Positions 1-64,000 of a stretch of DNA of 64,000 nt are shown here, piece by piece. The stretch is from Candidatus Avelusimicrobium intestinale. Lineage in GTDB: Bacteria > Elusimicrobiota > Elusimicrobia > Elusimicrobiales > Elusimicrobiaceae. Position numbers and translations under genes: made by a program. The notes under the pieces are model-generated. The model did no database searches. It was not told the origin of the DNA and was given only the letters and a program-made list of their open reading frames with translations. Position 1 is the stretch's first letter. Each line of letters starts with the position of its first letter. Location: contig CACWYV010000001.1 in assembly GCA_902765225.1 (NCBI GenBank), positions 186,001 through 250,000 on the forward strand, in the 5' to 3' direction.

Positions 1-57
1 TGGTAAGGCGTCAGTCTGCAAAACTGATATTCGTGGGTTCGATTCCCGCCCGCACCT
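1..57 (+). tRNA. tRNA-Cys (GCA), 5' end cut by window edge
   Basis: The anticodon stem TCAGT/ACTGA encloses the loop CTGCAAA, giving anticodon GCA (Cys). The T arm (GTGGG, loop TTCGATT, CCCGC) and the 3' acceptor strand CCGCACC with discriminator T at 57 follow. The D arm and 5' acceptor strand lie outside the window. No CCA is encoded. Confidence 0.93.
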
Positions 58-135
58 GATTTTATTGTCTAATAGACGACAAATCCCCGTATTGTAAGAG
101 AAAAAATCCTTCTAGTGCTGCGGCATCCATAGGAT

Positions 136-2004
136 TTATTTTTTCTTCCAAGTGTTGTTGCTCAAGCTCTTATAAATAGCCTCGTTGAAGCGAATGGCCT
201 CTTGTATCGGGATCGGCAGAGTTAATATGTCTTCTGCGGTTGCTTCGGATGCCACCTGTTGTGTTTTCGGACCGACAACATGTACCGTATTGTCATGTTC
301 TTCATAGATACATTTATTTTGGGTTCTGTAAGGATCTAGCAAACTCTGCCCGCTTGAAGCATAATTTTCTGACGAATTTAGCAAGTCCAACAAAGTAGGC
401 AAAACATCTTCTTGGGTACCAAAAATATCCTCAACTTTGTTTGGTATACCTGCCCCATACATTAATAAAAATGATTGAAATTTATCTTGCGTGATATTTG
501 TCCCTTTCTTACGATTCGCCAGCGGCGCACGGTGATCCGGAAAAAACAAGAAAATAGTATCCTTAAACCAGGTTTCCTTCCGGGCTTTCTCAAAGAAATT
601 TGCTAATGCCGCATCCGTATAAGAGGCCCGATTTAAAAATTGATGCTCCTCTGTGTCCATGGGGTACAATTGATGTTCTTTGCTTACCAGAATATCATAC
701 GGAGTGTGTAAGGTAGAAGTATAGAAATAAGCGAAAAATTTACCCTCTCCCGCATTAATTTGCCGCAATAAAAACTCTAACCCCTCATAATCAAACCCCT
801 TATGAAACATGGGATATTGATGAGTTAATGGGATATTTGGTTTAGCAAAAAATTGTTCAAAACCCATATATTCCGCCATCAAGTTTGCGTTATCCGATGC
901 CGCCTGGTCCGTAATAATATTTAAGGTTCGGTAGCCTTTGTGACGATAATAAGTGGCCAAACGGCTAAATTCTTTCTCTCCCAAGCCATTTTTCATCGTA
1001 GGCAATCCCCATACATAGGGAACGGAAAACAATGTCGCAGTTACTCCAATAAGAGAACGGTTCCCGGACGATAGAAAATTTTTATAATAAGTTCCCTGTT
1101 TTTTAAGTTGCATAAAAAATGGGATTACTTCGGGATATTTATCTATGAGAACCGGATCAAAACTCTCTAGCACAAACAACACAAAATTATAATTGTTGTT
1201 TTTCTTATTAAAAACCAACCGTTGCCTCTCAAACGGGAAAGAAGGATCGGACTGTTTTTCTTGCGCGGTAACAATGTGTAAATTTTCTGTAGGATTATCA
1301 AAGTACAATCTTCGTTTTTGGTGTTTACGCACCGCATTCATAGTTGTATACAGACCATTTAAAATTAAATCTTTACTCTGCGCATTCCCCAAAACCTGCG
1401 CGTCCATTATACTAAGATTACGACCATGAAATTGCAATTTCCCTTTTACCATTAAAAAAGTAAGGGGCATCAACAGTATTAACACGATAACAGATTTCGT
1501 GATGAAGCGTTTTTCTTCCATCGTTGTTGGGTAACAGCGGATATACCGGCATATTAAATACACGCCGAAGCCCAACAATATAAATAACGGTATGGTGATG
1601 TAATAATAAACTTGAAAAGCCATTTGCACAAAAAAACCTAAGTGTGTAAAACTGGTAAAAATTTCCACTCCGATGTGATTATTAAAAATACTGAAAAAGA
1701 TAACATCTGCCGTCAAAAAAATAGCAAACGCCACAAAGATAAAAACAAATATCGTACTAAAAATTTTAATAATAGTTTTGTTTCTATAAGGCAACATAAA
1801 CAATGCTACCAGCGGACAAAAAAGTAACCCCAATACATGTAAATCAAAACGTGTGCCATGTAAAAAAGAAAATAAAATATCATGGCTATTTAAATTTTCA
1901 AAATAATTAGAAGCCATGACTAAAACCGCTACCCGAGCCAATAAAAAAAGAAGAACAAAGCAAAGAAAAAACACAACACTAATTTTAACTTTTAAACGAA
2001 ACAT
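136..2004 (-). CDS. LTA synthase / phosphoglycerol transferase family membrane protein (sulfatase fold)
   Basis: A 622-residue protein with about five N-terminal membrane helices (roughly residues 5-190) followed by a large extracytoplasmic alkaline-phosphatase/sulfatase-type domain. Visible family marks are the nucleophile region SSGNRSLIGVTATLFS, the STLHTPYD segment, and the metal-binding FFPDHRAP. Family members transfer phosphoglycerol or phosphoethanolamine onto polymers or lipids outside the cytoplasmic membrane. In a Gram-negative-type cell the acceptor may be a periplasmic glucan or a lipid headgroup; the sequence does not decide this. I use the ATG at 2004; an in-frame TTG two codons earlier, at 2010, is closer to the weak GGGA. 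It is divergent from the plus-strand genes that follow and has no obvious operon partner. Confidence 0.85.
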   Translation of the reverse strand: MFRLKVKISVVFFLCFVLLFLLARVAVLVMASNYFENLNSHDILFSFLHGTRFDLHVLGLLFCPLVALFMLPYRNKTIIKIFSTIFVFIFVAFAIFLTADVIFFSIFNNHIGVEIFTSFTHLGFFVQMAFQVYYYITIPLFILLGFGVYLICRYIRCYPTTMEEKRFITKSVIVLILLMPLTFLMVKGKLQFHGRNLSIMDAQVLGNAQSKDLILNGLYTTMNAVRKHQKRRLYFDNPTENLHIVTAQEKQSDPSFPFERQRLVFNKKNNNYNFVLFVLESFDPVLIDKYPEVIPFFMQLKKQGTYYKNFLSSGNRSLIGVTATLFSVPYVWGLPTMKNGLGEKEFSRLATYYRHKGYRTLNIITDQAASDNANLMAEYMGFEQFFAKPNIPLTHQYPMFHKGFDYEGLEFLLRQINAGEGKFFAYFYTSTLHTPYDILVSKEHQLYPMDTEEHQFLNRASYTDAALANFFEKARKETWFKDTIFLFFPDHRAPLANRKKGTNITQDKFQSFLLMYGAGIPNKVEDIFGTQEDVLPTLLDLLNSSENYASSGQSLLDPYRTQNKCIYEEHDNTVHVVGPKTQQVASEATAEDILTLPIPIQEAIRFNEAIYKSLSNNTWKKK

Positions 2005-2109
2005 AGACAATAAATCCCGCTATATTGGCTGTTTTGGGCTTTGAATCGCATTTCTTGCGAAGCGTGTTGCATTACTCATAACACCGAAACAGTTAAATAA
2101 CCGCCTACT

Positions 2110-2130
2110 TGCCCTCCGGAAGGGCATTTT
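2110..2130 (+). terminator. Terminator-like hairpin with no upstream plus-strand gene
   Basis: TGCCCT and AGGGCA pair around a 5-nt loop and are followed by TTTTCCTT. It sits between two divergent genes, so no plus-strand transcript is expected to reach it. It may be a relic of rearrangement at this locus or may act on a transcript from within the gap. Confidence 0.4.
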
Positions 2131-2141
2131 CCTTATTTCTG

Positions 2142-2186
2142 TATTGTATCAAAAAAAGACTTATTTCTTTTAAAAAAGATACAATA
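2142..2186 (+). promoter_or_regulatory. 9-bp inverted repeat in front of the truncated ZapA-like copy (possible operator/promoter)
   Basis: TATTGTATC (2142-2150) and GATACAATA (2178-2186) are perfect inverted copies separated by 27 A/T-rich bases. The right arm contains TACAAT, a possible -10 element, 6 bases before the ATG at 2192. This is probably the original promoter of the ZapA-rarA operon, now separated from its genes by the insertion that follows. Confidence 0.4.
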
Positions 2187-2191
2187 CTTAT

Positions 2192-2314
2192 ATGCTCAAA
2201 AAAGACACTCTACAACTTCAAATCAAAAATATTCCGTTGGAAGTGGAAACGGAAGGGCTGGGCATGGTGGAACTGACGGATCTCGTCGGCAGCTCAACTC
2301 TCGCCAATGCTTAA
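2192..2314 (+). pseudogene. Truncated 5' duplicate of the ZapA-like gene
   Basis: The first 98 bases (2192-2289) match the start of the intact gene at 3188-3285 with three mismatches, all synonymous or near-start (codon 2 CTC against CCC). After GTCGG the homology stops and the frame runs eight unrelated codons to TAA. The similarity begins almost exactly at the ATG; the upstream flanks differ. The reading frame would give a 40-residue peptide lacking the helical C-terminal half, so it is unlikely to work as ZapA. Confidence 0.85.
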
Positions 2315-2363
2315 TTTATTACCTAAAAAGAAAAGCCCCGTTCCCGTCGTCATTTTATGTAAA

Positions 2364-2393
2364 TTGTACCAGATAGTTTAAATGTTGTAGAAT
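2364..2393 (+). promoter_or_regulatory. Sigma-70-type promoter for the 2432 membrane gene
   Basis: TTGTAC (2364-2369), 18-bp spacer, TAGAAT (2388-2393). The start codon follows 38 bases later behind GGGGGA. The inserted gene therefore has its own promoter. Confidence 0.55.
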
Positions 2394-2431
2394 AGAGCGA
2401 GTACCTATCTTCACCATAGGGGGACCCTTTT

Positions 2432-3166
2432 ATGACAAACTTTTGGAAAGATTTCTATAAAAATCCGATAAAACTAACCGGATTTTTGGTGCTAGTGATG
2501 AGTATTTTCCTATTTGTCAAATATCACTTTCATCAACCGGACTTTTATACCGACCGCGCGCTGGCAGAAACCATTGCAGAAGCGGCCGACCCGCACGGAG
2601 TAAACGAAGCCGTAAAACACCTGTTAAATCCGGCCTATCCATTAGGGAATACTTCGTTCCATTTGTGGGGCGGAATCTTTGCCATGTTCATATTTGTATG
2701 TGTTTTTCAAATAAAACGTTGGGGAAATTTTTTCCGAATCAAGATCTTTTATAACAAAATATTTATTTATTCATGGATTAATTTTTATTACATTATATCG
2801 GGGCTTTTAGACCTTTCTCTCCTTTACTCGGATTTAATGAATAATGTCTACAATTCACGGGCAGATTCTTTTGGTATCCCCCTCATGGATTTCGCATTTG
2901 GATTTGTTTTCTTCGGAGTCATATATTATACATTGATCAACTTATTGGCTTTTCTCACCCTCCGCAAACAGGATGATTTGACTCTTAACATAATTTCCCG
3001 TATAGGTTGGGGAATAGCCGCTTTAGTTCTATTGTTCACCACGTTTGCAGAAATTTGGTCAAGATTCAGTTATCTCCATATTGCCGTATATCTGTTAAGC
3101 ATTACATATTTTTTCTTTGCTATTTCGGCCTTTTTATATAAGGAGAAAAAACCCCAACAAATTTAA
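2432..3166 (+). CDS. Hypothetical multi-pass membrane protein in a small insertion
   Basis: A 244-residue protein I do not recognise. Hydrophobic segments occur at about residues 16-32, 66-84, 106-128, 151-172, 185-207 and 213-235, so five or six membrane helices are likely. A hydrophilic, His/Asp-containing loop (about residues 33-65) follows the first helix. No catalytic motif is visible. It lies between a truncated and a complete copy of the ZapA-like 5' end, which suggests it arrived by insertion and is not an original member of the rarA operon. It is A/T-richer and has more aromatic residues than the genes to its right. Confidence 0.7.
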   Translation: MTNFWKDFYKNPIKLTGFLVLVMSIFLFVKYHFHQPDFYTDRALAETIAEAADPHGVNEAVKHLLNPAYPLGNTSFHLWGGIFAMFIFVCVFQIKRWGNFFRIKIFYNKIFIYSWINFYYIISGLLDLSLLYSDLMNNVYNSRADSFGIPLMDFAFGFVFFGVIYYTLINLLAFLTLRKQDDLTLNIISRIGWGIAALVLLFTTFAEIWSRFSYLHIAVYLLSITYFFFAISAFLYKEKKPQQI

Positions 3167-3187
3167 GCAAAGCTTGGAAAGATTAAT

Positions 3188-3478
3188 ATGCCCAAAAAAG
3201 ACACCCTACAACTTCAAATCAAAAATATTCCGTTGGAAGTGGAAACGGAAGGGCTGGGCATGGTGGAATTGACGGATCTCGTCGGACAGGTGGAAGAATA
3301 TATGAATCACTTGGACACCGTGGATACCCTCAAACAAGCCCTGGCAACCGCCCTCCATTTTGCGATAGAAAATTACAAGCAAACGCATCTGGCGGGGGGA
3401 AAACGGCAGGAAGAAATTTCGCGCGTGAATGATTTGATTTTAAAACTTCAACACACATTATCCGCTAACCAAGACTAA
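3188..3478 (+). CDS. ZapA-like small cell-division protein (probable)
   Basis: A 96-residue protein with the ZapA layout: a short N-terminal beta-hairpin segment (LQLQIKNIPLEVE, residues 7-19) followed by a helix and a long helical C-terminus (about 45-93) able to form a coiled coil. ZapA proteins bind and bundle FtsZ at the division site. Sequence similarity to characterised ZapA is weak by eye, so the assignment rests on size and architecture. It is followed after one base by rarA. There is only a weak Shine-Dalgarno (GGAAAG), consistent with its original leader having been displaced by the upstream insertion. Confidence 0.5.
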   Translation: MPKKDTLQLQIKNIPLEVETEGLGMVELTDLVGQVEEYMNHLDTVDTLKQALATALHFAIENYKQTHLAGGKRQEEISRVNDLILKLQHTLSANQD

Positions 3479-3479
3479 T

Positions 3480-4730
3480 ATGAACGACGAAGAAACAACT
3501 ATCCCTTTGGCCGCACGCCAAGCTCCTAAAAAACTGGAAGATTTTGCCGGCCAACCACACCTGTTAGGCCCGGGCAAAATGTTGCGGCGTTTGTTGGAAG
3601 CGGATATGATTAAATCAGCTGTGTTTTTCGGCCCGCCCGGTTGCGGCAAGACGGCTACCGCCAGGTATATTGCTTCGCGCACCCAGGCCTACACGGTGGA
3701 ACTCAACGCCGCGGCCGCCGGTGTGGCTGATATCAAAAAGGTCCTGACCGAAGCCAAAGAGCGCGCCCGGATGCCGGCCTTTGAACAAAAACGCACGTTG
3801 GTCATTTTGGACGAAATCCACCATTTTAATAAAACCCAACAAGATGTTTTGTTGCCCTCCGTAGAGAAAGGCGATATTATCTTAATCGGCATTACGACGG
3901 AAAACCCGTATTTTTATATCAACACGGCACTTTTATCACGTTTTTCCGTGTTTGAATTTAAGGTGTTGGGCAATAACGATTTGCTTAAAATTTTAACCCG
4001 TGCCGCCCAAACCGAACACGCCCAAATTGATGAGGATGCCGCGGAATTTTTCATCACGCAAGCCAACGGCGATAGCCGCAAAATGCTCAACGCCGCCGAA
4101 TTAGCTTTCGTCACGACCGAACCGGGTAAGGACGGGCTCAAGCACATTAACTTGGAAATTGCAAAAGAATGCATCCAACGCCGCCATTTAAACTACGACA
4201 AAAAAGGCGACGAACACTACGATATTATTTCCGCTTTCATCAAATCCATGCGCGGTTCGGACCCGGATGCTGCCGTCTATTGGTTGGCGCGGATGTTAGA
4301 AAGCGGTGAAGACCCGCGCTTTATCGCCAGGCGTATTTTAATTTGCGCCAGCGAAGACGTAGGTTTAGCCGAACCGGCCGCGTTGATGATTGCACAAGCC
4401 GCCTTCAGCGCCGCCGAGGAACTGGGCATGCCGGAAATACGCATTCCTCTCGCGCATGCCGCTATTTATGTGGCGTGCTGCCCCAAAAGTAACTCCGCTT
4501 ATTTGGCGGTGGACCGTGCACTGCAAGAAGTGCGGGAAGGCCGCTACCGTCCGGTGCCGGACCACCTGCGCTCAGGCGGCAAAAACCGCGGATACAAGTA
4601 CGCGCATGATTTTCCCAATCACTACGTAAAACAATCTTATATGCCGTACCCAAAAAAATTTTTTGAACCGGGCGTCTTGGGCAAAGAAGCCGCCCTGATT
4701 GAACGGCTCAAAAAAATCAAGGGGGAATAA
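3480..4730 (+). CDS. rarA: Replication-associated recombination ATPase RarA/MgsA
   Basis: A 416-residue AAA+ ATPase related to clamp loaders and RuvB. The Walker A motif GPPGCGKT is at residues 51-58 and Walker B LVILDEIHH around 107-115. A sensor-1-like TTENPYFYIN and the arginine-finger stretch LLSRFSVFEF follow. The C-terminal half carries the RarA tetramerisation region (SDPDAAVYWLARMLESGEDP, then KSNSAYLAVD). The protein acts at stalled forks, opening DNA ends and helping to restart replication. It is translationally tight with its neighbours: one base after the ZapA-like gene, and directly abutting xseA. Confidence 0.95.
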   Translation: MNDEETTIPLAARQAPKKLEDFAGQPHLLGPGKMLRRLLEADMIKSAVFFGPPGCGKTATARYIASRTQAYTVELNAAAAGVADIKKVLTEAKERARMPAFEQKRTLVILDEIHHFNKTQQDVLLPSVEKGDIILIGITTENPYFYINTALLSRFSVFEFKVLGNNDLLKILTRAAQTEHAQIDEDAAEFFITQANGDSRKMLNAAELAFVTTEPGKDGLKHINLEIAKECIQRRHLNYDKKGDEHYDIISAFIKSMRGSDPDAAVYWLARMLESGEDPRFIARRILICASEDVGLAEPAALMIAQAAFSAAEELGMPEIRIPLAHAAIYVACCPKSNSAYLAVDRALQEVREGRYRPVPDHLRSGGKNRGYKYAHDFPNHYVKQSYMPYPKKFFEPGVLGKEAALIERLKKIKGE

Positions 4731-5936
4731 ATGGAACCCGAAGCCCCTTTCCGCGGACAAGTATTTACCGTTACCGCCATTACGCTCGCCGTCAAGCAAA
4801 TGCTGGAGGGTGTATTTCGCGGCGTATTTGTGGAAGGGGAAGTGAGCAATCTGCGCACGGCTGCCAGCGGGCACGTTTATTTTGATTTAAAAGACCGCGA
4901 AGCCCTATTATCCGGTGTGATGTTTAAATGGGACGCGCGCAAATTCGGCGACCAACTGCAAGAGGGCATGCAAGTGCGCGTAGGGGGCGATTTTTCGTGC
5001 TACGCTAAACAGGGCCGGTACCAACTTGTAGCCAAGAGTGCGGAACTATTGACCAAGGGAAACTTGTTTTTAGAATTTGAAAAACTCAAAAAGAAATTAG
5101 AGCAAGAGGGCCTTTTCTCCCAAGAACATAAACAAGAAATCCCCTCTTATCCGCAACGCATTGCCGTTATTACTTCGCCCACCGGGGCAGCGGTGCGGGA
5201 CATTTTATCCGTTTTAAAACGGCGTAGCCCGCATTTGGAAATTTTAATTATTCCCACTCTGGTACAAGGGGACGAGGCCCCCGCGCAAATTGCTCAAGCC
5301 CTGGCTGATGCCAACCGTGTTTCCCCCAAGCCCGACGTCATTTTACTGGGCCGCGGCGGCGGAAGTATGGAAGATTTATGGGCATTTAATGAAGAAGCCG
5401 TCGCCCGGGCTATTTTTAAAAGCAAAATTCCGGTCATATCCTGCGTTGGGCACGAAGTGGACTTCACCATTGCCGATTTCGTGGCTGATTTGCGCGCCCC
5501 CACTCCGTCAGCCGCCGCGGAGCTGGTGGTTAAAAATTCGCAAAACACGCACGAATATATTGCCGGTTTACAAAAACGCCTACTGCAAGCCGTAACTTTA
5601 TTTTATGAACGTGCCAAACGCCGCTATGATTTAGCCCATAACGCGCCCGTTTTTAACCGTCCGTCGGTACTCACGCAAGAAAAAGAACAACAATTGGACG
5701 ATTTAACTTTGCGTTTGCAAAATGCTTACGCGCAAAAAATAGCGCAATTTTCCGCACGTTTTGAAATTGCCTCGCAGAAACTGCACGCGCTCGGACCGCA
5801 AGCGGTATTAAAACGCGGATACAGTATTACCCGCAAGCAAGACGGCCGTATCATCAGCCGCGTAGGCCAAACGCACAGCGGCGAAGAAATTTATGTACAA
5901 GTACAAGACGGTATGATTTACACACAAGTTAAGTGA
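4731..5936 (+). CDS. xseA: Exodeoxyribonuclease VII large subunit
   Basis: A 401-residue protein with an N-terminal OB-fold (about residues 8-100, containing VFVEGEVSNLR), then the catalytic exonuclease VII domain with IAVITSPTGAAVRDI, DVILLGRGGGSMEDLWAFNEE and VGHEVDFTIADFVADLRAPTPSAAAE. A helical region follows, and a C-terminal segment with LKRGYSITR. With XseB it forms ExoVII, which degrades single-stranded DNA from both ends. Length is typical for the family, with a somewhat short coiled-coil arm. The ATG follows the rarA stop directly. Confidence 0.97.
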   Translation: MEPEAPFRGQVFTVTAITLAVKQMLEGVFRGVFVEGEVSNLRTAASGHVYFDLKDREALLSGVMFKWDARKFGDQLQEGMQVRVGGDFSCYAKQGRYQLVAKSAELLTKGNLFLEFEKLKKKLEQEGLFSQEHKQEIPSYPQRIAVITSPTGAAVRDILSVLKRRSPHLEILIIPTLVQGDEAPAQIAQALADANRVSPKPDVILLGRGGGSMEDLWAFNEEAVARAIFKSKIPVISCVGHEVDFTIADFVADLRAPTPSAAAELVVKNSQNTHEYIAGLQKRLLQAVTLFYERAKRRYDLAHNAPVFNRPSVLTQEKEQQLDDLTLRLQNAYAQKIAQFSARFEIASQKLHALGPQAVLKRGYSITRKQDGRIISRVGQTHSGEEIYVQVQDGMIYTQVK

Positions 5937-5943
5937 GGTCTTT

Positions 5944-6192
5944 ATGGCAACAAAATTAAATTTTGAAAAACAACTCTCCCGCCTGGAAGAAATTGTTACC
6001 AAACTGGAAGAAGAACAAACCGATTTAGACGCTTCGGTCAAACTGTTTGAAGAAGGCGTTATCCTTTCCAAAGAACTGGCCCAAAAATTAGAAACCGTTA
6101 AATTTAAAGTTGAAGAATTAAAGAAAAAAGGAAGCGAAATGATGCGCGTACCTTTTGATACCGACTTGGCAGAAAACGCAGATGACGAATAA
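5944..6192 (+). CDS. xseB: Exodeoxyribonuclease VII small subunit
   Basis: An 82-residue, highly helical, acidic protein with the XseB core FEKQLSRLEEIVTKLE, then SVKLFEEGV. Several small subunits bind the helical arm of XseA to form active ExoVII. It follows xseA by 7 bases with GAGG as ribosome site. Its last 11 bases overlap tlyA. Confidence 0.95.
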   Translation: MATKLNFEKQLSRLEEIVTKLEEEQTDLDASVKLFEEGVILSKELAQKLETVKFKVEELKKKGSEMMRVPFDTDLAENADDE

Positions 6193-6940
6193 AAAACTAC
6201 GGCTGGATATGGCACTTGTTGAGCAGGGCTTTTTTGCAAGCCGCACCCGCGCCCAAGCATCCATTATGGCGGGCGAAGTATTGGTCAACGGCGAGGCAGA
6301 CACCCGCGCCGACCGCACTATCTTACCGGAAGATAACATTACACTTAAAGAAAAATCATGCCCGTACGTGTCGCGCGGCGGGTTAAAACTGGCCGGCGCA
6401 CTTAAACACTGGAACATCTCCGTACAAAACAAAACATGTGTGGATATCGGCGTAGCGACGGGCGGTTTTAGCGATTGTATGTTACAAGCCGGTGCCAAGG
6501 AAGTGTACGGTGTAGATGTCGGCAAAGGCCAACTCGCCGACGAAATCCGCCGACGGTCCAACTTTCATTTTAAACCGGAAACAAATGCCCGGTATATGAC
6601 GGCAGACTTGTTTGAAACAGCCCCGCAATTTGCCGCGGTGGATGTATCATTCATTTCGTTAACAATGATCATGGAACCGCTTTTTAAGGTAATGGCCGCC
6701 CAGAGTGAAATTGTCTTTTTAATTAAACCGCAATTTGAACTTTCCCCCAAGCAAGTACCGCACGGCATTGTAAAAACCGACGAAAACCGCCAGTTAGCCA
6801 TTAAACGTGTGCAAGATTTTTTTGAAAGTATCAAAGAAAAATACGGCGGAGAGTCGGGCGAAGTGATAGAAAGTCCGATAAAAGGCACCCACGGCAATAC
6901 CGAATTTTTGTGGTATGTGATGCTTAATAAACCTCTGTAA
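6182..6940 (+). CDS. tlyA: TlyA family rRNA 2'-O-methyltransferase (S4 plus FtsJ/RrmJ domains)
   Basis: A 252-residue protein with an N-terminal S4 RNA-binding domain (RLDMALVEQGFFASRTRAQ, about residues 6-65) and a Rossmann methyltransferase domain containing the SAM motif VDIGVATGGFSDCML. In other bacteria TlyA methylates 16S and/or 23S rRNA and influences capreomycin sensitivity; the family was once named hemolysin A. I start at ATG 6182, overlapping xseB by 11 bases. An upstream in-frame ATG at 6155 would lie deep inside xseB and adds residues not found in the family. Confidence 0.93.
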   Translation: MTNKKLRLDMALVEQGFFASRTRAQASIMAGEVLVNGEADTRADRTILPEDNITLKEKSCPYVSRGGLKLAGALKHWNISVQNKTCVDIGVATGGFSDCMLQAGAKEVYGVDVGKGQLADEIRRRSNFHFKPETNARYMTADLFETAPQFAAVDVSFISLTMIMEPLFKVMAAQSEIVFLIKPQFELSPKQVPHGIVKTDENRQLAIKRVQDFFESIKEKYGGESGEVIESPIKGTHGNTEFLWYVMLNKPL

Positions 6941-7000
6941 TTACATTCCTTGCCGAACTAAAAACCAATAAAATATAAGAGCCCCCAACCTTTTGGATTA

Positions 7001-7030
7001 TTGCACCCCACCCACCAAAAGAAATATACT
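7001..7030 (+). promoter_or_regulatory. Promoter of the kor operon with a GC-rich leader hairpin
   Basis: TTGCAC (7001-7006), 18-bp spacer, TATACT (7025-7030). In the leader, GGCCGG and CCGGCC (about 7041-7060) can pair across an 8-nt loop immediately before the AGGAGG ribosome site (7062-7067), which could mask it or stabilise the 5' end. Confidence 0.6.
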
Positions 7031-7073
7031 TTATATAAGGGCCGGCTCAACCCCCGGCCGCAGGAGGCGCTGT

Positions 7074-7280
7074 ATGCCAAGAGTAGAAGTTGATTCCAAC
7101 CGCTGTAAAGCGTGTTATTTGTGTTTAGACGTATGCCCGAAGAAATGCCTGGGTCCGTCCAAAACCATTAGTAAAAAAGGGTATTTCCCCGCCGAAATGC
7201 AACACTCCGAAAATTGTATCGGTTGTGCGATGTGTTACCGCATGTGCCCGGATATCGCCATTACGGTAATTAAGGAATAA
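7074..7280 (+). CDS. korD: 2-oxoacid:ferredoxin oxidoreductase delta subunit (2x[4Fe-4S] ferredoxin)
   Basis: A 68-residue bacterial-type ferredoxin with two cluster motifs: CKACYLCLDVCPKKC near the N-terminus and CIGCAMCYRMCP near residue 50. It passes electrons from the thiamine-dependent catalytic core to soluble ferredoxin. The start is the ATG at 7074, 7 bases after a perfect AGGAGG; an in-frame upstream ATG at 6993 lies before the -35 element and is rejected. It heads a four-gene operon in the order delta-alpha-beta-gamma. Confidence 0.92.
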   Translation: MPRVEVDSNRCKACYLCLDVCPKKCLGPSKTISKKGYFPAEMQHSENCIGCAMCYRMCPDIAITVIKE

Positions 7281-7296
7281 TTTGAGGATTTTATCT

Positions 7297-8460
7297 ATGA
7301 GTGAAAAAGCATTACGAAAAGGTAACGAAGCATTGGCCGAAGGCGCTATCCGCGCCGGAATCCGTTTCTTTGCCGGATATCCCATTACCCCGCAAAACGA
7401 AGTGCCCGAATATATGTCAGCCCACTTAGCCGATAACGGCGGCGCATTCGTACAAGCGGAAAGCGAAGTTGCCGCTATTAACATGGTTTACGGCGCAGCC
7501 GCCACGGGTACGCGCAGCATGACATCCTCTTCCTCTCCCGGTATCAGTTTAAAACAGGAAGGTATTACGTATTTAGCCAGTGCCGATTTACCGTGTTTAA
7601 TCGTTAACGTGATGCGCGGCGGGCCGGGGCTAGGCAGCATTTCCGGTGCCCAAGGCGATTACTTCCAAGCTACGCGCGGCGGCGGAAACGGGGATTACCA
7701 TATTTTAGTCCTCGCTCCCAATTCCGTAGAGGAGTTGGGAAACTTCCCGAAATTAGGCATTGAACTGGCCGAAAAATACCGTATGCCTTGCATGATTTTG
7801 GCCGACGGAATTTTAGGTCAAATGATGGAAAGCATGGCGTTTAATTTTGACCCCGTAGACCCCAACAAATTGGGGAAATTTGACTGGGCAGTAGATATTA
7901 ACAAACAAGGCCGCGGCAAAAGCAAAGTCTTCTCTTATAAAGGCGACAATCTGATTGCCGACGTAGTAGAACGGGCCAAACGCTATGGGCTCATTGAAAA
8001 AACCGAAGCCCGCTTTGAAGAACGCAATTGTGAAGATTGTGACGTCCTCTTGGTGGCTTACGGGCTTTCTTCCCGCGCGTGTTTAGAAGCGGTCAGCAAC
8101 GCCAAAGAAAAAGGACTCAAGGTGGGTTTATTCCGCCCGATTACTTTGTGGCCGTTCCCGGCTAAACGTTTGGCCGAACTATCCAAAAAGGCAAAAGCCG
8201 TTTTGGTGGTGGAACAAAGTTTGGGCCAACTGGTACAGGATGTAAAATTGGCCGTAGGAAGCAATATCCCCGTCGGGCTCAATGCCTATCCTGCCGGAGG
8301 ACAACCGGACGGCGAGAAAATTTTAACTGCCGCCCAATCGCTTTTGACAGGTAAAAAAGAAGGATTGTTTGACTTGCAAGAACACGCCGCTGATTTTACT
8401 TACAATTGCGAGCGCGATTTGACCCTGGGTGTCCAGGGCGACGCCAAAGGAGGCAAATAA
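7297..8460 (+). CDS. korA: 2-oxoacid:ferredoxin oxidoreductase alpha subunit
   Basis: A 387-residue subunit with pyrimidine-binding and transketolase C-terminal domains. Typical marks are GNEALAEGAIRAG followed by FFAGYPITPQNEVPEY, AESEVAAINMVYGAAATG, and SSSPGISLKQEGI. The complex oxidatively decarboxylates a 2-oxoacid to acyl-CoA with reduction of ferredoxin. The substrate (2-oxoglutarate or a branched-chain/aromatic 2-oxoacid) cannot be read from the sequence alone. ATG 7297 is chosen over TTG 7282 because TTTGAGG sits just before it. Confidence 0.92.
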   Translation: MSEKALRKGNEALAEGAIRAGIRFFAGYPITPQNEVPEYMSAHLADNGGAFVQAESEVAAINMVYGAAATGTRSMTSSSSPGISLKQEGITYLASADLPCLIVNVMRGGPGLGSISGAQGDYFQATRGGGNGDYHILVLAPNSVEELGNFPKLGIELAEKYRMPCMILADGILGQMMESMAFNFDPVDPNKLGKFDWAVDINKQGRGKSKVFSYKGDNLIADVVERAKRYGLIEKTEARFEERNCEDCDVLLVAYGLSSRACLEAVSNAKEKGLKVGLFRPITLWPFPAKRLAELSKKAKAVLVVEQSLGQLVQDVKLAVGSNIPVGLNAYPAGGQPDGEKILTAAQSLLTGKKEGLFDLQEHAADFTYNCERDLTLGVQGDAKGGK

Positions 8461-8461
8461 G

Positions 8462-9205
8462 ATGACAATTATTGCCCAAAAACCAAAAAGTTTAACCGAT
8501 ACTCCCATGCACTACTGCCCCGGCTGCGGGCACGGGATTGTGCACCGTCTGATGGGTGAAACCTTTGACGAACTGGGAATTGCGGACCGTGTCATCGGTA
8601 TCGCGCCGGTAGGTTGCGCCGTGTTTGCCGACGATTATTTCGCTTGCGATACCGTACAAGGGGCGCACGGTCGCGGCCCGGCTATTGCCACCGGCGTCAA
8701 ACGCTCTAAACCCGGGGCTATTGTATTTTCGTACCAAGGCGACGGCGATTTGGCCTCTATCGGCATGGCGGAAATTGTACATGCCGCCGTCCGCAGCGAA
8801 AACATCACCGTTATCTTTATTAACAACGCTATTTACGGGATGACCGGCGGCCAAATGGCCCCCACCACGCTCGTCGGGCAAGTGGCTACCACAGCCCCTA
8901 AAGGGCGCGACCCGAAACTGCAAGGGTGGCCCATCAACATGTGCGAAATGTTGGCCCAAATTACGGGCAGTAAATTTTTGGCACGGGTAGCGGTAGATTG
9001 CCCACAAAACGTAATCAAAGCCAAACAAGCCATCAAAAAAGCGTTTGAAAACCAAGTCAACAACGTCGGGTTTTCTATGGTAGAAGTATTATCCCAATGC
9101 CCAACCAACTGGCACGCCAGCGTGCCGCAGGCACTGGAGTTTGTGCGTACCAAAATGATACCGCAATATCCGTTGGGAATTTTTAAAGACGAGGGGGCCA
9201 ACTAA
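8462..9205 (+). CDS. korB: 2-oxoacid:ferredoxin oxidoreductase beta subunit (TPP-binding)
   Basis: A 247-residue subunit with the cluster/TPP segment HYCPGCGHGIVHR and the thiamine pyrophosphate motif GDGDLASIGMAE ending in NNAIYGMTGGQM. It carries the TPP and, with the CxxC-type N-terminus, part of the electron path. The start is ATG 8462, one base after the korA stop; a longer frame from 8429 overlaps korA and is rejected. It shares one base (TAATG) with korC. Confidence 0.94.
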   Translation: MTIIAQKPKSLTDTPMHYCPGCGHGIVHRLMGETFDELGIADRVIGIAPVGCAVFADDYFACDTVQGAHGRGPAIATGVKRSKPGAIVFSYQGDGDLASIGMAEIVHAAVRSENITVIFINNAIYGMTGGQMAPTTLVGQVATTAPKGRDPKLQGWPINMCEMLAQITGSKFLARVAVDCPQNVIKAKQAIKKAFENQVNNVGFSMVEVLSQCPTNWHASVPQALEFVRTKMIPQYPLGIFKDEGAN

Positions 9206-9741
9206 TGTACCAAGGTATTCGTATTGCAGGTTTTGGCGGGCAGGGCGTAGTTTCCGCCGGGATTTTACTGGCACAAGCCGGCGTGGAAGATAAAAAGAAC
9301 GCCAGTTGGTTGCCTTCCTACGGGCCGGAAATGCGCGGCGGCACAGCCAATTGCTCCGTTGTTATTACGGATGGCGAGGTTTACACACCCATCGTCTCCG
9401 CCCCCGAAACCGTAATTGTTATGAACGAGCCGTCCCTTCCTAAGTTTGAACCTCTCCTCAAAAAAGGCGGGTTACTTATTTTGAACAGTTCGCTCATCAA
9501 CTCCCGCCCGGCACGCACCGATATCACGGTTGTATGCGTGCCGTGCAACCAAATTGCGCAACAGGTGGGAATGGACCGCGTGGCCAACCTGGTAGCCCTC
9601 GGTGCGTTTGTAAAACTAACCAAGGCCGTTACCCTTGAAAGCGTGGCCGACGCTATGAAAAAAGTCTATAAACGCGCCAAACCGGAAATGTTGGACTTAA
9701 ATAAAAAAGCCCTGCAAGCCGGGTTTGAAGCCGTCAAATAA
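9205..9741 (+). CDS. korC: 2-oxoacid:ferredoxin oxidoreductase gamma subunit
   Basis: A 178-residue gamma subunit with the signature IRIAGFGGQGVVSAGILLAQA at the N-terminus and SYGPEMRGGTANCSVVI near residue 45. It completes the korDABC complex and contributes the CoA-binding side. Its ATG overlaps the korB stop by one base. A strong intrinsic terminator follows 20 bases after its stop. Confidence 0.95.
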   Translation: MYQGIRIAGFGGQGVVSAGILLAQAGVEDKKNASWLPSYGPEMRGGTANCSVVITDGEVYTPIVSAPETVIVMNEPSLPKFEPLLKKGGLLILNSSLINSRPARTDITVVCVPCNQIAQQVGMDRVANLVALGAFVKLTKAVTLESVADAMKKVYKRAKPEMLDLNKKALQAGFEAVK

Positions 9742-9760
9742 GAAACGTCTTTATCACTAC

Positions 9761-9798
9761 ACGGCGTACAAGATAACAACATCTTGTGCGCCGTTTTT
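9761..9798 (+). terminator. Intrinsic terminator of korDABC
   Basis: A 14-bp stem with one G-T pair (ACGGCGTACAAGAT with ATCTTGTGCGCCGT), a 6-nt loop and TTTTT. Confidence 0.9.
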
Positions 9799-9851
9799 CC
9801 GTCAGGCAAAGCCGTACTCAAACGGGAGCGCGGCTTCCTGCGGGAACAACC

Positions 9852-11033
9852 TTAGTGCTTGGCCTTACCCGCCAACCGGCACGCTCCTATCCCCGGCAAT
9901 ACCGCCGCCGTACAAATCCACAAGGCCGTTTTCAAATTCCACGTGTTGGATAACACGCCAATTAACACCGGCGAAAAGGCATCCCCCAATAAATGAATGA
10001 TAAAAATATTCACGGCAAACGCCATCGTGCGCGTAGCCGGCGGCGTTTCCGCTACCAGAGCGGCCGCTATAGCCCCCGTCGGTAAAAACAAAAATACAAT
10101 GGCCGCGCCGAAACACGCCAATACGGCATACATGTTCGTCACCCACAATCCAAGCCACATTGGCCCCAACGCCCCCAACAACGATACCAACATCACCCGG
10201 TAGTATGCGCGGGAAGATTTTTTGAGCCACTTTTGTGCCAATTTTCCGCCCGTTACCGTGCCAATCGCTCCGCCCGCAATAACAAGCCCGCCGAACCAGA
10301 CCCCCGCTTGTGCAACGTCCAACCCCGTGTAGCGGAACAGATAGGTGGGAACCCAAGCAGAAAAACCGCCTAATAGGAACGTTGTTACTGTTTGTATTAA
10401 ACACACGTACAAAAAAGGACGGTTTTTAAACAATTGACCGTATTCCTGCCACTGGGGCGGTTTTGCCTGTGCAACCGAATGTCCGGCCCCCTCCGGCAAA
10501 AACCACGACAACAGGGCCAAAAACATCCCCGGAATACTCACTGCCATAAAAGCCAACCGCCAACCAAACGACTTCCCCAATACCCCACCCAACACGTACC
10601 CCAACGCACTGCCAACCGGAAGTGCCAGTCCAAAAAGGGCCAAAAGCAAGGCGTGTTTTTCCGGCGGTTGGTGCTCGGCTAAAAACGGCTGGGCGATCGT
10701 GGTAAAGCCCCCTTCTCCCACACCGATAAATCCGCGAGCTAGCAATAAATGCGCAAAATTTTTTGCCGCACCGCAGGCCAACGTAGCCACACTCCACACA
10801 AATGCACTTACCGCAATCAAACGCGAGCGGGCCACCCTTCCGGCCAAATACCCCACCACCGGAGCATAACACATATACACCGTCATAAACACAGAGGCCA
10901 ACACCCCCAATTGCCAATCTGCCAAATGAAGATCTGCCTGTATGAGCGGAAATACGGCATAGAGAACCTGCCGGTCAATATAATTAAACAGGTTTAAGAG
11001 AAACAATATCCAAAAAACGCGCCGGATTGTCAT
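9852..11033 (-). CDS. Major facilitator superfamily transporter
   Basis: A 393-residue protein with about twelve membrane helices. The first helix ends in LFNYIDRQVLYAVFPLI, and the loop 2-3 motif appears as GYLAGRVARSRLI. ARGFIGVGEGGFTTIAQPFLA matches MFS motif region D/4. The pattern resembles the hexuronate/spinster-like branch (anion or lipid substrates), but the substrate cannot be assigned. It stands alone between two convergent or divergent units. The ribosome site before the ATG is weak (TAGAGAC). Confidence 0.88.
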   Translation of the reverse strand: MTIRRVFWILFLLNLFNYIDRQVLYAVFPLIQADLHLADWQLGVLASVFMTVYMCYAPVVGYLAGRVARSRLIAVSAFVWSVATLACGAAKNFAHLLLARGFIGVGEGGFTTIAQPFLAEHQPPEKHALLLALFGLALPVGSALGYVLGGVLGKSFGWRLAFMAVSIPGMFLALLSWFLPEGAGHSVAQAKPPQWQEYGQLFKNRPFLYVCLIQTVTTFLLGGFSAWVPTYLFRYTGLDVAQAGVWFGGLVIAGGAIGTVTGGKLAQKWLKKSSRAYYRVMLVSLLGALGPMWLGLWVTNMYAVLACFGAAIVFLFLPTGAIAAALVAETPPATRTMAFAVNIFIIHLLGDAFSPVLIGVLSNTWNLKTALWICTAAVLPGIGACRLAGKAKH

Positions 11034-11102
11034 GTCTCTATTTTATAAAAAAAAGACTTTTCCTAAAATTTTTATATAATAAAGTTATACACTGGAGGGA
11101 GT

Positions 11103-11600
11103 ATGAAAAAAGGGTTTACGCTAATTGAATTGTTAATTGTTGTTGTAATCGTAGGGATTTTAGTAACCACGGCTTTGCCCCGTTACCGCGCCGCCCTAGA
11201 ACGCGGACGTGCGCAGGAAGTCATCTCTAACTTAAAAGAAGCCAGTGACGCCATCAACTTGCAGTATGTCCGCCATGAAAATCAATATCCCCAAAATTGG
11301 GCCGGGGTCATTAACGCAAACGTAACCCCCGCCACTAATTTTGAAGACGGTGTTGCCAATTTCACAAAATCTCGCTATTTTTCGGCCCCGCGGTTAGGAG
11401 ACATGAACGTACCGGGATGCCAACAAGTGATTTCATCTGTCCGTAACGGAAACGACTATACTCTCCTGGCCTGCAACAACGACGGGATGTTGGATTACAT
11501 TCAATGCAACCCCCTCGGCGGGATGCAATTCCTGTGTGATTGGATTGGTTTTGAAATTACCCAAGGGGGCTACCGTATGTATATGCGGCAAAACAACTAA
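11103..11600 (+). CDS. Type IV prepilin-like protein (orphan)
   Basis: A 165-residue protein starting MKKG|FTLIELLIVVVIVGILV, the class III/type IVa prepilin signal: cleavage after Gly4, methylated Phe and Glu5 of the mature form. The rest is a globular pseudopilin domain with two cysteines late in the chain. PilD and the assembly ATPases are not nearby, so it must use a machine encoded elsewhere. TATAAT at 11075-11080 and GGAGGGAG precede the ATG, and a strong terminator follows, so it is a single-gene unit. It diverges most from the other four prepilins here after the helix and has ALPRYRAALERGRAQ in place of the ALPQYQ motif. Confidence 0.93.
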   Translation: MKKGFTLIELLIVVVIVGILVTTALPRYRAALERGRAQEVISNLKEASDAINLQYVRHENQYPQNWAGVINANVTPATNFEDGVANFTKSRYFSAPRLGDMNVPGCQQVISSVRNGNDYTLLACNNDGMLDYIQCNPLGGMQFLCDWIGFEITQGGYRMYMRQNN

Positions 11601-11620
11601 AAATATTTTCGCATAACAAA

Positions 11621-11650
11621 AACGCCCCGGCAAATCCGGGGCGTTTTTTA
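11621..11650. terminator. Bidirectional terminator between the 11.1-kb prepilin and trmL
   Basis: A 10-bp perfect stem (AACGCCCCGG/CCGGGGCGTT) with 5-nt loop, flanked by A and T tracts, serving both converging genes. Confidence 0.92.
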
Positions 11651-11652
11651 AA

Positions 11653-12111
11653 TCATTTTTTTTGGTTTTGCCGAATGGCTTCAAATAAAACTATCGCCGC
11701 CGAAGAAGATAAATTTAAGGACCGCACCGGCCCCGTCATGGGAATGGTAAACAAACGGTGGGCATACCGGGTGTAAAAATCTTTAGGAAGCCCGCACGAC
11801 TCCGCCCCAAAAATCAAATATGCATCCGGCGGGAAGGAGGCATCCCAATACAAAGTTTTTCCTTTTGTACTTAGAAAAAACATTTTATCTTCAGCTGGAT
11901 TTTCGGCAGTCAAAAAATCTTCCCAAGTGGCGTGGCGCTTGTAGTCCAAATTCGGCCAGTAATCCAACCCGGAGCGTCGGATTTCTTTGGATGCAATGAT
12001 AAAGCCCAATTTCCCCACCAAATGCAAGCGCGTACCCGTGGCAACGCACGAACGGCCGATATTGCCGGTGTTAAAAGGAATCTCCGGATTTACTAAAACA
12101 ATATTTAACAT
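11653..12111 (-). CDS. trmL: tRNA (cytidine/uridine-34-2'-O)-methyltransferase, SPOUT family
   Basis: About 152 residues with the short-SpoU layout: N-terminal LNIVLVNPEIPFNTGNIGRS, central LIFGAESCGLP, and C-terminal SLNLSSSAAIVLFEA, the knotted SAM-binding motif. TrmL modifies the wobble nucleotide of tRNA-Leu isoacceptors. The start is ATG 12111; a TTG five codons upstream is also possible. It lies 40 bases downstream of the start-side of nothing and just past the glgP stop, so it is probably in the glgP transcript. Confidence 0.92.
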   Translation of the reverse strand: MLNIVLVNPEIPFNTGNIGRSCVATGTRLHLVGKLGFIIASKEIRRSGLDYWPNLDYKRHATWEDFLTAENPAEDKMFFLSTKGKTLYWDASFPPDAYLIFGAESCGLPKDFYTRYAHRLFTIPMTGPVRSLNLSSSAAIVLFEAIRQNQKK

Positions 12112-12151
12112 ATCAACAGCCCGCAAAAACTGTTCTGCGGCTTCCGCTGTT

Positions 12152-14707
12152 TTATTCTTCCCAACGGATAAACAACGGCGTCAACACATTGGGAATATCT
12201 TTATTGGCCGGTAAAACCCGCAACGCATAATCTTGCCGTCCGCTATTTAAGGGAGACATCGTCACTTCGTAATTATAGGCAGATTCCGCAGGGCCGGTAC
12301 ACGTCATCGGCACGGTGCTTTCTCCAATCAGTTTGCCGCGCATCCCTAACCGTCCCACACACAGTTGTACCTGTACGTCTTCCGGCGATAATCCCCCTAA
12401 ATGCACCCGGGCCTTAAAGGCAACCTGATCCCCGGTAGAAATGGCTTTCTCCGGCGAGACCGTCGCATCAGCGATACTAACGCGGTACCAGTTGTCCTCA
12501 ATTTTCTTACGCCAGGCCGCCACCGCTTCGGCCTTGCCGGGCTGGCTCAAGATCTGGCCGTAATTATTGGCCGCCACATAAAATTTTTCGTAATATTCTT
12601 CCACCATGCGGTTGGTATTAAAGAACGGCGCAATATGCTTAACCGATTCTTTCATCAACGAAATCCACGCCGGAGAAATGCCTTTCTCGTTTTTGGCATA
12701 GTAGATGGGAGCAATTTCTTGCTCAATTAAACTATAGAGTGATTCCGCTTCCACGGCGTCCCGTTCGGCTTCCGATTTATAATTTTCCGGTCCACCGATA
12801 GACCACCCAAAATCACACGGCCCGACTTCGTCCCACCATCCGTCTAATACGGAAAGCGCCAACGCCCCGTTAAGAGCGGCCTTCATACCGCTGGTACCGC
12901 TGGCCTCCATCGGTCGGATGGGGTTATTGAGCCACACATCCACCCCTTGCACCATGTAGCGGGCTACGTTCATATTGTAATCTTCCACAAAAACAATCTT
13001 ACCTTTAAAGCGCGGATCATTTTGCGTGAGACCCACAATCAGTTTGATATATTCCTTACCGGCAGTATCGGCCGGGTGTGCTTTACCGGCAAAAACAAAC
13101 TGCACCGGGCGGGCGGGGTTATTAACAATTTTGTCCAACCGATTTAGATCTTTAAAAAGCAAAGTAGCCCGTTTGTACGTGGCAAAACGGCGTGCAAATC
13201 CTATTGTTAGTACGTCCGGAGATAACACATTACTGGCTTTTTTCACCGTCATCACATCAAACCCTTGGCGTTTGAGTTGGCGTTTCATGCGAGCTTGCAC
13301 CAGCCCTACCAGTTTACTTTTACGGGTACGGTGAACATCCCATAGTTCTTCGTCGGGGATGTTCCCTACGTTCTGCCAGGCCTGCACGTTGGCAGGGTCA
13401 ATCTCGCCGTACTGGTCGTTATTAAATAAATAGCGGCGGAAAACGTCGTTGAGTTCGTGCGAAATCCAGGAAGAACTGTGGATCCCGTTAGTGATACTGG
13501 TAATCGGTATTTCGCTGACGGGTAGTTCCGGCCAAAGATTCTGCCACATTTCGCGGCTGACAACCCCGTGCAATTTGGCCACCCCGTTGCAAAAAGCCGA
13601 CAAACGCAACGCTACTACCGTTAGGCAGTATGTGGTAGAGGTGGGTTTTTCTTTACCCAACGCCAGGAAATCTTCCCACGGCAAATGCATTTCGTCGGCA
13701 TAGTGCTGCATATATTTGCGCACCAAAACAGGATCAAAATGTTCGTTTCCGGCAATGACCGGTGTATGTGTGGTGAAAACGGACGAAGCCCACACAATTT
13801 CGCGTGCTTGGGCAAAAGATAAGTTCTTTTCGCGCATGATCTCAATAATGCGCTCAAACAACAAGAACGCACTGTGCCCTTCGTTGATATGATAAACTGT
13901 CGGTTTGATACCCATTGCACTCAATGCTTTCACGCCGCCAATTCCCAAAACCACTTCTTGGCGGATACGGTTTTCGCGGTCACCGCCGTATAGCTTTTCG
14001 GTAATGGCACGTTGCGCGGGGGTGTTTTCTTGCAAATCGGTATCCAACAAATAAAGAGACGTTCTTCCCACCGGTACGCGCCAGATACAGGCTTTTACCG
14101 TTTCGCTTCCAAGCGGGATATCCACGGTAATTTCTTTCCCGTCTGCACCTAACACCCGTTCCACCGGCATATGCGCCCAATCGTTTTCCGGATATTCTTC
14201 GTTTTGCCATCCTTCCCGGTTGAGCACTTGTTGGACGTAGCCTTGTTTATAAAACAACCCTACCCCGATAATCGGCATACCCAAATCGCTCGCGGATTTA
14301 ATATGATCGCCCGAAAGCATCCCCAAACCGCCCGAGTAAATGGGCAACCCTTCCCCGATACCGTACTCCATAGAAAAATACGCCGTTAGCAGTTGCCCGT
14401 CCTCGTGCCGATGATCGTTATACCAGGTATGTGCATTGTTTTTGTAATTATAATAGGCTTCTTTTACTTTATTTACATTGCTAACAAAATTCGGATCCCG
14501 GCTGACTTCTTCCAATCGTTTTTGCGGAACACTGCCCAGGAACCATTTGGGGTTACGTTTAGAGGCCGTCCACAATTTATCATCTATCTGCACAAACAGC
14601 AAAATAGCCGGCCAGTTCCACGTGAACCACATATCGTTGGCAAGTTCTTCTAGAAATTTGATGTTCTCCGGCAAGTGCGGCTGCACGTTAAACGAGTGGA
14701 TTTTCAT
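12152..14707 (-). CDS. glgP: Alpha-glucan (glycogen/maltodextrin) phosphorylase, long GlgP family
   Basis: An 851-residue phosphorylase of the long type with an N-terminal DUF3417-like region (LPENIKFLEELANDMWFTWN). Active-site stretches include YFSMEYGIGEGLPIYSGGLG, VYHINEGHSAF, FARRFATYKRA and the PLP-lysine region PMEASGTSGMKAALNG, followed by LDGWWDE. It releases glucose-1-phosphate from the non-reducing end of glucans. Length matches this subfamily. RBS AAGGAG lies 7 bases before the ATG. With the GH13 enzyme at 24.8 kb it points to storage or scavenging of alpha-glucan. Confidence 0.95.
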   Translation of the reverse strand: MKIHSFNVQPHLPENIKFLEELANDMWFTWNWPAILLFVQIDDKLWTASKRNPKWFLGSVPQKRLEEVSRDPNFVSNVNKVKEAYYNYKNNAHTWYNDHRHEDGQLLTAYFSMEYGIGEGLPIYSGGLGMLSGDHIKSASDLGMPIIGVGLFYKQGYVQQVLNREGWQNEEYPENDWAHMPVERVLGADGKEITVDIPLGSETVKACIWRVPVGRTSLYLLDTDLQENTPAQRAITEKLYGGDRENRIRQEVVLGIGGVKALSAMGIKPTVYHINEGHSAFLLFERIIEIMREKNLSFAQAREIVWASSVFTTHTPVIAGNEHFDPVLVRKYMQHYADEMHLPWEDFLALGKEKPTSTTYCLTVVALRLSAFCNGVAKLHGVVSREMWQNLWPELPVSEIPITSITNGIHSSSWISHELNDVFRRYLFNNDQYGEIDPANVQAWQNVGNIPDEELWDVHRTRKSKLVGLVQARMKRQLKRQGFDVMTVKKASNVLSPDVLTIGFARRFATYKRATLLFKDLNRLDKIVNNPARPVQFVFAGKAHPADTAGKEYIKLIVGLTQNDPRFKGKIVFVEDYNMNVARYMVQGVDVWLNNPIRPMEASGTSGMKAALNGALALSVLDGWWDEVGPCDFGWSIGGPENYKSEAERDAVEAESLYSLIEQEIAPIYYAKNEKGISPAWISLMKESVKHIAPFFNTNRMVEEYYEKFYVAANNYGQILSQPGKAEAVAAWRKKIEDNWYRVSIADATVSPEKAISTGDQVAFKARVHLGGLSPEDVQVQLCVGRLGMRGKLIGESTVPMTCTGPAESAYNYEVTMSPLNSGRQDYALRVLPANKDIPNVLTPLFIRWEE

Positions 14708-14748
14708 GCGTTTCTCCTTGTGAGTAAAGTATAACTCATTATATAAAA

Positions 14749-14770
14749 AGTTCCCCGACCAAAGGGAACT
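14749..14770 (-). terminator. Terminator after smc-phosphoesterase
   Basis: AGTTCCC/GGGAACT stem with an 8-nt loop, followed on the minus strand by TTTTTATAT. Confidence 0.75.
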
Positions 14771-14818
14771 GCCCCCGCTAAAAGTCTTTTCAAACTCCCG
14801 CGTGGGAAAAAACGGGCT

Positions 14819-15556
14819 TCACAACCCGATAGACAAACTGTCAATCAAAAAACCGGGGAATTTATAGCGGCGCATTTTTTCCTGCGTGGTTTTTACGTCA
14901 TATGGTTCCCGCAAAAACCGAAACGTATGTGCCTGCGTATCCCACACCCCAAAAGAGGCTTGCGCGTTATTATCGCGTGGTTTGCCCACAGACCCCGGAT
15001 TGATAATATAACGCGACTGCGGCTTAAGCGAGATAGTCCGGTCCTGTTCCGGCACCAAAAAGACCGTGCAATTGTTCTCGCCCCCTTCCATAAAAAAGGT
15101 CAGATGCGTATGCCCGACAAAGCAAATCTGCCCTTTCCACAAATTATAATTAAAACGAAATTGTAAACAACTGGAAAAATATTCTTTAACCGGATCAAAC
15201 GGCGTACCATGTACAACACAAAAATCATCCCCTTGCACGCGCTGCGGCAAGCGGCGCAGGGCCTGTATAGAAGCCTCAGAAAGTAAGCTTTTTGTTTTTT
15301 CCAACGCGATTTGCGCATCATAGTTAAAAAAAGCAGCCAGGCCCGGTTCTACAAAAACAGCATCGTGATTCCCCATCACACAACCCTTTAACGGCAACGC
15401 CAAGATTCGTTGTACGCATTCCTCGGGATCCGGGCCATAACCAATGAGGTCCCCACAGTAAATGTACGCTTCCACTTGTTCTTTTTGCAAACGGTTTAAA
15501 CAAGCATTTAACGCTTCCAAATTACTGTGTACGTCGGAAAAAACACCGATCTTCAT
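14819..15556 (-). CDS. Calcineurin-like metallophosphoesterase
   Basis: A 245-residue protein with all motifs of the binuclear metallophosphoesterase fold: FSDVHSNLEAL (DxH), CGDLIGYGPDPEE (GDxxGYG), VMGNHDAV (GNHD), VVHGTP and CFVGHTH (GHTH), then INPGSVGKPRD. Members of this YfcE/diadenosine-phosphatase-like group hydrolyse phosphodiesters or dinucleotides; the substrate here is unknown. Its ATG overlaps the smc stop by one base (TGATG), so it is translationally coupled to smc. Confidence 0.88.
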   Translation of the reverse strand: MKIGVFSDVHSNLEALNACLNRLQKEQVEAYIYCGDLIGYGPDPEECVQRILALPLKGCVMGNHDAVFVEPGLAAFFNYDAQIALEKTKSLLSEASIQALRRLPQRVQGDDFCVVHGTPFDPVKEYFSSCLQFRFNYNLWKGQICFVGHTHLTFFMEGGENNCTVFLVPEQDRTISLKPQSRYIINPGSVGKPRDNNAQASFGVWDTQAHTFRFLREPYDVKTTQEKMRRYKFPGFLIDSLSIGL

Positions 15557-18500
15557 CAGGCCTCCACTAAGGCTTCTATGGCTTCTTTCTTTTTGATATC
15601 TTCGGGGTTGGTCCGGTCTGCCAAGTTTACGGACATCACCTTGGAAACCCCGCTTTCCTCCATGGTAATTCCATAGAGCATACGGGCGGCTTCCATCGTG
15701 CGTTTGTTGTGCGTGACCACAATAAACTGCGTGGTTTTGGCAAATTCTTTAATCAAATTCACATACCGTTCCACATTGGCCTCGTCCAACGCGGCATCCG
15801 CCTCGTCCATAATGCAGAACGGGGAAGGATTATGCGTGAAGAATGCAAACAGCAAAGACATGGCCGTAAGTGTTTTTTCTCCGCCGGACATAGACGTAAT
15901 ATTAAGCAGTTTCTTACCCGGCGGTTGGGCAAAGATTTCTATGCCGGTTTCCAGTAAATTATCCGGCTGCGTGAGCACCAAATCGCATTCCCCGCCGCGG
16001 AACAGCGTTTGGTAGATGTTTTTGAAATGCGTGCGCACTTGGTCAAACGTGTAACGGAAATTTTCACGCGTGGTTTGGTTGATTTTGCTGATGGCGGCTT
16101 TTAAATCTTTCTTGGCGTTATCCAAATCGGTAATTTGGCTTTGCAGGAAAGTATGCCGTTCCGTTAGCGCATCATATTCTTCCGGCGCGGTCATATTGAC
16201 AGCCCCCATGTTTTCAATGCGTTTGCGCATCATTTTGACGCGTTCATAATCTACGGTTTTCTCGCCATAGTTTAATTGCGCTTCTTCGGGCGTGATATTC
16301 CAACTTTCAAACAAATGATTGGCCACCGTCGTGCGTTGGCGGCGGGCGTTGGAGAGGGCATTTTCCAAATCGTTCTTTTTAAGTGTCAGGTCCGAAAGTT
16401 CTTTCTTACATCCGTTCAGCGCGGTCGTTTTTTCGTTCAAATCTTTTTTGAGATTTTCCACTTCCCCGCGCATTTGATGTTCGGTGAGTTCCAACTGCGC
16501 CAACGTATCACGTTCGGCCGATAATTTAGCTTGTGTGGACAGCTTTTCTTCGGCTAAACTTTTTAAACGCAAATTGGACGAGGCAATTTTTTCGTTGCGG
16601 CGGCCTTCGCTATCTGTTAAACTGTTAAATTCGTACTCCGTCGATTTTAAATCCAGCTCAATGTTGTTCTTCTTAATACGCACGTCATATAACTGCGTGC
16701 TGAGCGTGTGGAGTGTTTCTTTTAAGGTTTCGGCTTGGGCGCGCAACTCCACTTGGCGCAAGCGTAATTCTTCGCCGCGGGCTTGTGTTTCGCTGTGTTT
16801 CTGTTTCAATTCTTCCAACTGTTTCTGCAAAGATTCCACCGCTTGCTTCCGGCTTTCCACCCGTAGGACAATTTCCTTCTTGCGCGCATCCGCACGGGCA
16901 ATTTCTTGGCGGGCCGCTTCCATTTCGCGCATTTTTTGCGTGCGCTCATTCTCCACCGAGTTAAGTGCTACGGCGGCCTCTTGGTATTTAATCCGCAATC
17001 CTTTCAATTCTTCTTCCGTTTTTTTCAAGGAATCATAATTGGCCACAATTTGCGCGGAGATTTTTTCTTCTTCCTGCGTTTTGCTGTCCATTTCGTTGCG
17101 GACGGTTTCTTCTTCGCCCCAATAGGCCTCCGGCGCGCGCACATCCGCCGCACCGCCACCTACAAAAAATTCATCTTGTACCGTTCCGTCCCGGTAACTC
17201 GTTTTGCCAATTATATAATTGACCAGATTTTCCAATTCCGCTTTATAAGAAATCTCTTTTTTTAAGGAGTCTTGCGGCGTGGCAACCGGGGTGGCAGGTA
17301 CCCGGTCCAATACGATAAACTTGGCCCGTGCTTTGCCGTTCTTCTTGAGTAATGCTAGGGCTTCCTGCACCGCTTTTTCATCTGTACATAAAACGGCATC
17401 TAAATACTTGCCGAACGCTTCCTCTACCGCAACACCTAGTTTGGCGGGGTATTTTAATGCCTTGCGAAGTGTCCCTTTTACACCGGAAATTCCGCTCTTG
17501 CTGACCAGTTGCGCTCCCACCCAATACGGGTCGTTTTGCCCTTGGGTTTGGATCATTTCCAACTTGGCTTTCAGCGCGGCCGCGGCGGATTTAACAGCGG
17601 AAAATTGCTCGTTAAGAGACGCACGTTCCTGTTGTAATTTTTGAAAAGCCGTTTCCCCTTGGGCAATAGCTTCCTTGGCTTGGTTGGCGGTGGTTTGGGC
17701 CTGCTCCAGGCGGGTAGTAATTTCTTTCAATTGCGCTTCGTGCTGGGTAAGCCCGGCCGCTTGCGCCTGGGAAGACTTTTCTGCCGCAATTAAATCTTCG
17801 TTTTCCCGCTGGGCCGAAGATTCTTCCAGCGAAATGCGGTTAGATACTTCCATTTGTTTTTGCACCAACGTCATCAAATCGCCGGAAGCACGTTGTAAAT
17901 CGTTTTCGGCTTGGCGCAAATCGGTTTCTATTTTCTGGGCGGCAGTCGTTTGCGTATTATAATTTTCCTGCAGCGGGTTTAACTCCGCCACCACGGCTGA
18001 CAATTGCTCTTTGAGTTTGGCAATCGTGGGGGCCAATTCCTGTAAGCGGCTTTGACCGCGTTGGGCTTCTGCGCCGGAGGACGCCACTTGGGCCGTCAAT
18101 TCCGCCGTCAAATTATCGCAGTTCTTAATAGCCCCTTCCAATAACCCCACCTGATATTTGCTGGCTGAGATTTTTTCGTTAAAATCGGCCATTTCTTTTT
18201 GTTTGTGCGTCAGGTTTAAATCCAGGGCCGCCACCGCACCTTCCTGCGCGGAAATGCGGTTCTCCAAATCGGTTTGTTTGGCCACCAACGGATCCAATTC
18301 GGCGGTATGTTTGGCAATAAGACCGTCGGCTTCTTTAATAGAGCAAACGGAAATGGCAATTTCGCTCTCTTTTAATTCTTCACGGTACTTTTGGTAAAGA
18401 CGTGCTTTTTTGGCTTCGCTGTCTAATTTTTTTATCTGTTCTTGAATAAGGGCAACCGTGTCGGCCAGGCGGGCTAAGTCCATATCCACCCGTTCCAAGC

Positions 18501-19038
18501 GGCGGACGCATTCTTCGCGTTTGGCTTTGTATTTGGATACTCCGGCTACTTCTTCAAACATTTCGCGGCGTTGCTCCGGGGAAGCGGACAATACGCTTTC
18601 TACACCGCCCTGGTCAATAATGGCGTATCCTTCTCCGCCGATACCGGTATCTAAAAACAAATCGCGGATATCGCGCAAGCGGCATTGAACTTTGTTTAAA
18701 TAATATTCACTCTCGCCCGAGCGGAAAATTTTGCGGGTGACGGTAATTTCGTTAAAATCCAGCGGAAGTTGGCGGCCCGTATTATCAAAAATCATACTGA
18801 CCTGCGCCATGTTTAAGGGGGCGCGTTTGGCCGTACCGTTAAAAATAATATCCACCATAGAAGAAGAACGCAGTGCTTTCCAGCTCATCTCGCCGATCGT
18901 CCACCGTACCGAGTCTATTACGTTGGATTTGCCGCATCCGTTTGGCCCCACCACACACGTAATACCCGGTTCAAAATCCAGACGGGATTTATCCGCGAAC
19001 GATTTAAATCCTATTATTTCTATTGCTTTTAAATACAT
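15556..19038 (-). CDS. smc: Chromosome segregation ATPase SMC
   Basis: An 1160-residue protein with N-terminal Walker A GPNGCGKSN (residues 31-39) and a Q-loop region, two long coiled-coil arms, and a central hinge around residues 500-670 (SGISGVKGTLRKAL to DGTVQDEFFVGGGAADVRA). The C-terminal ABC signature is ITSMSGGEKTLTA and Walker B is FCIMDEADAALDEANV. SMC dimers with ScpAB load at parS via ParB and organise the origin region, so this gene belongs functionally with parAB at 39-41 kb. The start is ATG 19038, behind AAGGGG; a longer frame to 19089 has no family support. ScpA and ScpB are not in the window. Confidence 0.97.
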   Translation of the reverse strand: MYLKAIEIIGFKSFADKSRLDFEPGITCVVGPNGCGKSNVIDSVRWTIGEMSWKALRSSSMVDIIFNGTAKRAPLNMAQVSMIFDNTGRQLPLDFNEITVTRKIFRSGESEYYLNKVQCRLRDIRDLFLDTGIGGEGYAIIDQGGVESVLSASPEQRREMFEEVAGVSKYKAKREECVRRLERVDMDLARLADTVALIQEQIKKLDSEAKKARLYQKYREELKESEIAISVCSIKEADGLIAKHTAELDPLVAKQTDLENRISAQEGAVAALDLNLTHKQKEMADFNEKISASKYQVGLLEGAIKNCDNLTAELTAQVASSGAEAQRGQSRLQELAPTIAKLKEQLSAVVAELNPLQENYNTQTTAAQKIETDLRQAENDLQRASGDLMTLVQKQMEVSNRISLEESSAQRENEDLIAAEKSSQAQAAGLTQHEAQLKEITTRLEQAQTTANQAKEAIAQGETAFQKLQQERASLNEQFSAVKSAAAALKAKLEMIQTQGQNDPYWVGAQLVSKSGISGVKGTLRKALKYPAKLGVAVEEAFGKYLDAVLCTDEKAVQEALALLKKNGKARAKFIVLDRVPATPVATPQDSLKKEISYKAELENLVNYIIGKTSYRDGTVQDEFFVGGGAADVRAPEAYWGEEETVRNEMDSKTQEEEKISAQIVANYDSLKKTEEELKGLRIKYQEAAVALNSVENERTQKMREMEAARQEIARADARKKEIVLRVESRKQAVESLQKQLEELKQKHSETQARGEELRLRQVELRAQAETLKETLHTLSTQLYDVRIKKNNIELDLKSTEYEFNSLTDSEGRRNEKIASSNLRLKSLAEEKLSTQAKLSAERDTLAQLELTEHQMRGEVENLKKDLNEKTTALNGCKKELSDLTLKKNDLENALSNARRQRTTVANHLFESWNITPEEAQLNYGEKTVDYERVKMMRKRIENMGAVNMTAPEEYDALTERHTFLQSQITDLDNAKKDLKAAISKINQTTRENFRYTFDQVRTHFKNIYQTLFRGGECDLVLTQPDNLLETGIEIFAQPPGKKLLNITSMSGGEKTLTAMSLLFAFFTHNPSPFCIMDEADAALDEANVERYVNLIKEFAKTTQFIVVTHNKRTMEAARMLYGITMEESGVSKVMSVNLADRTNPEDIKKKEAIEALVEA

Positions 19039-19193
19039 AAGAACCCCTTCAGGCAGATATATTTTGATTATACCATTTTCCCTATACACAAAGCCCGTTT
19101 TTCCTCCGTACGCGAACTATTGTATCCGCTCCGAGGAGCCCCTGTCTTCAAAAAACACTTGCCAAACGGCGCAATTTTTATTACACTTGATTT

Positions 19194-19209
19194 GTACGAC
19201 TATTCGTAC
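19194..19209 (+). promoter_or_regulatory. Palindrome upstream of the 19.25-kb small gene (possible operator)
   Basis: GTACGA and TCGTAC flank the 4-nt centre CTAT, 43 bases before the start codon, between divergent smc and the small gene. TTAATATTAA at 19211-19220 is a second small palindrome. No well-formed -35/-10 pair is clear. Confidence 0.35.
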
Positions 19210-19251
19210 GGTTAATATTAACGACGAGTCCTTTAAAGGAGGAGTATTCAC

Positions 19252-19476
19252 ATGGCAGAAAAAGTATTGAAAGTAGGCATGGACCGCGAAGACGGTTTCT
19301 TGTACTACATTGACAAAGACGGCGACATCGCCCGCGTGCAAATGGCCCGTGGTGGCAAAAAAGGTGGCAAGCCGAAAAAAGTTGAAAAATGTGGTATCAA
19401 GAAAGAAAAAGGATATTTGTATTTCTTAGATAAGAAAGGCGATATCTCCAGAGCCAAAATGGTAAACGCCAAATAA
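19252..19476 (+). CDS. Small basic protein with two tandem repeats, function unknown
   Basis: A 74-residue, Lys/Gly-rich protein made of two related units. Unit 1 is about residues 5-32 (VLKVGMDREDGFLYYIDKDG, then DIARVQMARG). Unit 2 is about residues 43-71 (VEKCGIKKEKGYLYFLDKKG, then DISRAKM). A GGKKGGKPKK linker joins them. Each unit reads as a beta-rich GYLYFxDKxGDIsRakM motif. I do not know a named domain for it. An excellent ribosome site (AAAGGAGGAG) and a strong terminator suggest abundant expression as a single-gene transcript. A nucleic-acid or ribosome-binding role would fit its charge, but this is only inference. Confidence 0.88.
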   Translation: MAEKVLKVGMDREDGFLYYIDKDGDIARVQMARGGKKGGKPKKVEKCGIKKEKGYLYFLDKKGDISRAKMVNAK

Positions 19477-19490
19477 GTTTACTGGTCACA

Positions 19491-19519
19491 ACACCCCCGG
19501 TTCTACCGGGGGTGTTTTT
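19491..19519 (+). terminator. Terminator of the small repeat-protein gene
   Basis: A perfect 10-bp stem ACACCCCCGG/CCGGGGGTGT with a 5-nt loop and TTTTTA. Confidence 0.93.
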
Positions 19520-19563
19520 ATGATTAAGAGTTATTACAACAAAGTGACTTTTTTGGAGATACT

Positions 19564-20124
19564 ATGGTCCCGCTCAAAAAGAAAAGACCTTTTATTCATA
19601 CCTCCCCGTCGGAAGGAAATTTCTCCTATTCTGTTGGTTTTACTCTTATTGAATTATTAGTCGTTGTGCTTATTATCGGCATCTTGGCTTCTATTGCCGT
19701 GCCACAGTACCAAAAGGCAGTAGATAAAGCCCGCCTCATAAAATATATACAAGTAGCCCAGGGTATCAAAAAAGCCCAGGAAACGTTTTACTTGTCTACT
19801 GGAGAATATGCCAAAGATTTAAAACTGCTGGCCATTGATTATGTGGCAGATTGCACTTACGCAGAAAGAGTAGATAATGAGTTTGTTTGTCAAAATGGTT
19901 TTTTTATAGATAACGGAGTTTCCTCCCAACGGCCCACCGGTGAACTACAAATTTCACTATGTCCAGAGATGAATACAGGGTATGATACCTGTACCGCTAA
20001 CCGAAAAATGTTTTACGGTATCTTTTATGATTATGCAAACAATATCAGTAAACGCGGAACGATCCGCTGTGTAGGATATACAGACTATTGGAGATCCATT
20101 TGTCAATCGTTGATAAATTTGTAA
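19564..20124 (+). CDS. Type IV prepilin-like protein (orphan, long leader)
   Basis: A 186-residue protein with a 25-residue basic leader ending in SVG|FTLIELLVVVLIIGILASIAVPQYQ. The pilin helix is followed by a variable globular domain with several cysteines (DCTYAERVDNEFVCQNG, LCPEMNTGYDTCTA), suggesting disulfides. The leader is much longer than the 4-residue leaders of the 11.1- and 44.6-kb prepilins. GGAG lies 6 bases before the ATG, and the gene is bounded by terminators on both sides. It converges on rplA. Confidence 0.93.
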   Translation: MVPLKKKRPFIHTSPSEGNFSYSVGFTLIELLVVVLIIGILASIAVPQYQKAVDKARLIKYIQVAQGIKKAQETFYLSTGEYAKDLKLLAIDYVADCTYAERVDNEFVCQNGFFIDNGVSSQRPTGELQISLCPEMNTGYDTCTANRKMFYGIFYDYANNISKRGTIRCVGYTDYWRSICQSLINL

Positions 20125-20128
20125 GAAA

Positions 20129-20159
20129 AAGCCCTGCTCTAATGGAGCAGGGCTTTTTT
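20129..20159. terminator. Bidirectional terminator between the 19.6-kb prepilin and rplA
   Basis: GCCCTGCTC/GAGCAGGGC stem with a 5-nt loop; AAAAA on the left and TTTTTT on the right, serving both convergent units. Confidence 0.92.
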
Positions 20160-20175
20160 GTTTGCAAAAGAGAAA

Positions 20176-20850
20176 CTATTTGTTGTTTACAAACACCCCA
20201 GGTCCCATCGTGGAACTCATAGAGATGCTTTTTACATACACCCCTTTAGAGGTGCTCGGTTTTACGCGAAGAATAGTGTCCATTACCGCTTTTGCATTTT
20301 CGGCCAATTTGGCAGCATCAAACGACGCTTTACCAATGATGGCGTGTACGATACCATACGCATCAGCTTTAAACTCAATGCGGCCGGCTTTTAAGGCCTT
20401 AATCGTATTGGCTAAATCAAACGTTACGGTGCCGGATTTCGGGTTCGGCATAAGTCCGCGCGGGCCCAAAATTTTGGCAGCTTTGGCGAGGTCTTTCATT
20501 GTGTCGGGCGTAGCCACGAGAACGTCAAAATCAATCTTCCCCTTGGTTACTTCTTCCACAATATCTTCCGCGCCTACGCGGTCGGCCCCGGCTTTTTGCG
20601 CTTCTTGAGCGTGTTCGCCTTTGGCAATAACCGCGATACGTTTGGTTTTACCGGTACCGTGCGGCAAGGCCACCGTGGTGCGCACTTGCTGATCGGCTTT
20701 TTTGGTATCAATGCCTAATTTCACGTGAAGTTCCACCGTTTCGTCAAACTTAGCTTTCGCGTTGGTTTTAACGATATTGGCGGCTTCTTCAAACGTGTAG
20801 GTTTTGGACTTGTCATACGCCTTAACGGCGGCTTCCATTCTTTTTCCCAT
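20176..20850 (-). CDS. rplA: 50S ribosomal protein L1
   Basis: A 224-residue L1 with the family core FDETVELHVKLGIDTKKADQ, VRTTVALPHGTGKTKRIAVI, and LGPRGLMPNPKSGTV. L1 forms the mobile stalk of the 50S subunit at the E site and often represses its own operon. AAGGAG precedes the ATG. It is last in the secE-nusG-rplK-rplA run; rplJ and rplL, which usually follow, are absent, and a prepilin gene lies there instead. Confidence 0.98.
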   Translation of the reverse strand: MGKRMEAAVKAYDKSKTYTFEEAANIVKTNAKAKFDETVELHVKLGIDTKKADQQVRTTVALPHGTGKTKRIAVIAKGEHAQEAQKAGADRVGAEDIVEEVTKGKIDFDVLVATPDTMKDLAKAAKILGPRGLMPNPKSGTVTFDLANTIKALKAGRIEFKADAYGIVHAIIGKASFDAAKLAENAKAVMDTILRVKPSTSKGVYVKSISMSSTMGPGVFVNNK

Positions 20851-20900
20851 CTAAAGACTCCTTAAGGTTCTAACGGGCAAATGCCCTCCCTTACGTTAAA

Positions 20901-21335
20901 TTATTTTACTACGTCTACGCCCATGCTGCGGCAGGTACCTTTTACCATTTCCGCGGCGTGTTTTACATCCTTGGTGTTCAAATCGGGCAGTTTTTGCGCC
21001 GCGATTTTTTCACACTGGGCTTGCGTAATCTTGCCGACTTTATCTTTGTGCGGAGCACCCGACCCTTTGGCCAGTTTTAACTCCTTGATAATCAGCGTAG
21101 CCATCGGCGGCATCTTGGTGATAAAGGAGAAAGAGCGGTCTTCATATACCGTAATGATAACCGGAATTTTTACTCCTTTTTCCATTTTAGCCGTTTTGGC
21201 GTTGAATTGTTTGCAGAATTCCATGATGTTTACACCGTGCTGCCCTAACGCCGGACCCACAGGCGGGGCCGGATTGGCGGCACCGGCAGGAATTTGCAAC
21301 TTGATGTATCCTTTAATTTTTTTCTCTTTTGCCAT
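20901..21335 (-). CDS. rplK: 50S ribosomal protein L11
   Basis: A 144-residue L11 with [22 protein letters not shown] at the N-terminus (thiostrepton-binding proline helix) and a C-terminal RNA-binding domain ending in [10 protein letters not shown]. It forms the GTPase-associated centre with 23S rRNA and activates RelA-type enzymes. It lies between nusG and rplA in the conserved order. Confidence 0.98.
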
Positions 21336-21375
21336 TTTGTTGTTACTCCATTTTTACTGCAATACTGCGGTAAAT

Positions 21376-21909
21376 CTAATTTTTTTCCACTTGTAGGAAA
21401 TCCACTTCCACAGGCGTAGCGCGGTCAAACACGGTAACCATGACTTTCAGTTTGTTCTTTTGTTCGTTGACGTCTTCCACCACACCTACAAAGTGTTTGA
21501 ACGGACCTTCGGTAATGCGTACGCTTTCGCCGCGTTCAAATTCCACCAACCGTTTGGGTTTGCCGGACGGATTTTCTGTTAGTTCTACAATACCGGCAAT
21601 TTCTTCTTCCGGCAAGGGGACCGGGTTGGGATCGCCCAAAAATCCGGTTACACCCGTAACGGTTTTGATAAACCAATAGGCCTCGCTGGTCATGCACATT
21701 TCTACCAGCACATACCCGGGGAAGAATTTCCGCTTGCGCAGGATTTTCTTGTTTTGTTTGACCTCTACGACTTCTTCCGTCGGTACTAAAACGTTAAAAA
21801 CACGGTCCGAAAATCCTTGGATTTCTGCGTTCAGTTGGATTTTTTCGCGCACTTTATCCTCGTGCCCGGTTTGGGTATGTACGACGTACCACGCTCTTTC
21901 TTCAGCCAT
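21376..21909 (-). CDS. nusG: Transcription elongation/antitermination factor NusG
   Basis: A 177-residue NusG with NGN domain ([18 protein letters not shown]) and C-terminal KOW domain ([25 protein letters not shown]). It binds RNA polymerase and couples it to Rho or to the ribosome via S10. The start is ATG 21909 after GGGAGGT. It overlaps the end of secE by 8 bases; a start seven codons upstream is rejected. Confidence 0.97.
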
Positions 21910-22096
21910 TCGTACCTCCCACCAGCGCACTTAACACGCTCGTAAGGCCCCAATCCAACACAGCCACATACGCTGCCACCAATGCTACGACGATACCTAC
22001 CAAAAAAGTGGAAACGGCCACTTCCCGGCGGGAAAGCCAGGTGGATTTTTTAAGTTCGCCATAGGATTGTTTCACAAAATCAATTGCTTTATTCAT
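21902..22096 (-). CDS. secE: Preprotein translocase subunit SecE
   Basis: A 64-residue single-span SecE: an amphipathic helix (DFVKQSYGELKKSTWLSRREV) followed by one membrane helix. This is the short form; it clamps SecY in the translocon. It sits between tRNA-Trp and nusG, its usual place. Confidence 0.95.
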   Translation of the reverse strand: MNKAIDFVKQSYGELKKSTWLSRREVAVSTFLVGIVVALVAAYVAVLDWGLTSVLSALVGGTNG

Positions 22097-22119
22097 CGGA
22101 AGTTATCCTTTACAAAACC

Positions 22120-22194
22120 TGGCAGGAGCGGAAGGACTCGAACCTTCAGTCCCGGTTTTGGAGACCGGTGGTTTACCAGTTAACCGACGCTCCC
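22120..22194 (-). tRNA. tRNA-Trp (CCA)
   Basis: Read on minus, the stem CCGGT/ACCGG encloses loop CTCCAAA, anticodon CCA. The acceptor is GGGAGCG/CGCTCCT (one G-T pair), discriminator G, and the 3' CCA is encoded. The conserved context rpmG-tRNA-Trp-secE supports it. Confidence 0.95.
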
Positions 22195-22204
22195 CCAACA
22201 AATT

Positions 22205-22366
22205 TTACGATGCTTTTCCTTCTTTGTGAACGGTGCTTTTTCCGCATTTTTTGCAGAATTTGTTCACTTCTAACTTATATTCTTTCTTTTTACCGCGCAC
22301 TTGATAATAGTTTCTGCTTTTGCAATCTTTGCAAATCAGCGCGATTGTAATTCTTTCGCTTGCCAT
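22205..22366 (-). CDS. rpmG: 50S ribosomal protein L33 (zinc-ribbon form)
   Basis: A 53-residue protein beginning MASERITIALICKDCKSRNY and ending with KFCKKCGKSTVHKEGKAS. Two CxxC pairs (C12/C15 and C38/C41) make this the zinc-binding C+ form. It lies between tuf and tRNA-Trp, the standard location. Confidence 0.96.
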   Translation of the reverse strand: MASERITIALICKDCKSRNYYQVRGKKKEYKLEVNKFCKKCGKSTVHKEGKAS

Positions 22367-22436
22367 CTTGTCTATCCTTAAATATTGCGTGACGCAGGGC
22401 GCCTTGGCAACTTGTGATTAGTCAGCGCGTTCCTCT

Positions 22437-22461
22437 GTGGGGGCGCATAACGCGCCCCCAC
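22437..22461 (-). other. Strong hairpin between tuf and rpmG
   Basis: GTGGGGGCGC and GCGCCCCCAC form a perfect 10-bp stem with a 5-nt loop, 24 bases after the tuf stop. There is no U tract on the minus strand, so it is more likely an mRNA-stabilising or processing hairpin that separates tuf mRNA from rpmG than a terminator. Confidence 0.6.
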
Positions 22462-22484
22462 CAAGCGAACTAAACAAGTTACTA

Positions 22485-23675
22485 CTACTCAATAATTTTG
22501 GTTACTACACCAGCGCCTACGGTGTGGCCGCCTTCGCGGATAGCAAAGCGCAAGCCTTCTTCCATGGCTACCGGGGTAATAAGTTTTACTTCAATTTCCG
22601 CATTGTCGCCGGGCATGATCATTTCTTGTTTGAAAGAAAGTTCGCCGGTTACGTCCGTGGTGCGGAGGTAGAATTGCGGTTTATAACCCGGGGTTAACGG
22701 GGTATGGCGGCCGCCTTCTTCTTTTTTCAAGATGTACACTTGGCCGGTGAAATGTTTGTGCGGATTGACCGATTTGGGAGCCGCCAATACTTGGCCGCGT
22801 TCCACTTGGTTCTTTTCAATACCGCGCAAGAGGATACCGACGTTATCGCCGGCGATACCTTCGTCCAACAATTTGCGGAACATTTCAATACCGGTGGCAA
22901 CGGTGTTCATGGTGTCGCGGAAACCGATGATTTCCAACGGATCACCCACGTGCACCTTACCGCGTTCAATTCTGCCGGTGGCTACCGTACCGCGCCCGGT
23001 GATGGAGAATACGTCTTCTACCGCCATCAAGAACGGTTTATCGGTTTCGCGTTTGGGTTCGGGGATCCAGCTATCAAGCGCGTCCATTAAGCGTTTGATG
23101 CAGGGTTCACCGAGTTCGCTTTGATCGCCTTCAATGGCTTTCAAAGCAGAACCGCGTACGATCGGCGTGTTGTCACGGTCAAATTCGTATTTGCCCAGCA
23201 AATCGCGGATTTCTTCTTCAACGAGGTCCAACAAGTCTTTATCGTCAACCAAGTCTACTTTGTTGAGGAATACGACGAGTTTCGGTACGTTTACCTGTTT
23301 AGCCAACAGTACGTGTTCGCGGGTTTGCGGCATCGGGCCGTCCACGGCGGAAACTACCAAGATAGCACCGTCCATCTGCGCGGCGCCGGTGATCATGTTT
23401 TTAATGTAGTCAGCGTGGCCGGGGCAGTCAATGTGTGCGTAGTGGCGTTTGTCACTTTCGTATTCTACGTGAGAAACGGCTACCGTTACGATTTTAGAAG
23501 CATCACGAACGACACCGCCTTTGGCGATATCGGTGTAAGCCATCGCTTTGGCTTTACCTTCTTTGGCTAATACTTTGGTAATAGCGGTGGTAAGCGTCGT
23601 CTTACCGTGGTCCACGTGACCAATCGTACCGACGTTTACGTGCGGTTTGCTGCGGGAAAATTTTTCCTTTGCCAT
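22485..23675 (-). CDS. tuf: Elongation factor Tu
   Basis: A 396-residue EF-Tu starting [29 protein letters not shown]1 GHVDHGKT, G3 DCPGHADY, G4 NKVD and G5 SALK are all present. It delivers aminoacyl-tRNA to the ribosomal A site. It is the only tuf in the window and follows three tRNA genes, probably in one transcript. The ribosome site is AGGAG before the ATG. Confidence 0.99.
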
Positions 23676-23719
23676 TTTGTTTAGTTCTCCTGTATTAATT
23701 TTACTGCTTTTATTAAATT

Positions 23720-23792
23720 AGCTGGGAGTGGGAATCGAACCCACGACCTTCTCCTTACCATGGAGATGCTCTACCGACTGAGCTACCCCAGC
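23720..23792 (-). tRNA. tRNA-Thr (GGT), copy 1
   Basis: Stem TCTCC/GGAGA with loop ATGGTAA gives anticodon GGT. Acceptor GCTGGGG/TCCCAGC, discriminator T, no CCA encoded. It differs from copy 2 at four positions, two of them a compensating base-pair change in the anticodon stem. Confidence 0.95.
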
Positions 23793-23824
23793 ACTTCTAC
23801 AACTACTGTACTGCAAATCTTCCA

Positions 23825-23897
23825 AGCTGGGAGTGGGAATTGAACCCACGACCTTTTCCTTACCATGGAAATGCTCTACCAACTGAGCTACCCCAGC
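23825..23897 (-). tRNA. tRNA-Thr (GGT), copy 2
   Basis: Stem TTTCC/GGAAA with loop ATGGTAA gives anticodon GGT. Its acceptor and T stem match copy 1. It has a T-loop change (TTCAATT against TTCGATT) and a D-loop change. Confidence 0.95.
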
Positions 23898-23907
23898 AAA
23901 AAATCAA

Positions 23908-23978
23908 AGCGGGCGAAGGGAATCGAACCCTCGTCACAAGCTTGGAAGGCTAGTGTTCTACCATTGAACCACGCCCGC
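23908..23978 (-). tRNA. tRNA-Gly (TCC)
   Basis: The loop CTTCCAA gives anticodon TCC; acceptor GCGGGCG/CGCCCGC with discriminator T. The anticodon stem CTAGC/GCTTG has one T-T mismatch. A TATAAT element on minus lies at 23994-23999, about 16 bases upstream. Confidence 0.92.
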
Positions 23979-24053
23979 AAAATGTAACACTCTATTATAT
24001 CAAAAAAACACCCTGCCCGGGTAGAAAAACCCAAGCGGAACAACCGGTAAAAA

Positions 24054-24077
24054 CGGCCCCCTTCCCGGGGGCCTTTT
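24054..24077. terminator. Bidirectional terminator downstream of the 24-kb prepilin
   Basis: GGCCCCC/GGGGGCC stem (24055-24061 with 24067-24073), 5-nt loop, with T runs in both directions. Confidence 0.88.
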
Positions 24078-24081
24078 AAGT

Positions 24082-24111
24082 ATTATAGCATAGAGTCTTT
24101 AATCTTGGCAA
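24082..24111 (-). promoter_or_regulatory. Extended -10 promoter reading toward the tRNA-tuf operon
   Basis: On minus: TTGCCA (24106-24111), 18-bp spacer, TGC-TATAAT (24082-24087). The start would fall at about 24075, at the foot of the terminator hairpin 24055-24073, so transcripts would meet a terminator at once. It may drive the tRNA-tuf unit through partial read-through. Confidence 0.5.
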
Positions 24112-24115
24112 GCAA

Positions 24116-24688
24116 TTATTGGTAAAACCAAGTATACGCATCTGCCGTGCCTGTGCCGGGAGTGGTAGCACCGGAATCGGTTTTACAAACTTTATTTTGC
24201 ACGGAAGACAAGTTTCTGTTTCGGGCTATACATAACCTTTTGCCGGCATGTGCTTGTGAATAATTAAAATAAATAATATATTCCAGATCTCCCCCATTCA
24301 AATATCTGTGGCACGATGCATACTGTTCCGTGGAATCACTCCTCTTTTTTACAAAACAATATCCCCAGTCACACATCCACTTATTTTCTGTCAACGTACA
24401 TCCTGAAATATCTACAGCTAACGCATCTAGCTCCTTTACATAATCTCCATTCGCCAAATAATACGCTTCTTCGGAATCGGCCAAACTTTTGGTAACGTGC
24501 TTTAGTGCCGCATACCTGCTTTTTGTGACCGCCAGCTGGTACTGCGGCAGCGCGACAGAAGCCAAAATGCCAATAATGAGCACGACAACCAATAATTCAA
24601 TGAGGGTGAAACCGGACCTCGTGCGAGGGAAAACGGAGAGATTCCCAATTAAGTCGGAAATGACCTCGTTTTTATTTTTACAACGCAC
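24116..24688 (-). CDS. Type IV prepilin-like protein (orphan; leader encoded by a dispersed repeat)
   Basis: About 190 residues. I start at GTG 24688 because GAGGAG lies 5 bases before it, whereas the upstream ATGs (24736, 24742) have no ribosome site. The leader contains NEVISDLIGNLSVF and ends RSG|FTLIELLVVVLIIGILASVALPQYQ. The mature domain has paired cysteines (ISGCTLTENKWMCDWGYCFV). The DNA for VISDLIGNL is a copy of a palindromic repeat also found near 60.1 kb. It lies just downstream of the GH13 gene and could be co-transcribed with it. Confidence 0.88.
   Translation of the reverse strand: MRCKNKNEVISDLIGNLSVFPRTRSGFTLIELLVVVLIIGILASVALPQYQLAVTKSRYAALKHVTKSLADSEEAYYLANGDYVKELDALAVDISGCTLTENKWMCDWGYCFVKKRSDSTEQYASCHRYLNGGDLEYIIYFNYSQAHAGKRLCIARNRNLSSVQNKVCKTDSGATTPGTGTADAYTWFYQ
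24633..24668. repeat. Dispersed palindromic repeat, copy A (inside prepilin leader)
   Basis: The plus strand reads ACGGAGAGATTCCCAATT then AAGTCGGAAATGACCTCG. It aligns with the reverse complement of 60120-60155 through GGAGAGATTCC and CGGnAATGAC. The family resembles the widespread palindromic GGAATGAC/GTCATTCC intergenic repeats of many bacteria. Confidence 0.75.
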
Positions 24689-24754
24689 GAATCTCCTCTC
24701 CGTCGGAAAGGTAAAAATTTTTTTAACGGGAGACATACGCATTCAAAAAATCGT

Positions 24755-26206
24755 TTAAATACGGAAAGTAAAGATTTTACTTTCGTAGGGTTGCAATTCT
24801 AACTTCAATCCTTGTACTCGGACATCTCCGGAAAGATCTATTTTTTGACCGGAAAATTCTTCCGTCATGGTGTTTCCGCTAATACCCTTAAGCGGTAAAT
24901 TACATCTGGCCGGGGAATCGCTGTAATTGATGACTATCAATTTACCCGTGTTCATCTGTTTCCACTGCCATGAAAGGACGTTACGGCTGGAAACATCCGT
25001 TTCCGGATTGACATCCCGCAAACTCCATTGTCCGCCGTGAAATGCCGGGGCAGAAACAATACTCATCAGTTTGCTGTAGTACGTAAAAACTTCTTCGTCC
25101 TTGGTGAACCAATCTTGTACGTATTGTATCGGCATGCGCGCCGGACGACCCAACAGCTGGAAAAATTGAAACAGCCGCGCACCGGGAAGCGTGGCTATAA
25201 TAGTGCTGGCCGCTAACGATTTAGCACGGCCAAAAGCCTTGAGCGATTCTTCCTCGTCGTGGTTGGAAGTAAAACGCATGGAACGCATCTGATACAAGTG
25301 TTCCGCCCCCAAGTGCCCTTTGATGTCCTGCGGGCTGGAAAAACGCAACCGGTCATACAACACTTTATCGTACGTGTAATCAAAGCCGAGTTCCTGCACT
25401 TCCCATTCCAAGCCCCAGTACACTTCGGCAATGAAAGTAAATTCCGGATATTCGTCCCGGACGGACTCCAACGCTTCGCTCCAAAATTCCCGCTTCGGCA
25501 ACGTACTGCCGATAAATTCCCACCAAATATCCCGGTGCACTTTATTCAAGGACAGCATAGCCATATCGCAACGTACGCCGTCGCATAATTCGGCTACCCG
25601 GCGCAAATTGGATAACATAAATTCCCGCGTTTGGGGATTGAAATAATTGAGTTGCGCCGTATCGGTCCACGGAGCAAAATACGGGTCCCGTCCGTGTGCA
25701 ATAAAAATTCCGTTAGGGTTTTTGAAAAACCAATCTTTGTGGTGCGCCGGCTCGGCCGTACCGGAATTAACAAAAAAATCAGGGTTGTCCGAAACAACGG
25801 GACTGTCAATGGCCATGTGGTTTCCCACAAAATCCAATAGCAAGGAAATCCCGCGCGCTTTGAGCCGTTCGCGGAACACCCGCAGGGCTTTTTCTCCCCC
25901 TAAATTTTCATCTACCGTATATTCATACACGGCATAGGGAGAAGCTACAATATCGTCGGGATTAAAATCCGGTTTGATAGCCCGGACTTGGTTTTGAATT
26001 TCTTGCGAATTACGGGCAATTTCTCCCGCTTTGGGGCTTTGCTTCCACACACCAATCAGCCAAACCGCATCAAAGCCCATGGCTTGCACGGTATCAAGAA
26101 ATTGTTCGGGAATATTTTCCAACGTGAAAGGATGCCCGTGTTTGTTTTCCAAACGCCGTAGCCAAGCGCGCGTATTGATTTCTAAGATGTGCGGATTGGT
26201 TCGCAT
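24755..26206 (-). CDS. GH13 alpha-amylase family glycoside hydrolase
   Basis: A 483-residue enzyme with all four GH13 conserved regions: I LLLDFVGNHMA, II DGVRCDMAML (nucleophile Asp), III FIAEVYWGLEW (acid/base Glu), IV FTSNHDEEE (third Asp). A C-terminal beta domain follows. No signal peptide is visible, so it probably acts in the cytoplasm on maltodextrin or glycogen. The start is ATG 26206 behind GGGGAG; a 21-residue upstream extension is rejected. Substrate specificity cannot be told. Confidence 0.9.
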   Translation of the reverse strand: MRTNPHILEINTRAWLRRLENKHGHPFTLENIPEQFLDTVQAMGFDAVWLIGVWKQSPKAGEIARNSQEIQNQVRAIKPDFNPDDIVASPYAVYEYTVDENLGGEKALRVFRERLKARGISLLLDFVGNHMAIDSPVVSDNPDFFVNSGTAEPAHHKDWFFKNPNGIFIAHGRDPYFAPWTDTAQLNYFNPQTREFMLSNLRRVAELCDGVRCDMAMLSLNKVHRDIWWEFIGSTLPKREFWSEALESVRDEYPEFTFIAEVYWGLEWEVQELGFDYTYDKVLYDRLRFSSPQDIKGHLGAEHLYQMRSMRFTSNHDEEESLKAFGRAKSLAASTIIATLPGARLFQFFQLLGRPARMPIQYVQDWFTKDEEVFTYYSKLMSIVSAPAFHGGQWSLRDVNPETDVSSRNVLSWQWKQMNTGKLIVINYSDSPARCNLPLKGISGNTMTEEFSGQKIDLSGDVRVQGLKLELQPYESKIFTFRI

Positions 26207-26290
26207 AGAATCTCCCCTACTCTTTTTATAGCAATTTCCCTTCTGTTTGTAAACAGTTTTTTGAACCAAGATTTGGATTATACGTAAAAT

Positions 26291-26319
26291 ACCCGTCCCA
26301 GATATTATCTAAGACGGGC
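26291..26319 (-). terminator. Terminator of the dnaA-gyrA run
   Basis: A 12-bp stem (CCCGTCTTAGAT with ATCTGGGACGGG, two G-T pairs in the RNA) and 3-nt loop, followed by TATTTTA on minus, 17 bases past the gyrA stop. Confidence 0.8.
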
Positions 26320-26335
26320 ATTTTATAATAAACCG

Positions 26336-28861
26336 CTACTTTTCTTGTGCTTCTTCGGACTCTTCTTCGTCCTTGACTACCGGCGCAATGCGGGCAATTT
26401 TGTCGCCGGGTTCCATTTTCGCCAAGGTGACCCCTTGCGCGTTGCGGCCGACGGAGCGGATATCGGCACACCGTACCCGGATGGTCATTCCCTTCTCGGT
26501 AATAATCATCAAGTCTTTCGTTTCATCTACCAACTTAATACCCACTACCGAACCGTTACGGGCCGACGTTTTAATGGTAATCACACCCATCCCGCCGCGA
26601 TTTTGACGTTTGTATTCGCTAAATTCCGTGCGTTTACCAAAGCCGTTCTCACAAACGGATAATACATCCGGCTGGATTCCACCGTCGTTGGGAGCTTGTT
26701 CCATTCCCACCACTACGTCGTCGGTGCCTAAATTAATAGCACGGACCCCGCGGGCCGGACGACCCATCGCACGGACTTGATTTTCATCAAAGCGGATGGA
26801 TTTGCCGTTCTTCGTGGCTACTAAAATATCCGATTTCCCATGCGTTGTTTGCGCACTGACTAACACGTCGCCTTCGTCTAAACCGATAGCAATAATCCCC
26901 GTGCGGCGGATGTTGGCAAACTCACTGAGTTCCACCCGCTTAATGCTGCCCAACCGCGTGCACATCGTCAGGTAAGTGTTTTGACAATGTTTGGGGTCAA
27001 AATCCTCGATTGCAATGGCGGAAGTAACTTTTTCCTCGCCGGTGATTTGCAACAGATTGACAATGGCTTTCCCTTTAGAGAGGCGGTTGCCTTCGGGGAT
27101 TTCAAACGCCCGCAACGCAAACACACGGCCGCGGCTGGTAAACATCAAAATCGTCGCGTGCGAAGACGTGATAAAGAGGTGTTCCATAAAATCTTCCTCT
27201 TTCGTCTTGCTGCCGATAATGCCTTTGCCGCCGCGGTTCTGGCTCTTATACGTAGAAAGCGGAATCCGTTTGGCGTAACCGTCGTTGGAAATAGTGATGA
27301 CGACTTCTTCTTTTTCAATTAAATCTTCCATGGAGAAGTCCGTCATATCCGGCCCGATTTGCGTGCGGCGCGGATCGCCATACGTTTTTTTGAGGTCGGT
27401 CAATTCCGTTACAATGATATCCAAAATCCGTTGCGGATTACCTAAAATATCTTTTAATTCTTCAATCAGCTTAAGTAAATCCTTCCGCTCGTTTTCAATG
27501 GCCAAGGCGGACAGTTGCGTGAGTTGGTGCAGACGCATATCCAAAATGGCTTGTGCTTGCACTTCGGTCAGCGTAAAACGCTTCATCAAAGTAAACTTGG
27601 CTTCCGTCGGGTCCTTGGCTTTGCGGATGATGGCCACTACTTCATCCATATTCGCAATAGCAATCAGCAACCCGTTTAAAATATGCTCGCGTTTTTGTGC
27701 TTTATTTAAGTCAAACTTGGTGCGATTGGTAATGATTTCTTTGCGGTGTTTGACATAGGCCTTCATGACTTCTTTGAGAGATAACACACGCGGCCGCCCG
27801 TCCACAATCGCCAACATATTCACCGGGAAAGACGTTTGCAATTGGGTGTGTTTGAACAAGTGGTTGAGTACCACCTGGGCGTTTCCGTCGCGTTTGACTT
27901 CAATGACTAAGCGCATCCCGCGGCGGTCCGACTCGTCACGGATATCGGAAATATCGGTAATTTTTTTATCGCGTACCAAGGCCACAATGCTTTCAATCAG
28001 TGCGGTCTTGTTGACTTGGTACGGAATGGCTGTAACGATAATGGCTTCACGACCGTTCTTGCGCTCTTCAATTTCTGTAGCGGCCTGAACTTTAACACTG
28101 CCGTGGCCCGTTTCAAAATATTCGTAAATACCCTTTGTGCCGCGAATGATGGCACCCGTCGGGAAATCGGGTCCTTTGACGATTTTCATCATCTCTTTGA
28201 CGGTAATATCCGGGTTTTTGATGTACGCAATAATACCGTCGCACACTTCGCCTAAATTATGGGTGGGGATATTGGTGGCCATACCTACGGCAATCCCGGC
28301 CGAACCGTTTACCAATAACGCCGGCAGTTTAGCCGGTAGCACGGACGGCTCCAATAGGGAACCGTCGTAATTGGGAATCATTTTAACGGTATCTTTGTCC
28401 AAATCGCCCAACATTTCTTCGGAAATTTTTTGCAAGCGGCACTCGGTATAACGCATGGCGGCGGCAGAATCTCCGTCAATGGAGCCAAAGTTTCCTTGTC
28501 CGTCAATGAGCGGTTTACGCAGCGAAAAATCTTGCACCATACGCACCAGCGTATCGTAGACGGCGGTATCTCCGTGCGGGTGATATTTACCGAGTACATC
28601 CCCCACCACACGGGCCGATTTTTTGTAGGGTTTATTGTATTTAAGACCCATTTCGTTCATGGAATATAACACCCGGCGGTGCACCGGTTTTAAACCGTCG
28701 CGCACATCGGGCAACGCACGCCCGACAATCACGCTCATGGCATAGTCAATGTAGTACGAACGCATTTCGTTCGCAATGTCGCGTTGTTGAATATTGCCGA
28801 ACAAATCCACGCTCACATTGACATTTTGCATGGCCGGCTGATTGGTATTTTCTTCACTCAT
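26336..28861 (-). CDS. gyrA: DNA gyrase subunit A
   Basis: An 841-residue GyrA. The catalytic Tyr is in [10 protein letters not shown] (Tyr138), and the GyrA box in [13 protein letters not shown] opens the C-terminal DNA-wrapping beta-propeller. The quinolone region reads [15 protein letters not shown]: the position equal to E. coli Ser83 is Thr, while the Asp87 equivalent is kept. The tail is acidic. Gyrase introduces negative supercoils. It follows gyrB after 66 bases, with GGAG before its ATG. Confidence 0.98.
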
Positions 28862-28927
28862 GTTAAAAATCTCCTATTACGGATAAAACGTTCCGGGCCG
28901 CGCGGGCACTGCCGCCACGGCGAAAAA

Positions 28928-31426
<2,499 letters not shown>

Positions 31427-31723
31427 TTACTGAATTTCTATCCGTTTTATCCACGGCGTAGAAAAATGTTTATTTAATTCCGTAATCAATTGGTGGCGGC
31501 GTGCTGTCAATTCATTTTTAGCCACCGCTACTTTTACTTTCACGTAGAGAGTGTCTTTTTGAACAGCATGCAACACCCAAAATTTGGCCTTATTACCTAC
31601 CAACTGCGTCCATACGTGGTCTAAAATAAGTAACCGGTTTAAACGGCTGTTGAGTCTGTTATAACGGCTATCTAAATTAGAACTGGCATACCACGTTTTA
31701 CGCGGGGGAGCCCCAAATTTCAT
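31427..31723 (-). CDS. dciA: DUF721 / DciA-like replication protein
   Basis: A 98-residue basic protein with the DUF721 core (ILDHVWTQLVGNKAKFWVL, then TLYVKVKVAVAKNEL). DciA proteins help load the replicative helicase DnaB in bacteria lacking DnaC/DnaI. Its ATG overlaps the dnaN stop by one base, and it lies where recF-DUF721 usually sits between dnaN and gyrB. Sequence similarity is modest, so the symbol rests partly on context. Confidence 0.72.
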   Translation of the reverse strand: MKFGAPPRKTWYASSNLDSRYNRLNSRLNRLLILDHVWTQLVGNKAKFWVLHAVQKDTLYVKVKVAVAKNELTARRHQLITELNKHFSTPWIKRIEIQ

Positions 31724-32832
31724 TAAGCCCTCACCGGCATAATTACGTATTTATATGTGTTATCTCCGACGGGCTCCACCAACACGGGTTGGGATGCGTT
31801 CACAAATGAAAACGATACTTTATCCGTGGAAATATTTTTTAAAACATCAATGATATATTGCGGATTAAAGGCCGCCTCAAACGGTTCCCCCGTATATTCC
31901 ACGGGAAGTTCATCGGTAAATTCCATATTTTGCGAATTAGACATAACCGTTAAGGTATTTTCAGCTAACTTATATTTCACTACACTGCCAAACTCTCCCG
32001 AACATAAGGCGGAACGGCGGGTGGAAGCTAATAATTCTTTCGCAAAAATATCAAACGAAAATTTCTTTTCGGTAGGTATGACCTGCGCATAATTGGGAAA
32101 ATTTCCTTCAATTAAGCGCGAAATAAAAGTGGTTTCATTCAACAAAAAACTGACCTGATTAGCCGACACATTCACTTTTATTTTAGTTCCCTTTTCCGGC
32201 TTAGCCAAGGAAATAAAACGGCATACTTCGTTTAAAATTTTAGTGGGAATAATAATTTTAAATTCAGCCGCACCCGGTAAAGCCGCGTGGCTGGCCACTG
32301 CTAAACGTCCGCCGTCTGTAGCTACAATTTCAAATTTATCGGCGGTATGGTTCCATAAGAGCCCGTTTAAAATATAACGTGTTTCTTGCGTAGAAGCGGA
32401 AAAAGCGGTTTTTTCTATTTGTTGTTGTAATTCCAACGGATCTAATTCCACACAGTCTTCCTGTTTCACCTCCGGAATAGCCGGATATTCCGATTTAGGT
32501 GTACCAATCACCCAAAATTTACTCTTGCCGGATTTAATATGAAATTTATTATTCTCGTCTAACGATAAATTAATTTCTTTATCGTCGGGAAGGTTCTTAA
32601 TAATTTCCGCAAATTCTTTTAGCGGGATTGTAATACTGCCTTCTTCTTCTACCTCGGCATTGACAAAGTGCACGGTAGCCATTTCCATATCGGTGCGAAC
32701 GAGTTTTAATTTTCCTTTTTTCGCTTCCAATAAGAAATTATGAAGAATGGGCAGTGTCGTGCGGGAAGAAACCCCCGCAGACACAACCTGTATGCCTTCC
32801 AAAAGAACCGATTTAGTGATATTTATTTTCAT
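31723..32832 (-). CDS. dnaN: DNA polymerase III sliding clamp (beta)
   Basis: A 369-residue beta clamp with three repeated clamp domains and the conserved C-terminus YKYVIMPVRA. Domain landmarks include SSRTTLPILHNFLLEA and FIISLIEGNFPNY-like FISRLIEGNFPNY. It encircles DNA behind the polymerase. It lies between dnaA and dciA, with AAAAGGA before the ATG. Confidence 0.97.
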   Translation of the reverse strand: MKINITKSVLLEGIQVVSAGVSSRTTLPILHNFLLEAKKGKLKLVRTDMEMATVHFVNAEVEEEGSITIPLKEFAEIIKNLPDDKEINLSLDENNKFHIKSGKSKFWVIGTPKSEYPAIPEVKQEDCVELDPLELQQQIEKTAFSASTQETRYILNGLLWNHTADKFEIVATDGGRLAVASHAALPGAAEFKIIIPTKILNEVCRFISLAKPEKGTKIKVNVSANQVSFLLNETTFISRLIEGNFPNYAQVIPTEKKFSFDIFAKELLASTRRSALCSGEFGSVVKYKLAENTLTVMSNSQNMEFTDELPVEYTGEPFEAAFNPQYIIDVLKNISTDKVSFSFVNASQPVLVEPVGDNTYKYVIMPVRA

Positions 32833-32863
32833 ATTTATAATCCTTTTATTATGTCCTGTTGAT

Positions 32864-33007
32864 TGTGTGGATTCTGTGATTTGCCGCCTTATGTGAAATC
32901 AGGCTGGCTGTGTATAACCTCACTTTTTTATAAACATCATAAACACCTGCAAAAACAATTCCCTGTTTTAACCCGGTTATTCACCGGTTGGCTACTTTTT
33001 ATCCACA
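32864..33007. other. Probable oriC: DnaA-box cluster in the dnaN-dnaA gap
   Basis: Within about 140 bases there are TTATACACA (reverse, 32909-32917), TTATCCACA (32999-33007, overlapping the dnaA stop region), TTATTCACC (32977-32985, one mismatch to TTATNCACA) and GAATCCACA (reverse, 32866-32874, two mismatches). The stretch between them is A/T-rich. Gene context (dnaA, dnaN, gyrBA, parAB, parS-like sites) supports an origin here. A DNA-unwinding element is not proven; the A/T-rich region upstream of dnaA is an alternative. Confidence 0.65.
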
Positions 33008-34359
33008 GCCTTAATATCCAAAATAATTTTGTTCATTTCGGCTGCGAAAAACGGGTCAGAAGCCAATTTTTCCTTTACGGTATCGCGTGCATGGACGACG
33101 GTGCTGTGATCGCGGTTAAATTCCCGGCCGATCTCCGGTAAGGATAAATCAGTCAAATCTGTCGTCAAGAACATAGCAATTTGGCGCGGCCAAGCCACAG
33201 ACTGTGTTTTACGCTTAGAGTTAAAATCTTCTATTTTAATACTAAAATGTTTTCCAACCACTTTTTTAATAGCGTTTACATTGACGGAAGTATCTTTATT
33301 GGCAACCAGAATATCGGCCAGTATTTCCTTAGCAATGGCAATAGAAGGTACCACCCCGTGCATACTGCAATAAGCTACCAGACGGAACAAAGATCCTTCC
33401 AATTCCCGTACGTTGGTTTGGATGCCTTCGGCAATAAAGGAAAGTACATCATCACCGATATCAAAATTGATAGACTCTCTTTTTTTACGCAAAATAGCAA
33501 TACGGGTTTCCAAATTAGGGCGTTTAATTTCGGTAGTGATTCCCGATAATAAACGGGACGATAACCGTTCGTTCCATTCCAGTTGTTGGGGGGTTCTGTC
33601 GGAAGATAACACAATTTGTTTTTGGTTACCGAATAAGGCATTAAATGTATTAAAAAATTCTTCCGTACAGGCTTCTTTACCGGATACAAATTGAATATCA
33701 TCCATCAAAAAACAATCCAACGAACGGTATTTTTTACGGAAGCTGTCTGATACTTTATTTTGTAAGGCTTCAATATATTCACTCACAAATTCTTCGCCCG
33801 ACATATACAGCACTTTGGCGGACGGATTGTCTTTTAAAATTTGGTTACCGATGGCGTGTAATAAGTGGGTTTTTCCTAATCCCGGAGCTGAATAAATGAC
33901 CAACGGATTATTTTCCCGCGCGCCCAATTTGTGCGCTACAGCTTGAGCCGCTTTGTAAGCAAAACGGTTGGAGGGGGATTCAATGAAGTTTTCAAATGTA
34001 TACGAAGAATTTAACCGCGAAGCAAATGGGTTCACTTTCACAGCGGCTTGTTGTTGCGTTACTTTTGCGGCCAGCGCTTCTTTGGTGGCAGTTACGGAAG
34101 TAATTTCCTCTAAACTGATATGATAAGCCACTTGTATGGCAATTCCCAAATGTTTTAAGAATGCATCTTTAATGATATTTTCGTACCGTTCGCGGATTGT
34201 TTGACCCCAAAACTGGTTGGGAAGGGCAATCCCTAAGGTGCTTCCGTCAAACTCCACGTGCGCCGGGCGTAGCCACATATCAAAAGAATCTTTTCCTATA
34301 ATTGTTTCTATTTCTTGGAAAACGGGAACTAATTGGGGGTATTTTTCTTCATTATTCAC
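32992..34359 (-). CDS. dnaA: Chromosomal replication initiator DnaA
   Basis: A 455-residue DnaA. Domain I spans about residues 1-80. The AAA+ domain III has Walker [13 protein letters not shown] and Walker [10 protein letters not shown]. Domain IV carries the DnaA-box signature [15 protein letters not shown]. It starts with GTG at 34359, with AGGA upstream; no in-frame ATG is better. DnaA oligomerises at oriC and melts it. Confidence 0.98.
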
Positions 34360-34382
34360 AACATTACCATCCTGCTAAAATA

Positions 34383-34424
34383 TGACCTAGATATATCTTA
34401 CCACTTATGGAAACAGTAGGTCAA
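34383..34424 (-). promoter_or_regulatory. dnaA promoter flanked by an inverted repeat
   Basis: On minus: TTGACC (34419-34424), 18-bp spacer, TAAGAT (34395-34400). TGACCTA (34383-34389) and TAGGTCA (34417-34423) are perfect inverted copies that bracket the promoter, one overlapping the -35 and one lying just downstream of the -10, as an operator pair would. Confidence 0.55.
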
Positions 34425-34560
34425 TGAAAAAATATAAGAAATAGCGTTTAAGCGGTTAAAAATAGCGTAAATTTGAAATTTTTTTTAAAATAGCAGTTGG
34501 GATATTAAAATAATATAAAATCTCCCTAAAGCCAATTTTAGGAATTTTTATAATTATTTT
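34425..34560. other. A/T-rich spacer between dnaA and the oxygen-defence operon
   Basis: No gene is visible. The stretch is very A/T-rich, holds the direct repeat AAATAGCGT (34439-34447 and 34460-34468), and is the most easily melted DNA near dnaA. It could be part of a bipartite origin, but contains no good DnaA box that I can see. Confidence 0.4.
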
Positions 34561-34566
34561 TTGGAC

Positions 34567-34596
34567 TTGAATGCTTGGAAACAGCCGTTTTATAAT
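34567..34596 (+). promoter_or_regulatory. Promoter of the superoxide-reductase operon
   Basis: TTGAAT (34567-34572), 18-bp spacer, TATAAT (34591-34596). The 5' leader to the ATG is about 60 bases. Confidence 0.6.
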
Positions 34597-34664
34597 AATG
34601 AGTAGTGAATATTACAGAAATATTATATACTTTAAAGAGTTATATGGATAAAAAGGGGGAAAAT

Positions 34665-35051
34665 ATGACACAAATTCACGATATTTACACATGTCCGGTA
34701 TGCGGTAACCGGGTGGAAGTAATACATCAAGGAGCCGGGGAACTGGTGTGTTGTGGTCAACCAATGAAAAAAGCGGTAGCAGGTACGTCGGACGGAGCGG
34801 CGGAAAAACACGTGCCCGTTATTGAAAAAATAGACGGCGGCTATAAGGTAAAAGTAGGCAGTGTAGAACATCCGTCCACGGAAGCCCATTATATTGAATG
34901 GATAGAACTGATTTGTCTATCGTGCGGAAAGGTCCAGCGTCATTATTTGAAACCGGGTGATAAACCGGAAGCCGTTTTCACGACAAATGCCGAACGCGTA
35001 CTGGCGCGGGAGTATTGTAATTTACACGGGCTGTGGCAAGCGGAGAATTAA
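34665..35051 (+). CDS. dfx: Desulfoferrodoxin (superoxide reductase, two-iron form)
   Basis: A 128-residue protein. The N-terminal desulforedoxin centre has [21 protein letters not shown] (CxxC...CC), and the C-terminal neelaredoxin domain has [23 protein letters not shown] and EYCNLHGLW, supplying four His and one Cys ligand. It reduces superoxide to peroxide without making O2, using electrons from rubredoxin. The start is ATG 34665 after AAGGGGGAAA; a frame starting 60 bases earlier lacks family support. It heads a four-gene operon. Confidence 0.95.
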
Positions 35052-35086
35052 ATACGACCGTAGTTACAAATTGTTAGGAGATGAAA

Positions 35087-36283
35087 ATGATGCAGGCAGT
35101 CAAAATTTCGGAGAAAGTCTATTGGGTGGGGGCTATTGATTGGAATATACGGGATTTTCACGGGTATTCCACACGCCGGGGCACGACCTACAATGCATAC
35201 CTGATATTGGGGGAAAAACCGACGTTAGTGGACACCGTTAAAAAAGAATTTTACGGCGAGATGATGCAGCGTATCCAAAGTGTTATGGATCCGACAAAAA
35301 TTCACCAAATTATTTCCAATCATTCGGAATTGGACCACTCCGGAGCCTTGGCCGAAACAGTGGCGTCAATCCGTCCGCAAGAAGTGTATGTATCGGCGAT
35401 GGGTCTGAAAAATTTGACGGGGCATTTTCATGAAAATTTAAAATTTAAGATTGTCAAAACGGGTGACCGGATTGATATCGGCGGGGATACGATTTCTTTT
35501 GTGGAAGCGCGGATGTTGCATTGGCCGGACAGTATGTTTTCTTACTTGGAAAAAGAAAATATTTTATTTAGCAACGACGTTTTCGGTATGCACTACGCTA
35601 CCAACCGCTTGTTTGACGACGAAAACGACGAACATATTTGGTGGACCGAAGCCGCCAAATACTATGCCAATATCGTGTTGCCTTATTCCGATATTGTGCT
35701 CCGGTTTTTGCAACAAATCAAACAAATGGGATTATCCCCCCGAATGATTGCACCGGATCATGGTTTTGTTTGGCGTAAAAATCCGTCTCAAATTGTAGAT
35801 TTGTACGGTGAATGGGCGGCCCAAAAAGCGGCGAACAAAGCCCTCATCGTGTACGATACCATGTGGGGCAGTACGGAAAAAATGGCCCGGCAAATTGCCG
35901 ATGGTTTATCGTCGGCGGGAACGCAAGTAAAACTGCTTTCCATGCATCACACCGACCGTAGCGAGGTGGCTTTAGAATTACTGAACAGTACGGCTTTGTT
36001 GGTCGGTTCTCCGGTGCTAAATAGTCAAATTTTTCCCTCGCTGGCCGACGTATTGTGTTATTTAAAAGGATTGCGTAAGAAAAATTTAATCGGTGCGGTG
36101 TTCGGTTCGTATGGTTGGAACGGAGCCCCCTTGGAAGACATATACCAGACATTGGAAAAAATGCAAGTACAATTGGTGGCGCCCGTACTGAAAACCGCTT
36201 TTGTTCCCGACGAAGAAACACTGTCTAAATGCCGTGACTTAGGCGTGGTAACAAGTCAAAAAATAGCGGAGAAACTGGCTTAA
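35087..36283 (+). CDS. Flavodiiron protein (FprA-type A flavoprotein, O2/NO reductase)
   Basis: About 398 residues. The N-terminal beta-lactamase-like diiron domain has ligands in NHSELDHSGAL (HxExDH), MLHWPDSMFS, NDVFGMHYA and APDHGFVW. The C-terminal flavodoxin domain begins VYDTMWGSTEKMARQIADG. It reduces O2 to water (or NO to N2O) with electrons from rubredoxin. I prefer ATG 35087, 6 bases after TTAGGAG, over 35081. It lies between desulfoferrodoxin and the flavin reductase. Confidence 0.95.
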   Translation: MMQAVKISEKVYWVGAIDWNIRDFHGYSTRRGTTYNAYLILGEKPTLVDTVKKEFYGEMMQRIQSVMDPTKIHQIISNHSELDHSGALAETVASIRPQEVYVSAMGLKNLTGHFHENLKFKIVKTGDRIDIGGDTISFVEARMLHWPDSMFSYLEKENILFSNDVFGMHYATNRLFDDENDEHIWWTEAAKYYANIVLPYSDIVLRFLQQIKQMGLSPRMIAPDHGFVWRKNPSQIVDLYGEWAAQKAANKALIVYDTMWGSTEKMARQIADGLSSAGTQVKLLSMHHTDRSEVALELLNSTALLVGSPVLNSQIFPSLADVLCYLKGLRKKNLIGAVFGSYGWNGAPLEDIYQTLEKMQVQLVAPVLKTAFVPDEETLSKCRDLGVVTSQKIAEKLA

Positions 36284-36286
36284 CTT

Positions 36287-36802
36287 ATGACGTTAAATAG
36301 TATCAATCAAGGGTTGCAATATATTACGTATGGCTTGTATATTTTAACGGTGGCCGACGCAGAACACAAAAACGGAATGATTTTAAATACGGTTTTCCAA
36401 GTAACGGCGCAACCGCCGCGCGTGGCTGTTTCCGTTAATAAAAATTCATTGACGCACGAAATTTTACTTCGTACGCGTTGTTTTGCGGCGATGCCCTTGG
36501 ATACCACGGCTGATTTGCCCTTTATCGGGAATTTTGGTTTTCGTACGGGACGCACCTTTGATAAATTTGCCCGTGTGAATTTTACGACGGAAAAAACCGG
36601 CTGCCCGATTATTACGCAACATACGCTTTCGTATATGGAGGCGAACGTACAACTGACGCTTGACGTCGGTACGCATACACTTTTTGTAGGAGAAGTAACA
36701 AACGCCGGTGTGTTGAATGAGGCGGGCACGGCGTTGACGTATGATTACTATCATCACGTTATTAAAGGCAAAGTGCCGGCCGGTGCCACGCACCAATTTT
36801 AA
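36287..36802 (+). CDS. Flavin reductase-like FMN-binding protein
   Basis: A 171-residue flavin-reductase-domain protein (YGLYILTVADAEHKNGMILN, FQVTAQPPRVAVSVNKNS). In high-molecular-weight rubredoxins and some flavodiiron fusions this domain is joined to rubredoxin. Here it is a separate gene placed between the flavodiiron protein and rubredoxin, and probably passes electrons from NAD(P)H or a ferredoxin to rubredoxin. It begins 3 bases after the flavodiiron stop. Confidence 0.88.
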   Translation: MTLNSINQGLQYITYGLYILTVADAEHKNGMILNTVFQVTAQPPRVAVSVNKNSLTHEILLRTRCFAAMPLDTTADLPFIGNFGFRTGRTFDKFARVNFTTEKTGCPIITQHTLSYMEANVQLTLDVGTHTLFVGEVTNAGVLNEAGTALTYDYYHHVIKGKVPAGATHQF

Positions 36803-36817
36803 TCAAGGAGACAGGTT

Positions 36818-36979
36818 ATGGTAAAATATGTTTGCGAAATTTGTGGATATGTATATGATCCCGCGGTAGGTGATCCTGCTAACGGAATTCCCGCCAATAC
36901 TGCTTGGGAAGATGTAAAAGAAGATTGGGTATGCCCGGTTTGCGGGGTAGGAAAGGACCAGTTCACCCAACAAAATTAA
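36818..36979 (+). CDS. Rubredoxin
   Basis: A 53-residue rubredoxin: [20 protein letters not shown] at the N-terminus, [20 protein letters not shown] at the end. The CxxCG and CPxCG pairs bind one Fe. It is the electron carrier for desulfoferrodoxin and the flavodiiron protein encoded just upstream. AAGGAG precedes the ATG, and a terminator follows. Confidence 0.97.
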
Positions 36980-37037
36980 AATTTGGGGCGGTTTTGTAAA
37001 AAATGCTTAAATTTTAAGTATTTTTTATTACTCAAAC

Positions 37038-37064
37038 ACGGGCGCTTCGGGACGCCCGTTTTTA
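37038..37064 (+). terminator. Terminator of the oxygen-defence operon
   Basis: ACGGGCG/CGCCCGT stem, 8-nt loop, TTTTT. Confidence 0.88.
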
Positions 37065-37112
37065 GTGGATAAATATCGTGTAAAAATTTCTTTGTGTTGA
37101 ATAAAAATATAC

Positions 37113-37118
37113 TATAAT
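37113..37118 (+). promoter_or_regulatory. TATAAT element placing the transcript start at or next to the glycosyltransferase ATG
   Basis: TATAAT ends 6 bases before the ATG at 37125, and no Shine-Dalgarno precedes it. The mRNA is likely leaderless or nearly so. The -35 is weak. Confidence 0.45.
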
Positions 37119-37124
37119 GACTGT

Positions 37125-38243
37125 ATGAAGATTTTATATGTGATTACTTCCACAGAAACAGGGGGGGCAGAAAAAGCCCTTTCGGCTTTGTCTGCGGCCA
37201 TGGCATCGCAAGGTCACCAAGTGCGTATTATATGTTTAAAACCCTTGGGGCGTGTGGCCGCGGAAATGCAACGGAACGGATTGGATGTAAAAAGTATTTA
37301 CGGTAAACTTCCCGGAAAAGTTGTTCGCCGTTTAAAAACAGAAATAGAATTGTTTCAACCGGATATTGTACACGCTATGTTGTTTCGTGCCATAGAATAT
37401 GCGCGGCTGGCTTGTGGGGGGAAAACTGTCCGTTTAATAGTCACACCTCATTTTGATTTATCTAAAAAACCATTTTTATTCCGCTTGGCAGACCGCTTGT
37501 TAAAGGAAAAAGACACATTAGCCGTGGCCGAATCTATGGCTACGGCGGAGTATCTTATCAACCATCAAGGGTACCGCAAAGACAAAGTATATTTATTGCC
37601 CAACGGCGTGGATAGGAGTTTATTTTGCAGAGATAATTCCTTGCGTGTGATGATGCGTAATAAATATAGTTTTCACGTGAAAACTCTTGTTTTTATCTGT
37701 GTGGCACGGTTAGCCGCAGTAAAAGATCCGTTGACGTTGGTTCAGGCCTTTCGTAATGTGTGGATGCGCTTTCCGGATGTCCGTCTAATATATGTAGGAG
37801 AGGGGGAAGAGCGTGCTAAATTGGAGCCCTACATTCGGGAAAGCGGCATGCAAAAATGCGTACAATTGGTCGGCGAGCAGAAAGATATTAACGCCTATTT
37901 AAATATGGCTGATGTATTTGTTCTTCCTTCTGTAGAGGAAAGTTTACCTCTTTCTTTATTAGAGGCCATTTGCGTAGGGCTTCCTTGTATTGTGAGCCGC
38001 GTGGGAGATATGCCCCTATGGGTGGAACATGGGAAAAATGGTTTTGTTTTTCCGCCGGGAGATATTACTTTATTAAGTTGTTTTATGAATGAGATGGTGG
38101 GCGATAACGAAAAACGTCACCTGATGGGAGATAAATCATTAGAAAAATCTACCCGGATTACAGATAATTTCCAACAATATCAACAGATTTATCAACAAGT
38201 TATATCAGGGGAGTTTTCACGTGAAAACAATTTAATCCCCTAG
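37125..38243 (+). CDS. GT4-family glycosyltransferase
   Basis: A 372-residue GT-B enzyme. N-terminal ITSTETGGAEKALSALSAAM binds the acceptor side; the C-terminal nucleotide-sugar half has VARLAAVKDPLTLVQAF, YVGEGEERAKLEPYI and the E-x7-E motif region LPSVEESLPLSLLEAICVGLP. It probably adds a sugar to a cell-surface polysaccharide or lipid. It contains a parS-like palindrome at codons for YSFHVKTL, and a second one overlaps its last codons. Start context looks leaderless. Confidence 0.9.
   Translation: MKILYVITSTETGGAEKALSALSAAMASQGHQVRIICLKPLGRVAAEMQRNGLDVKSIYGKLPGKVVRRLKTEIELFQPDIVHAMLFRAIEYARLACGGKTVRLIVTPHFDLSKKPFLFRLADRLLKEKDTLAVAESMATAEYLINHQGYRKDKVYLLPNGVDRSLFCRDNSLRVMMRNKYSFHVKTLVFICVARLAAVKDPLTLVQAFRNVWMRFPDVRLIYVGEGEERAKLEPYIRESGMQKCVQLVGEQKDINAYLNMADVFVLPSVEESLPLSLLEAICVGLPCIVSRVGDMPLWVEHGKNGFVFPPGDITLLSCFMNEMVGDNEKRHLMGDKSLEKSTRITDNFQQYQQIYQQVISGEFSRENNLIP
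37669..37684. promoter_or_regulatory. parS-like site 1
   Basis: A perfect palindrome GTTTTCACGTGAAAAC (AGTTTTCACGTGAAAACT as 18-mer) within the glycosyltransferase gene. Confidence 0.75.
38213..38228. promoter_or_regulatory. parS-like site 2
   Basis: An identical GTTTTCACGTGAAAAC, at the 3' end of the glycosyltransferase gene, 529-545 bases after site 1. Confidence 0.75.
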
Positions 38244-38261
38244 GAAGTAAAAGGAGTAAAT

Positions 38262-39233
38262 ATGGAAGCCAGACTATTTATTATTGCTTGTATTTTGTAT
38301 GCCTTTGCGTGGATAAGCAAAAAAATAATGCGTAAATCTTCGTTTAGTGCCCATTTCGCATATTGGTATGCCGCTTATTTGCTACTTATCTTGCATAGCG
38401 CGCTTTATCTGCTTTTGTTTGTCATGAGCGGAGGGCCGGGGGGAATATTCCCTACCGGGAAGTTTATGATAGGGGCGGGGCTTATTTGTTTATATACTGC
38501 TTACCGGTTTATCAAGGTACGCAAGGCGGGCAAAGAGGCGCAAGAACCTTTAATTAAATCGGCTTTAGATTGGTGTAATACCGTTTATTTTGCCGGATTT
38601 GTGGCTTCTATTGTTATGTTTTTCTTTATTCAGGCATTTAAAATTCCTTCTGCTTCTATGCGGGACACTCTTCTGGAAGGGGATCATTTGTTTGTCAATA
38701 AAACGGCTTATGGGGTTCCACTCCCTTTTTTACAGAAAAGATTATTTGCCAAACCTATTCAACGGGAGGATATTGTCATCTTCCGTTTCCCGGCAGAAAC
38801 ACGGGAACAAATTAATTGTGGCGAAAGTCAATACGGGCGCGATTTTGTAAAAAGAATTATCGGTTTGCCGGGGGACGTGGTGGAGGTAAAGGATTCTCGC
38901 CCCTATATTAATGGTCAGCCCTTGCCTGTGCAATTGTATGAGAAATATGATGATATCCCGCGCCTGCATTATGACCCGGCCGAAGTCCCGTCGGCTATAA
39001 TTGCAGACTACCAATCTTTATGGGAAAAACATTTGTTAGAGCCAGTCTTTAGTATGTTCTTGCGAGATCAATTCGGGCCGGTTACCGTACCGGAAGGGAT
39101 GTATTTTGTCATGGGAGATAACCGGGATAACTCCTGTGATTCCCGCTTTTGGGGGCCTGTGCCTGCTCAAAATATCAAGGGGAAAGCGTGGGTTATTCAT
39201 TGGCCGGCTAACCGTATTGGGTTAGTTAAGTAG
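38262..39233 (+). CDS. lepB: Signal peptidase I
   Basis: A 323-residue type I signal peptidase. Three N-terminal hydrophobic segments lie at about 3-20, 35-55 and 60-78, with a fourth (FAGFVASIVMFFFIQ) before the catalytic Ser in IPSASMRDTL. The catalytic Lys is in GRDFVKRIIGLPGD, and the C-terminal box is MGDNRDNSCDSRFWG. It cleaves Sec/Tat signal peptides at the membrane. The extra N-terminal spans make it longer than typical. It shares its last base with parS-like site 3. Confidence 0.95.
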   Translation: MEARLFIIACILYAFAWISKKIMRKSSFSAHFAYWYAAYLLLILHSALYLLLFVMSGGPGGIFPTGKFMIGAGLICLYTAYRFIKVRKAGKEAQEPLIKSALDWCNTVYFAGFVASIVMFFFIQAFKIPSASMRDTLLEGDHLFVNKTAYGVPLPFLQKRLFAKPIQREDIVIFRFPAETREQINCGESQYGRDFVKRIIGLPGDVVEVKDSRPYINGQPLPVQLYEKYDDIPRLHYDPAEVPSAIIADYQSLWEKHLLEPVFSMFLRDQFGPVTVPEGMYFVMGDNRDNSCDSRFWGPVPAQNIKGKAWVIHWPANRIGLVK

Positions 39234-39248
39234 TTTTCACGTGGAAAC
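39233..39248. promoter_or_regulatory. parS-like site 3 (one mismatch)
   Basis: GTTTTCACGTGGAAAC, overlapping the lepB stop codon, 82 bases before parA. Confidence 0.75.
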
Positions 39249-39329
39249 TGCTTTTGGGCAAAAGATAGGGCTCATTGCTTTTTGGCTATAAATAATGTTT
39301 AATACTATATATACCAATTTGGAGGATTT

Positions 39330-40163
39330 ATGGGAGAAATTGTCGTCGTAGCCAACCAAAAAGGCGGCGTAGGAAAAACTACTACTTCTATCAATTTGGC
39401 GTATGCCTTGGCGTGTTTAAACCAAGAAGTGCTTTTGGTGGATTTTGACCCGCAGGGAAATGCCGGTTCCGGCCTGGGGGTAACTGTAGCCGACGGAGAA
39501 AAATCCAGTTATCATTTTTTAATTAACGTGGCTCCTTTTGAACAAGTTGTTCGTCAAACGTCAAATGAATTATTAGATGTCATTCCGGCGTGTAAAAATT
39601 TAGCAGGGGCAGAAACGGAACTTGTTAATATCCGCGGGCGCGAAGCCATGTTGAAGAAGGTATTAGATCCTTTGCGTTCTATGTATAAGTATATTATTAT
39701 TGATTGTCCTCCGTCTTTGGGATTATTGACGTTAAACGCTATGATGGCCGCAGACAGTGTTATCACACCCGTTCAATGCGAGTATTACGCCATGGAAGGG
39801 TTAGCTCATTTTATCAGTACGGTTGCCAAAATCAAACAATTTTTGCATCCCCAATTAAAAATGGATGGGGGCGTGCTCACGATGTTTGATTCCCGGATGA
39901 ATCTATCCAAACAAGTGTTTGAAGAAGTCAGCCGTTTCTTCGGTAATCAAGTGTACAAAACACCCATTCCGCGCAATATCCGGCTGGCGGAAGCCCCCAG
40001 TTTCGGGCAGTCTATTTTTGATTATGACCCGGCTTGCCGCGGAGCCAATGCGTATATTCAATTGGCGATAGAGTTTTTAGCCCGCCGCGGGGCAAAAGCG
40101 GAAGACTACCGCAATTTTCAAATGACGGGCGGAACAGCCGTCAATTACGATTTTGGAGGATAA
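39330..40163 (+). CDS. parA: Chromosome partitioning ATPase ParA/Soj
   Basis: A 277-residue P-loop ATPase with deviant Walker A KGGVGKTT near the N-terminus, Walker A' FDPQGNAGSGLG, and Walker B YIIIDCPPSLGLLT. It moves ParB-parS complexes and regulates DnaA in some bacteria. GGAGG precedes the ATG. It is followed immediately by parB. Confidence 0.97.
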   Translation: MGEIVVVANQKGGVGKTTTSINLAYALACLNQEVLLVDFDPQGNAGSGLGVTVADGEKSSYHFLINVAPFEQVVRQTSNELLDVIPACKNLAGAETELVNIRGREAMLKKVLDPLRSMYKYIIIDCPPSLGLLTLNAMMAADSVITPVQCEYYAMEGLAHFISTVAKIKQFLHPQLKMDGGVLTMFDSRMNLSKQVFEEVSRFFGNQVYKTPIPRNIRLAEAPSFGQSIFDYDPACRGANAYIQLAIEFLARRGAKAEDYRNFQMTGGTAVNYDFGG

Positions 40164-40164
40164 T

Positions 40165-41073
40165 ATGGCCAGACAGGCTTTAGGAAAGGGATTGGATGCC
40201 CTTATTAAACAAACACAAGAAATTTCTCAAATGACTACGCAAGAGGCGGCGCAGGCCGTGCAAGCGCAAACCTCTGGTATGACAGTTTCGCGTATTGATG
40301 TAAGCAAAATTGTGCCCAACCGTTTCCAACCGCGGCGCGTTTTTGACGAGGACAAATTGCAAGAACTGGCCCAGTCTATCAAAGAGCACGGCCTAACGCA
40401 GCCGATAGTCGTCGTGTATGATGCGGGGCTGGATAAATATGAAATTGTCGTCGGAGAACGGCGTTTTCGCGCCACGCAACTGGCGGGACTTAATGAAATT
40501 GACGCTATTGTTCACAAACACTTGGGTGACCAAGAAATGTGTGCCTTGGCACTCATTGAGAACATTCAACGCGAAGATTTAAATCCCATTGAAACGGCGT
40601 TGGGATACCGCAATTTAATGAGTAAATTTTATATCACGCAAACGGACTTAGCTGCGTATTGCGGTAAGTCCAAAGCAGCTATTTCCAACGCTTTGCGGTT
40701 GTTGGAATTGGATCCGGCTATCCAAGAGGCCTTGCAGGCGGGGACTTTGTCCGAGGGGCATGGGCGTGCGCTACTTATGGTGGCGGACCCGGCCAAGCGG
40801 GAAACCTTATTTAAAAAAATGAACGGAAACAAAATGTCGGTCCGGCAAGCCGAAGCCGCCGCACGCGCGTTGATGTTCCCGACGAAAAAAGCAGCCAAAG
40901 GTACCCGCCCGGTAGAAATAACGAGTTTTGAAAACGAATTACAAACCGCGTTGGGAACGAAGGTAGAAGTGAAATGCGGCAAGAACATCAAAAAAGGAAC
41001 GCTGGTAATTCATTATCATTCGCTGGACGAGTTGGACAATCTTGCCAGCCGTCTAAAAAATAAAATGTTATAA
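40165..41073 (+). CDS. parB: Chromosome partitioning protein ParB/Spo0J
   Basis: A 302-residue ParB with N-terminal ALGKGLDALI, the CTP-binding region with GERRFRATQLAGL, LIENIQREDLNPIETALGY, and a helix-turn-helix (CGKSKAAISNALRLLEL). It binds parS and spreads as a CTP-dependent clamp, loading SMC. I start at ATG 40165 with GGAGG upstream; a start four codons earlier overlaps parA without benefit. Confidence 0.97.
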   Translation: MARQALGKGLDALIKQTQEISQMTTQEAAQAVQAQTSGMTVSRIDVSKIVPNRFQPRRVFDEDKLQELAQSIKEHGLTQPIVVVYDAGLDKYEIVVGERRFRATQLAGLNEIDAIVHKHLGDQEMCALALIENIQREDLNPIETALGYRNLMSKFYITQTDLAAYCGKSKAAISNALRLLELDPAIQEALQAGTLSEGHGRALLMVADPAKRETLFKKMNGNKMSVRQAEAAARALMFPTKKAAKGTRPVEITSFENELQTALGTKVEVKCGKNIKKGTLVIHYHSLDELDNLASRLKNKML

Positions 41074-41090
41074 CTTGCCGTTATCATTTA

Positions 41091-41126
41091 AAAGGGCCGC
41101 CCGGAATTTTTCCGCGCGGCCCTTTA
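41091..41126. terminator. Terminator between parB and the convergent hypothetical gene
   Basis: AAAGGGCCGC and CGGCCCTTT arms with an inner CGGA/TCCG pair. Confidence 0.8.
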
Positions 41127-41146
41127 CTGTAGGTCAAAAAGAAAAA

Positions 41147-41998
41147 CTATTTTCCCAACCCAAAACGCAATACAAACCACGATAGTAGGGTAATCCCCAC
41201 AAAAATAAGCAGCAGTATCAAAAACCAAAACCCGCGCCAGGAATTTTTCCCGTCGTATTTAATGCTTCGGTTGCTAAAGTGTTGAAGAAGCGACGAGGCA
41301 CGTTCTTCATCAAATTCTTTATTGGCTGTGATAAAAGTTGTAGCCGTATCCATAGGATCGTTTTGTTCCATTTGTTCCAAAAACTCTTCCAATTCGCCCA
41401 GCAGTTGAATGGCGCGAAAACGGAATTTTTCCATTTCCTCTAACGGTACGAGGGTATGTTCGTGATAGACAAGGGCATTTTCGTTCAGTTCCAAATAAAT
41501 GTTGTCGCGCGTTTTAAATAAGTTAATCATAAAAGGAGTAAACAACAAACCGGCTACCGGCGAAGTTGCGTGAATGCGGTAGCGGTTATCAATTTCGGTG
41601 ATATTTGTTTTCATAAGCGCCTGTTGGGACGGTGCAAACGGGGAAGCAAGCGGCGCTGCTTTAAATTGCGGAAATTGTTTCTTTTTAAGTTCTGCCGTCA
41701 ATACGGTAACGGGGAGAGGTTTTGTGCCGGGTTTATCGTCGGTAAAAATGGTATCATCTGCTAACCGGATAAACGCAAGCGAATCCGAAAAAGTAAATAC
41801 GTTGCGGTATTGATGAAAAAACAACGTGAAAAATTCCAACCGTCCGGCTGTTTGTTGGGTGGTGATAGACTCTTTCCGTTTATCAAACGTATAACCGTTG
41901 GCTTTGGCAATGCTGGCCAACTGAGCAGTGCGGGTGCGGGTGGTAGCCACTAGCCCGGCGGCGCAAGCCGCCACAAAAAAAGAAATTATCCAAGTCAT
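41147..41998 (-). CDS. Hypothetical membrane-anchored protein (two terminal helices)
   Basis: A 283-residue protein with a short hydrophobic N-terminus (about 3-18) and a clear C-terminal membrane helix (WFLILLLIFVGITLLSWFVL, about 259-279). The central soluble domain has FRFRAIQLLGELEEFLEQM helices. The middle (YRIHATSPVAGLLFTPFMINL) faintly recalls DUF3137 proteins, but I cannot confirm this. No catalytic motif is visible. There is no clear Shine-Dalgarno. It lies just beyond the hppA terminator, so it has its own transcript. Confidence 0.75.
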   Translation of the reverse strand: MTWIISFFVAACAAGLVATTRTRTAQLASIAKANGYTFDKRKESITTQQTAGRLEFFTLFFHQYRNVFTFSDSLAFIRLADDTIFTDDKPGTKPLPVTVLTAELKKKQFPQFKAAPLASPFAPSQQALMKTNITEIDNRYRIHATSPVAGLLFTPFMINLFKTRDNIYLELNENALVYHEHTLVPLEEMEKFRFRAIQLLGELEEFLEQMEQNDPMDTATTFITANKEFDEERASSLLQHFSNRSIKYDGKNSWRGFWFLILLLIFVGITLLSWFVLRFGLGK

Positions 41999-42041
41999 AC
42001 TTATATCATATCAAAAAGATATCAAATTAACAAAGAAAAAT

Positions 42042-42072
42042 AATATCCCCCGCAAAACTTGCGGGGGATATT
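42042..42072. terminator. Terminator of hppA
   Basis: A perfect 14-bp stem (AATATCCCCCGCAA/TTGCGGGGGATATT) with 3-nt loop; on minus it is followed by ATTTTTC. Confidence 0.92.
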
Positions 42073-42085
42073 TACTCACAAAAAC

Positions 42086-44446
42086 TTACTTCAAGTCTTG
42101 CGCCGGTTTTTTGCTGCTTAAAATAGCCCAGCTTAGCACAGCCAACAACAAGATAACAACCACCCACCCCACTTTGCCTAACGGGGTATAGTCGTTGTGA
42201 TAGTTGACAATGATGGGGGCGACGATCACAGCCACCATATTGACCACTTTAATTAGCGGGTTGACGGCGGGGCCGGCGGTATCTTTTAACGGATCTCCAA
42301 CGGTGTCTCCCACCACACTGGCTTTGTGGCGTTCGGACCCTTTTCCGGTATTTGCGGCAATATCGGAAGGTTCATCCTCTACTACTTTTTTAGCATTATC
42401 CCAGCTGCCTCCCGCGTTGGACATAAACACGGCTAACAGTTGACCGGAAACGATAATCCCGGCTAAAAATCCACCCAGGGCTTCCACGCCAAAGGCCAAT
42501 CCCACCACGATGGGGGATACAATCCCCAGTAAGGCCAAGATGACCAATTCTTTTTGGGCGGCTACGGTGGAAATGTTGACGGCACGCGTATAATCCGGCT
42601 TGGCTTTTCCTTCCAGCACGCCTCCTTTGAATTGGCGGCGTACTTCTTGTACGATAAGAGCTGCCGCGCGGCTGACGGCGTTAATCGCAAAGGAAGAGAA
42701 CAGCCAAGGGAGAGCTCCGCCGATGAGCATCCCCACAAATACGACAGGGTTGGAAACCACAATACCCACGTTGGACAACAACTCCAACACTCTGCCGTCT
42801 CCGGCGGCGGCCCATGCGTCGTTTAACAACCGTTGAACGTTACTTACATCCACCATGTACGAAGCAAACAAAGATACGGCCGCGATAACCGCCGATCCGA
42901 TCGCCACCCCTTTGGTAATGGCTTTGGTGGTGTTTCCTACGCCGTCCAAATCGGCCATGATTTGGCGGGCCTTTTTGGTTTCCTCATCATTCTGGCCGTG
43001 CCAACTCATCTCGCCGATGCCGTTAGCATTGTCAGCAATCGGGCCAAAGGAATCCATGGCCACGTTATTGCCGGTCAGCGTCAACATACCGATACCCGTC
43101 ATGGCTACCCCGTAGAGGATGAAATTAAATTTTTCTACCGGGGATAAGCCGTCAATTGTGCCGAACACCAACACCGACAGGAAAATGGAAGCTGCAATAA
43201 CTAACGTTGTCCACACAGCCGATTCAAACCCGACGGCAATACCCGACAAAATCGTCGTAGCCGATCCGGTGGCCGTAGCTTTTTTAATTTCCTGGACGGG
43301 TTTTCCTTCCGTGCCCGTAAAATATTCGGTCAGGCGGTCAATGGAGATGGCCAACAAAATGCCGATAGTCGTTGCCGCAAACGGCCGCCACCAGCCGCCG
43401 GGAACATCCGCCATGTAGAAATACGCCAATACGCCAAAAATAGCGACGGAAATCGCTGCGGAAATGGAATATCCTTTGAAGATGGCCTTCATGGCATTTC
43501 CGGCAGAGCGTTTGGAATCTTTTACGGCGTACGTACCAATGATGGAACACAATACGCCGATTCCGCGCACGAGCAGCGGATAAACAATCCACTCGTGGTG
43601 GCCCGTAATACGCCACAAAGCAATACCCAAAATCAAGCCCGATACAATAGTTACCTCGTACGATTCAAAAATATCGGCAGCCATACCGGCGCAATCGCCC
43701 ACGTTGTCACCTACCAAGTCGGCTACGACGGCAGGATTACGCGGGTCATCCTCCGGGATGCCGGCTTCCACTTTGCCTACCAAGTCGGCTCCTACGTCGG
43801 CTGCTTTCGTGTAAATACCACCGCCTACGCGCATAAATAAGGCCAGTAACGTACCGCCAAAACCGAAACCGAGTAACGCATCCGGCGCGGCAATACCAAA
43901 GATGATAAAAATAATCGTTCCGCCGAATAAGCCAAGCCCGTCGGTCAGCATACCCGTTACGGTACCGGCGCGGTACGCAATACGCAACGCATCACCAAAA
44001 CTGCGTTTAGAAGCCGCTGCCACGCGTACGTTGGCATCTACCGCGATACGCATCCCCAGTTGCCCAACGAGTAATGAAAACACGGCCCCCAGTACAAACG
44101 CACCCGCACGACCAAATGCGGCAATCAGTTTGACTTTTTCCGGAGACAGGCCCGCAAAACGTTCCATAGAGTCTTGCGAGACGGGAACAATATAAACGGA
44201 TAAAAATAAGCAGACGGTCAATAATCCGATTAGCGGCAAAATAGTTTTCAGTTGCCGTTTAAGGTAGGCGTTAGCGCCTTCCTGAATAGCACTCCACACT
44301 TTCAACATTTCCGGGGTGCCGGTGTTTTCACTCATAACTTGCTTACGCAAAAACAATGCATACAATAATCCCAACACGGCAATGAGTAATACGCCGAACA
44401 ACGCGTATTGTTCAAAACAGCGTAAGGATCCGATTCCATACCACAT
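42086..44446 (-). CDS. hppA: Membrane-bound proton-translocating pyrophosphatase, K+-independent type
   Basis: A 786-residue protein with about sixteen helices. Catalytic motifs: KAADVGADLVGKVEAGIPEDDPRNPA, DNVGDCAGMAADIFES and DNAKK, then DTVGDPLKDTAGPA. In the potassium-determining segment it reads GNTTKAITKG: the Lys is the mark of K+-independent, H+-pumping enzymes (the K+-dependent ones have Ala). It uses PPi to energise the membrane, useful to a fermenter. AAAGGAG precedes the ATG. Confidence 0.96.
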   Translation of the reverse strand: MWYGIGSLRCFEQYALFGVLLIAVLGLLYALFLRKQVMSENTGTPEMLKVWSAIQEGANAYLKRQLKTILPLIGLLTVCLFLSVYIVPVSQDSMERFAGLSPEKVKLIAAFGRAGAFVLGAVFSLLVGQLGMRIAVDANVRVAAASKRSFGDALRIAYRAGTVTGMLTDGLGLFGGTIIFIIFGIAAPDALLGFGFGGTLLALFMRVGGGIYTKAADVGADLVGKVEAGIPEDDPRNPAVVADLVGDNVGDCAGMAADIFESYEVTIVSGLILGIALWRITGHHEWIVYPLLVRGIGVLCSIIGTYAVKDSKRSAGNAMKAIFKGYSISAAISVAIFGVLAYFYMADVPGGWWRPFAATTIGILLAISIDRLTEYFTGTEGKPVQEIKKATATGSATTILSGIAVGFESAVWTTLVIAASIFLSVLVFGTIDGLSPVEKFNFILYGVAMTGIGMLTLTGNNVAMDSFGPIADNANGIGEMSWHGQNDEETKKARQIMADLDGVGNTTKAITKGVAIGSAVIAAVSLFASYMVDVSNVQRLLNDAWAAAGDGRVLELLSNVGIVVSNPVVFVGMLIGGALPWLFSSFAINAVSRAAALIVQEVRRQFKGGVLEGKAKPDYTRAVNISTVAAQKELVILALLGIVSPIVVGLAFGVEALGGFLAGIIVSGQLLAVFMSNAGGSWDNAKKVVEDEPSDIAANTGKGSERHKASVVGDTVGDPLKDTAGPAVNPLIKVVNMVAVIVAPIIVNYHNDYTPLGKVGWVVVILLLAVLSWAILSSKKPAQDLK

Positions 44447-44565
44447 GTGTTCTCTCCTTTAGTTAAATATGGTACAACGTTACCTATATTATAATAAAAA
44501 CCCGAAGGAAATGTGCAAGCGGTTTACAAAGGGGTAAGAAGGGGAATTTTTCCAAGAAAATCTGG

Positions 44566-44571
44566 TATAAT
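44566..44571 (+). promoter_or_regulatory. Extended -10 element of the 44.6-kb prepilin
   Basis: TGG-TATAAT, 29 bases before the ATG. Confidence 0.5.
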
Positions 44572-44600
44572 AAAAGGAAAGGTCACAAAAGGAGCGGTTT

Positions 44601-45173
44601 ATGAAAAAAGGTTTCACGTTAATTGAAATGTTAGTAGTGGTTCTTATTATTGGCATTTTGGCTTCTATTGCCCTGCCACAATACCAGCGTTCCATAGAGC
44701 GGGCCCGTGCCGCGCAAGCGCGGCAAATACTTTTGGCCCTTGCGGAAGCGCAACACTCCTATTTTTTGCAGAACCGGGAATATGCTGCTAAATTTAATCA
44801 CTTAAATGTAGATCTCCCTTTTACCGGAACGACAAAGTGGGATAGTTCTTCATCCGTCACAGACACTATGTCAAATAATGAATGGTCCTTTCAGATACTG
44901 CGTGGTCCCAATACTACGGATGGGACCCCAGCCGTAATTTTGGAAGCGGGTCGGTTGACCGGGCCATACAAAGGGGCCGGGTTTGAACTGGGCATTGACA
45001 CTGGACCGGCAACCCGTGGGGAAAGAAACAGAGGAGATCACTTTGTTTGTGCCGAACTGAAAAGAGGTAACGTTCCCTTTCAAGGTACCCCCGGCAGTTA
45101 TTGCGAAAAAATTTTAAAGGGAACTATGGATTACGAAAGTGCCCGTATACGTGAGTATGTTTTCTTGCCGTAG
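44601..45173 (+). CDS. Type IV prepilin-like protein (orphan)
   Basis: A 190-residue protein starting MKKG|FTLIEMLVVVLIIGILASIALPQYQ with a 4-residue leader. The mature domain has few cysteines (late CAELKRGN and YCEKIL) and a long loop rich in Thr/Ser. AAGGAGC precedes the ATG; a promoter and terminator bracket the gene. It lies between hppA (divergent) and the heat-shock operon. Confidence 0.94.
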   Translation: MKKGFTLIEMLVVVLIIGILASIALPQYQRSIERARAAQARQILLALAEAQHSYFLQNREYAAKFNHLNVDLPFTGTTKWDSSSSVTDTMSNNEWSFQILRGPNTTDGTPAVILEAGRLTGPYKGAGFELGIDTGPATRGERNRGDHFVCAELKRGNVPFQGTPGSYCEKILKGTMDYESARIREYVFLP

Positions 45174-45198
45174 TAAGGCATAAAATCTTGTGCAAAAG

Positions 45199-45223
45199 GC
45201 CCGCCGGAAACGGCGGGCTTTTT
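45199..45223 (+). terminator. Terminator of the 44.6-kb prepilin
   Basis: GCCCGCCG/CGGCGGGC stem with GAAA tetraloop and TTTTT. Confidence 0.92.
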
Positions 45224-45262
45224 GTTTGTCCCCGTTTTTCGCCCGGGGAACTCTTTTCAAAA

Positions 45263-45339
45263 TTAGCACTCAAAAAAGGGGGTTGACAAAAATAAAATAA
45301 TTGCATATAATTTTAGCAGAGGGTAAAAGCGAGTGCTAA
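45263..45339 (+). promoter_or_regulatory. Heat-shock promoter with CIRCE half-sites (HrcA operator)
   Basis: Promoter TTGACA (45283-45288), 17-bp spacer, TATAAT (45306-45311). CIRCE is TTAGCACTC-N9-GAGTGCTAA. Here a perfect right half lies at 45331-45339. At the standard N9 spacing the left half is degenerate (TTAGCAGAG, 45313-45321), while a perfect left half (45263-45271) lies 59 bases upstream, beyond the -35. Confidence 0.88.
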
Positions 45340-45368
45340 AATAAAGGACTACACCGCCACATATTCTT

Positions 45369-46469
45369 ATGAGAATTTTAAAACCGGAAGTTGCCAAAGC
45401 ACGTAAGGAAAAAATTTTGCGCTGGGTTGTTCAGCAATATGTGGAAACACGCCGCCCGGTCGGCTCGCAGATGATTGCGTCCGAGGCGTTGCCGGATGTT
45501 TCCAGTGCTACGATCCGCAACATTATGGCGGAACTGGAAGAAGAAGGTTTCCTCTATCAACCGCATACATCCGGCGGGCGTATCCCTACCGATAAAGCAT
45601 ACCGCTATTATGTGGACTATTTGGCCAACGTGCAAAAAATGGCCGCGCGGGAACGCCAACGCATTGAAGAAGCATATGATGCCCGTGTCAACGAAGTGGA
45701 TAATATGATGGTGCAAACGTCGCGGCTGCTGGCGATGCTTTCCGGCGCGGCGGGGTTTGTATATACATCCAACGTGCAAGAACAACGCGTGCAGCGGCTT
45801 GATTTTATTCCCCTGGCTCCCGGGGCTGTGTTGGCGGTGTTGGTTACACAATCGGGAGCGGTGCGCCATTGGCCGGTGCGTACAAATTATATAGTCAATC
45901 CGGTACGCTTGCGTGTGTTAAGCCGTTTTATTAACGAAGAAATAGAGGGCCATACATTGGCGCAAGCCCGTCAAATTTTGTGGCAACACGTTCACTCCGG
46001 CCACCGCGAGATTGCCGGCATGGCCGACCTGGCTACCCAAGTTCTAAAAGATATGGAGCGCCCACAAGCCGACAACGAATTGTATGTAGAGGGTTTTGGC
46101 CAATTATTGGAGAACACGTCGGAAGATGATTTTGAGGATTTAAAACAGATGATGCGCGTTGTGGAAGAGCGCGACCGTTTTTCTTCGTTGTTAAGCGAGA
46201 AAATGACCGGGATGGAGAAATCCAACCAAAAAATTAATGTAAGTATCGGCAGCGAGAACGAACTGAAAGAATTAAAGAACTTAAGTATTGTTTCTACGGC
46301 ATGCCGAGTGGGGGATAAAACTGTGGGGATGTTGGGCATTATCGGGCCGAAGCATATGGAATATACGCGGGTGATGTCGCTGGTGCATTTTATCGGTGGG
46401 TTATTAGAAAGCACCTTGCAACATTGGACGGCTCTGCCCTTGCCCGGCGAAGAGGATGATTATGAGTAA
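45369..46469 (+). CDS. hrcA: Heat-inducible transcription repressor HrcA
   Basis: A 366-residue HrcA with N-terminal winged helix (LRWVVQQYVETRRPVGSQMI, VSSATIRNIMAELEEEGFL, PHTSGGRIPTDKAYRYYVDYL), then a GAF-like domain and C-terminal GIIGPKHMEYTRVMSLVHFIG. It binds CIRCE and represses the operon. No Shine-Dalgarno is next to the ATG (AAAGGA lies about 21 bases upstream), so its translation may be weak. The last 8 bases overlap grpE. Confidence 0.96.
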   Translation: MRILKPEVAKARKEKILRWVVQQYVETRRPVGSQMIASEALPDVSSATIRNIMAELEEEGFLYQPHTSGGRIPTDKAYRYYVDYLANVQKMAARERQRIEEAYDARVNEVDNMMVQTSRLLAMLSGAAGFVYTSNVQEQRVQRLDFIPLAPGAVLAVLVTQSGAVRHWPVRTNYIVNPVRLRVLSRFINEEIEGHTLAQARQILWQHVHSGHREIAGMADLATQVLKDMERPQADNELYVEGFGQLLENTSEDDFEDLKQMMRVVEERDRFSSLLSEKMTGMEKSNQKINVSIGSENELKELKNLSIVSTACRVGDKTVGMLGIIGPKHMEYTRVMSLVHFIGGLLESTLQHWTALPLPGEEDDYE

Positions 46470-47031
46470 ACACCATCAGCAAACAACCAAGGGCGCCAAG
46501 CCCGCACAACAAGACACGGAAAAACCGTGTGCGTCCGAAACGCAAGAATCGGCAGAAGTGATTTCGGCAGAACCGGCCCGGCCCGATTATTACGAACAAT
46601 TTGTACGTTTAAGTGCGGATTTTGAAAATTTCCGCAAACGGACCGAACGGGAAAAAGCGGCCTTTATTTCCTACGGGAAAAAAGAACTGGCCGAAAAGTT
46701 ATTACCGTCTTATGAAATTTTGCTCAAGCAACGGGAAGAACTAAACAAAAAAGAGACTTCAAAAGAGACTTCCGATGAGTTAAAAAATGTAGTGAGCGGT
46801 ATCCGGATGATTGTAAACGAAATGGAAAAAGCATTCCGGGCAGAAGGCATTGAACGGATGGACGTTTTGAATAAGCCGTATGATCCGGCTACTCAAGAGG
46901 TTGTGGCCATGATTCCGGCAGAAGAAAAACAAGACGGACTTGTTTTGCAAGAAGTACAAATGGGGTTCATGTTAAACGGCAAAGTCCTGCGTCCGGCGCG
47001 GGTGATTGTCGGTCAACATACAGAAGCATAA
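46462..47031 (+). CDS. grpE: Nucleotide exchange factor GrpE
   Basis: A 189-residue GrpE with a long N-terminal helix ([20 protein letters not shown]) and C-terminal beta domain ending [24 protein letters not shown]. It releases ADP from DnaK. I prefer ATG 46462 with AGAGG upstream; ATG 46456 is also in frame. It overlaps hrcA by 8 bases. Confidence 0.95.
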
Positions 47032-47083
47032 AAATTTCAAAAGCGGCTTTGTCCGCAAGAATTTATCACAAGGAGATAATAGT

Positions 47084-48949
47084 ATGGCAAAAATTATTGG
47101 TATTGACTTAGGAACTTCCAACACGGCAGCGGCTGTGATGGAAGGAGGCAGAGGAACCATTATTCCGTCTGCGGAAGGAAGTTCTATCGGCGGGAAAGCG
47201 TTTCCGTCTTATGTAGCGTTTACCAAAGACGGTCAACGGCTTGTTGGTGAGCCGGCCCGCCGCCAAGCGATTGCCAACCCGGAAGGGACGGTTACCGCCT
47301 TCAAACGCAAAATGGGGGAAAACTTTAAATACAACTTGCGCGGACAGGAATTTACACCGCAGCAACTTTCGGCTTTTGTTTTGCAAAAAGTCAAAAAAGA
47401 TGCCGAGGCCTTCCTGGGCGATAAAGTAGAAAAAGCGGTCATCACTGTTCCGGCTTATTTCAACGACAACCAACGCCAAGCTACTAAAGACGCGGGCCGT
47501 ATTGCCGGGCTAGAGGTTGTCCGCTTGGTTAACGAACCGACGGCCGCCGCGCTTGCTTTTGGTATTGATAAAACCGGCAAAGAACAAAAAGTATTGGTGT
47601 TTGACCTCGGCGGCGGAACGTTGGATGTAACCATTATGGAAATGGGTGCGGAAGGAACGTTTGATGTGCTTTCCACTTCCGGCGACACGCAACTGGGCGG
47701 TACCGATATGGATAATGCTGTCATCAACTGGATGGTAGATGAATTCCGTAAACAAACGGGTATTGATTTGTCCAAAGACAAACAAGCTGCCCAACGTCTC
47801 AAAGACGCGGCCGAAAAAGCCAAAATTGAACTTTCTACCACCATGGAAACGGACATCAACTTGCCGTTTATTTCCGCCGGAGCCGACGGCCCGAAACACT
47901 TGGAATTAAAACTTTCCCGCGCTAAACTGGAAAGTTTGGTAGATGACATTGTCAAACGGTGCGGCAAATCCGTTAATCAGGCTCTTTCGGATGCTAAATT
48001 GTCGGCCTCGCAAATTGACCGTATTATTTTGGTCGGTGGTCCGACCCGTATGCCGATTGTGCAAAAATACGTGGAAGACCTCGTTGGCAAGAAAATTGAA
48101 CGCGGTATTGACCCGATGGAATGCGTGGCAATCGGTGCATCTGTACAAGCCGGTATTTTAACGGGCGAAGTCAAAGACGTATTGCTGTTGGATGTTACGC
48201 CGCTTTCTTTGGGTTTGGAAACATTGGGCGGTGTGTGCACGCGGCTTATTGAACGCAACACGACGATCCCGGTAAAGAAAACACAAATTTTCTCTACCGC
48301 GTCGGACAACCAGCCCGCGGTGACGATTAACGTCTTGCAGGGTGAACGCCCGATGGCTAAAGATAACGTGCCGCTTGGCAAGTTTGACTTGGACGGTATC
48401 CCGCCCGCTCCGCGCGGTGTGCCGCAAATTGAAGTAACGTTTGATATTGATGCGAACGGTATTTTGAACGTATCCGCCAAAGACTTGGGTACGCAAAAGG
48501 AACAACACATCACCATCAGTTCGCCCAATAAACTGAGCGACAGTGAAGTGGAAAAGTTCGTCAAAGATGCCGAAAAATTCGCTGAGGAAGACAAAAAACA
48601 CAAAGAAGTTATTGAAGCCAAAAACCAAGGCGACAGTGTGCTCTATCAGACGGAAAAAGCACTGAAAGAATATGGCGATAAAGTCAGCCAAGAGGAACGC
48701 GGCAAGATTGATCAGGCACTTAACGACTTGCGCGACGCACTCAAAACTGATGATGCCGCCAAGATTAAATCCGCCACGGATGCGGCTCTGACCGCCGGGC
48801 AGAAGTTAGGCGAAGCGATGTACAAAGATGCTCAAGCCAAACAACAAGCCCAAGCCGGTGCTCAACCGGGAGCCGGTCAGGCGCAAGCCAATGCGGGTAA
48901 CAACGGCACAAAAGAAGACGTTGTGGAAGCCGAAGTGGTAGATAAGTAA
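47084..48949 (+). CDS. dnaK: Molecular chaperone DnaK (Hsp70)
   Basis: A 621-residue Hsp70. N-terminal [19 protein letters not shown]; phosphate-binding [34 protein letters not shown]; substrate domain [17 protein letters not shown]. The C-terminal lid ends in a Gln/Ala/Gly-rich tail ([16 protein letters not shown]) and acidic EAEVVDK. The start is ATG 47084 with AAGGAG; an upstream in-frame ATG in grpE is rejected. No dnaJ follows. Confidence 0.98.
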
Positions 48950-48970
48950 GATTGTTTGAGAAAATGTATG

Positions 48971-49004
48971 AAACGCCCGGTCTATTTTAGGCCGGGCGTT
49001 TTTG
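48971..49004 (+). terminator. Terminator of hrcA-grpE-dnaK
   Basis: ACGCCCGG/CCGGGCGT stem with TTTTT. Confidence 0.9.
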
Positions 49005-49042
49005 AGTTGTGCGATGGTATTCTTTTAATCAATTTACAGAAA

Positions 49043-49073
49043 TTACAACATTCTCAGTATAGCAAATTTAATA
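49043..49073. repeat. 31-bp direct repeat, left copy
   Basis: TTACAACATTCTCAGTATAG then CAAATTTAATA. It matches 50431-50461 except for two bases. Confidence 0.88.
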
Positions 49074-49122
49074 GAATACGGCGTGGTAGGGAGAGTTGCT
49101 TTTTATAAAAGTTGATGCTGTA

Positions 49123-50163
49123 CTATTTTATCCATGCATTCACGCACCGTACGCGTTGGCGCAGCTGATTTTTTTTGTACACATAATGTTGTTTCTTTTT
49201 TCCCCATGTCAAATGAGCTAACAAACGGCATCGTAAATATTGCCACTTTAAATTTTGGTAAAAAAGAGCATCTTTTAATTCTCTGGGAATGGGCTTAGTA
49301 GCGGATGCAGGAGGAACTAAAACGACCGTTTTGCATTTTTTAATCCGGTACTTTTTATCACAACTGCGAATAAACATAGAAGTTAAAAGTTCGCTTAAAT
49401 ATGCAGGAGCGCGTTGCTGCCGGATATTTGCTTGAGAGAAATCAGTCTTTTTCATTACGGCTTTCAATACATCAAAGACAAAATTGCAATAGGAGAAAAA
49501 CAAGTCTTTTTTCATAATGAAACAATTTAACGGGTAATGTACAGATCCTGTTTCTAATTCTTTTAAATATGGAATCATCTCCGGTTGGTGTTTCCGTATA
49601 TACTGGGACATAATATTAAATACCTGCCCTCCGTACCCTGGGGCCAATACTTCCAAACGAAGTTTACAGTTTGCCGAACCTGTATATGCAACATCATACG
49701 ATTCGGGACAAATAATATCGTAACCACGCATGCCTGCTTTTAGCCATTTTTCAGATAAATTTTCCTGTTTTTTGTACCAATCAACATCGCAAATGTACAT
49801 TTCAGCGTGCGGTAACCAAGGGCGAGCAGGAATCTCCATATATGGATTTATTACCATATGTTTGGCATATTGCATAAATCCCATATAATCGGGATTGTTC
49901 AATTTCTGATAATTTTTCCAGCCCCAATAAATTATAGACATCTCATTAATATATCTATTGGCAACAGACATATTCTCCCCAGAGTCGTCTCCAATTGTAT
50001 TGTTTAGCAGCCATCGCAAAGCTGATTCTTGTAAGGTACCATCTTTGCTTGCTTGTTCGGCGATAGCGCGACCTCCCTGAACGGGAACCAACAGATTACT
50101 TTTAAATAATACAGAAGGTTTATGGTACCCTATCAAAATTTTAATCGTTGGGTTGCTTTTCAT
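49123..50163 (-). CDS. DUF4422-type glycosyltransferase
   Basis: A 346-residue protein with the DUF4422 layout: N-terminal IKILIGYHKPSVLFKSN, then ALRWLLNNTIGDDSGENMS and a YWGWKNY motif, later HYPLNCFIMKKDLFFSYC. Relatives are capsule and surface-polysaccharide glycosyltransferases. The C-terminus is basic. The start is ATG 50163 with GGGAGA; a 47-codon extension runs through structured repeat DNA and is rejected. The gene is A/T-rich and bracketed by 31-bp direct repeats, so it may be a recent acquisition. Confidence 0.85.
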   Translation of the reverse strand: MKSNPTIKILIGYHKPSVLFKSNLLVPVQGGRAIAEQASKDGTLQESALRWLLNNTIGDDSGENMSVANRYINEMSIIYWGWKNYQKLNNPDYMGFMQYAKHMVINPYMEIPARPWLPHAEMYICDVDWYKKQENLSEKWLKAGMRGYDIICPESYDVAYTGSANCKLRLEVLAPGYGGQVFNIMSQYIRKHQPEMIPYLKELETGSVHYPLNCFIMKKDLFFSYCNFVFDVLKAVMKKTDFSQANIRQQRAPAYLSELLTSMFIRSCDKKYRIKKCKTVVLVPPASATKPIPRELKDALFYQNLKWQYLRCRLLAHLTWGKKKQHYVYKKNQLRQRVRCVNAWIK

Positions 50164-50216
50164 ACATATTTCTCCCTGAACCCTGTTGAAAAGCAAATAT
50201 GCCCTGCCAACAAAGA

Positions 50217-50383
50217 GGCGGCTATTTGTAGGAAGACCATTCGCGCGCTTCCCAACAAACAGCCGCCGTTTGCGTTGCACAAAGGCAACGCAAACAATCC
50301 GCAAATTATCCGCGGTAGTACCTCGCAGATAAATTGCTAAAGCAGCTGTTTTTGGCGCGAATGGTATCGCCTACGGGCGATGC
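50217..50383 (-). other. Nested hairpin region in the leader of the DUF4422 gene
   Basis: On minus: GGCGGCTGTTTGT pairs with ACAAATAGCCGCC (50217-50265, one G-U); GTTTGCGTTGC/GCAACGCAAAC is a perfect 11-bp stem (50268-50295); ACCATTCGCGC (50236-50246) is inverted at 50355-50365; ATCGCC-TAC-GGGCGAT follows. No U tract is present. Confidence 0.6.
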
Positions 50384-50430
50384 CCCCTTTCTACAAGGGT
50401 TCCAAAAACAGTAATAAAATTAGTGCTTCA

Positions 50431-50461
50431 TTACAACATCTTCAGTATAGCAAATTTAATA
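50431..50461. repeat. 31-bp direct repeat, right copy, containing a minus-strand promoter
   Basis: TTACAACATCTTCAGTATAG then CAAATTTAATA. On minus it reads AAATTTGC-TATACT, an extended -10 (TGCTATACT), positioned to transcribe the DUF4422 gene with a structured 5' leader of about 265 bases. The region 50462-50616 to its right holds GGGG/CCCC and ACAGG/CCTGT hairpins and the OMP ribosome site. Confidence 0.8.
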
Positions 50462-50616
50462 AGAGGGCGGGGTCTCCCCGGCGGATCTTGCTATGGGTGG
50501 TCAGTATGCAATAAAAGTTTTCTGCGCGGGGTTTTACAAGTAGCAGGCGGGCAAAAGATACAGGGCCTGTCTTTAAAACAGATGTGTGCCGGGCAAGCAT
50601 ACACCAAGGAGCACCT

Positions 50617-51297
50617 ATGAAAAAAGTGATTAGTCTGTTGTTTGTGCTGGGGATTTTTCTCTTTCCCGTTAAAGGTTTTTCCCAAGGCATTTACAGCGGC
50701 CAGAGTTTAGTTACTGTTTACGGCGGGGTTGGCACCGCGTTGGAAAAATCCGGGATGGAACTGGATGGGAAACGTATTTCGTGGGGAAATATCGGCGGGG
50801 AGATGGGGCTGTCGTATCTTTATTTCCCTACCCCGTTTTTGGGGTTGGGTGTAGATGTTCACTACGCCGGATTTCAAGGCAGCGATACACTGGAATACCT
50901 GGAAGGCCGACATCATTGGCATACTTTTGAAACAGACTTTGAGATGCATACTTTGCAACTGATGGCGGCCGGCCGGGTTAATTTAAACCCAAATTCCTAC
51001 GTGCGTTTTTACATCCCTTTCGGGGCGGGGTTAGTGCTATCGGAAGGGGAAATAAAATACCGGTGGGATGATTACCCTTGCGAAACGGAAGATTACGATT
51101 ATGATGCTTCCTTCGGTTGGTATGCCGGGCTTGGGGTGGAATTTCCTGCGGGCGACTCCCGTTCGTGGGGCCTGGAAGCACGGTACAATGCCTTCCGGTA
51201 TGATGACGGCCTGTTAGCCGCCGATGTGGGCGGAGATATAGTAGGAAAAACGGCAAACCATAGTTATCTGTCTTTCGTGTTTACCTACAAATGGTAA
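50617..51297 (+). CDS. Small outer-membrane beta-barrel protein
   Basis: A 226-residue protein with a signal peptide (MKKVISLLFVLGIFLFPVKG|FSQ) and alternating beta-strand pattern, ending in the YKW aromatic C-terminus typical of barrels. Glycine-rich strands (TVYGGVGTALEKSG, YAGLGVEFPAG) suggest an eight- to ten-stranded OmpW/OmpX-like fold. Function unknown. AAGGAG precedes the ATG 50617. Confidence 0.82.
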   Translation: MKKVISLLFVLGIFLFPVKGFSQGIYSGQSLVTVYGGVGTALEKSGMELDGKRISWGNIGGEMGLSYLYFPTPFLGLGVDVHYAGFQGSDTLEYLEGRHHWHTFETDFEMHTLQLMAAGRVNLNPNSYVRFYIPFGAGLVLSEGEIKYRWDDYPCETEDYDYDASFGWYAGLGVEFPAGDSRSWGLEARYNAFRYDDGLLAADVGGDIVGKTANHSYLSFVFTYKW

Positions 51298-51313
51298 ACA
51301 GGACCAACCAAAA

Positions 51314-51338
51314 GCCCCTGTACGTTCTGTACAGGGGC
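51314..51338 (-). terminator. Terminator of the hpf-lepA operon
   Basis: A perfect 10-bp stem GCCCCTGTAC/GTACAGGGGC with 5-nt loop; TTTT on minus, 27 bases after lepA. Confidence 0.88.
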
Positions 51339-51364
51339 AAGTTAATTTAACAAAACCGCAATTG

Positions 51365-53194
51365 CTATTCTTCGTCAATTTTTAACATGGCCACAAACGC
51401 TTCTTGCGGAATGTTTAAACTGCCAATGGATTTCATGCGTTTTTTCCCTTCTTTTTGTTTTTCCAACAGTTTGCGTTTGCGGGTAATATCGCCGCCGTAA
51501 CACTTGGCAATTACGTCTTTGCGGAAAGCGGGGATTGTTTCGCGCGCGATTACTTTTCCGTTAACGGCGGCTTGTACGGCTACTTCAAATTGTTGGCGGC
51601 CGATTAACTCTTTTAATTTGGCGCATAACGCGCGGCCCATGGTTTGCGCTTTGTCTTTGTGTACCACTACGGAGAGCGCATCCACCGGCGAACCGTGCAG
51701 TAAAATCTCCATGAGCACTACATCAGAGCTGCGGAAGCCGGCTACTTCATAGTCAAATGAGGCATACCCTTTGGAGACCGATTTTAATTTGTTGTAAAAA
51801 TCAATGACCATTTCGCCCATTGGCATTTCGTATTTAATAATCACGCGTTGGTTGGATAAGTGGTCCATGTTCATAAACGTGCCGCGTTTTTCTTTTAACA
51901 AGGTCATTACGCCGTCCATAAATTCCACAGGGGTTACAATCGTAATGTGGATAACCGGTTCTTTGATATCAATAATATCCCCGTGCGGCGGAAAGTTGGC
52001 AGGGTTATCAATAATCTTATACCCGGGGTCGTCCGGTGCGTCCGGCAAGGCGGCCAGTTCTTGCGGGTGCGACTTGCGCGACGTAAATTTTACGTGATAT
52101 ACCACGTTGGGGCTGGTGGCAATTAAGGATAAATTAAATTCCCGTTCTAACCGTTCTTTTACAATTTCAATATGTAAAATTCCCATAAATCCCAAGCGGA
52201 AACCAAAACCTAACGCTTTGGAGGTTTCGCTCTGGTAATGGAAAGAAGAATCGGAGAGATTTAATTTTTCAAGGGCTTTGCGCAAAAGCGGAAAATCGGT
52301 TGTTTCCACAGGGAAGATGGAAGCAAACACCACCGGTTTTGCATCCGCATAGCCGGGGAGTGCTTCTTGTGCGGGGCGCTCGGCCAGTGTAACTGTATCG
52401 CCCACTTTTACTTGGTGAATGTCTTTAATGCCGGCCACCAGATAGCCCACTTCTCCGGCGGAGAGTTGGTCGCACTTGTGGAGTTGTTTGGGGGTCATGA
52501 AACCGATTTCTTCGGTTTTGTACGTTGCGCCGGAAGACATAAATTGAATGGTTTGCCCCGGTTTAATGCTGCCGTCCACCAGACGGATGTACATCACTAC
52601 CCCGCGGAACGGGTCGTAATACGAATCAAAAATTAACGCGCGCAACGGAGCGTCTGTTTTCCCTTGCGGTTCGGGGATGTCCTGAATAATACGGTCTAAC
52701 AAATGTTCAATGCCGGCCCCTGTTTTGGCACTGACGCGCTCGGCCTCTATCGGTTCGCGTAAAATATCCCACAATTGTTCTTCGGATGCATCTGCGTCGG
52801 ATTGCGATAAATCCACTTTGTTCATCACGGGGATTATTTTTAACCCTAAACTTTGTGCCAGGTGGGCATGGGCCACCGTTTGGGCCTCCACCCCTTGCGA
52901 AGCATCTACCAGTAAAAGGACCCCTTCGCACGCACGGAGCGAGCGGGCTACCTCATACGAAAAATCTACATGTCCGGGGGTATCAATTAAATTTAAAATA
53001 TAATCTTTATATGCAATGCGCACGGCTTTGGCTTTAATGGTAATGCCGCGCTCACGTTCCAGGTCCATCCCGTCCAACAGTTGGGCCTGCATTTTTCGCT
53101 TAGGTACGGTGCCGGTATCCTCTAAAATCCGGTCGGATAAAGTAGTCTTACCGTGGTCAATATGGGCTACAATGGAAAAATTACGTATTTTCAT
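51365..53194 (-). CDS. lepA: Elongation factor 4 (LepA)
   Basis: A 609-residue GTPase with G1 AHIDHGKTTL, G3 DTPGHVDF, G4 NKVDL. The C-terminal domain unique to LepA includes YGGDITRKRKLLEKQKEGKKRMK. It binds ribosomes and promotes back-translocation or subunit biogenesis. Its start overlaps the ptsI stop by 14 bases, so it is translationally coupled. Confidence 0.98.
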   Translation of the reverse strand: MKIRNFSIVAHIDHGKTTLSDRILEDTGTVPKRKMQAQLLDGMDLERERGITIKAKAVRIAYKDYILNLIDTPGHVDFSYEVARSLRACEGVLLLVDASQGVEAQTVAHAHLAQSLGLKIIPVMNKVDLSQSDADASEEQLWDILREPIEAERVSAKTGAGIEHLLDRIIQDIPEPQGKTDAPLRALIFDSYYDPFRGVVMYIRLVDGSIKPGQTIQFMSSGATYKTEEIGFMTPKQLHKCDQLSAGEVGYLVAGIKDIHQVKVGDTVTLAERPAQEALPGYADAKPVVFASIFPVETTDFPLLRKALEKLNLSDSSFHYQSETSKALGFGFRLGFMGILHIEIVKERLEREFNLSLIATSPNVVYHVKFTSRKSHPQELAALPDAPDDPGYKIIDNPANFPPHGDIIDIKEPVIHITIVTPVEFMDGVMTLLKEKRGTFMNMDHLSNQRVIIKYEMPMGEMVIDFYNKLKSVSKGYASFDYEVAGFRSSDVVLMEILLHGSPVDALSVVVHKDKAQTMGRALCAKLKELIGRQQFEVAVQAAVNGKVIARETIPAFRKDVIAKCYGGDITRKRKLLEKQKEGKKRMKSIGSLNIPQEAFVAMLKIDEE

Positions 53195-54923
53195 CTTGGT
53201 TGTTTTGTTCTATTAATTGGCGGATTTCATCGGAACTTCCCATGAGAAGTGCCGCTTGCGCCAGGTCCGAGCAATGCTCAAAATTGATATTGCGGATATT
53301 GTTTTTTACGCGTAAGAACATCCGCGGCGTAACGGAAAGTGCATCCACATTTAACCCCAACAGCAAGGGGAGCATTTTGGTATCGGAGGCAATTTCTCCG
53401 CAGACGCTTACCTCTTTGTTTTTTTTGTGGGCCGTTTGAATAATTAAATTCAACGTGCGTGCTACCGCCGGATGACAAGGGTCATACATGTGGGCCACTT
53501 CTTGGTTGACGCGGTCCACCGCCACCAGATACTGTATTAAATCATTCGTACCGATAGAAATAAAGTCCAGTTCCCCAATCATACCGTCCAAAGCAATAGC
53601 CGCGGAAGGCACTTCAATCATGGCGCCTAAGGCAATCTTGTTGACGGGGGTTTTCCCTTCTGCGGCGAATTGGGCTAAAATTTCGTCAAAAGCCCGACGT
53701 ACGTGGCGTACTTCTTCTACAGCGGATACCATCGGGATAATGATACGGATTTGGGCAGGCACTTCGCACGCGGTGCGGACAATGGCGCGCAGTTGCGTGC
53801 GTAACAATTCCGGATTTTTCAGCCACAACCGTATTCCGCGGCAGCCCATAAAAGGGTTTTCATCTTGGTCAAATTCATCCAACGGGAAGTCCGGTTTTTT
53901 GTCAGCACCCAGGTCAGCCAAGCGGATAGATACCGGCCGCATATCAAAACGTTTGGCGGTGGCCAGATAAATCTTATATTGTTCTTCTTCCGTTGGCGGA
54001 ACGGGCGTACCCATAAAAATAAATTCCGTACGTAAAAGGCCAAGGCCGTCGGTAATAAGGCGTTTGTTTTCTTTGGAATCGGTACGCGGGTCAAAATTCA
54101 CAAACAGTTTAATGGCGCGGCCGTCCTGCGTGATAGTCGGTAAGTGATTGATTGTTTTTAAAAGGGCTTCCGTCTTTTTAAGTTCCCGCTGAATCTTGCG
54201 ATAATTAGATAAGGTATACCGGTCCGGGTTAATAACTAATAGGCCGTTTTCACCGTCTATGATAAGTGTATCTCCCGGGTGAACGTCTTTGGACGCGGTG
54301 GACAGGCCAACAACGGCCGGAATATTTAAACTTTGTGCCAACAGGGCCGTGTGGCTGGTTTTACCGCCTACATCCGTGCAAAACCCTAAAATTTTATGTT
54401 CCTGTAAGTTAATAGTGTCGGAAGGATACAAATTGTGGGCCACCAATAAGGACGGTTTTTGCACCGAGGATAAAAAATTATTTTTGTTATCTGTTAAGTT
54501 GTTAGCTAGTCGCTTGCCTACATCAAACAAATCGTTGCGACGCTCTTTAAAAAAAGGATCCTCTATCTTATGGAAAGAAGCGGCCAATTCTTGCAAAGTA
54601 AATAAAATAGCCGCCTGGGCAGATAAATGCTCGTTCTTAATTTTTTGGGAGATAGCCGTATGAAAAGCCGGGTCCTGCAGGATGAGTTTATGGGTAGACA
54701 TCAAACTGGCATATTCTGCGCCCAACGTGTTTAATACTTTGTGTTCACAGACGTCCAATTCCGCCAATGTTTTTTGCATGGCGGTTTGAAATTTTTGTGT
54801 TTCGGTAGGGATTTCGTTGGCGTCCACATACTGGCGGGAAAGCGCGAAATTTTCACCGGGCAGCAGAACGGCCGGACCGATGGATACTCCGGGGCTGGCG
54901 GCGATTCCTTTTAAAACAAGCAT
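53181..54923 (-). CDS. ptsI: PTS enzyme I (phosphoenolpyruvate-protein phosphotransferase)
   Basis: A 580-residue EI. The phospho-His is in GGKTSHTALLAQSL (near residue 190). The PEP-binding C-domain has LLRTEFIFMG, GCRGIRLWLKNP and the signature FISIGTNDLIQYLVAVDR, with CGEIASD late. It transfers phosphate from PEP to HPr. It directly follows ptsH. Confidence 0.97.
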   Translation of the reverse strand: MLVLKGIAASPGVSIGPAVLLPGENFALSRQYVDANEIPTETQKFQTAMQKTLAELDVCEHKVLNTLGAEYASLMSTHKLILQDPAFHTAISQKIKNEHLSAQAAILFTLQELAASFHKIEDPFFKERRNDLFDVGKRLANNLTDNKNNFLSSVQKPSLLVAHNLYPSDTINLQEHKILGFCTDVGGKTSHTALLAQSLNIPAVVGLSTASKDVHPGDTLIIDGENGLLVINPDRYTLSNYRKIQRELKKTEALLKTINHLPTITQDGRAIKLFVNFDPRTDSKENKRLITDGLGLLRTEFIFMGTPVPPTEEEQYKIYLATAKRFDMRPVSIRLADLGADKKPDFPLDEFDQDENPFMGCRGIRLWLKNPELLRTQLRAIVRTACEVPAQIRIIIPMVSAVEEVRHVRRAFDEILAQFAAEGKTPVNKIALGAMIEVPSAAIALDGMIGELDFISIGTNDLIQYLVAVDRVNQEVAHMYDPCHPAVARTLNLIIQTAHKKNKEVSVCGEIASDTKMLPLLLGLNVDALSVTPRMFLRVKNNIRNINFEHCSDLAQAALLMGSSDEIRQLIEQNNQDENT

Positions 54924-55193
54924 CTAAAACTCCTCATTAAATTTGTTGTCAAATAAGGCCTTAATGGCAGCAACGGCCTCGTTTTCATCCACTCCGTCTG
55001 CGGTCAGTTGCAGGGTGGAGCCGTGTTCGGCGGCCAGCATCATAACCCCCATAATGCTTTTCGCATCCACGCTGACATCGTCTTTGATTAAGTGAATCTC
55101 ACAGGAGAAAGTGCCGGCTGTTTGTGCAATCAGCGCGGCCGGACGGGCATGTAACCCCAGTTGGTTGATAATTTTTACCGGTTGCCTAACCAT
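54924..55193 (-). CDS. ptsH: PTS phosphocarrier HPr
   Basis: An 89-residue HPr with active His15 in LGLHARPAA and the regulatory Ser46 in DAKSIMGVMMLAAEHG, the target of HprK encoded upstream. The start is ATG 55193 with AGGGGAAA; a 7-codon extension is rejected. Confidence 0.97.
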   Translation of the reverse strand: MVRQPVKIINQLGLHARPAALIAQTAGTFSCEIHLIKDDVSVDAKSIMGVMMLAAEHGSTLQLTADGVDENEAVAAIKALFDNKFNEEF

Positions 55194-55201
55194 GGTTTCC
55201 C

Positions 55202-56026
55202 CTATAGATAACACACAATATTAAAGATCACAACGGCTGCCAAATACAAATACATATTAGGGATACGCAGACGGCGCGTTATGAAACTGATACATACAAA
55301 GAATAACACAATAACGGACCGCGTAATAAATTGTAAATCACACGCATTTAATCCTTTCAGGTAGAAAATCAACCCTAACACAATCATGCCGATAGTGAAA
55401 AACATTCCGATTATCTTGGCATAATAAATAGTGCGGTTCCAATCAAATTTAGTCAGGCCGAAAGACGCATTTCCGTCAGATTCATAACTGATTCGGATGC
55501 CTTGCCATTTAACGGGCAATGCAATAGCATTGAAGGCCACAAAGGGAGCCAGCATGCCCCAACAAACGTACCATAAAGGCGGTTGCTGCGCTACGGTTTG
55601 ATCGCCGAAGAAAGGAATTCCCACCAACAGCCAAATTAACAGAGCCAGAAGTAAAGTCAACGGTTTGAGGGAACCCCAAAAAAGCCGGTCGCCGATGGAA
55701 GCCGTAGTAATGGAAAGCCCGCGTTTAATAGAAAGCCAATTGTTAATTTCCGCGTTAAATTCCGTGAGGTTTTTGGTCTGGGCGATGTATTCTTCCTCGC
55801 GCGCCAAGGCTCCAAAGCAGAATGCGGCCAACACGGGCTGTGTGTTAAAAGAGGACAAATACCGCTCCGTTACGGACGGAATCGCATCCGTATCCTTTTT
55901 GTACAGGTGTTTCAAGAAAGGCCACATCACGAAGAATAACCCCAGGTTCTGGAATTTTAAATAATTCCACCCGGTTTGTAAAAAGAAGGAACGCACAAAA
56001 AAGCGCAAGTGTTGGGCAAAAGTCAT
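55202..56026 (-). CDS. PTS mannose-family IID component
   Basis: A 274-residue membrane protein with the EIID start (FFLQTGWNYLKFQNLGLFFVM) and LYKKDTDAIPSVTERYLSSFNTQ, then several C-terminal helices. With IIC it forms the sugar channel. I start at ATG 56026 with AAGAGG; the longer frame overlaps IIC. The sugar cannot be told from the sequence. Confidence 0.9.
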   Translation of the reverse strand: MTFAQHLRFFVRSFFLQTGWNYLKFQNLGLFFVMWPFLKHLYKKDTDAIPSVTERYLSSFNTQPVLAAFCFGALAREEEYIAQTKNLTEFNAEINNWLSIKRGLSITTASIGDRLFWGSLKPLTLLLALLIWLLVGIPFFGDQTVAQQPPLWYVCWGMLAPFVAFNAIALPVKWQGIRISYESDGNASFGLTKFDWNRTIYYAKIIGMFFTIGMIVLGLIFYLKGLNACDLQFITRSVIVLFFVCISFITRRLRIPNMYLYLAAVVIFNIVCYL

Positions 56027-56028
56027 AA

Positions 56029-56634
56029 TTACCTCTTTTTTAACCGAAACTCGGGAATGAGCGATACCAGCCCGATCCACGGTACCGCCATATATGCAAA
56101 CCGGCACGCGTAAAAGGCCCGTGAAGGGATATGCGGAATCAGCCATAACATTACTTTAGCCGCTCCCCAAATAAAAGCCGTAATCAACACAAGGTTCATC
56201 ACAAAACTGGCGGCCAATTCAAAAAAGATCACCCGGTTGATGGTATCGGGCCGCTTAACAATACGCTGTTCCCACAAGGGTAGTAGCCGCACGCGACGTT
56301 TACGCATGTATCGTTCGGCTTGGGCAAATAACGTAGCACATATTACTCCCCAAATAAAGGCAAAACACATTTCTATTCCCAAGGCGTGCAAGGCAATGGT
56401 AACGGCACAGCAAACGGTAGCACTGGGGGGCAGAATTGTCCCCAGTGGGCTGATATCGGAAAAAAGCAACTCGGTAAATATCCCGGCCTGAATACCGGCC
56501 ACCCAGTCCCCGGTCAGCAAGGCGAATATCGGCCCCGCGATAATACCGCGCGATAAAGTAAATTGAAAGGCGTGAGTAGTGTCCAATTCAATCAGAGCAG
56601 CCAGTACACATAAACTCCACAGTTCAGGCGTCAT
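56029..56634 (-). CDS. PTS mannose-family IIC component (short)
   Basis: About 201 residues with the IIC core GIIAGPIFALLTGDWVAGIQ and GTILPPSATVCCAVTIAL. Shorter than classical ManY (about 265). It overlaps IIB by 11 bases; the start is ATG 56634 with GAGG. Confidence 0.85.
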   Translation of the reverse strand: MTPELWSLCVLAALIELDTTHAFQFTLSRGIIAGPIFALLTGDWVAGIQAGIFTELLFSDISPLGTILPPSATVCCAVTIALHALGIEMCFAFIWGVICATLFAQAERYMRKRRVRLLPLWEQRIVKRPDTINRVIFFELAASFVMNLVLITAFIWGAAKVMLWLIPHIPSRAFYACRFAYMAVPWIGLVSLIPEFRLKKR

Positions 56635-57097
56635 GTAAAACCTCACTTAACGATATAGAAGGCGCATTCGGTACGGCACGCGTTTCAATGCCGACCCCTA
56701 AATCACGGATGAGGCGTAACTGGTGTTTGTCGTCCTCGTTTAAAAATACGTTGTCGGCCAATTTTTGGGCGCCTTCTTTAAAATGCATCCCGCCAATATT
56801 GACAGAGGTTACCTGCAACCCGTCCGTCAGTAGTTCCGTAAAATCTTGTAAGCAATCCATTAGCAAAAACAACCGTCGGTTTGTTTGCGCCGCGTAACGT
56901 GCGATTTTGTTGGTATCCAAAAAAACGAGTTCATATTCATAGGGCAGACTCAGGCGCAGCAGTGTGCGGTTGAGCGAACGGGTATTGCGTTTGGTGCAAG
57001 GAATGATTACCTCGTCCACATTCAACTGCGGCAGCCAGGCCTGAACCACTTGACCATGAATTAAACGATCGTCCACGCGTGCAAAAATAACCGGCAT
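56624..57097 (-). CDS. PTS mannose-family IIB component
   Basis: A 157-residue IIB with the phospho-His14 in ARVDDRLIHGQVVQAW. It receives phosphate from IIA and gives it to the sugar. It abuts IIA. Confidence 0.93.
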   Translation of the reverse strand: MPVIFARVDDRLIHGQVVQAWLPQLNVDEVIIPCTKRNTRSLNRTLLRLSLPYEYELVFLDTNKIARYAAQTNRRLFLLMDCLQDFTELLTDGLQVTSVNIGGMHFKEGAQKLADNVFLNEDDKHQLRLIRDLGVGIETRAVPNAPSISLSEVLHDA

Positions 57098-57504
57098 TAC
57101 AACCCCTTAATTAACAGTTCGGTCGCATTGATAACGGCACGTTTTCCGTCGGCTTCAATTTTTTCAGCCAATTCTTTGGCGGATAATTTTTTGCGGCTGT
57201 TGATAGCCGTTAAAAGCATGCTCAAATTAAGCCCCGTAATTACGTGGCAGTTGGGCAAGTCTTTCGTGGCGGTGAGCGAAATGTTGGTCGCGCTTCCGCC
57301 GAAAATATCTGTTAAAACAACGGCTCCTTCCGGGCAAGCCGCCAACGCTTTTTGCAGTTTTTCGGCTTCCTGTTGGACGGAGGAAATCGTTGTTACGGCA
57401 AAAGTAACAAAATCTTCTCCGGCCGGTTTGCCGATAATCTGCGAGGCCGTGTTTAACATTTCTTGGGCCAAGTTGCCATGGGCAACCAGAATGATTTTTA
57501 CCAT
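57097..57504 (-). CDS. PTS mannose-family IIA component
   Basis: A 135-residue IIA with the active His9 in IILVAHGNLAQEML and VLTDIFGGSATNI. It is phosphorylated by HPr. It lies right after rapZ. Confidence 0.93.
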   Translation of the reverse strand: MVKIILVAHGNLAQEMLNTASQIIGKPAGEDFVTFAVTTISSVQQEAEKLQKALAACPEGAVVLTDIFGGSATNISLTATKDLPNCHVITGLNLSMLLTAINSRKKLSAKELAEKIEADGKRAVINATELLIKGL

Positions 57505-57506
57505 AT

Positions 57507-58364
57507 TTACACCCCTATATCTCTATGAAATTCCGAGGCGCTTAACCTCAGTTTTTTTAAGTCTTCCGCCAATTTATGTGCCATGAATACGCTGCGGTGT
57601 CTGCCGCCGGTGCATCCCATGGCAATGGTTAAATAACTCTTTCCTTCCTTGATATATTTGGGAAGAAGGAACTTAATTAAATCGGCAAATTTTTCTACAA
57701 ATTCATATGATTCGTCAAAAGACATGATATATTTTTGGACTGCCGGATCCAATCCGTTTTTCTCTTTTAATTCGGGAACATAATACGGGTTGGGCAGAAA
57801 ACGCACATCCATTACAATATCACATTCCTTCGGTAATCCGTATTTAAATCCGAAAGACATGACGGAAATTTGCATTTCTCCCGCCCGTTTGAGGGATAAC
57901 AAAGACGATAATTTTTCTTTTAATTCACCCAATTTTAAATTGGAAGTATCAATGATTTCATCGGCTAAGCGCAGCATAGGTTCCATGACTTTGCGTTCGT
58001 GGTCTATGGCGGTTACTAATTTTTGATGGATGGGATGTTTGTGTTTCGTTTCCGAGAAACGGCGGATTAAGCACTCGTCTGACGCGTTTAGAAAAATGAC
58101 TTTAACGGAAAAATCTGCCTTGGCCAGAGATTTAATCAATTTGGGCATTTGCTGCAAACTGGAACCTTCGCGTATGTCTATTCCCAGGGCAATGTTGCTG
58201 GTGTCGGGGTTTTGGCGCACGTAAGAAATAAAATTTTCAAATAAAGCCAACGGTAGATTGTCCACGCAGTAAAAACCCAGATCGCCGAACATTTTGAGCG
58301 CTTGCGATTTCCCCGCACCGCTCATACCGGTAATGATGAAAATGCGTTTGCGTTCATTTTGCAT
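57507..58364 (-). CDS. rapZ: RNase adapter / nucleotide-binding protein RapZ
   Basis: A 285-residue P-loop protein with [26 protein letters not shown] at the N-terminus, and C-terminal [21 protein letters not shown]. In E. coli it controls glucosamine-6-phosphate synthase; in other groups its role is less known. It overlaps hprK by 11 bases. Confidence 0.95.
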
Positions 58365-59310
58365 GGGCAGTTCCGTTTCCTTTTTTCATTTTATCTAAGA
58401 TTTTCTGGCTAAACTCTTTGGCCGAAAAAATACCCTGGCTCTTGAGTTGTTGGTTCAAAGCGGCGACTTCTATCAACACAGCCAGATTGCGTCCCGGCGT
58501 AACAGGTAATACGAGCGAGGGAATTTCCACGCCTAAAATATCGGTTGTTTTTTGTTCTACCCCCAACCGGTCCAACGGTTGCTTGGAGGGGGAAGTCAGT
58601 ACGACTTCCATATCTATTTTTGTTTCGTCCAACGTAGAGCCGACGCCAAACAAGAGCGGCACGTCCAAAATTCCCAACCCGCGTACTTCCATGTAGTGTT
58701 TGAGCATGGTGGGACAAGAACCGATTAAATACCGTCCTCGGCTTTTTTGAATTTCCACCACGTCGTCGGCTACCAAGATATGCCCGCGTTTGATCAGTTC
58801 CAAGGCGCACTCGCTTTTGCCGATGCCGGATTCGCCGCGGATGAGTACCCCCATACCGCTTACGTCCACCAATACACCGTGCACGTGGGTAACCGGGGCC
58901 AGTTTTTCGTCTAAAAAGCGGGAAAATTCCGCCACGAACGCGGCCGACTCCATGGCTGTTTTAAGTACGGGTACATCTGCCCCTAAGCAGGCCTTGCGTA
59001 CGGCGGGGGGAGGAATTAAGTCCGCCGTCATAATGACGCACGGCACATCCCCTTGGCTGAGCATTTTGGAAACATTGGCCCGCAGGCGGGTCTTGTTTTC
59101 TTTTAAACAAAAAGCGTGTTCTCCGCGCCCGAATACTTGCACGGAGTTCGCCCGGAAATTATCCAAATGCCCTCCTAGCGCCAACCCGGGGCGGTTGACA
59201 CTGCCCAGGGTAATCTCGCGCTGGATATACCGTTTGCCGCAGACCAACTCCAGATTAAGGCGTTTAATCTGGAGTAGTTCTGCTACGGTAATGGATTTGG
59301 TAAATTCCAT
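58354..59310 (-). CDS. hprK: HPr kinase/phosphorylase
   Basis: A 318-residue HprK with an N-terminal MurE-like domain, the Walker [20 protein letters not shown] (near residue 160), DDVVEI and the HprK signature [11 protein letters not shown]. It phosphorylates HPr on Ser46, so this organism can reset PTS activity by metabolic state. Confidence 0.97.
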
Positions 59311-59322
59311 CGGGGCTCCGGT

Positions 59323-59874
59323 CTATTTCCGTTTTACCGGCTGAATTAAACCGTACGTTCCGTCCAACCGTTTAAAAATAAGGTTAATTTGTTTGGAATC
59401 TTCATCCAAGAAAATCCAGAAGGAATAACCTAACCGTTCCATTTCATAGGCGGCATCTTCCGGATTCATGGGAGCAACTTCCACTTGCTTGATAACGGAA
59501 AATTTTACGTCCGTTTGCGGCATCATCACGGCATCGGTAAACGGTTCCACAGCAGCCATTTTGACGGCGCGCTTGCTGGTTTTGCGTGCTTTGGCTTTGT
59601 TTTTAATTTTTTTGGCTTGAGCTTCGGCTTTGACGGCCGCGGCGTCAATGGCTTTGTAGAGGTTATCCTCTACGGCGCTGGCGCTGATGGTGCTTTTGGC
59701 GCCGGTGTGCAAAACAATTTCTGCTTTTTGATAAATTTTCTTTTCTACCGAAATAAAAACTTGCGCAGAAACGATATTGTCAAAAAAATTCTCAATCTTT
59801 CCCACGCGGGTGTTGATAAATTCTTTGATGGCCGGAGTCAGTTTAATGTTTTTGGCCGTAATCTTGATATCCAT
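59323..59874 (-). CDS. hpf: Ribosome hibernation promoting factor (long HPF)
   Basis: A 183-residue protein: an N-terminal ribosome-binding domain (ITAKNIKLTPAIKEFINTRVGKIENFF) and C-terminal domain (VEVAPMNPEDAAYEMERLGYSFWIFLDE). The long form makes 100S ribosomes. GGAGG precedes the ATG. It is first in the PTS operon. Confidence 0.95.
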   Translation of the reverse strand: MDIKITAKNIKLTPAIKEFINTRVGKIENFFDNIVSAQVFISVEKKIYQKAEIVLHTGAKSTISASAVEDNLYKAIDAAAVKAEAQAKKIKNKAKARKTSKRAVKMAAVEPFTDAVMMPQTDVKFSVIKQVEVAPMNPEDAAYEMERLGYSFWIFLDEDSKQINLIFKRLDGTYGLIQPVKRK

Positions 59875-59916
59875 AATTCCTCCGATAATTAATTACGAGA
59901 GATTCCCCGTAAAAGT

Positions 59917-59945
59917 ATTAAATCATTATAAAGGGCGGCTGTCAA
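59917..59945 (-). promoter_or_regulatory. Promoter of the hpf-PTS operon
   Basis: On minus: TTGACA (59940-59945), 17-bp spacer, TTTAAT (59917-59922), and TATAAT inside the spacer. Confidence 0.6.
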
Positions 59946-60119
59946 TCCTTCGCGCGCGTTGTGCGCGTAGGAGCACCGCGGAATAAACCGCTATAACCGG
60001 GTGATGATGTAATTTAGATTTCTTTGATGTTTCTCCTAAAGGGGTGTAGCCATAGTGTAGGCACAAAAGGTCAAAAAATCAAGGGGGTATCGGTCATCAA
60101 TATGTTGTTTCGCACCCAA
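59946..60119. other. Intergenic stretch between hpf and the repeat near 60.1 kb
   Basis: No gene or known RNA is recognised. It holds a CGCGC-GTTGT-GCGCG hairpin near 59951 and GCGG/CCGC. On minus this lies upstream of the hpf promoter. Confidence 0.4.
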
Positions 60120-60155
60120 TAATGTCATTCCGTGCTTGACACGGAATCTCTCCAC
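60120..60155. repeat. Dispersed palindromic repeat, copy B
   Basis: TAATGTCATTCCGTGCTTGA then CACGGAATCTCTCCAC. TTCCGTG/CACGGAA forms a perfect stem. Its reverse complement aligns with 24633-24668. Confidence 0.78.
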
Positions 60156-60164
60156 TTTTTAAAA

Positions 60165-60196
60165 ACACCACCCCGGGCATATGCCCGGGGTGGTGT
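60165..60196. terminator. Terminator of the ferritin-like gene (32-bp perfect palindrome)
   Basis: ACACCACCCCGGGCAT and its exact inverse; on minus followed by TTTTTAAAAAG. Confidence 0.9.
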
Positions 60197-60215
60197 GAGT
60201 CGTCAACGAGTGCCT

Positions 60216-60746
60216 TTATTTCTTCTTACATTGGCAGGTGGCAGAAGCGGGAAGTTTCAGTTGGAAATCCCGGCTGATGTCCTCCAATTCCTGCTCGTGT
60301 TCAATTTCATCCTGCAAGATTTGACGGATGATATGAGAAGTAATCAGGTCTTTATTAAACACGTATTTCAGGAGTTTATTGTACACTTCAATGGCACAAC
60401 GTTCCCCCTGCAAATTTTGTTTTAGCACGTTAGCGGCATCGTGGTTTTTGGGTGTCAAATAACCACAGGTGCTTTGTTTGTACCATTCCTCCGGGCTGAG
60501 CACCGGCGTGCCGCCCAATTCTATGATACGTTTAGCCAATTTCTGGGCGTGCTCCAATTCTTCGGCGGCGTGTTCTTCCAATTCCGGCCGTAAGGAACTG
60601 GCCATCAGTCCGCAGGCCACTTGGGCCCCCGCCCAGTATTGATAATAGGCCAACCATTCGTCGCTAAAGGCCTGGTTGAGCAGGCGGATGAGTTCTTGAA
60701 TATCAAGCCCGGCTTGCTCCACGATTTTTTGACCGGTCATTCCCAT
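60216..60746 (-). CDS. Ferritin-like diiron protein
   Basis: A 176-residue four-helix ferritin-like protein with two diiron half-motifs: LNQAFSDEWLAYYQYW with EEHAAEELEHA, then NLQGERCAIEVYNKLLKY with ILQDEIEHEQELEDI. Relatives store iron or protect DNA from peroxide. The C-terminus CQCKKK could bind metal. It complements the oxygen-defence operon at 34.7 kb. Confidence 0.85.
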   Translation of the reverse strand: MGMTGQKIVEQAGLDIQELIRLLNQAFSDEWLAYYQYWAGAQVACGLMASSLRPELEEHAAEELEHAQKLAKRIIELGGTPVLSPEEWYKQSTCGYLTPKNHDAANVLKQNLQGERCAIEVYNKLLKYVFNKDLITSHIIRQILQDEIEHEQELEDISRDFQLKLPASATCQCKKK

Positions 60747-60772
60747 AAAATACCCCCTGATACATATAAAAT

Positions 60773-60798
60773 ATGCCCCGGTGTTGAAATCGGGGCAT
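60773..60798 (-). terminator. Terminator of the 60.8-kb prepilin
   Basis: ATGCCCCG/CGGGGCAT stem with a 10-nt loop; weak T tract on minus. Confidence 0.65.
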
Positions 60799-60844
60799 TT
60801 TCAGTATATCAGTTTCCGGGGTTGTTTCTGCCGGGAAAAAAGGG

Positions 60845-61375
60845 TTAGAGCATGGTGATCTTATACCAATCACAGTCGCCCGAGGCAGTATAATAAGTCG
60901 CTCCGACGGACTTACAAAATTTTGCGTGCGCGGTGTTGCACGAGCGGCAAAAGACTCCGTGCCGATTCCAAACAGAGCCACCGTTCGTGGTGTAGTAGGA
61001 ATATACCCAACAGGGAAGATCGTTGCGGCCGGGGTAGCAACACAAAATTTCAAAATTGCCGCTACCGTTGAACTGACACGTTACATCATCCATAGTCAGC
61101 TTGGTCTTGGATGCATTTAACGTGCCCTCGGGCAAGAGACTAAATAACTTAAAGTTAGTTGTGTTCCACGCTCCGTTATTTAGGAAGTATTCTTCTTGGC
61201 TTCGGACGAACGCACTGCCAACCGTTTGTAAATACGCAAAGCGGGATTTGTTGACCGATTTTTTATATTGCGTCACGGCTGTCGTTGCCAGTATGCCGAT
61301 AATTAAAACAACTACCAGTAGTTCTATGAGTGTAAAGCCTTGTTGGGCTAAGGAATTATATTTGCTTTTAAGCAT
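60845..61375 (-). CDS. Type IV prepilin-like protein (orphan, Cys-rich)
   Basis: A 176-residue protein. The 13-residue leader MLKSKYNSLAQQG| precedes FTLIELLVVVLIIGILATTAVTQYK. The mature domain is rich in Cys and aromatics (CCYPGRNDLPCWVYSYY, CRSCNTAHAKFC), which suggests a disulfide-locked head. AAGGAG precedes the ATG. On minus, an extended -10 (TTTGC-TACAAT, 61412-61417) matches the one in the 49-50 kb direct repeats. Confidence 0.93.
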   Translation of the reverse strand: MLKSKYNSLAQQGFTLIELLVVVLIIGILATTAVTQYKKSVNKSRFAYLQTVGSAFVRSQEEYFLNNGAWNTTNFKLFSLLPEGTLNASKTKLTMDDVTCQFNGSGNFEILCCYPGRNDLPCWVYSYYTTNGGSVWNRHGVFCRSCNTAHAKFCKSVGATYYTASGDCDWYKITML

Positions 61376-61417
61376 TTTTTCCTCTCCTTGTATAGGTATT
61401 ACCAGATGATTTATTGT

Positions 61418-61573
61418 AGCAAATTTAGGGAACGCGGAACGGAAATTATGAATCCGGTTATTATTCCGTGTAAAAGGGACCGGCTATCCGGCTGAAACTT
61501 TACTGCCTGGCTGCCGGTTTTGATCCTCATCATCGGCTCGTTAGCCGCGGGGACCGGGCGGATTAAATTTTAA
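61418..61573. other. Intergenic stretch before the pyr promoter
   Basis: No gene recognised. CCGGC...GCCGG then TTTT (about 61486-61520) and CGGCT-CGTT-AGCCG (near 61535) are possible hairpins. A 15-codon ORF at 61448 has only a weak ribosome site. Confidence 0.35.
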
Positions 61574-61631
61574 TTGACATCCAGCACACAGATTGATAAA
61601 CTAAATTAATTTAGGCAATTTTTTCTTGCCT
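61574..61631 (+). promoter_or_regulatory. pyrBC promoter and small leader hairpin
   Basis: TTGACA (61574-61579), 17-bp spacer, TAAACT (61597-61602). The short leader has AGGCAA/TTGCCT (61613-61631) with a T-rich loop, ahead of AGGGAG. No PyrR-binding anti-antiterminator is evident. Confidence 0.65.
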
Positions 61632-61648
61632 TAAAAAGGGAGTCTTCC

Positions 61649-62602
61649 ATGCGCTGTACTACTTCACTGTACGGAAAGGATGTGTTAGATGTTTCCGCCT
61701 TAACGCTTGCGGATATAGACCTTATTTTTCAGACGGCTGACCGGATGAAAAAAAGACTCAAACAGAAAATTAAGAAAAGTTCATATCTGAAGGGAAAAGC
61801 CATCATTAACTTATTTTACGAACCGAGTACCCGAACAAGAACTTCTTTTGAATTAGCCGGTAAATACCTAGGGGCAGATGTTATTAATTTTACAACATCT
61901 GCCTCTAGTTTATTAAAGGGGGAAAGTTTTCGCGATACGCTGCTTACCTTACAATCCATGCATTGCGATGCGGTTATTTTGCGCCACCCGGTGGAAGGGG
62001 CCGCTGCCTTTGCCGCCCGGGAACTGTCCCCGGTGGTGATTAACGCCGGTGACGGGGCACACGCACACCCCACGCAAGCGTTGCTGGATTTGTTTACATT
62101 GCGTGAAAAAGGCCTGCGCCTTAACGGTCTTAAAATGGTCATTGTAGGAGATATTTTGCATAGCCGTGTGGCGCGTTCCAATATCGCATTATGGACGAAA
62201 TACGGGGCCGACATTCACGTGTGCGGGCCGGGTTCACTCTTGCCGCACGATTTGGCCGCGTTGGGCGTGACCGTACACGATCATATAGAGGATGCGCTCA
62301 AAGACGCTTACGTTATCAATGCGCTGCGCATTCAGTTGGAGCGTCAACAAAAAGGGATGTTTCCCTCTCCGCGGGAATACGCCCGGTTGTTTGGTATAAC
62401 CGACCAACGGCTCAAGTTGGCCAAACCCGGGGCGGTTATTTTGCATCCCGGGCCTCTCAACCGCGGCTTGGAAATTGCCTGGGAGACGGCCTATAACAGC
62501 CAATCGGCCGTTTTACAACAAGTAGAAAACGGTGTAGCCATCCGTATGGCACTACTCGCGTTGACCTTGAAAGGAGAAAATTTAGATGAAAATTTTGATT
62601 AA
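61649..62602 (+). CDS. pyrB: Aspartate carbamoyltransferase catalytic chain
   Basis: A 317-residue ATCase. The carbamoyl-phosphate motif is FYEPSTRTRTSFELAG; HPTQALLDLFTLRE and HPGPLNRGLEI complete the active site. It condenses aspartate and carbamoyl phosphate in pyrimidine synthesis. It overlaps pyrC by 17 bases. No pyrI follows, so allosteric control would differ from E. coli. Confidence 0.97.
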   Translation: MRCTTSLYGKDVLDVSALTLADIDLIFQTADRMKKRLKQKIKKSSYLKGKAIINLFYEPSTRTRTSFELAGKYLGADVINFTTSASSLLKGESFRDTLLTLQSMHCDAVILRHPVEGAAAFAARELSPVVINAGDGAHAHPTQALLDLFTLREKGLRLNGLKMVIVGDILHSRVARSNIALWTKYGADIHVCGPGSLLPHDLAALGVTVHDHIEDALKDAYVINALRIQLERQQKGMFPSPREYARLFGITDQRLKLAKPGAVILHPGPLNRGLEIAWETAYNSQSAVLQQVENGVAIRMALLALTLKGENLDENFD

Positions 62603-63878
62603 AAACGGACACGTGGTGGATCCCAGCCAATCACTTAACGCGACGGCGGATATTTTGGTGGAAGACAACCGTATTGCACAAGTGGCTCCGCATATTCACG
62701 TCGCGTGCGACCGCGAGGTGGACGCCTCCGGATTAACGGTTATTCCCGGACTGGTAGATGTTCACACGCATTTACGCGAACCGGGATATGAGGCCAAGGA
62801 AGATATTGTCTCCGGCACCCAGGCCGCGGCACATGGAGGCGTAACTACGGTGGCGTGTATGCCTAACACGCACCCGGTGGTAGATACTTCTATTGTTTTA
62901 TCCGGCATTCAAGAGCGGGCGGCCCGGCAAGCCTGGGCTCATGTGGAAGTGATTGGGGCTATTACGAAAGGCAGTCAAGGCAAAGAGTTGGCCGAAATGG
63001 GCGATATGGCCGCGCACGGGGCGATAGCTTTTTCCGACGACGGACATTACGTTTCATCCGCGCGCATGTTTTTGTTGGCTGCCCAGTATGCGAAAGGGAT
63101 TCATAAACCGCTTATTTCCCACTCCCTAGATGAAGAACTCAATACCCAAGGTTTCATGCACGAAGGGGTTGTGTCGGCTCACTTGGGGATTCCCGGCGTT
63201 GCGTCGGTGGCGGAAGATATAGCCGTAGCGCGGGATTGCCTGATTGCCCAATATACCGGCGCCCATATCCACATAGCACATATTTCTACCAAAGGCGCAG
63301 TGGATATCGTGCGTCATTTTAAAGCACAAGGGGTACGCGTCACGGCCGAGGCCACCGTTCATCACTTAACTCTAACAGATGAAGCGTGTGCGGGATTCAA
63401 TACGGCCGCCAAAGTCAGCCCTCCCTTGCGCAGTGCGGAACATGTGCGCGCCTTGCGCGAGGGAATTTTGGACGGCACCTTGGATGCAATTGTGACGGAC
63501 CATTCCCCGCATGCGCCGGAAGAAAAAGACGTGGAATTTCGGTTTGCCCCCAACGGCTTTACCGGGTTGGAAACCTCGCTAGGGGTTGTGTTGACCGATT
63601 TGTATCATACCGGGGTAATGGATTTGCCCACACTTGTTACGAAGATGAGTTACGCACCGGCCCAACTGTTTGGATTATCCGGCGGAACGCTCCGTCCGGG
63701 AGCTGCCGCAGATATAACACTGGTGGATCTCAACCGGGAGTGGACGGTAGATAGCCACTATTTCTACACGCGCGGAAAATTTACGCCTTTTGAAGGTAAA
63801 AAATGCAAAGGCCAAGCCGTAGCGACTATGCTATCGGGGAAGTTTGTTATGGAAAACGGAAAAGTTTTATGCAATTAA
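62586..63878 (+). CDS. pyrC: Dihydroorotase (class I)
   Basis: A 430-residue amidohydrolase with metal ligands DVHTHLREPGYEAKED, ISHSLDE, HIAHISTKGAVD and VTDHSPHAPEEK. It closes carbamoyl-aspartate to dihydroorotate. This is the type-I form that often works with PyrB. Confidence 0.97.
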   Translation: MKILIKNGHVVDPSQSLNATADILVEDNRIAQVAPHIHVACDREVDASGLTVIPGLVDVHTHLREPGYEAKEDIVSGTQAAAHGGVTTVACMPNTHPVVDTSIVLSGIQERAARQAWAHVEVIGAITKGSQGKELAEMGDMAAHGAIAFSDDGHYVSSARMFLLAAQYAKGIHKPLISHSLDEELNTQGFMHEGVVSAHLGIPGVASVAEDIAVARDCLIAQYTGAHIHIAHISTKGAVDIVRHFKAQGVRVTAEATVHHLTLTDEACAGFNTAAKVSPPLRSAEHVRALREGILDGTLDAIVTDHSPHAPEEKDVEFRFAPNGFTGLETSLGVVLTDLYHTGVMDLPTLVTKMSYAPAQLFGLSGGTLRPGAAADITLVDLNREWTVDSHYFYTRGKFTPFEGKKCKGQAVATMLSGKFVMENGKVLCN

Positions 63879-63905
63879 TAGATGTGTCACAAGGAGTTTT
63901 TTATC

Positions 63906-64000
63906 ATGCCTAAAATCAGTAATGTGCGCAAAGTGTTAGTAATTGGATCCGGGCCGATTGTTATCGGCCAAGCAGCCGAATTTGACTACGCCGGCACCCA
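63906..64000 (+). CDS. carB: Carbamoyl-phosphate synthase large subunit, 5' fragment
   Basis: The frame runs off the window. Its first residues ([20 protein letters not shown]) are the CarB N-terminus. AAGGAG lies upstream. It makes the carbamoyl phosphate for PyrB. No carA lies between pyrC and carB. Confidence 0.95.

What the first reader, a model, noticed from the sequence alone, without database searches (positions are those of the whole stretch)
2192..3285. Membrane-protein gene inserted inside a 98-bp duplication of the ZapA-like gene start
A truncated copy (3 mismatches in 98 bases) keeps the upstream inverted repeat/promoter-like DNA; the full copy regenerates the gene 996 bases downstream. 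Between them is one gene with its own promoter. The pattern resembles integration into a gene 5' end by an element carrying a replacement end, but no recombinase is present.
Basis: partly seen in the sequence, partly recalled or inferred. Interest (0 to 1): 0.5.

Follow-up and report, generated by a model that had tools for sequence, protein, structure and literature searches.

The report
Gene insertion inside a duplicated gene start
In one Elusimicrobium-like bacterium an unknown membrane-protein gene has been added at the front of a conserved cell-division/DNA-repair operon, leaving a broken copy of the first gene's start behind it and an intact one ahead; this looks like a scar of one-sided DNA recombination rather than a new kind of mobile element.

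Summary
The duplication is real: window 2190-2289 recurs at 3186-3285 (97% of 100 bases, spacing 996), with a 244-codon membrane-protein gene between. The upstream copy keeps the ancestral leaderless zapA promoter but stops after 33 codons. The downstream copy opens the intact zapA-rarA-xseA-xseB operon. It is derived: no second zapA start was seen in 35 congeners matched by protein, 30 matched over the start by DNA, or 33 flanks searched with each genome's own zapA (sets overlap; the rest is untested). The cargo gene had no credible homolog in any collection searched. No recombinase, second copy or transposon end accompanies it. Best reading: one-sided homologous insertion (homology-facilitated illegitimate recombination, or single crossover of a circularised fragment) of DNA from a strain where the membrane gene already preceded zapA, which explains why the duplication begins at the start codon. 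The anatomy matches 'insertion with long target duplication' of Helicobacter, without restriction-modification cargo. Gene-fragment repeats beside other genes occur at about three further places here and one in relative G015, with different geometry; the G015 case looks more like a decayed tandem duplication. No donor or same-species strain was available; an assembly chimera is not excluded. Real, modestly interesting, of a known kind.

The parts
1..57 (+). 3' part of tRNA-Cys, left border of the variable interval in front of zapA
   Evidence: Rfam tRNA match 1-57, cut at the window edge; tRNA-Cys (gca) lies before zapA in 10 of 24 relatives' flanks examined (inverted in G076). Anticodon of the window copy inferred from likeness to these
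136..2010 (-). sulfatase / lipoteichoic-acid-synthase-like membrane protein gene between tRNA-Cys and zapA; not found near zapA in the 24 relatives' regions searched
   Evidence: PF00884 E 3.6e-20; no tblastn match
2180..2185 (+). -10 box TACAAT of the ancestral leaderless zapA promoter, 6 nt before the ATG of the truncated copy
   Evidence: TAnAAT 5-9 nt before ATG in 27 of 32 relatives' zapA loci (read from the distances; the script's own 5-8 nt window counts 23 of 32)
2190..2289 (+). upstream copy of the duplicated zapA start
   Evidence: 97% to 3186-3285
2192..2314 (+). 40-codon ORF: 33 codons of ZapA, then 7 unrelated codons, stop at 2312-2314
   Evidence: translation
2290..2431 (+). spacer of unknown origin; no match elsewhere in the own genome (E 0.1) or in 1.34 Mb of relatives' loci (E 0.01)
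   Evidence: blastn
2432..3166 (+). orphan membrane-protein gene, 244 aa, about 5 hydrophobic segments, GC 36.5% (rarA 51.2%)
   Evidence: ORF, hydropathy, composition, no credible family or homolog
3186..3285 (+). downstream copy of the duplicated start; likeness to the upstream copy ends two bases before the start codon on its left
3188..3478 (+). intact ZapA-like gene
   Evidence: 47-69% to 32 congeners; PF05164 matched by 21 of 23 aligned members at E up to 0.1, though not by this one alone
3480..6192 (+). rarA (3480-4730), xseA (4731-5936), xseB (5944-6192): rest of the operon
   Evidence: ORFs; MgsA_C/AAA for rarA; xseA and xseB named from sequence by recall

Best explanation
A fragment of DNA from a related strain, in which the membrane gene already stood directly in front of zapA with its own ribosome-site-like spacer, entered a cell with the ancestral promoter-zapA arrangement. 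It recombined by homology inside zapA on one side. On the other side it was joined without homology about 98 bases into the resident zapA, or it first closed into a circle and integrated by a single crossover. The resident start with its leaderless promoter was left upstream as a stump; the incoming start became the start of the working zapA. Transcription from the old promoter can still run through stump, membrane gene, zapA, rarA and xseAB. Shown: the anatomy, its absence from the congeners that could be tested, the promoter polarity, the sharp left edge of the duplication at the start codon, and ComEC/DprA in the genome. Inferred: the donor arrangement, DNA uptake, the joining step and read-through transcription.
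For: No second zapA start in 35 congeners by protein, 30 by DNA or 33 of 33 flanks, overlapping sets. The upstream copy carries the promoter box seen in 27 of 32 relatives and the downstream copy does not. The duplication's left edge lies at the start codon, as expected if the donor's upstream DNA differed from there on. The copies differ by 3 bases, two synonymous; at the third, all 14 relatives printed (of 32) share the downstream copy's base. The cargo is AT-rich. ComEC and DprA are present. In E. coli, 14 sequenced clones had duplications of 109-950 bp of the target, ascribed to single crossover of shortened circles (PMC3240628, passages); pneumococcal transformation yielded one additive insertion with a 3,276-bp duplication (PMC3784515, passages).
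Against: No donor with membrane gene-zapA and no stump was found, and no strain of the same species was available. In the pth, outer-membrane-like and thiN cases the intact gene is upstream and the fragment downstream, unlike zapA; in G015 the second thiN copy runs on into a copy of the cargo gene's start, which looks like a decayed tandem duplication. ComEC and DprA occur in most bacteria (in 10 and 11 of 14 control genomes), so they are weak support. In the E. coli study true illegitimate events were rare and its pneumococcal counterpart calls the mechanism of its small duplication unclear.
Confidence: 0.5

Rival explanations
1. Insertion with long target duplication by an unknown nuclease or transposition-like process, as proposed for restriction-modification genes in Helicobacter: a staggered or repaired break in zapA about 100 bp wide received a cargo DNA.
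For: Same final anatomy as described in passages of PMC1643837 and PMC3031569.
Against: No restriction-modification or nuclease gene recognised in the insert. The left edge at the start codon would be a coincidence.
Confidence: 0.17
2. Site-specific integration of an element into the 5' end of zapA, bringing a replacement gene start; the recombinase was lost or acts in trans.
For: A 63-base run without mismatch inside the repeat (between the second and third mismatch) could hold a core site. The genome has three tyrosine recombinases.
Against: No recombinase in the 896-bp insert. No second insert in the unmasked own genome. No homolog of the cargo in mobile-element collections. The recombinases found lie on another contig (about 72 kb of C5 was masked to me).
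Confidence: 0.08
3. Polymerase template switching within one cell: repair synthesis starting about 98 bases into zapA copied the gene up to its transcription start, jumped to the membrane-gene DNA and back. An RNA-templated form would explain the edge at the leaderless start.
For: The left edge of the duplication coincides with the predicted transcription start of the leaderless gene (promoter boxes).
Against: No reverse transcriptase family match in the genome. The cargo has no other copy in the unmasked genome to serve as template. The pth and thiN fragments have edges unrelated to start codons.
Confidence: 0.07
4. Assembly chimera: strain variants of a metagenome (promoter-zapA and membrane gene-zapA) were joined into one contig.
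For: The copies differ by 3%, as strain variants might, and only one genome shows the structure. No reads could be examined.
Against: The junction at 2289/2290 joins zapA to a spacer found nowhere else in this genome or in the relatives' loci held, so real reads should span it. The contig is long (486,843 bases).
Confidence: 0.1

Closest known systems
Insertion with long target duplication (Nobusato et al. 2000, Helicobacter pylori; seen only through passages of later papers)
   Same: Cargo gene flanked by a long direct duplication of the target gene, no transposase
   Different: Cargo is not a recognised restriction-modification gene; other phylum; the copies differ by 3%; target gene kept intact because the repeat covers its start
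Homology-facilitated illegitimate recombination / single-crossover integration of incoming DNA
   Same: One side homologous, other side joined anywhere; partial duplication of the target gene (109-950 bp in E. coli, PMC3240628 passages)
   Different: Natural case without a known donor; I saw no experimental report of it in this phylum
Minimal mobile element (Neisseria; concept recalled, search listing only)
   Same: The tRNA-Cys to zapA interval differs in length and content between species (84 to 1279 bp in the 9 relatives with tRNA-Cys in the same orientation, 2134 bp here)
   Different: By the recalled definition these do not leave a duplicated gene start
Elements integrating into gene ends with a replacement end (tyrosine-recombinase islands; recalled)
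   Same: Gene end regenerated
   Different: No recombinase, no att evidence, tiny size

Membership tests
Insertion with long target duplication | Cargo between long direct repeats of the target | tested here: met
   100 bp, 97%, spacing 996
Insertion with long target duplication | Related genomes have one copy and no cargo | tested here: met
   0 of 33 relatives' flanks with a second start, 35 of 36 congeners with one ZapA match and one with none; cargo absent from the other 60 of 61 genomes. Congeners only (nearest about 82% at DNA level); no strain of the same species available
Insertion with long target duplication | Cargo is often restriction-modification genes (association, not definition) | tested here: not met
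   No family for the cargo protein in Pfam, NCBIfam or PHROGs at a credible score
Homology-facilitated illegitimate recombination / single crossover | Homologous anchor continuous with the intact gene | tested here: met
   Downstream copy runs on into intact zapA
Homology-facilitated illegitimate recombination / single crossover | Non-homologous joint to donor DNA at the other side | tested here: inconclusive
   Joint at 2289/2290 seen, but no donor sequence found
Homology-facilitated illegitimate recombination / single crossover | DNA uptake machinery | tested here: inconclusive
   ComEC and DprA present, but both are common in bacteria; uptake itself not testable here
Recombinase-driven element in a gene 5' end | Recombinase gene in or beside the element | tested here: not met
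   One gene-sized ORF in the insert; tyrosine recombinases only on C2; serine recombinases not searched
Recombinase-driven element in a gene 5' end | Other copies or relatives in mobile DNA | tested here: not met
ZapA (PF05164) | Match to the family profile | tested here: met
   21 of 23 aligned members match at E up to 0.1, best E 8.8e-07; the window's own protein alone does not. Two strands then helices in a low-confidence model

The most novel reading that the evidence does not exclude
In this genus, new cargo genes are repeatedly added beside core genes by one-sided recombination anchored in those genes, leaving gene-fragment scars of 55-100 bp (zapA, pth and an outer-membrane-like gene here; thiN in relative G015) or longer (a 385-bp cupin repeat here). 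The zapA case is the most complete: the cargo sits between an operon's leaderless promoter and its first gene without breaking either, and so may capture a housekeeping promoter.
Probability: 0.25. Interest if true: 0.5.

Novelty: new member of a known kind. Interest (0 to 1): 0.3.

Why it matters
It is a readable scar of gene gain without a visible mobile element: polarity, edges and promoter tell which copy is old. If the same scars are common in the genus, they would give a way to count gene additions by one-sided recombination in uncultured bacteria. They would also show how a foreign gene can slip into an operon under a housekeeping promoter without damaging it.

Tried and rejected
Weak hits of the membrane protein in G028, G065 and G220 (E 0.008-0.009) were rejected: 29-35% over 78-90 residues, one frame with a stop, and they overlap other ORFs at those loci. 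Structure of the membrane protein without an alignment: mean pLDDT 53, not used for a fold search. ZapA model pLDDT 61, not searched. Solved structures with the ZapA profile: two hits at E 0.05 and 0.6, taken as chance. RNA-templated origin: no reverse transcriptase match. Tag-like tail of the stump: its last residues LANA recall a tmRNA tag; the tag ARAGORN prints ends GSSALA but is marked 'not identified'. By eye another frame of the tmRNA reads ...QVAWANA-stop, sharing ANA with the stump. At DNA level there is no match of the spacer to the tmRNA beyond chance. I leave it as a curiosity.

Literature: searches. 'Elusimicrobi' with 'horizontal gene transfer' and 'natural competence' gave 0 papers, with 'natural transformation' 6, listing only; the six-term leaderless/single-crossover search gave 0. 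Nobusato 2000 and Furuta 2010 were not read (the latter not held). All papers cited were seen as passages found by terms, none read whole.

Limits and rows dropped. In one search the DNA match covers the zapA start in only 31 of 66 genomes (own included), so that call alone says nothing about a second start in the other 35; fill part of this. In the survey of local repeats I set aside pairs with more than two genome copies (pilin starts, domain repeats, tandem paralogs). Of the 6 two-copy direct pairs in G000 I treat zapA, pth, the outer-membrane-like gene and the C2 cupin as candidates, and do not count C2:17120 or the in-gene repeat on C7.

Full report
What is there. The window is G000:C1:186001-250000 of a 1.41-Mb genome in 7 contigs. 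Its relative G004 seems to be public: the contig, uncultured Elusimicrobium sp. RUG11187, has the same number and length as G004:C74. So the organism is Elusimicrobium-like. Positions 2190-2289 and 3186-3285 are 97% identical. The 98 bases from the ATG differ at three sites: codon 2 (Leu upstream, Pro downstream), codon 6 third base and codon 28 first base (Leu/Leu). The upstream copy is followed by 7 unrelated codons and a stop, the rest of a 142-bp spacer and a 244-codon membrane-protein gene. The downstream copy opens a 96-codon ZapA-like gene followed by rarA, xseA and xseB.

Which copy is old. In 27 of 32 relatives' loci a -10-like TAnAAT box lies 5-9 nt before the zapA ATG, usually after a run of A; this count is read from the distances printed, whose own window of 5-8 nt gives 23 of 32. 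The five without it are the five least similar, where by eye another gene abuts zapA. In the window this box stands before the truncated upstream copy, while the intact copy is preceded by a spacer with a GGAAAG run like a ribosome site (by eye). So the upstream copy sits in the ancestral 5' context and the downstream copy in the ancestral 3' context: the DNA between is the newcomer. The shared stretch starts two bases before the ATG, the predicted transcription start of a leaderless message. At codon 2 all 14 relatives printed carry the downstream copy's base, so the stump has probably changed there; the other two sites are mixed, and five of the 14 are out of register at those.

Distribution. 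ZapA protein: 54 of 61 genomes matched; of the 36 congeners 35 have one match and one none; the own genome has two. zapA-xseB DNA: 65 of 66 genomes of the genus matched, but the match covers the zapA start in only 31, own included; of these only G000 has a second start (G260 and G035 show pieces of the single gene). Each genome's own zapA start against its own upstream flank: 0 of 33 relatives have a second start (flanks 130-11,038 bp), while the same test finds it in the window. Membrane protein: 1 of 61 genomes, the own; 4 of 294 in the phylum including the own, three at E 0.008-0.009 and judged chance. No match in phages or plasmids, nor in viral contigs or genome contigs, the last two being pattern-based. 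No family at a credible score. GC is 36.5% against 51.2% for rarA; the neighbouring sulfatase-like gene is also 36.5%.

Surroundings. tRNA-Cys lies before zapA in 10 of 24 relatives' flanks examined. In the nine with the same orientation the interval runs from 84 bp (G022) and 95 bp (G030) to 882 (G011), 902 (G004) and 1279 bp (G019), the longer ones holding pilin-like or other genes on the opposite strand; in the window it is 2134 bp. The interval seems a place of gene turnover.

Is it part of a pattern? In the unmasked 1,336,631 bases of G000, local repeats of at least 45 bp and 82%, within 6 kb, gave 6 two-copy direct and 0 two-copy inverted pairs. Besides zapA: a pth fragment (C1:330979-331038, 85%) beyond a DKNYY-family lipoprotein gene; a 91-bp 3' end of an outer-membrane-like gene (C4:191487-191577, 92%), with two genes I take for guaA and guaB and a pilin gene between it and the whole gene (gua names recalled); and a 385-bp repeat with a cupin gene at a contig end (C2). 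By DNA, 62 of 66 genomes match pth, and no listed match of another genome covers the lipoprotein gene. The pth fragment is closer to pth of G011 (89% of 66) than to its own genome's pth (85% of 60), as if from another allele. In the half of G015 that I held, thiN (PF04263) shows a like fragment (89%) beyond another gene. There, however, the second copy runs on with thiN's 3' end and the next gene's start at 74%, which fits a decayed tandem duplication better. In the pth, outer-membrane-like and thiN cases the intact gene is upstream and the fragment downstream, unlike zapA. The pattern is suggestive, not proof.

Mechanism. One-sided homologous insertion predicts what is seen: a stump of the resident gene with its promoter, a cargo, and an incoming gene start whose likeness to the stump ends where donor and resident upstream DNA part, at the start codon. 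E. coli crosses gave cargo with duplications of 109-950 bp of the target, ascribed to single crossover of shortened circles (PMC3240628, passages). Pneumococcal transformation gave one additive insertion with a 3,276-bp duplication whose mechanism the authors call unclear (PMC3784515, passages). An anchor-plus-illegitimate-joint model is proposed for Vibrio effector arrays (PMC5361080, passages). ComEC and DprA are present but common. The final anatomy equals the 'insertion with long target duplication' described for Helicobacter restriction-modification genes (PMC1643837, PMC3154945, PMC4978471, PMC3031569 and PMC2749054, passages; the original paper not read).

Against an element. The insert holds one gene-sized ORF and has no other copy in the own genome; the three tyrosine recombinases found are all on C2. 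No reverse transcriptase was found. A separate promoter for the membrane gene is unproven; read-through from the old promoter is possible, as no + strand terminator-like site was found between 2192 and 3188.

Verdict. A real, derived insertion seen in one genome, of a known kind in a new place; interest 0.3.

Noticed in passing
window 1-2192 and L033-L041, L138-L140: The tRNA-Cys to zapA interval looks like a turnover spot: short (84-95 bp) in G022 and G030, with pilin-like, acyltransferase-like or other ORFs in other species, and tRNA-Cys inverted in G076.
   Followed up: partly
window 2141-2192: Leaderless zapA promoter box conserved in 27 of 32 congeners' loci; the left arm of a perfect 10-bp inverted repeat (2141-2150), not found before zapA in 33 relatives, may be a divergent promoter for the sulfatase-like gene.
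   Followed up: partly
window 2291-2314 and G000:C2:190637-190978: The truncated ZapA peptide ends LANA-stop; by eye one frame of the genome's tmRNA ends WANA-stop, so the stump's tail resembles a possible degradation tag. No DNA likeness beyond chance.
   Followed up: partly
G000:C1:329926-331142 (L081): Intact pth, a DKNYY-family lipoprotein gene not matched in congeners by DNA, then an internal pth fragment closer to another species' pth than to its own.
   Followed up: partly
G015:C7:57269-59464 (L203): thiN with another gene behind it, then a decayed second copy of thiN pieces running into a copy of that gene's start.
   Followed up: partly
G000:C4:191487-191577 and 195381-195471 (L132): 3' end of an outer-membrane-like gene repeated 3.9 kb away with guaA-like, guaB-like and pilin genes between; in five relatives' loci (1.5-kb flanks) the gene is not next to guaA or guaB.
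   Followed up: partly
G000:C2:1-385 and 4697-5081 (L090): A 385-bp, 96% direct repeat with a cupin gene at the contig end, an EptA-like gene between and a tyrosine recombinase at about 6.9-7.4 kb.
   Followed up: no
G000:C1:388315-391541 (L084): Cluster of related small membrane proteins with near-identical gene starts (77 bp, 97%) and a 26-34 bp GC-rich repeat present three times.
   Followed up: no
G000 and G015 genome-wide: Pilin-start DNA gives up to 38 matches in G000, and the held half of G015 has short repeats with 51-59 matches whose nature I did not check.
   Followed up: no
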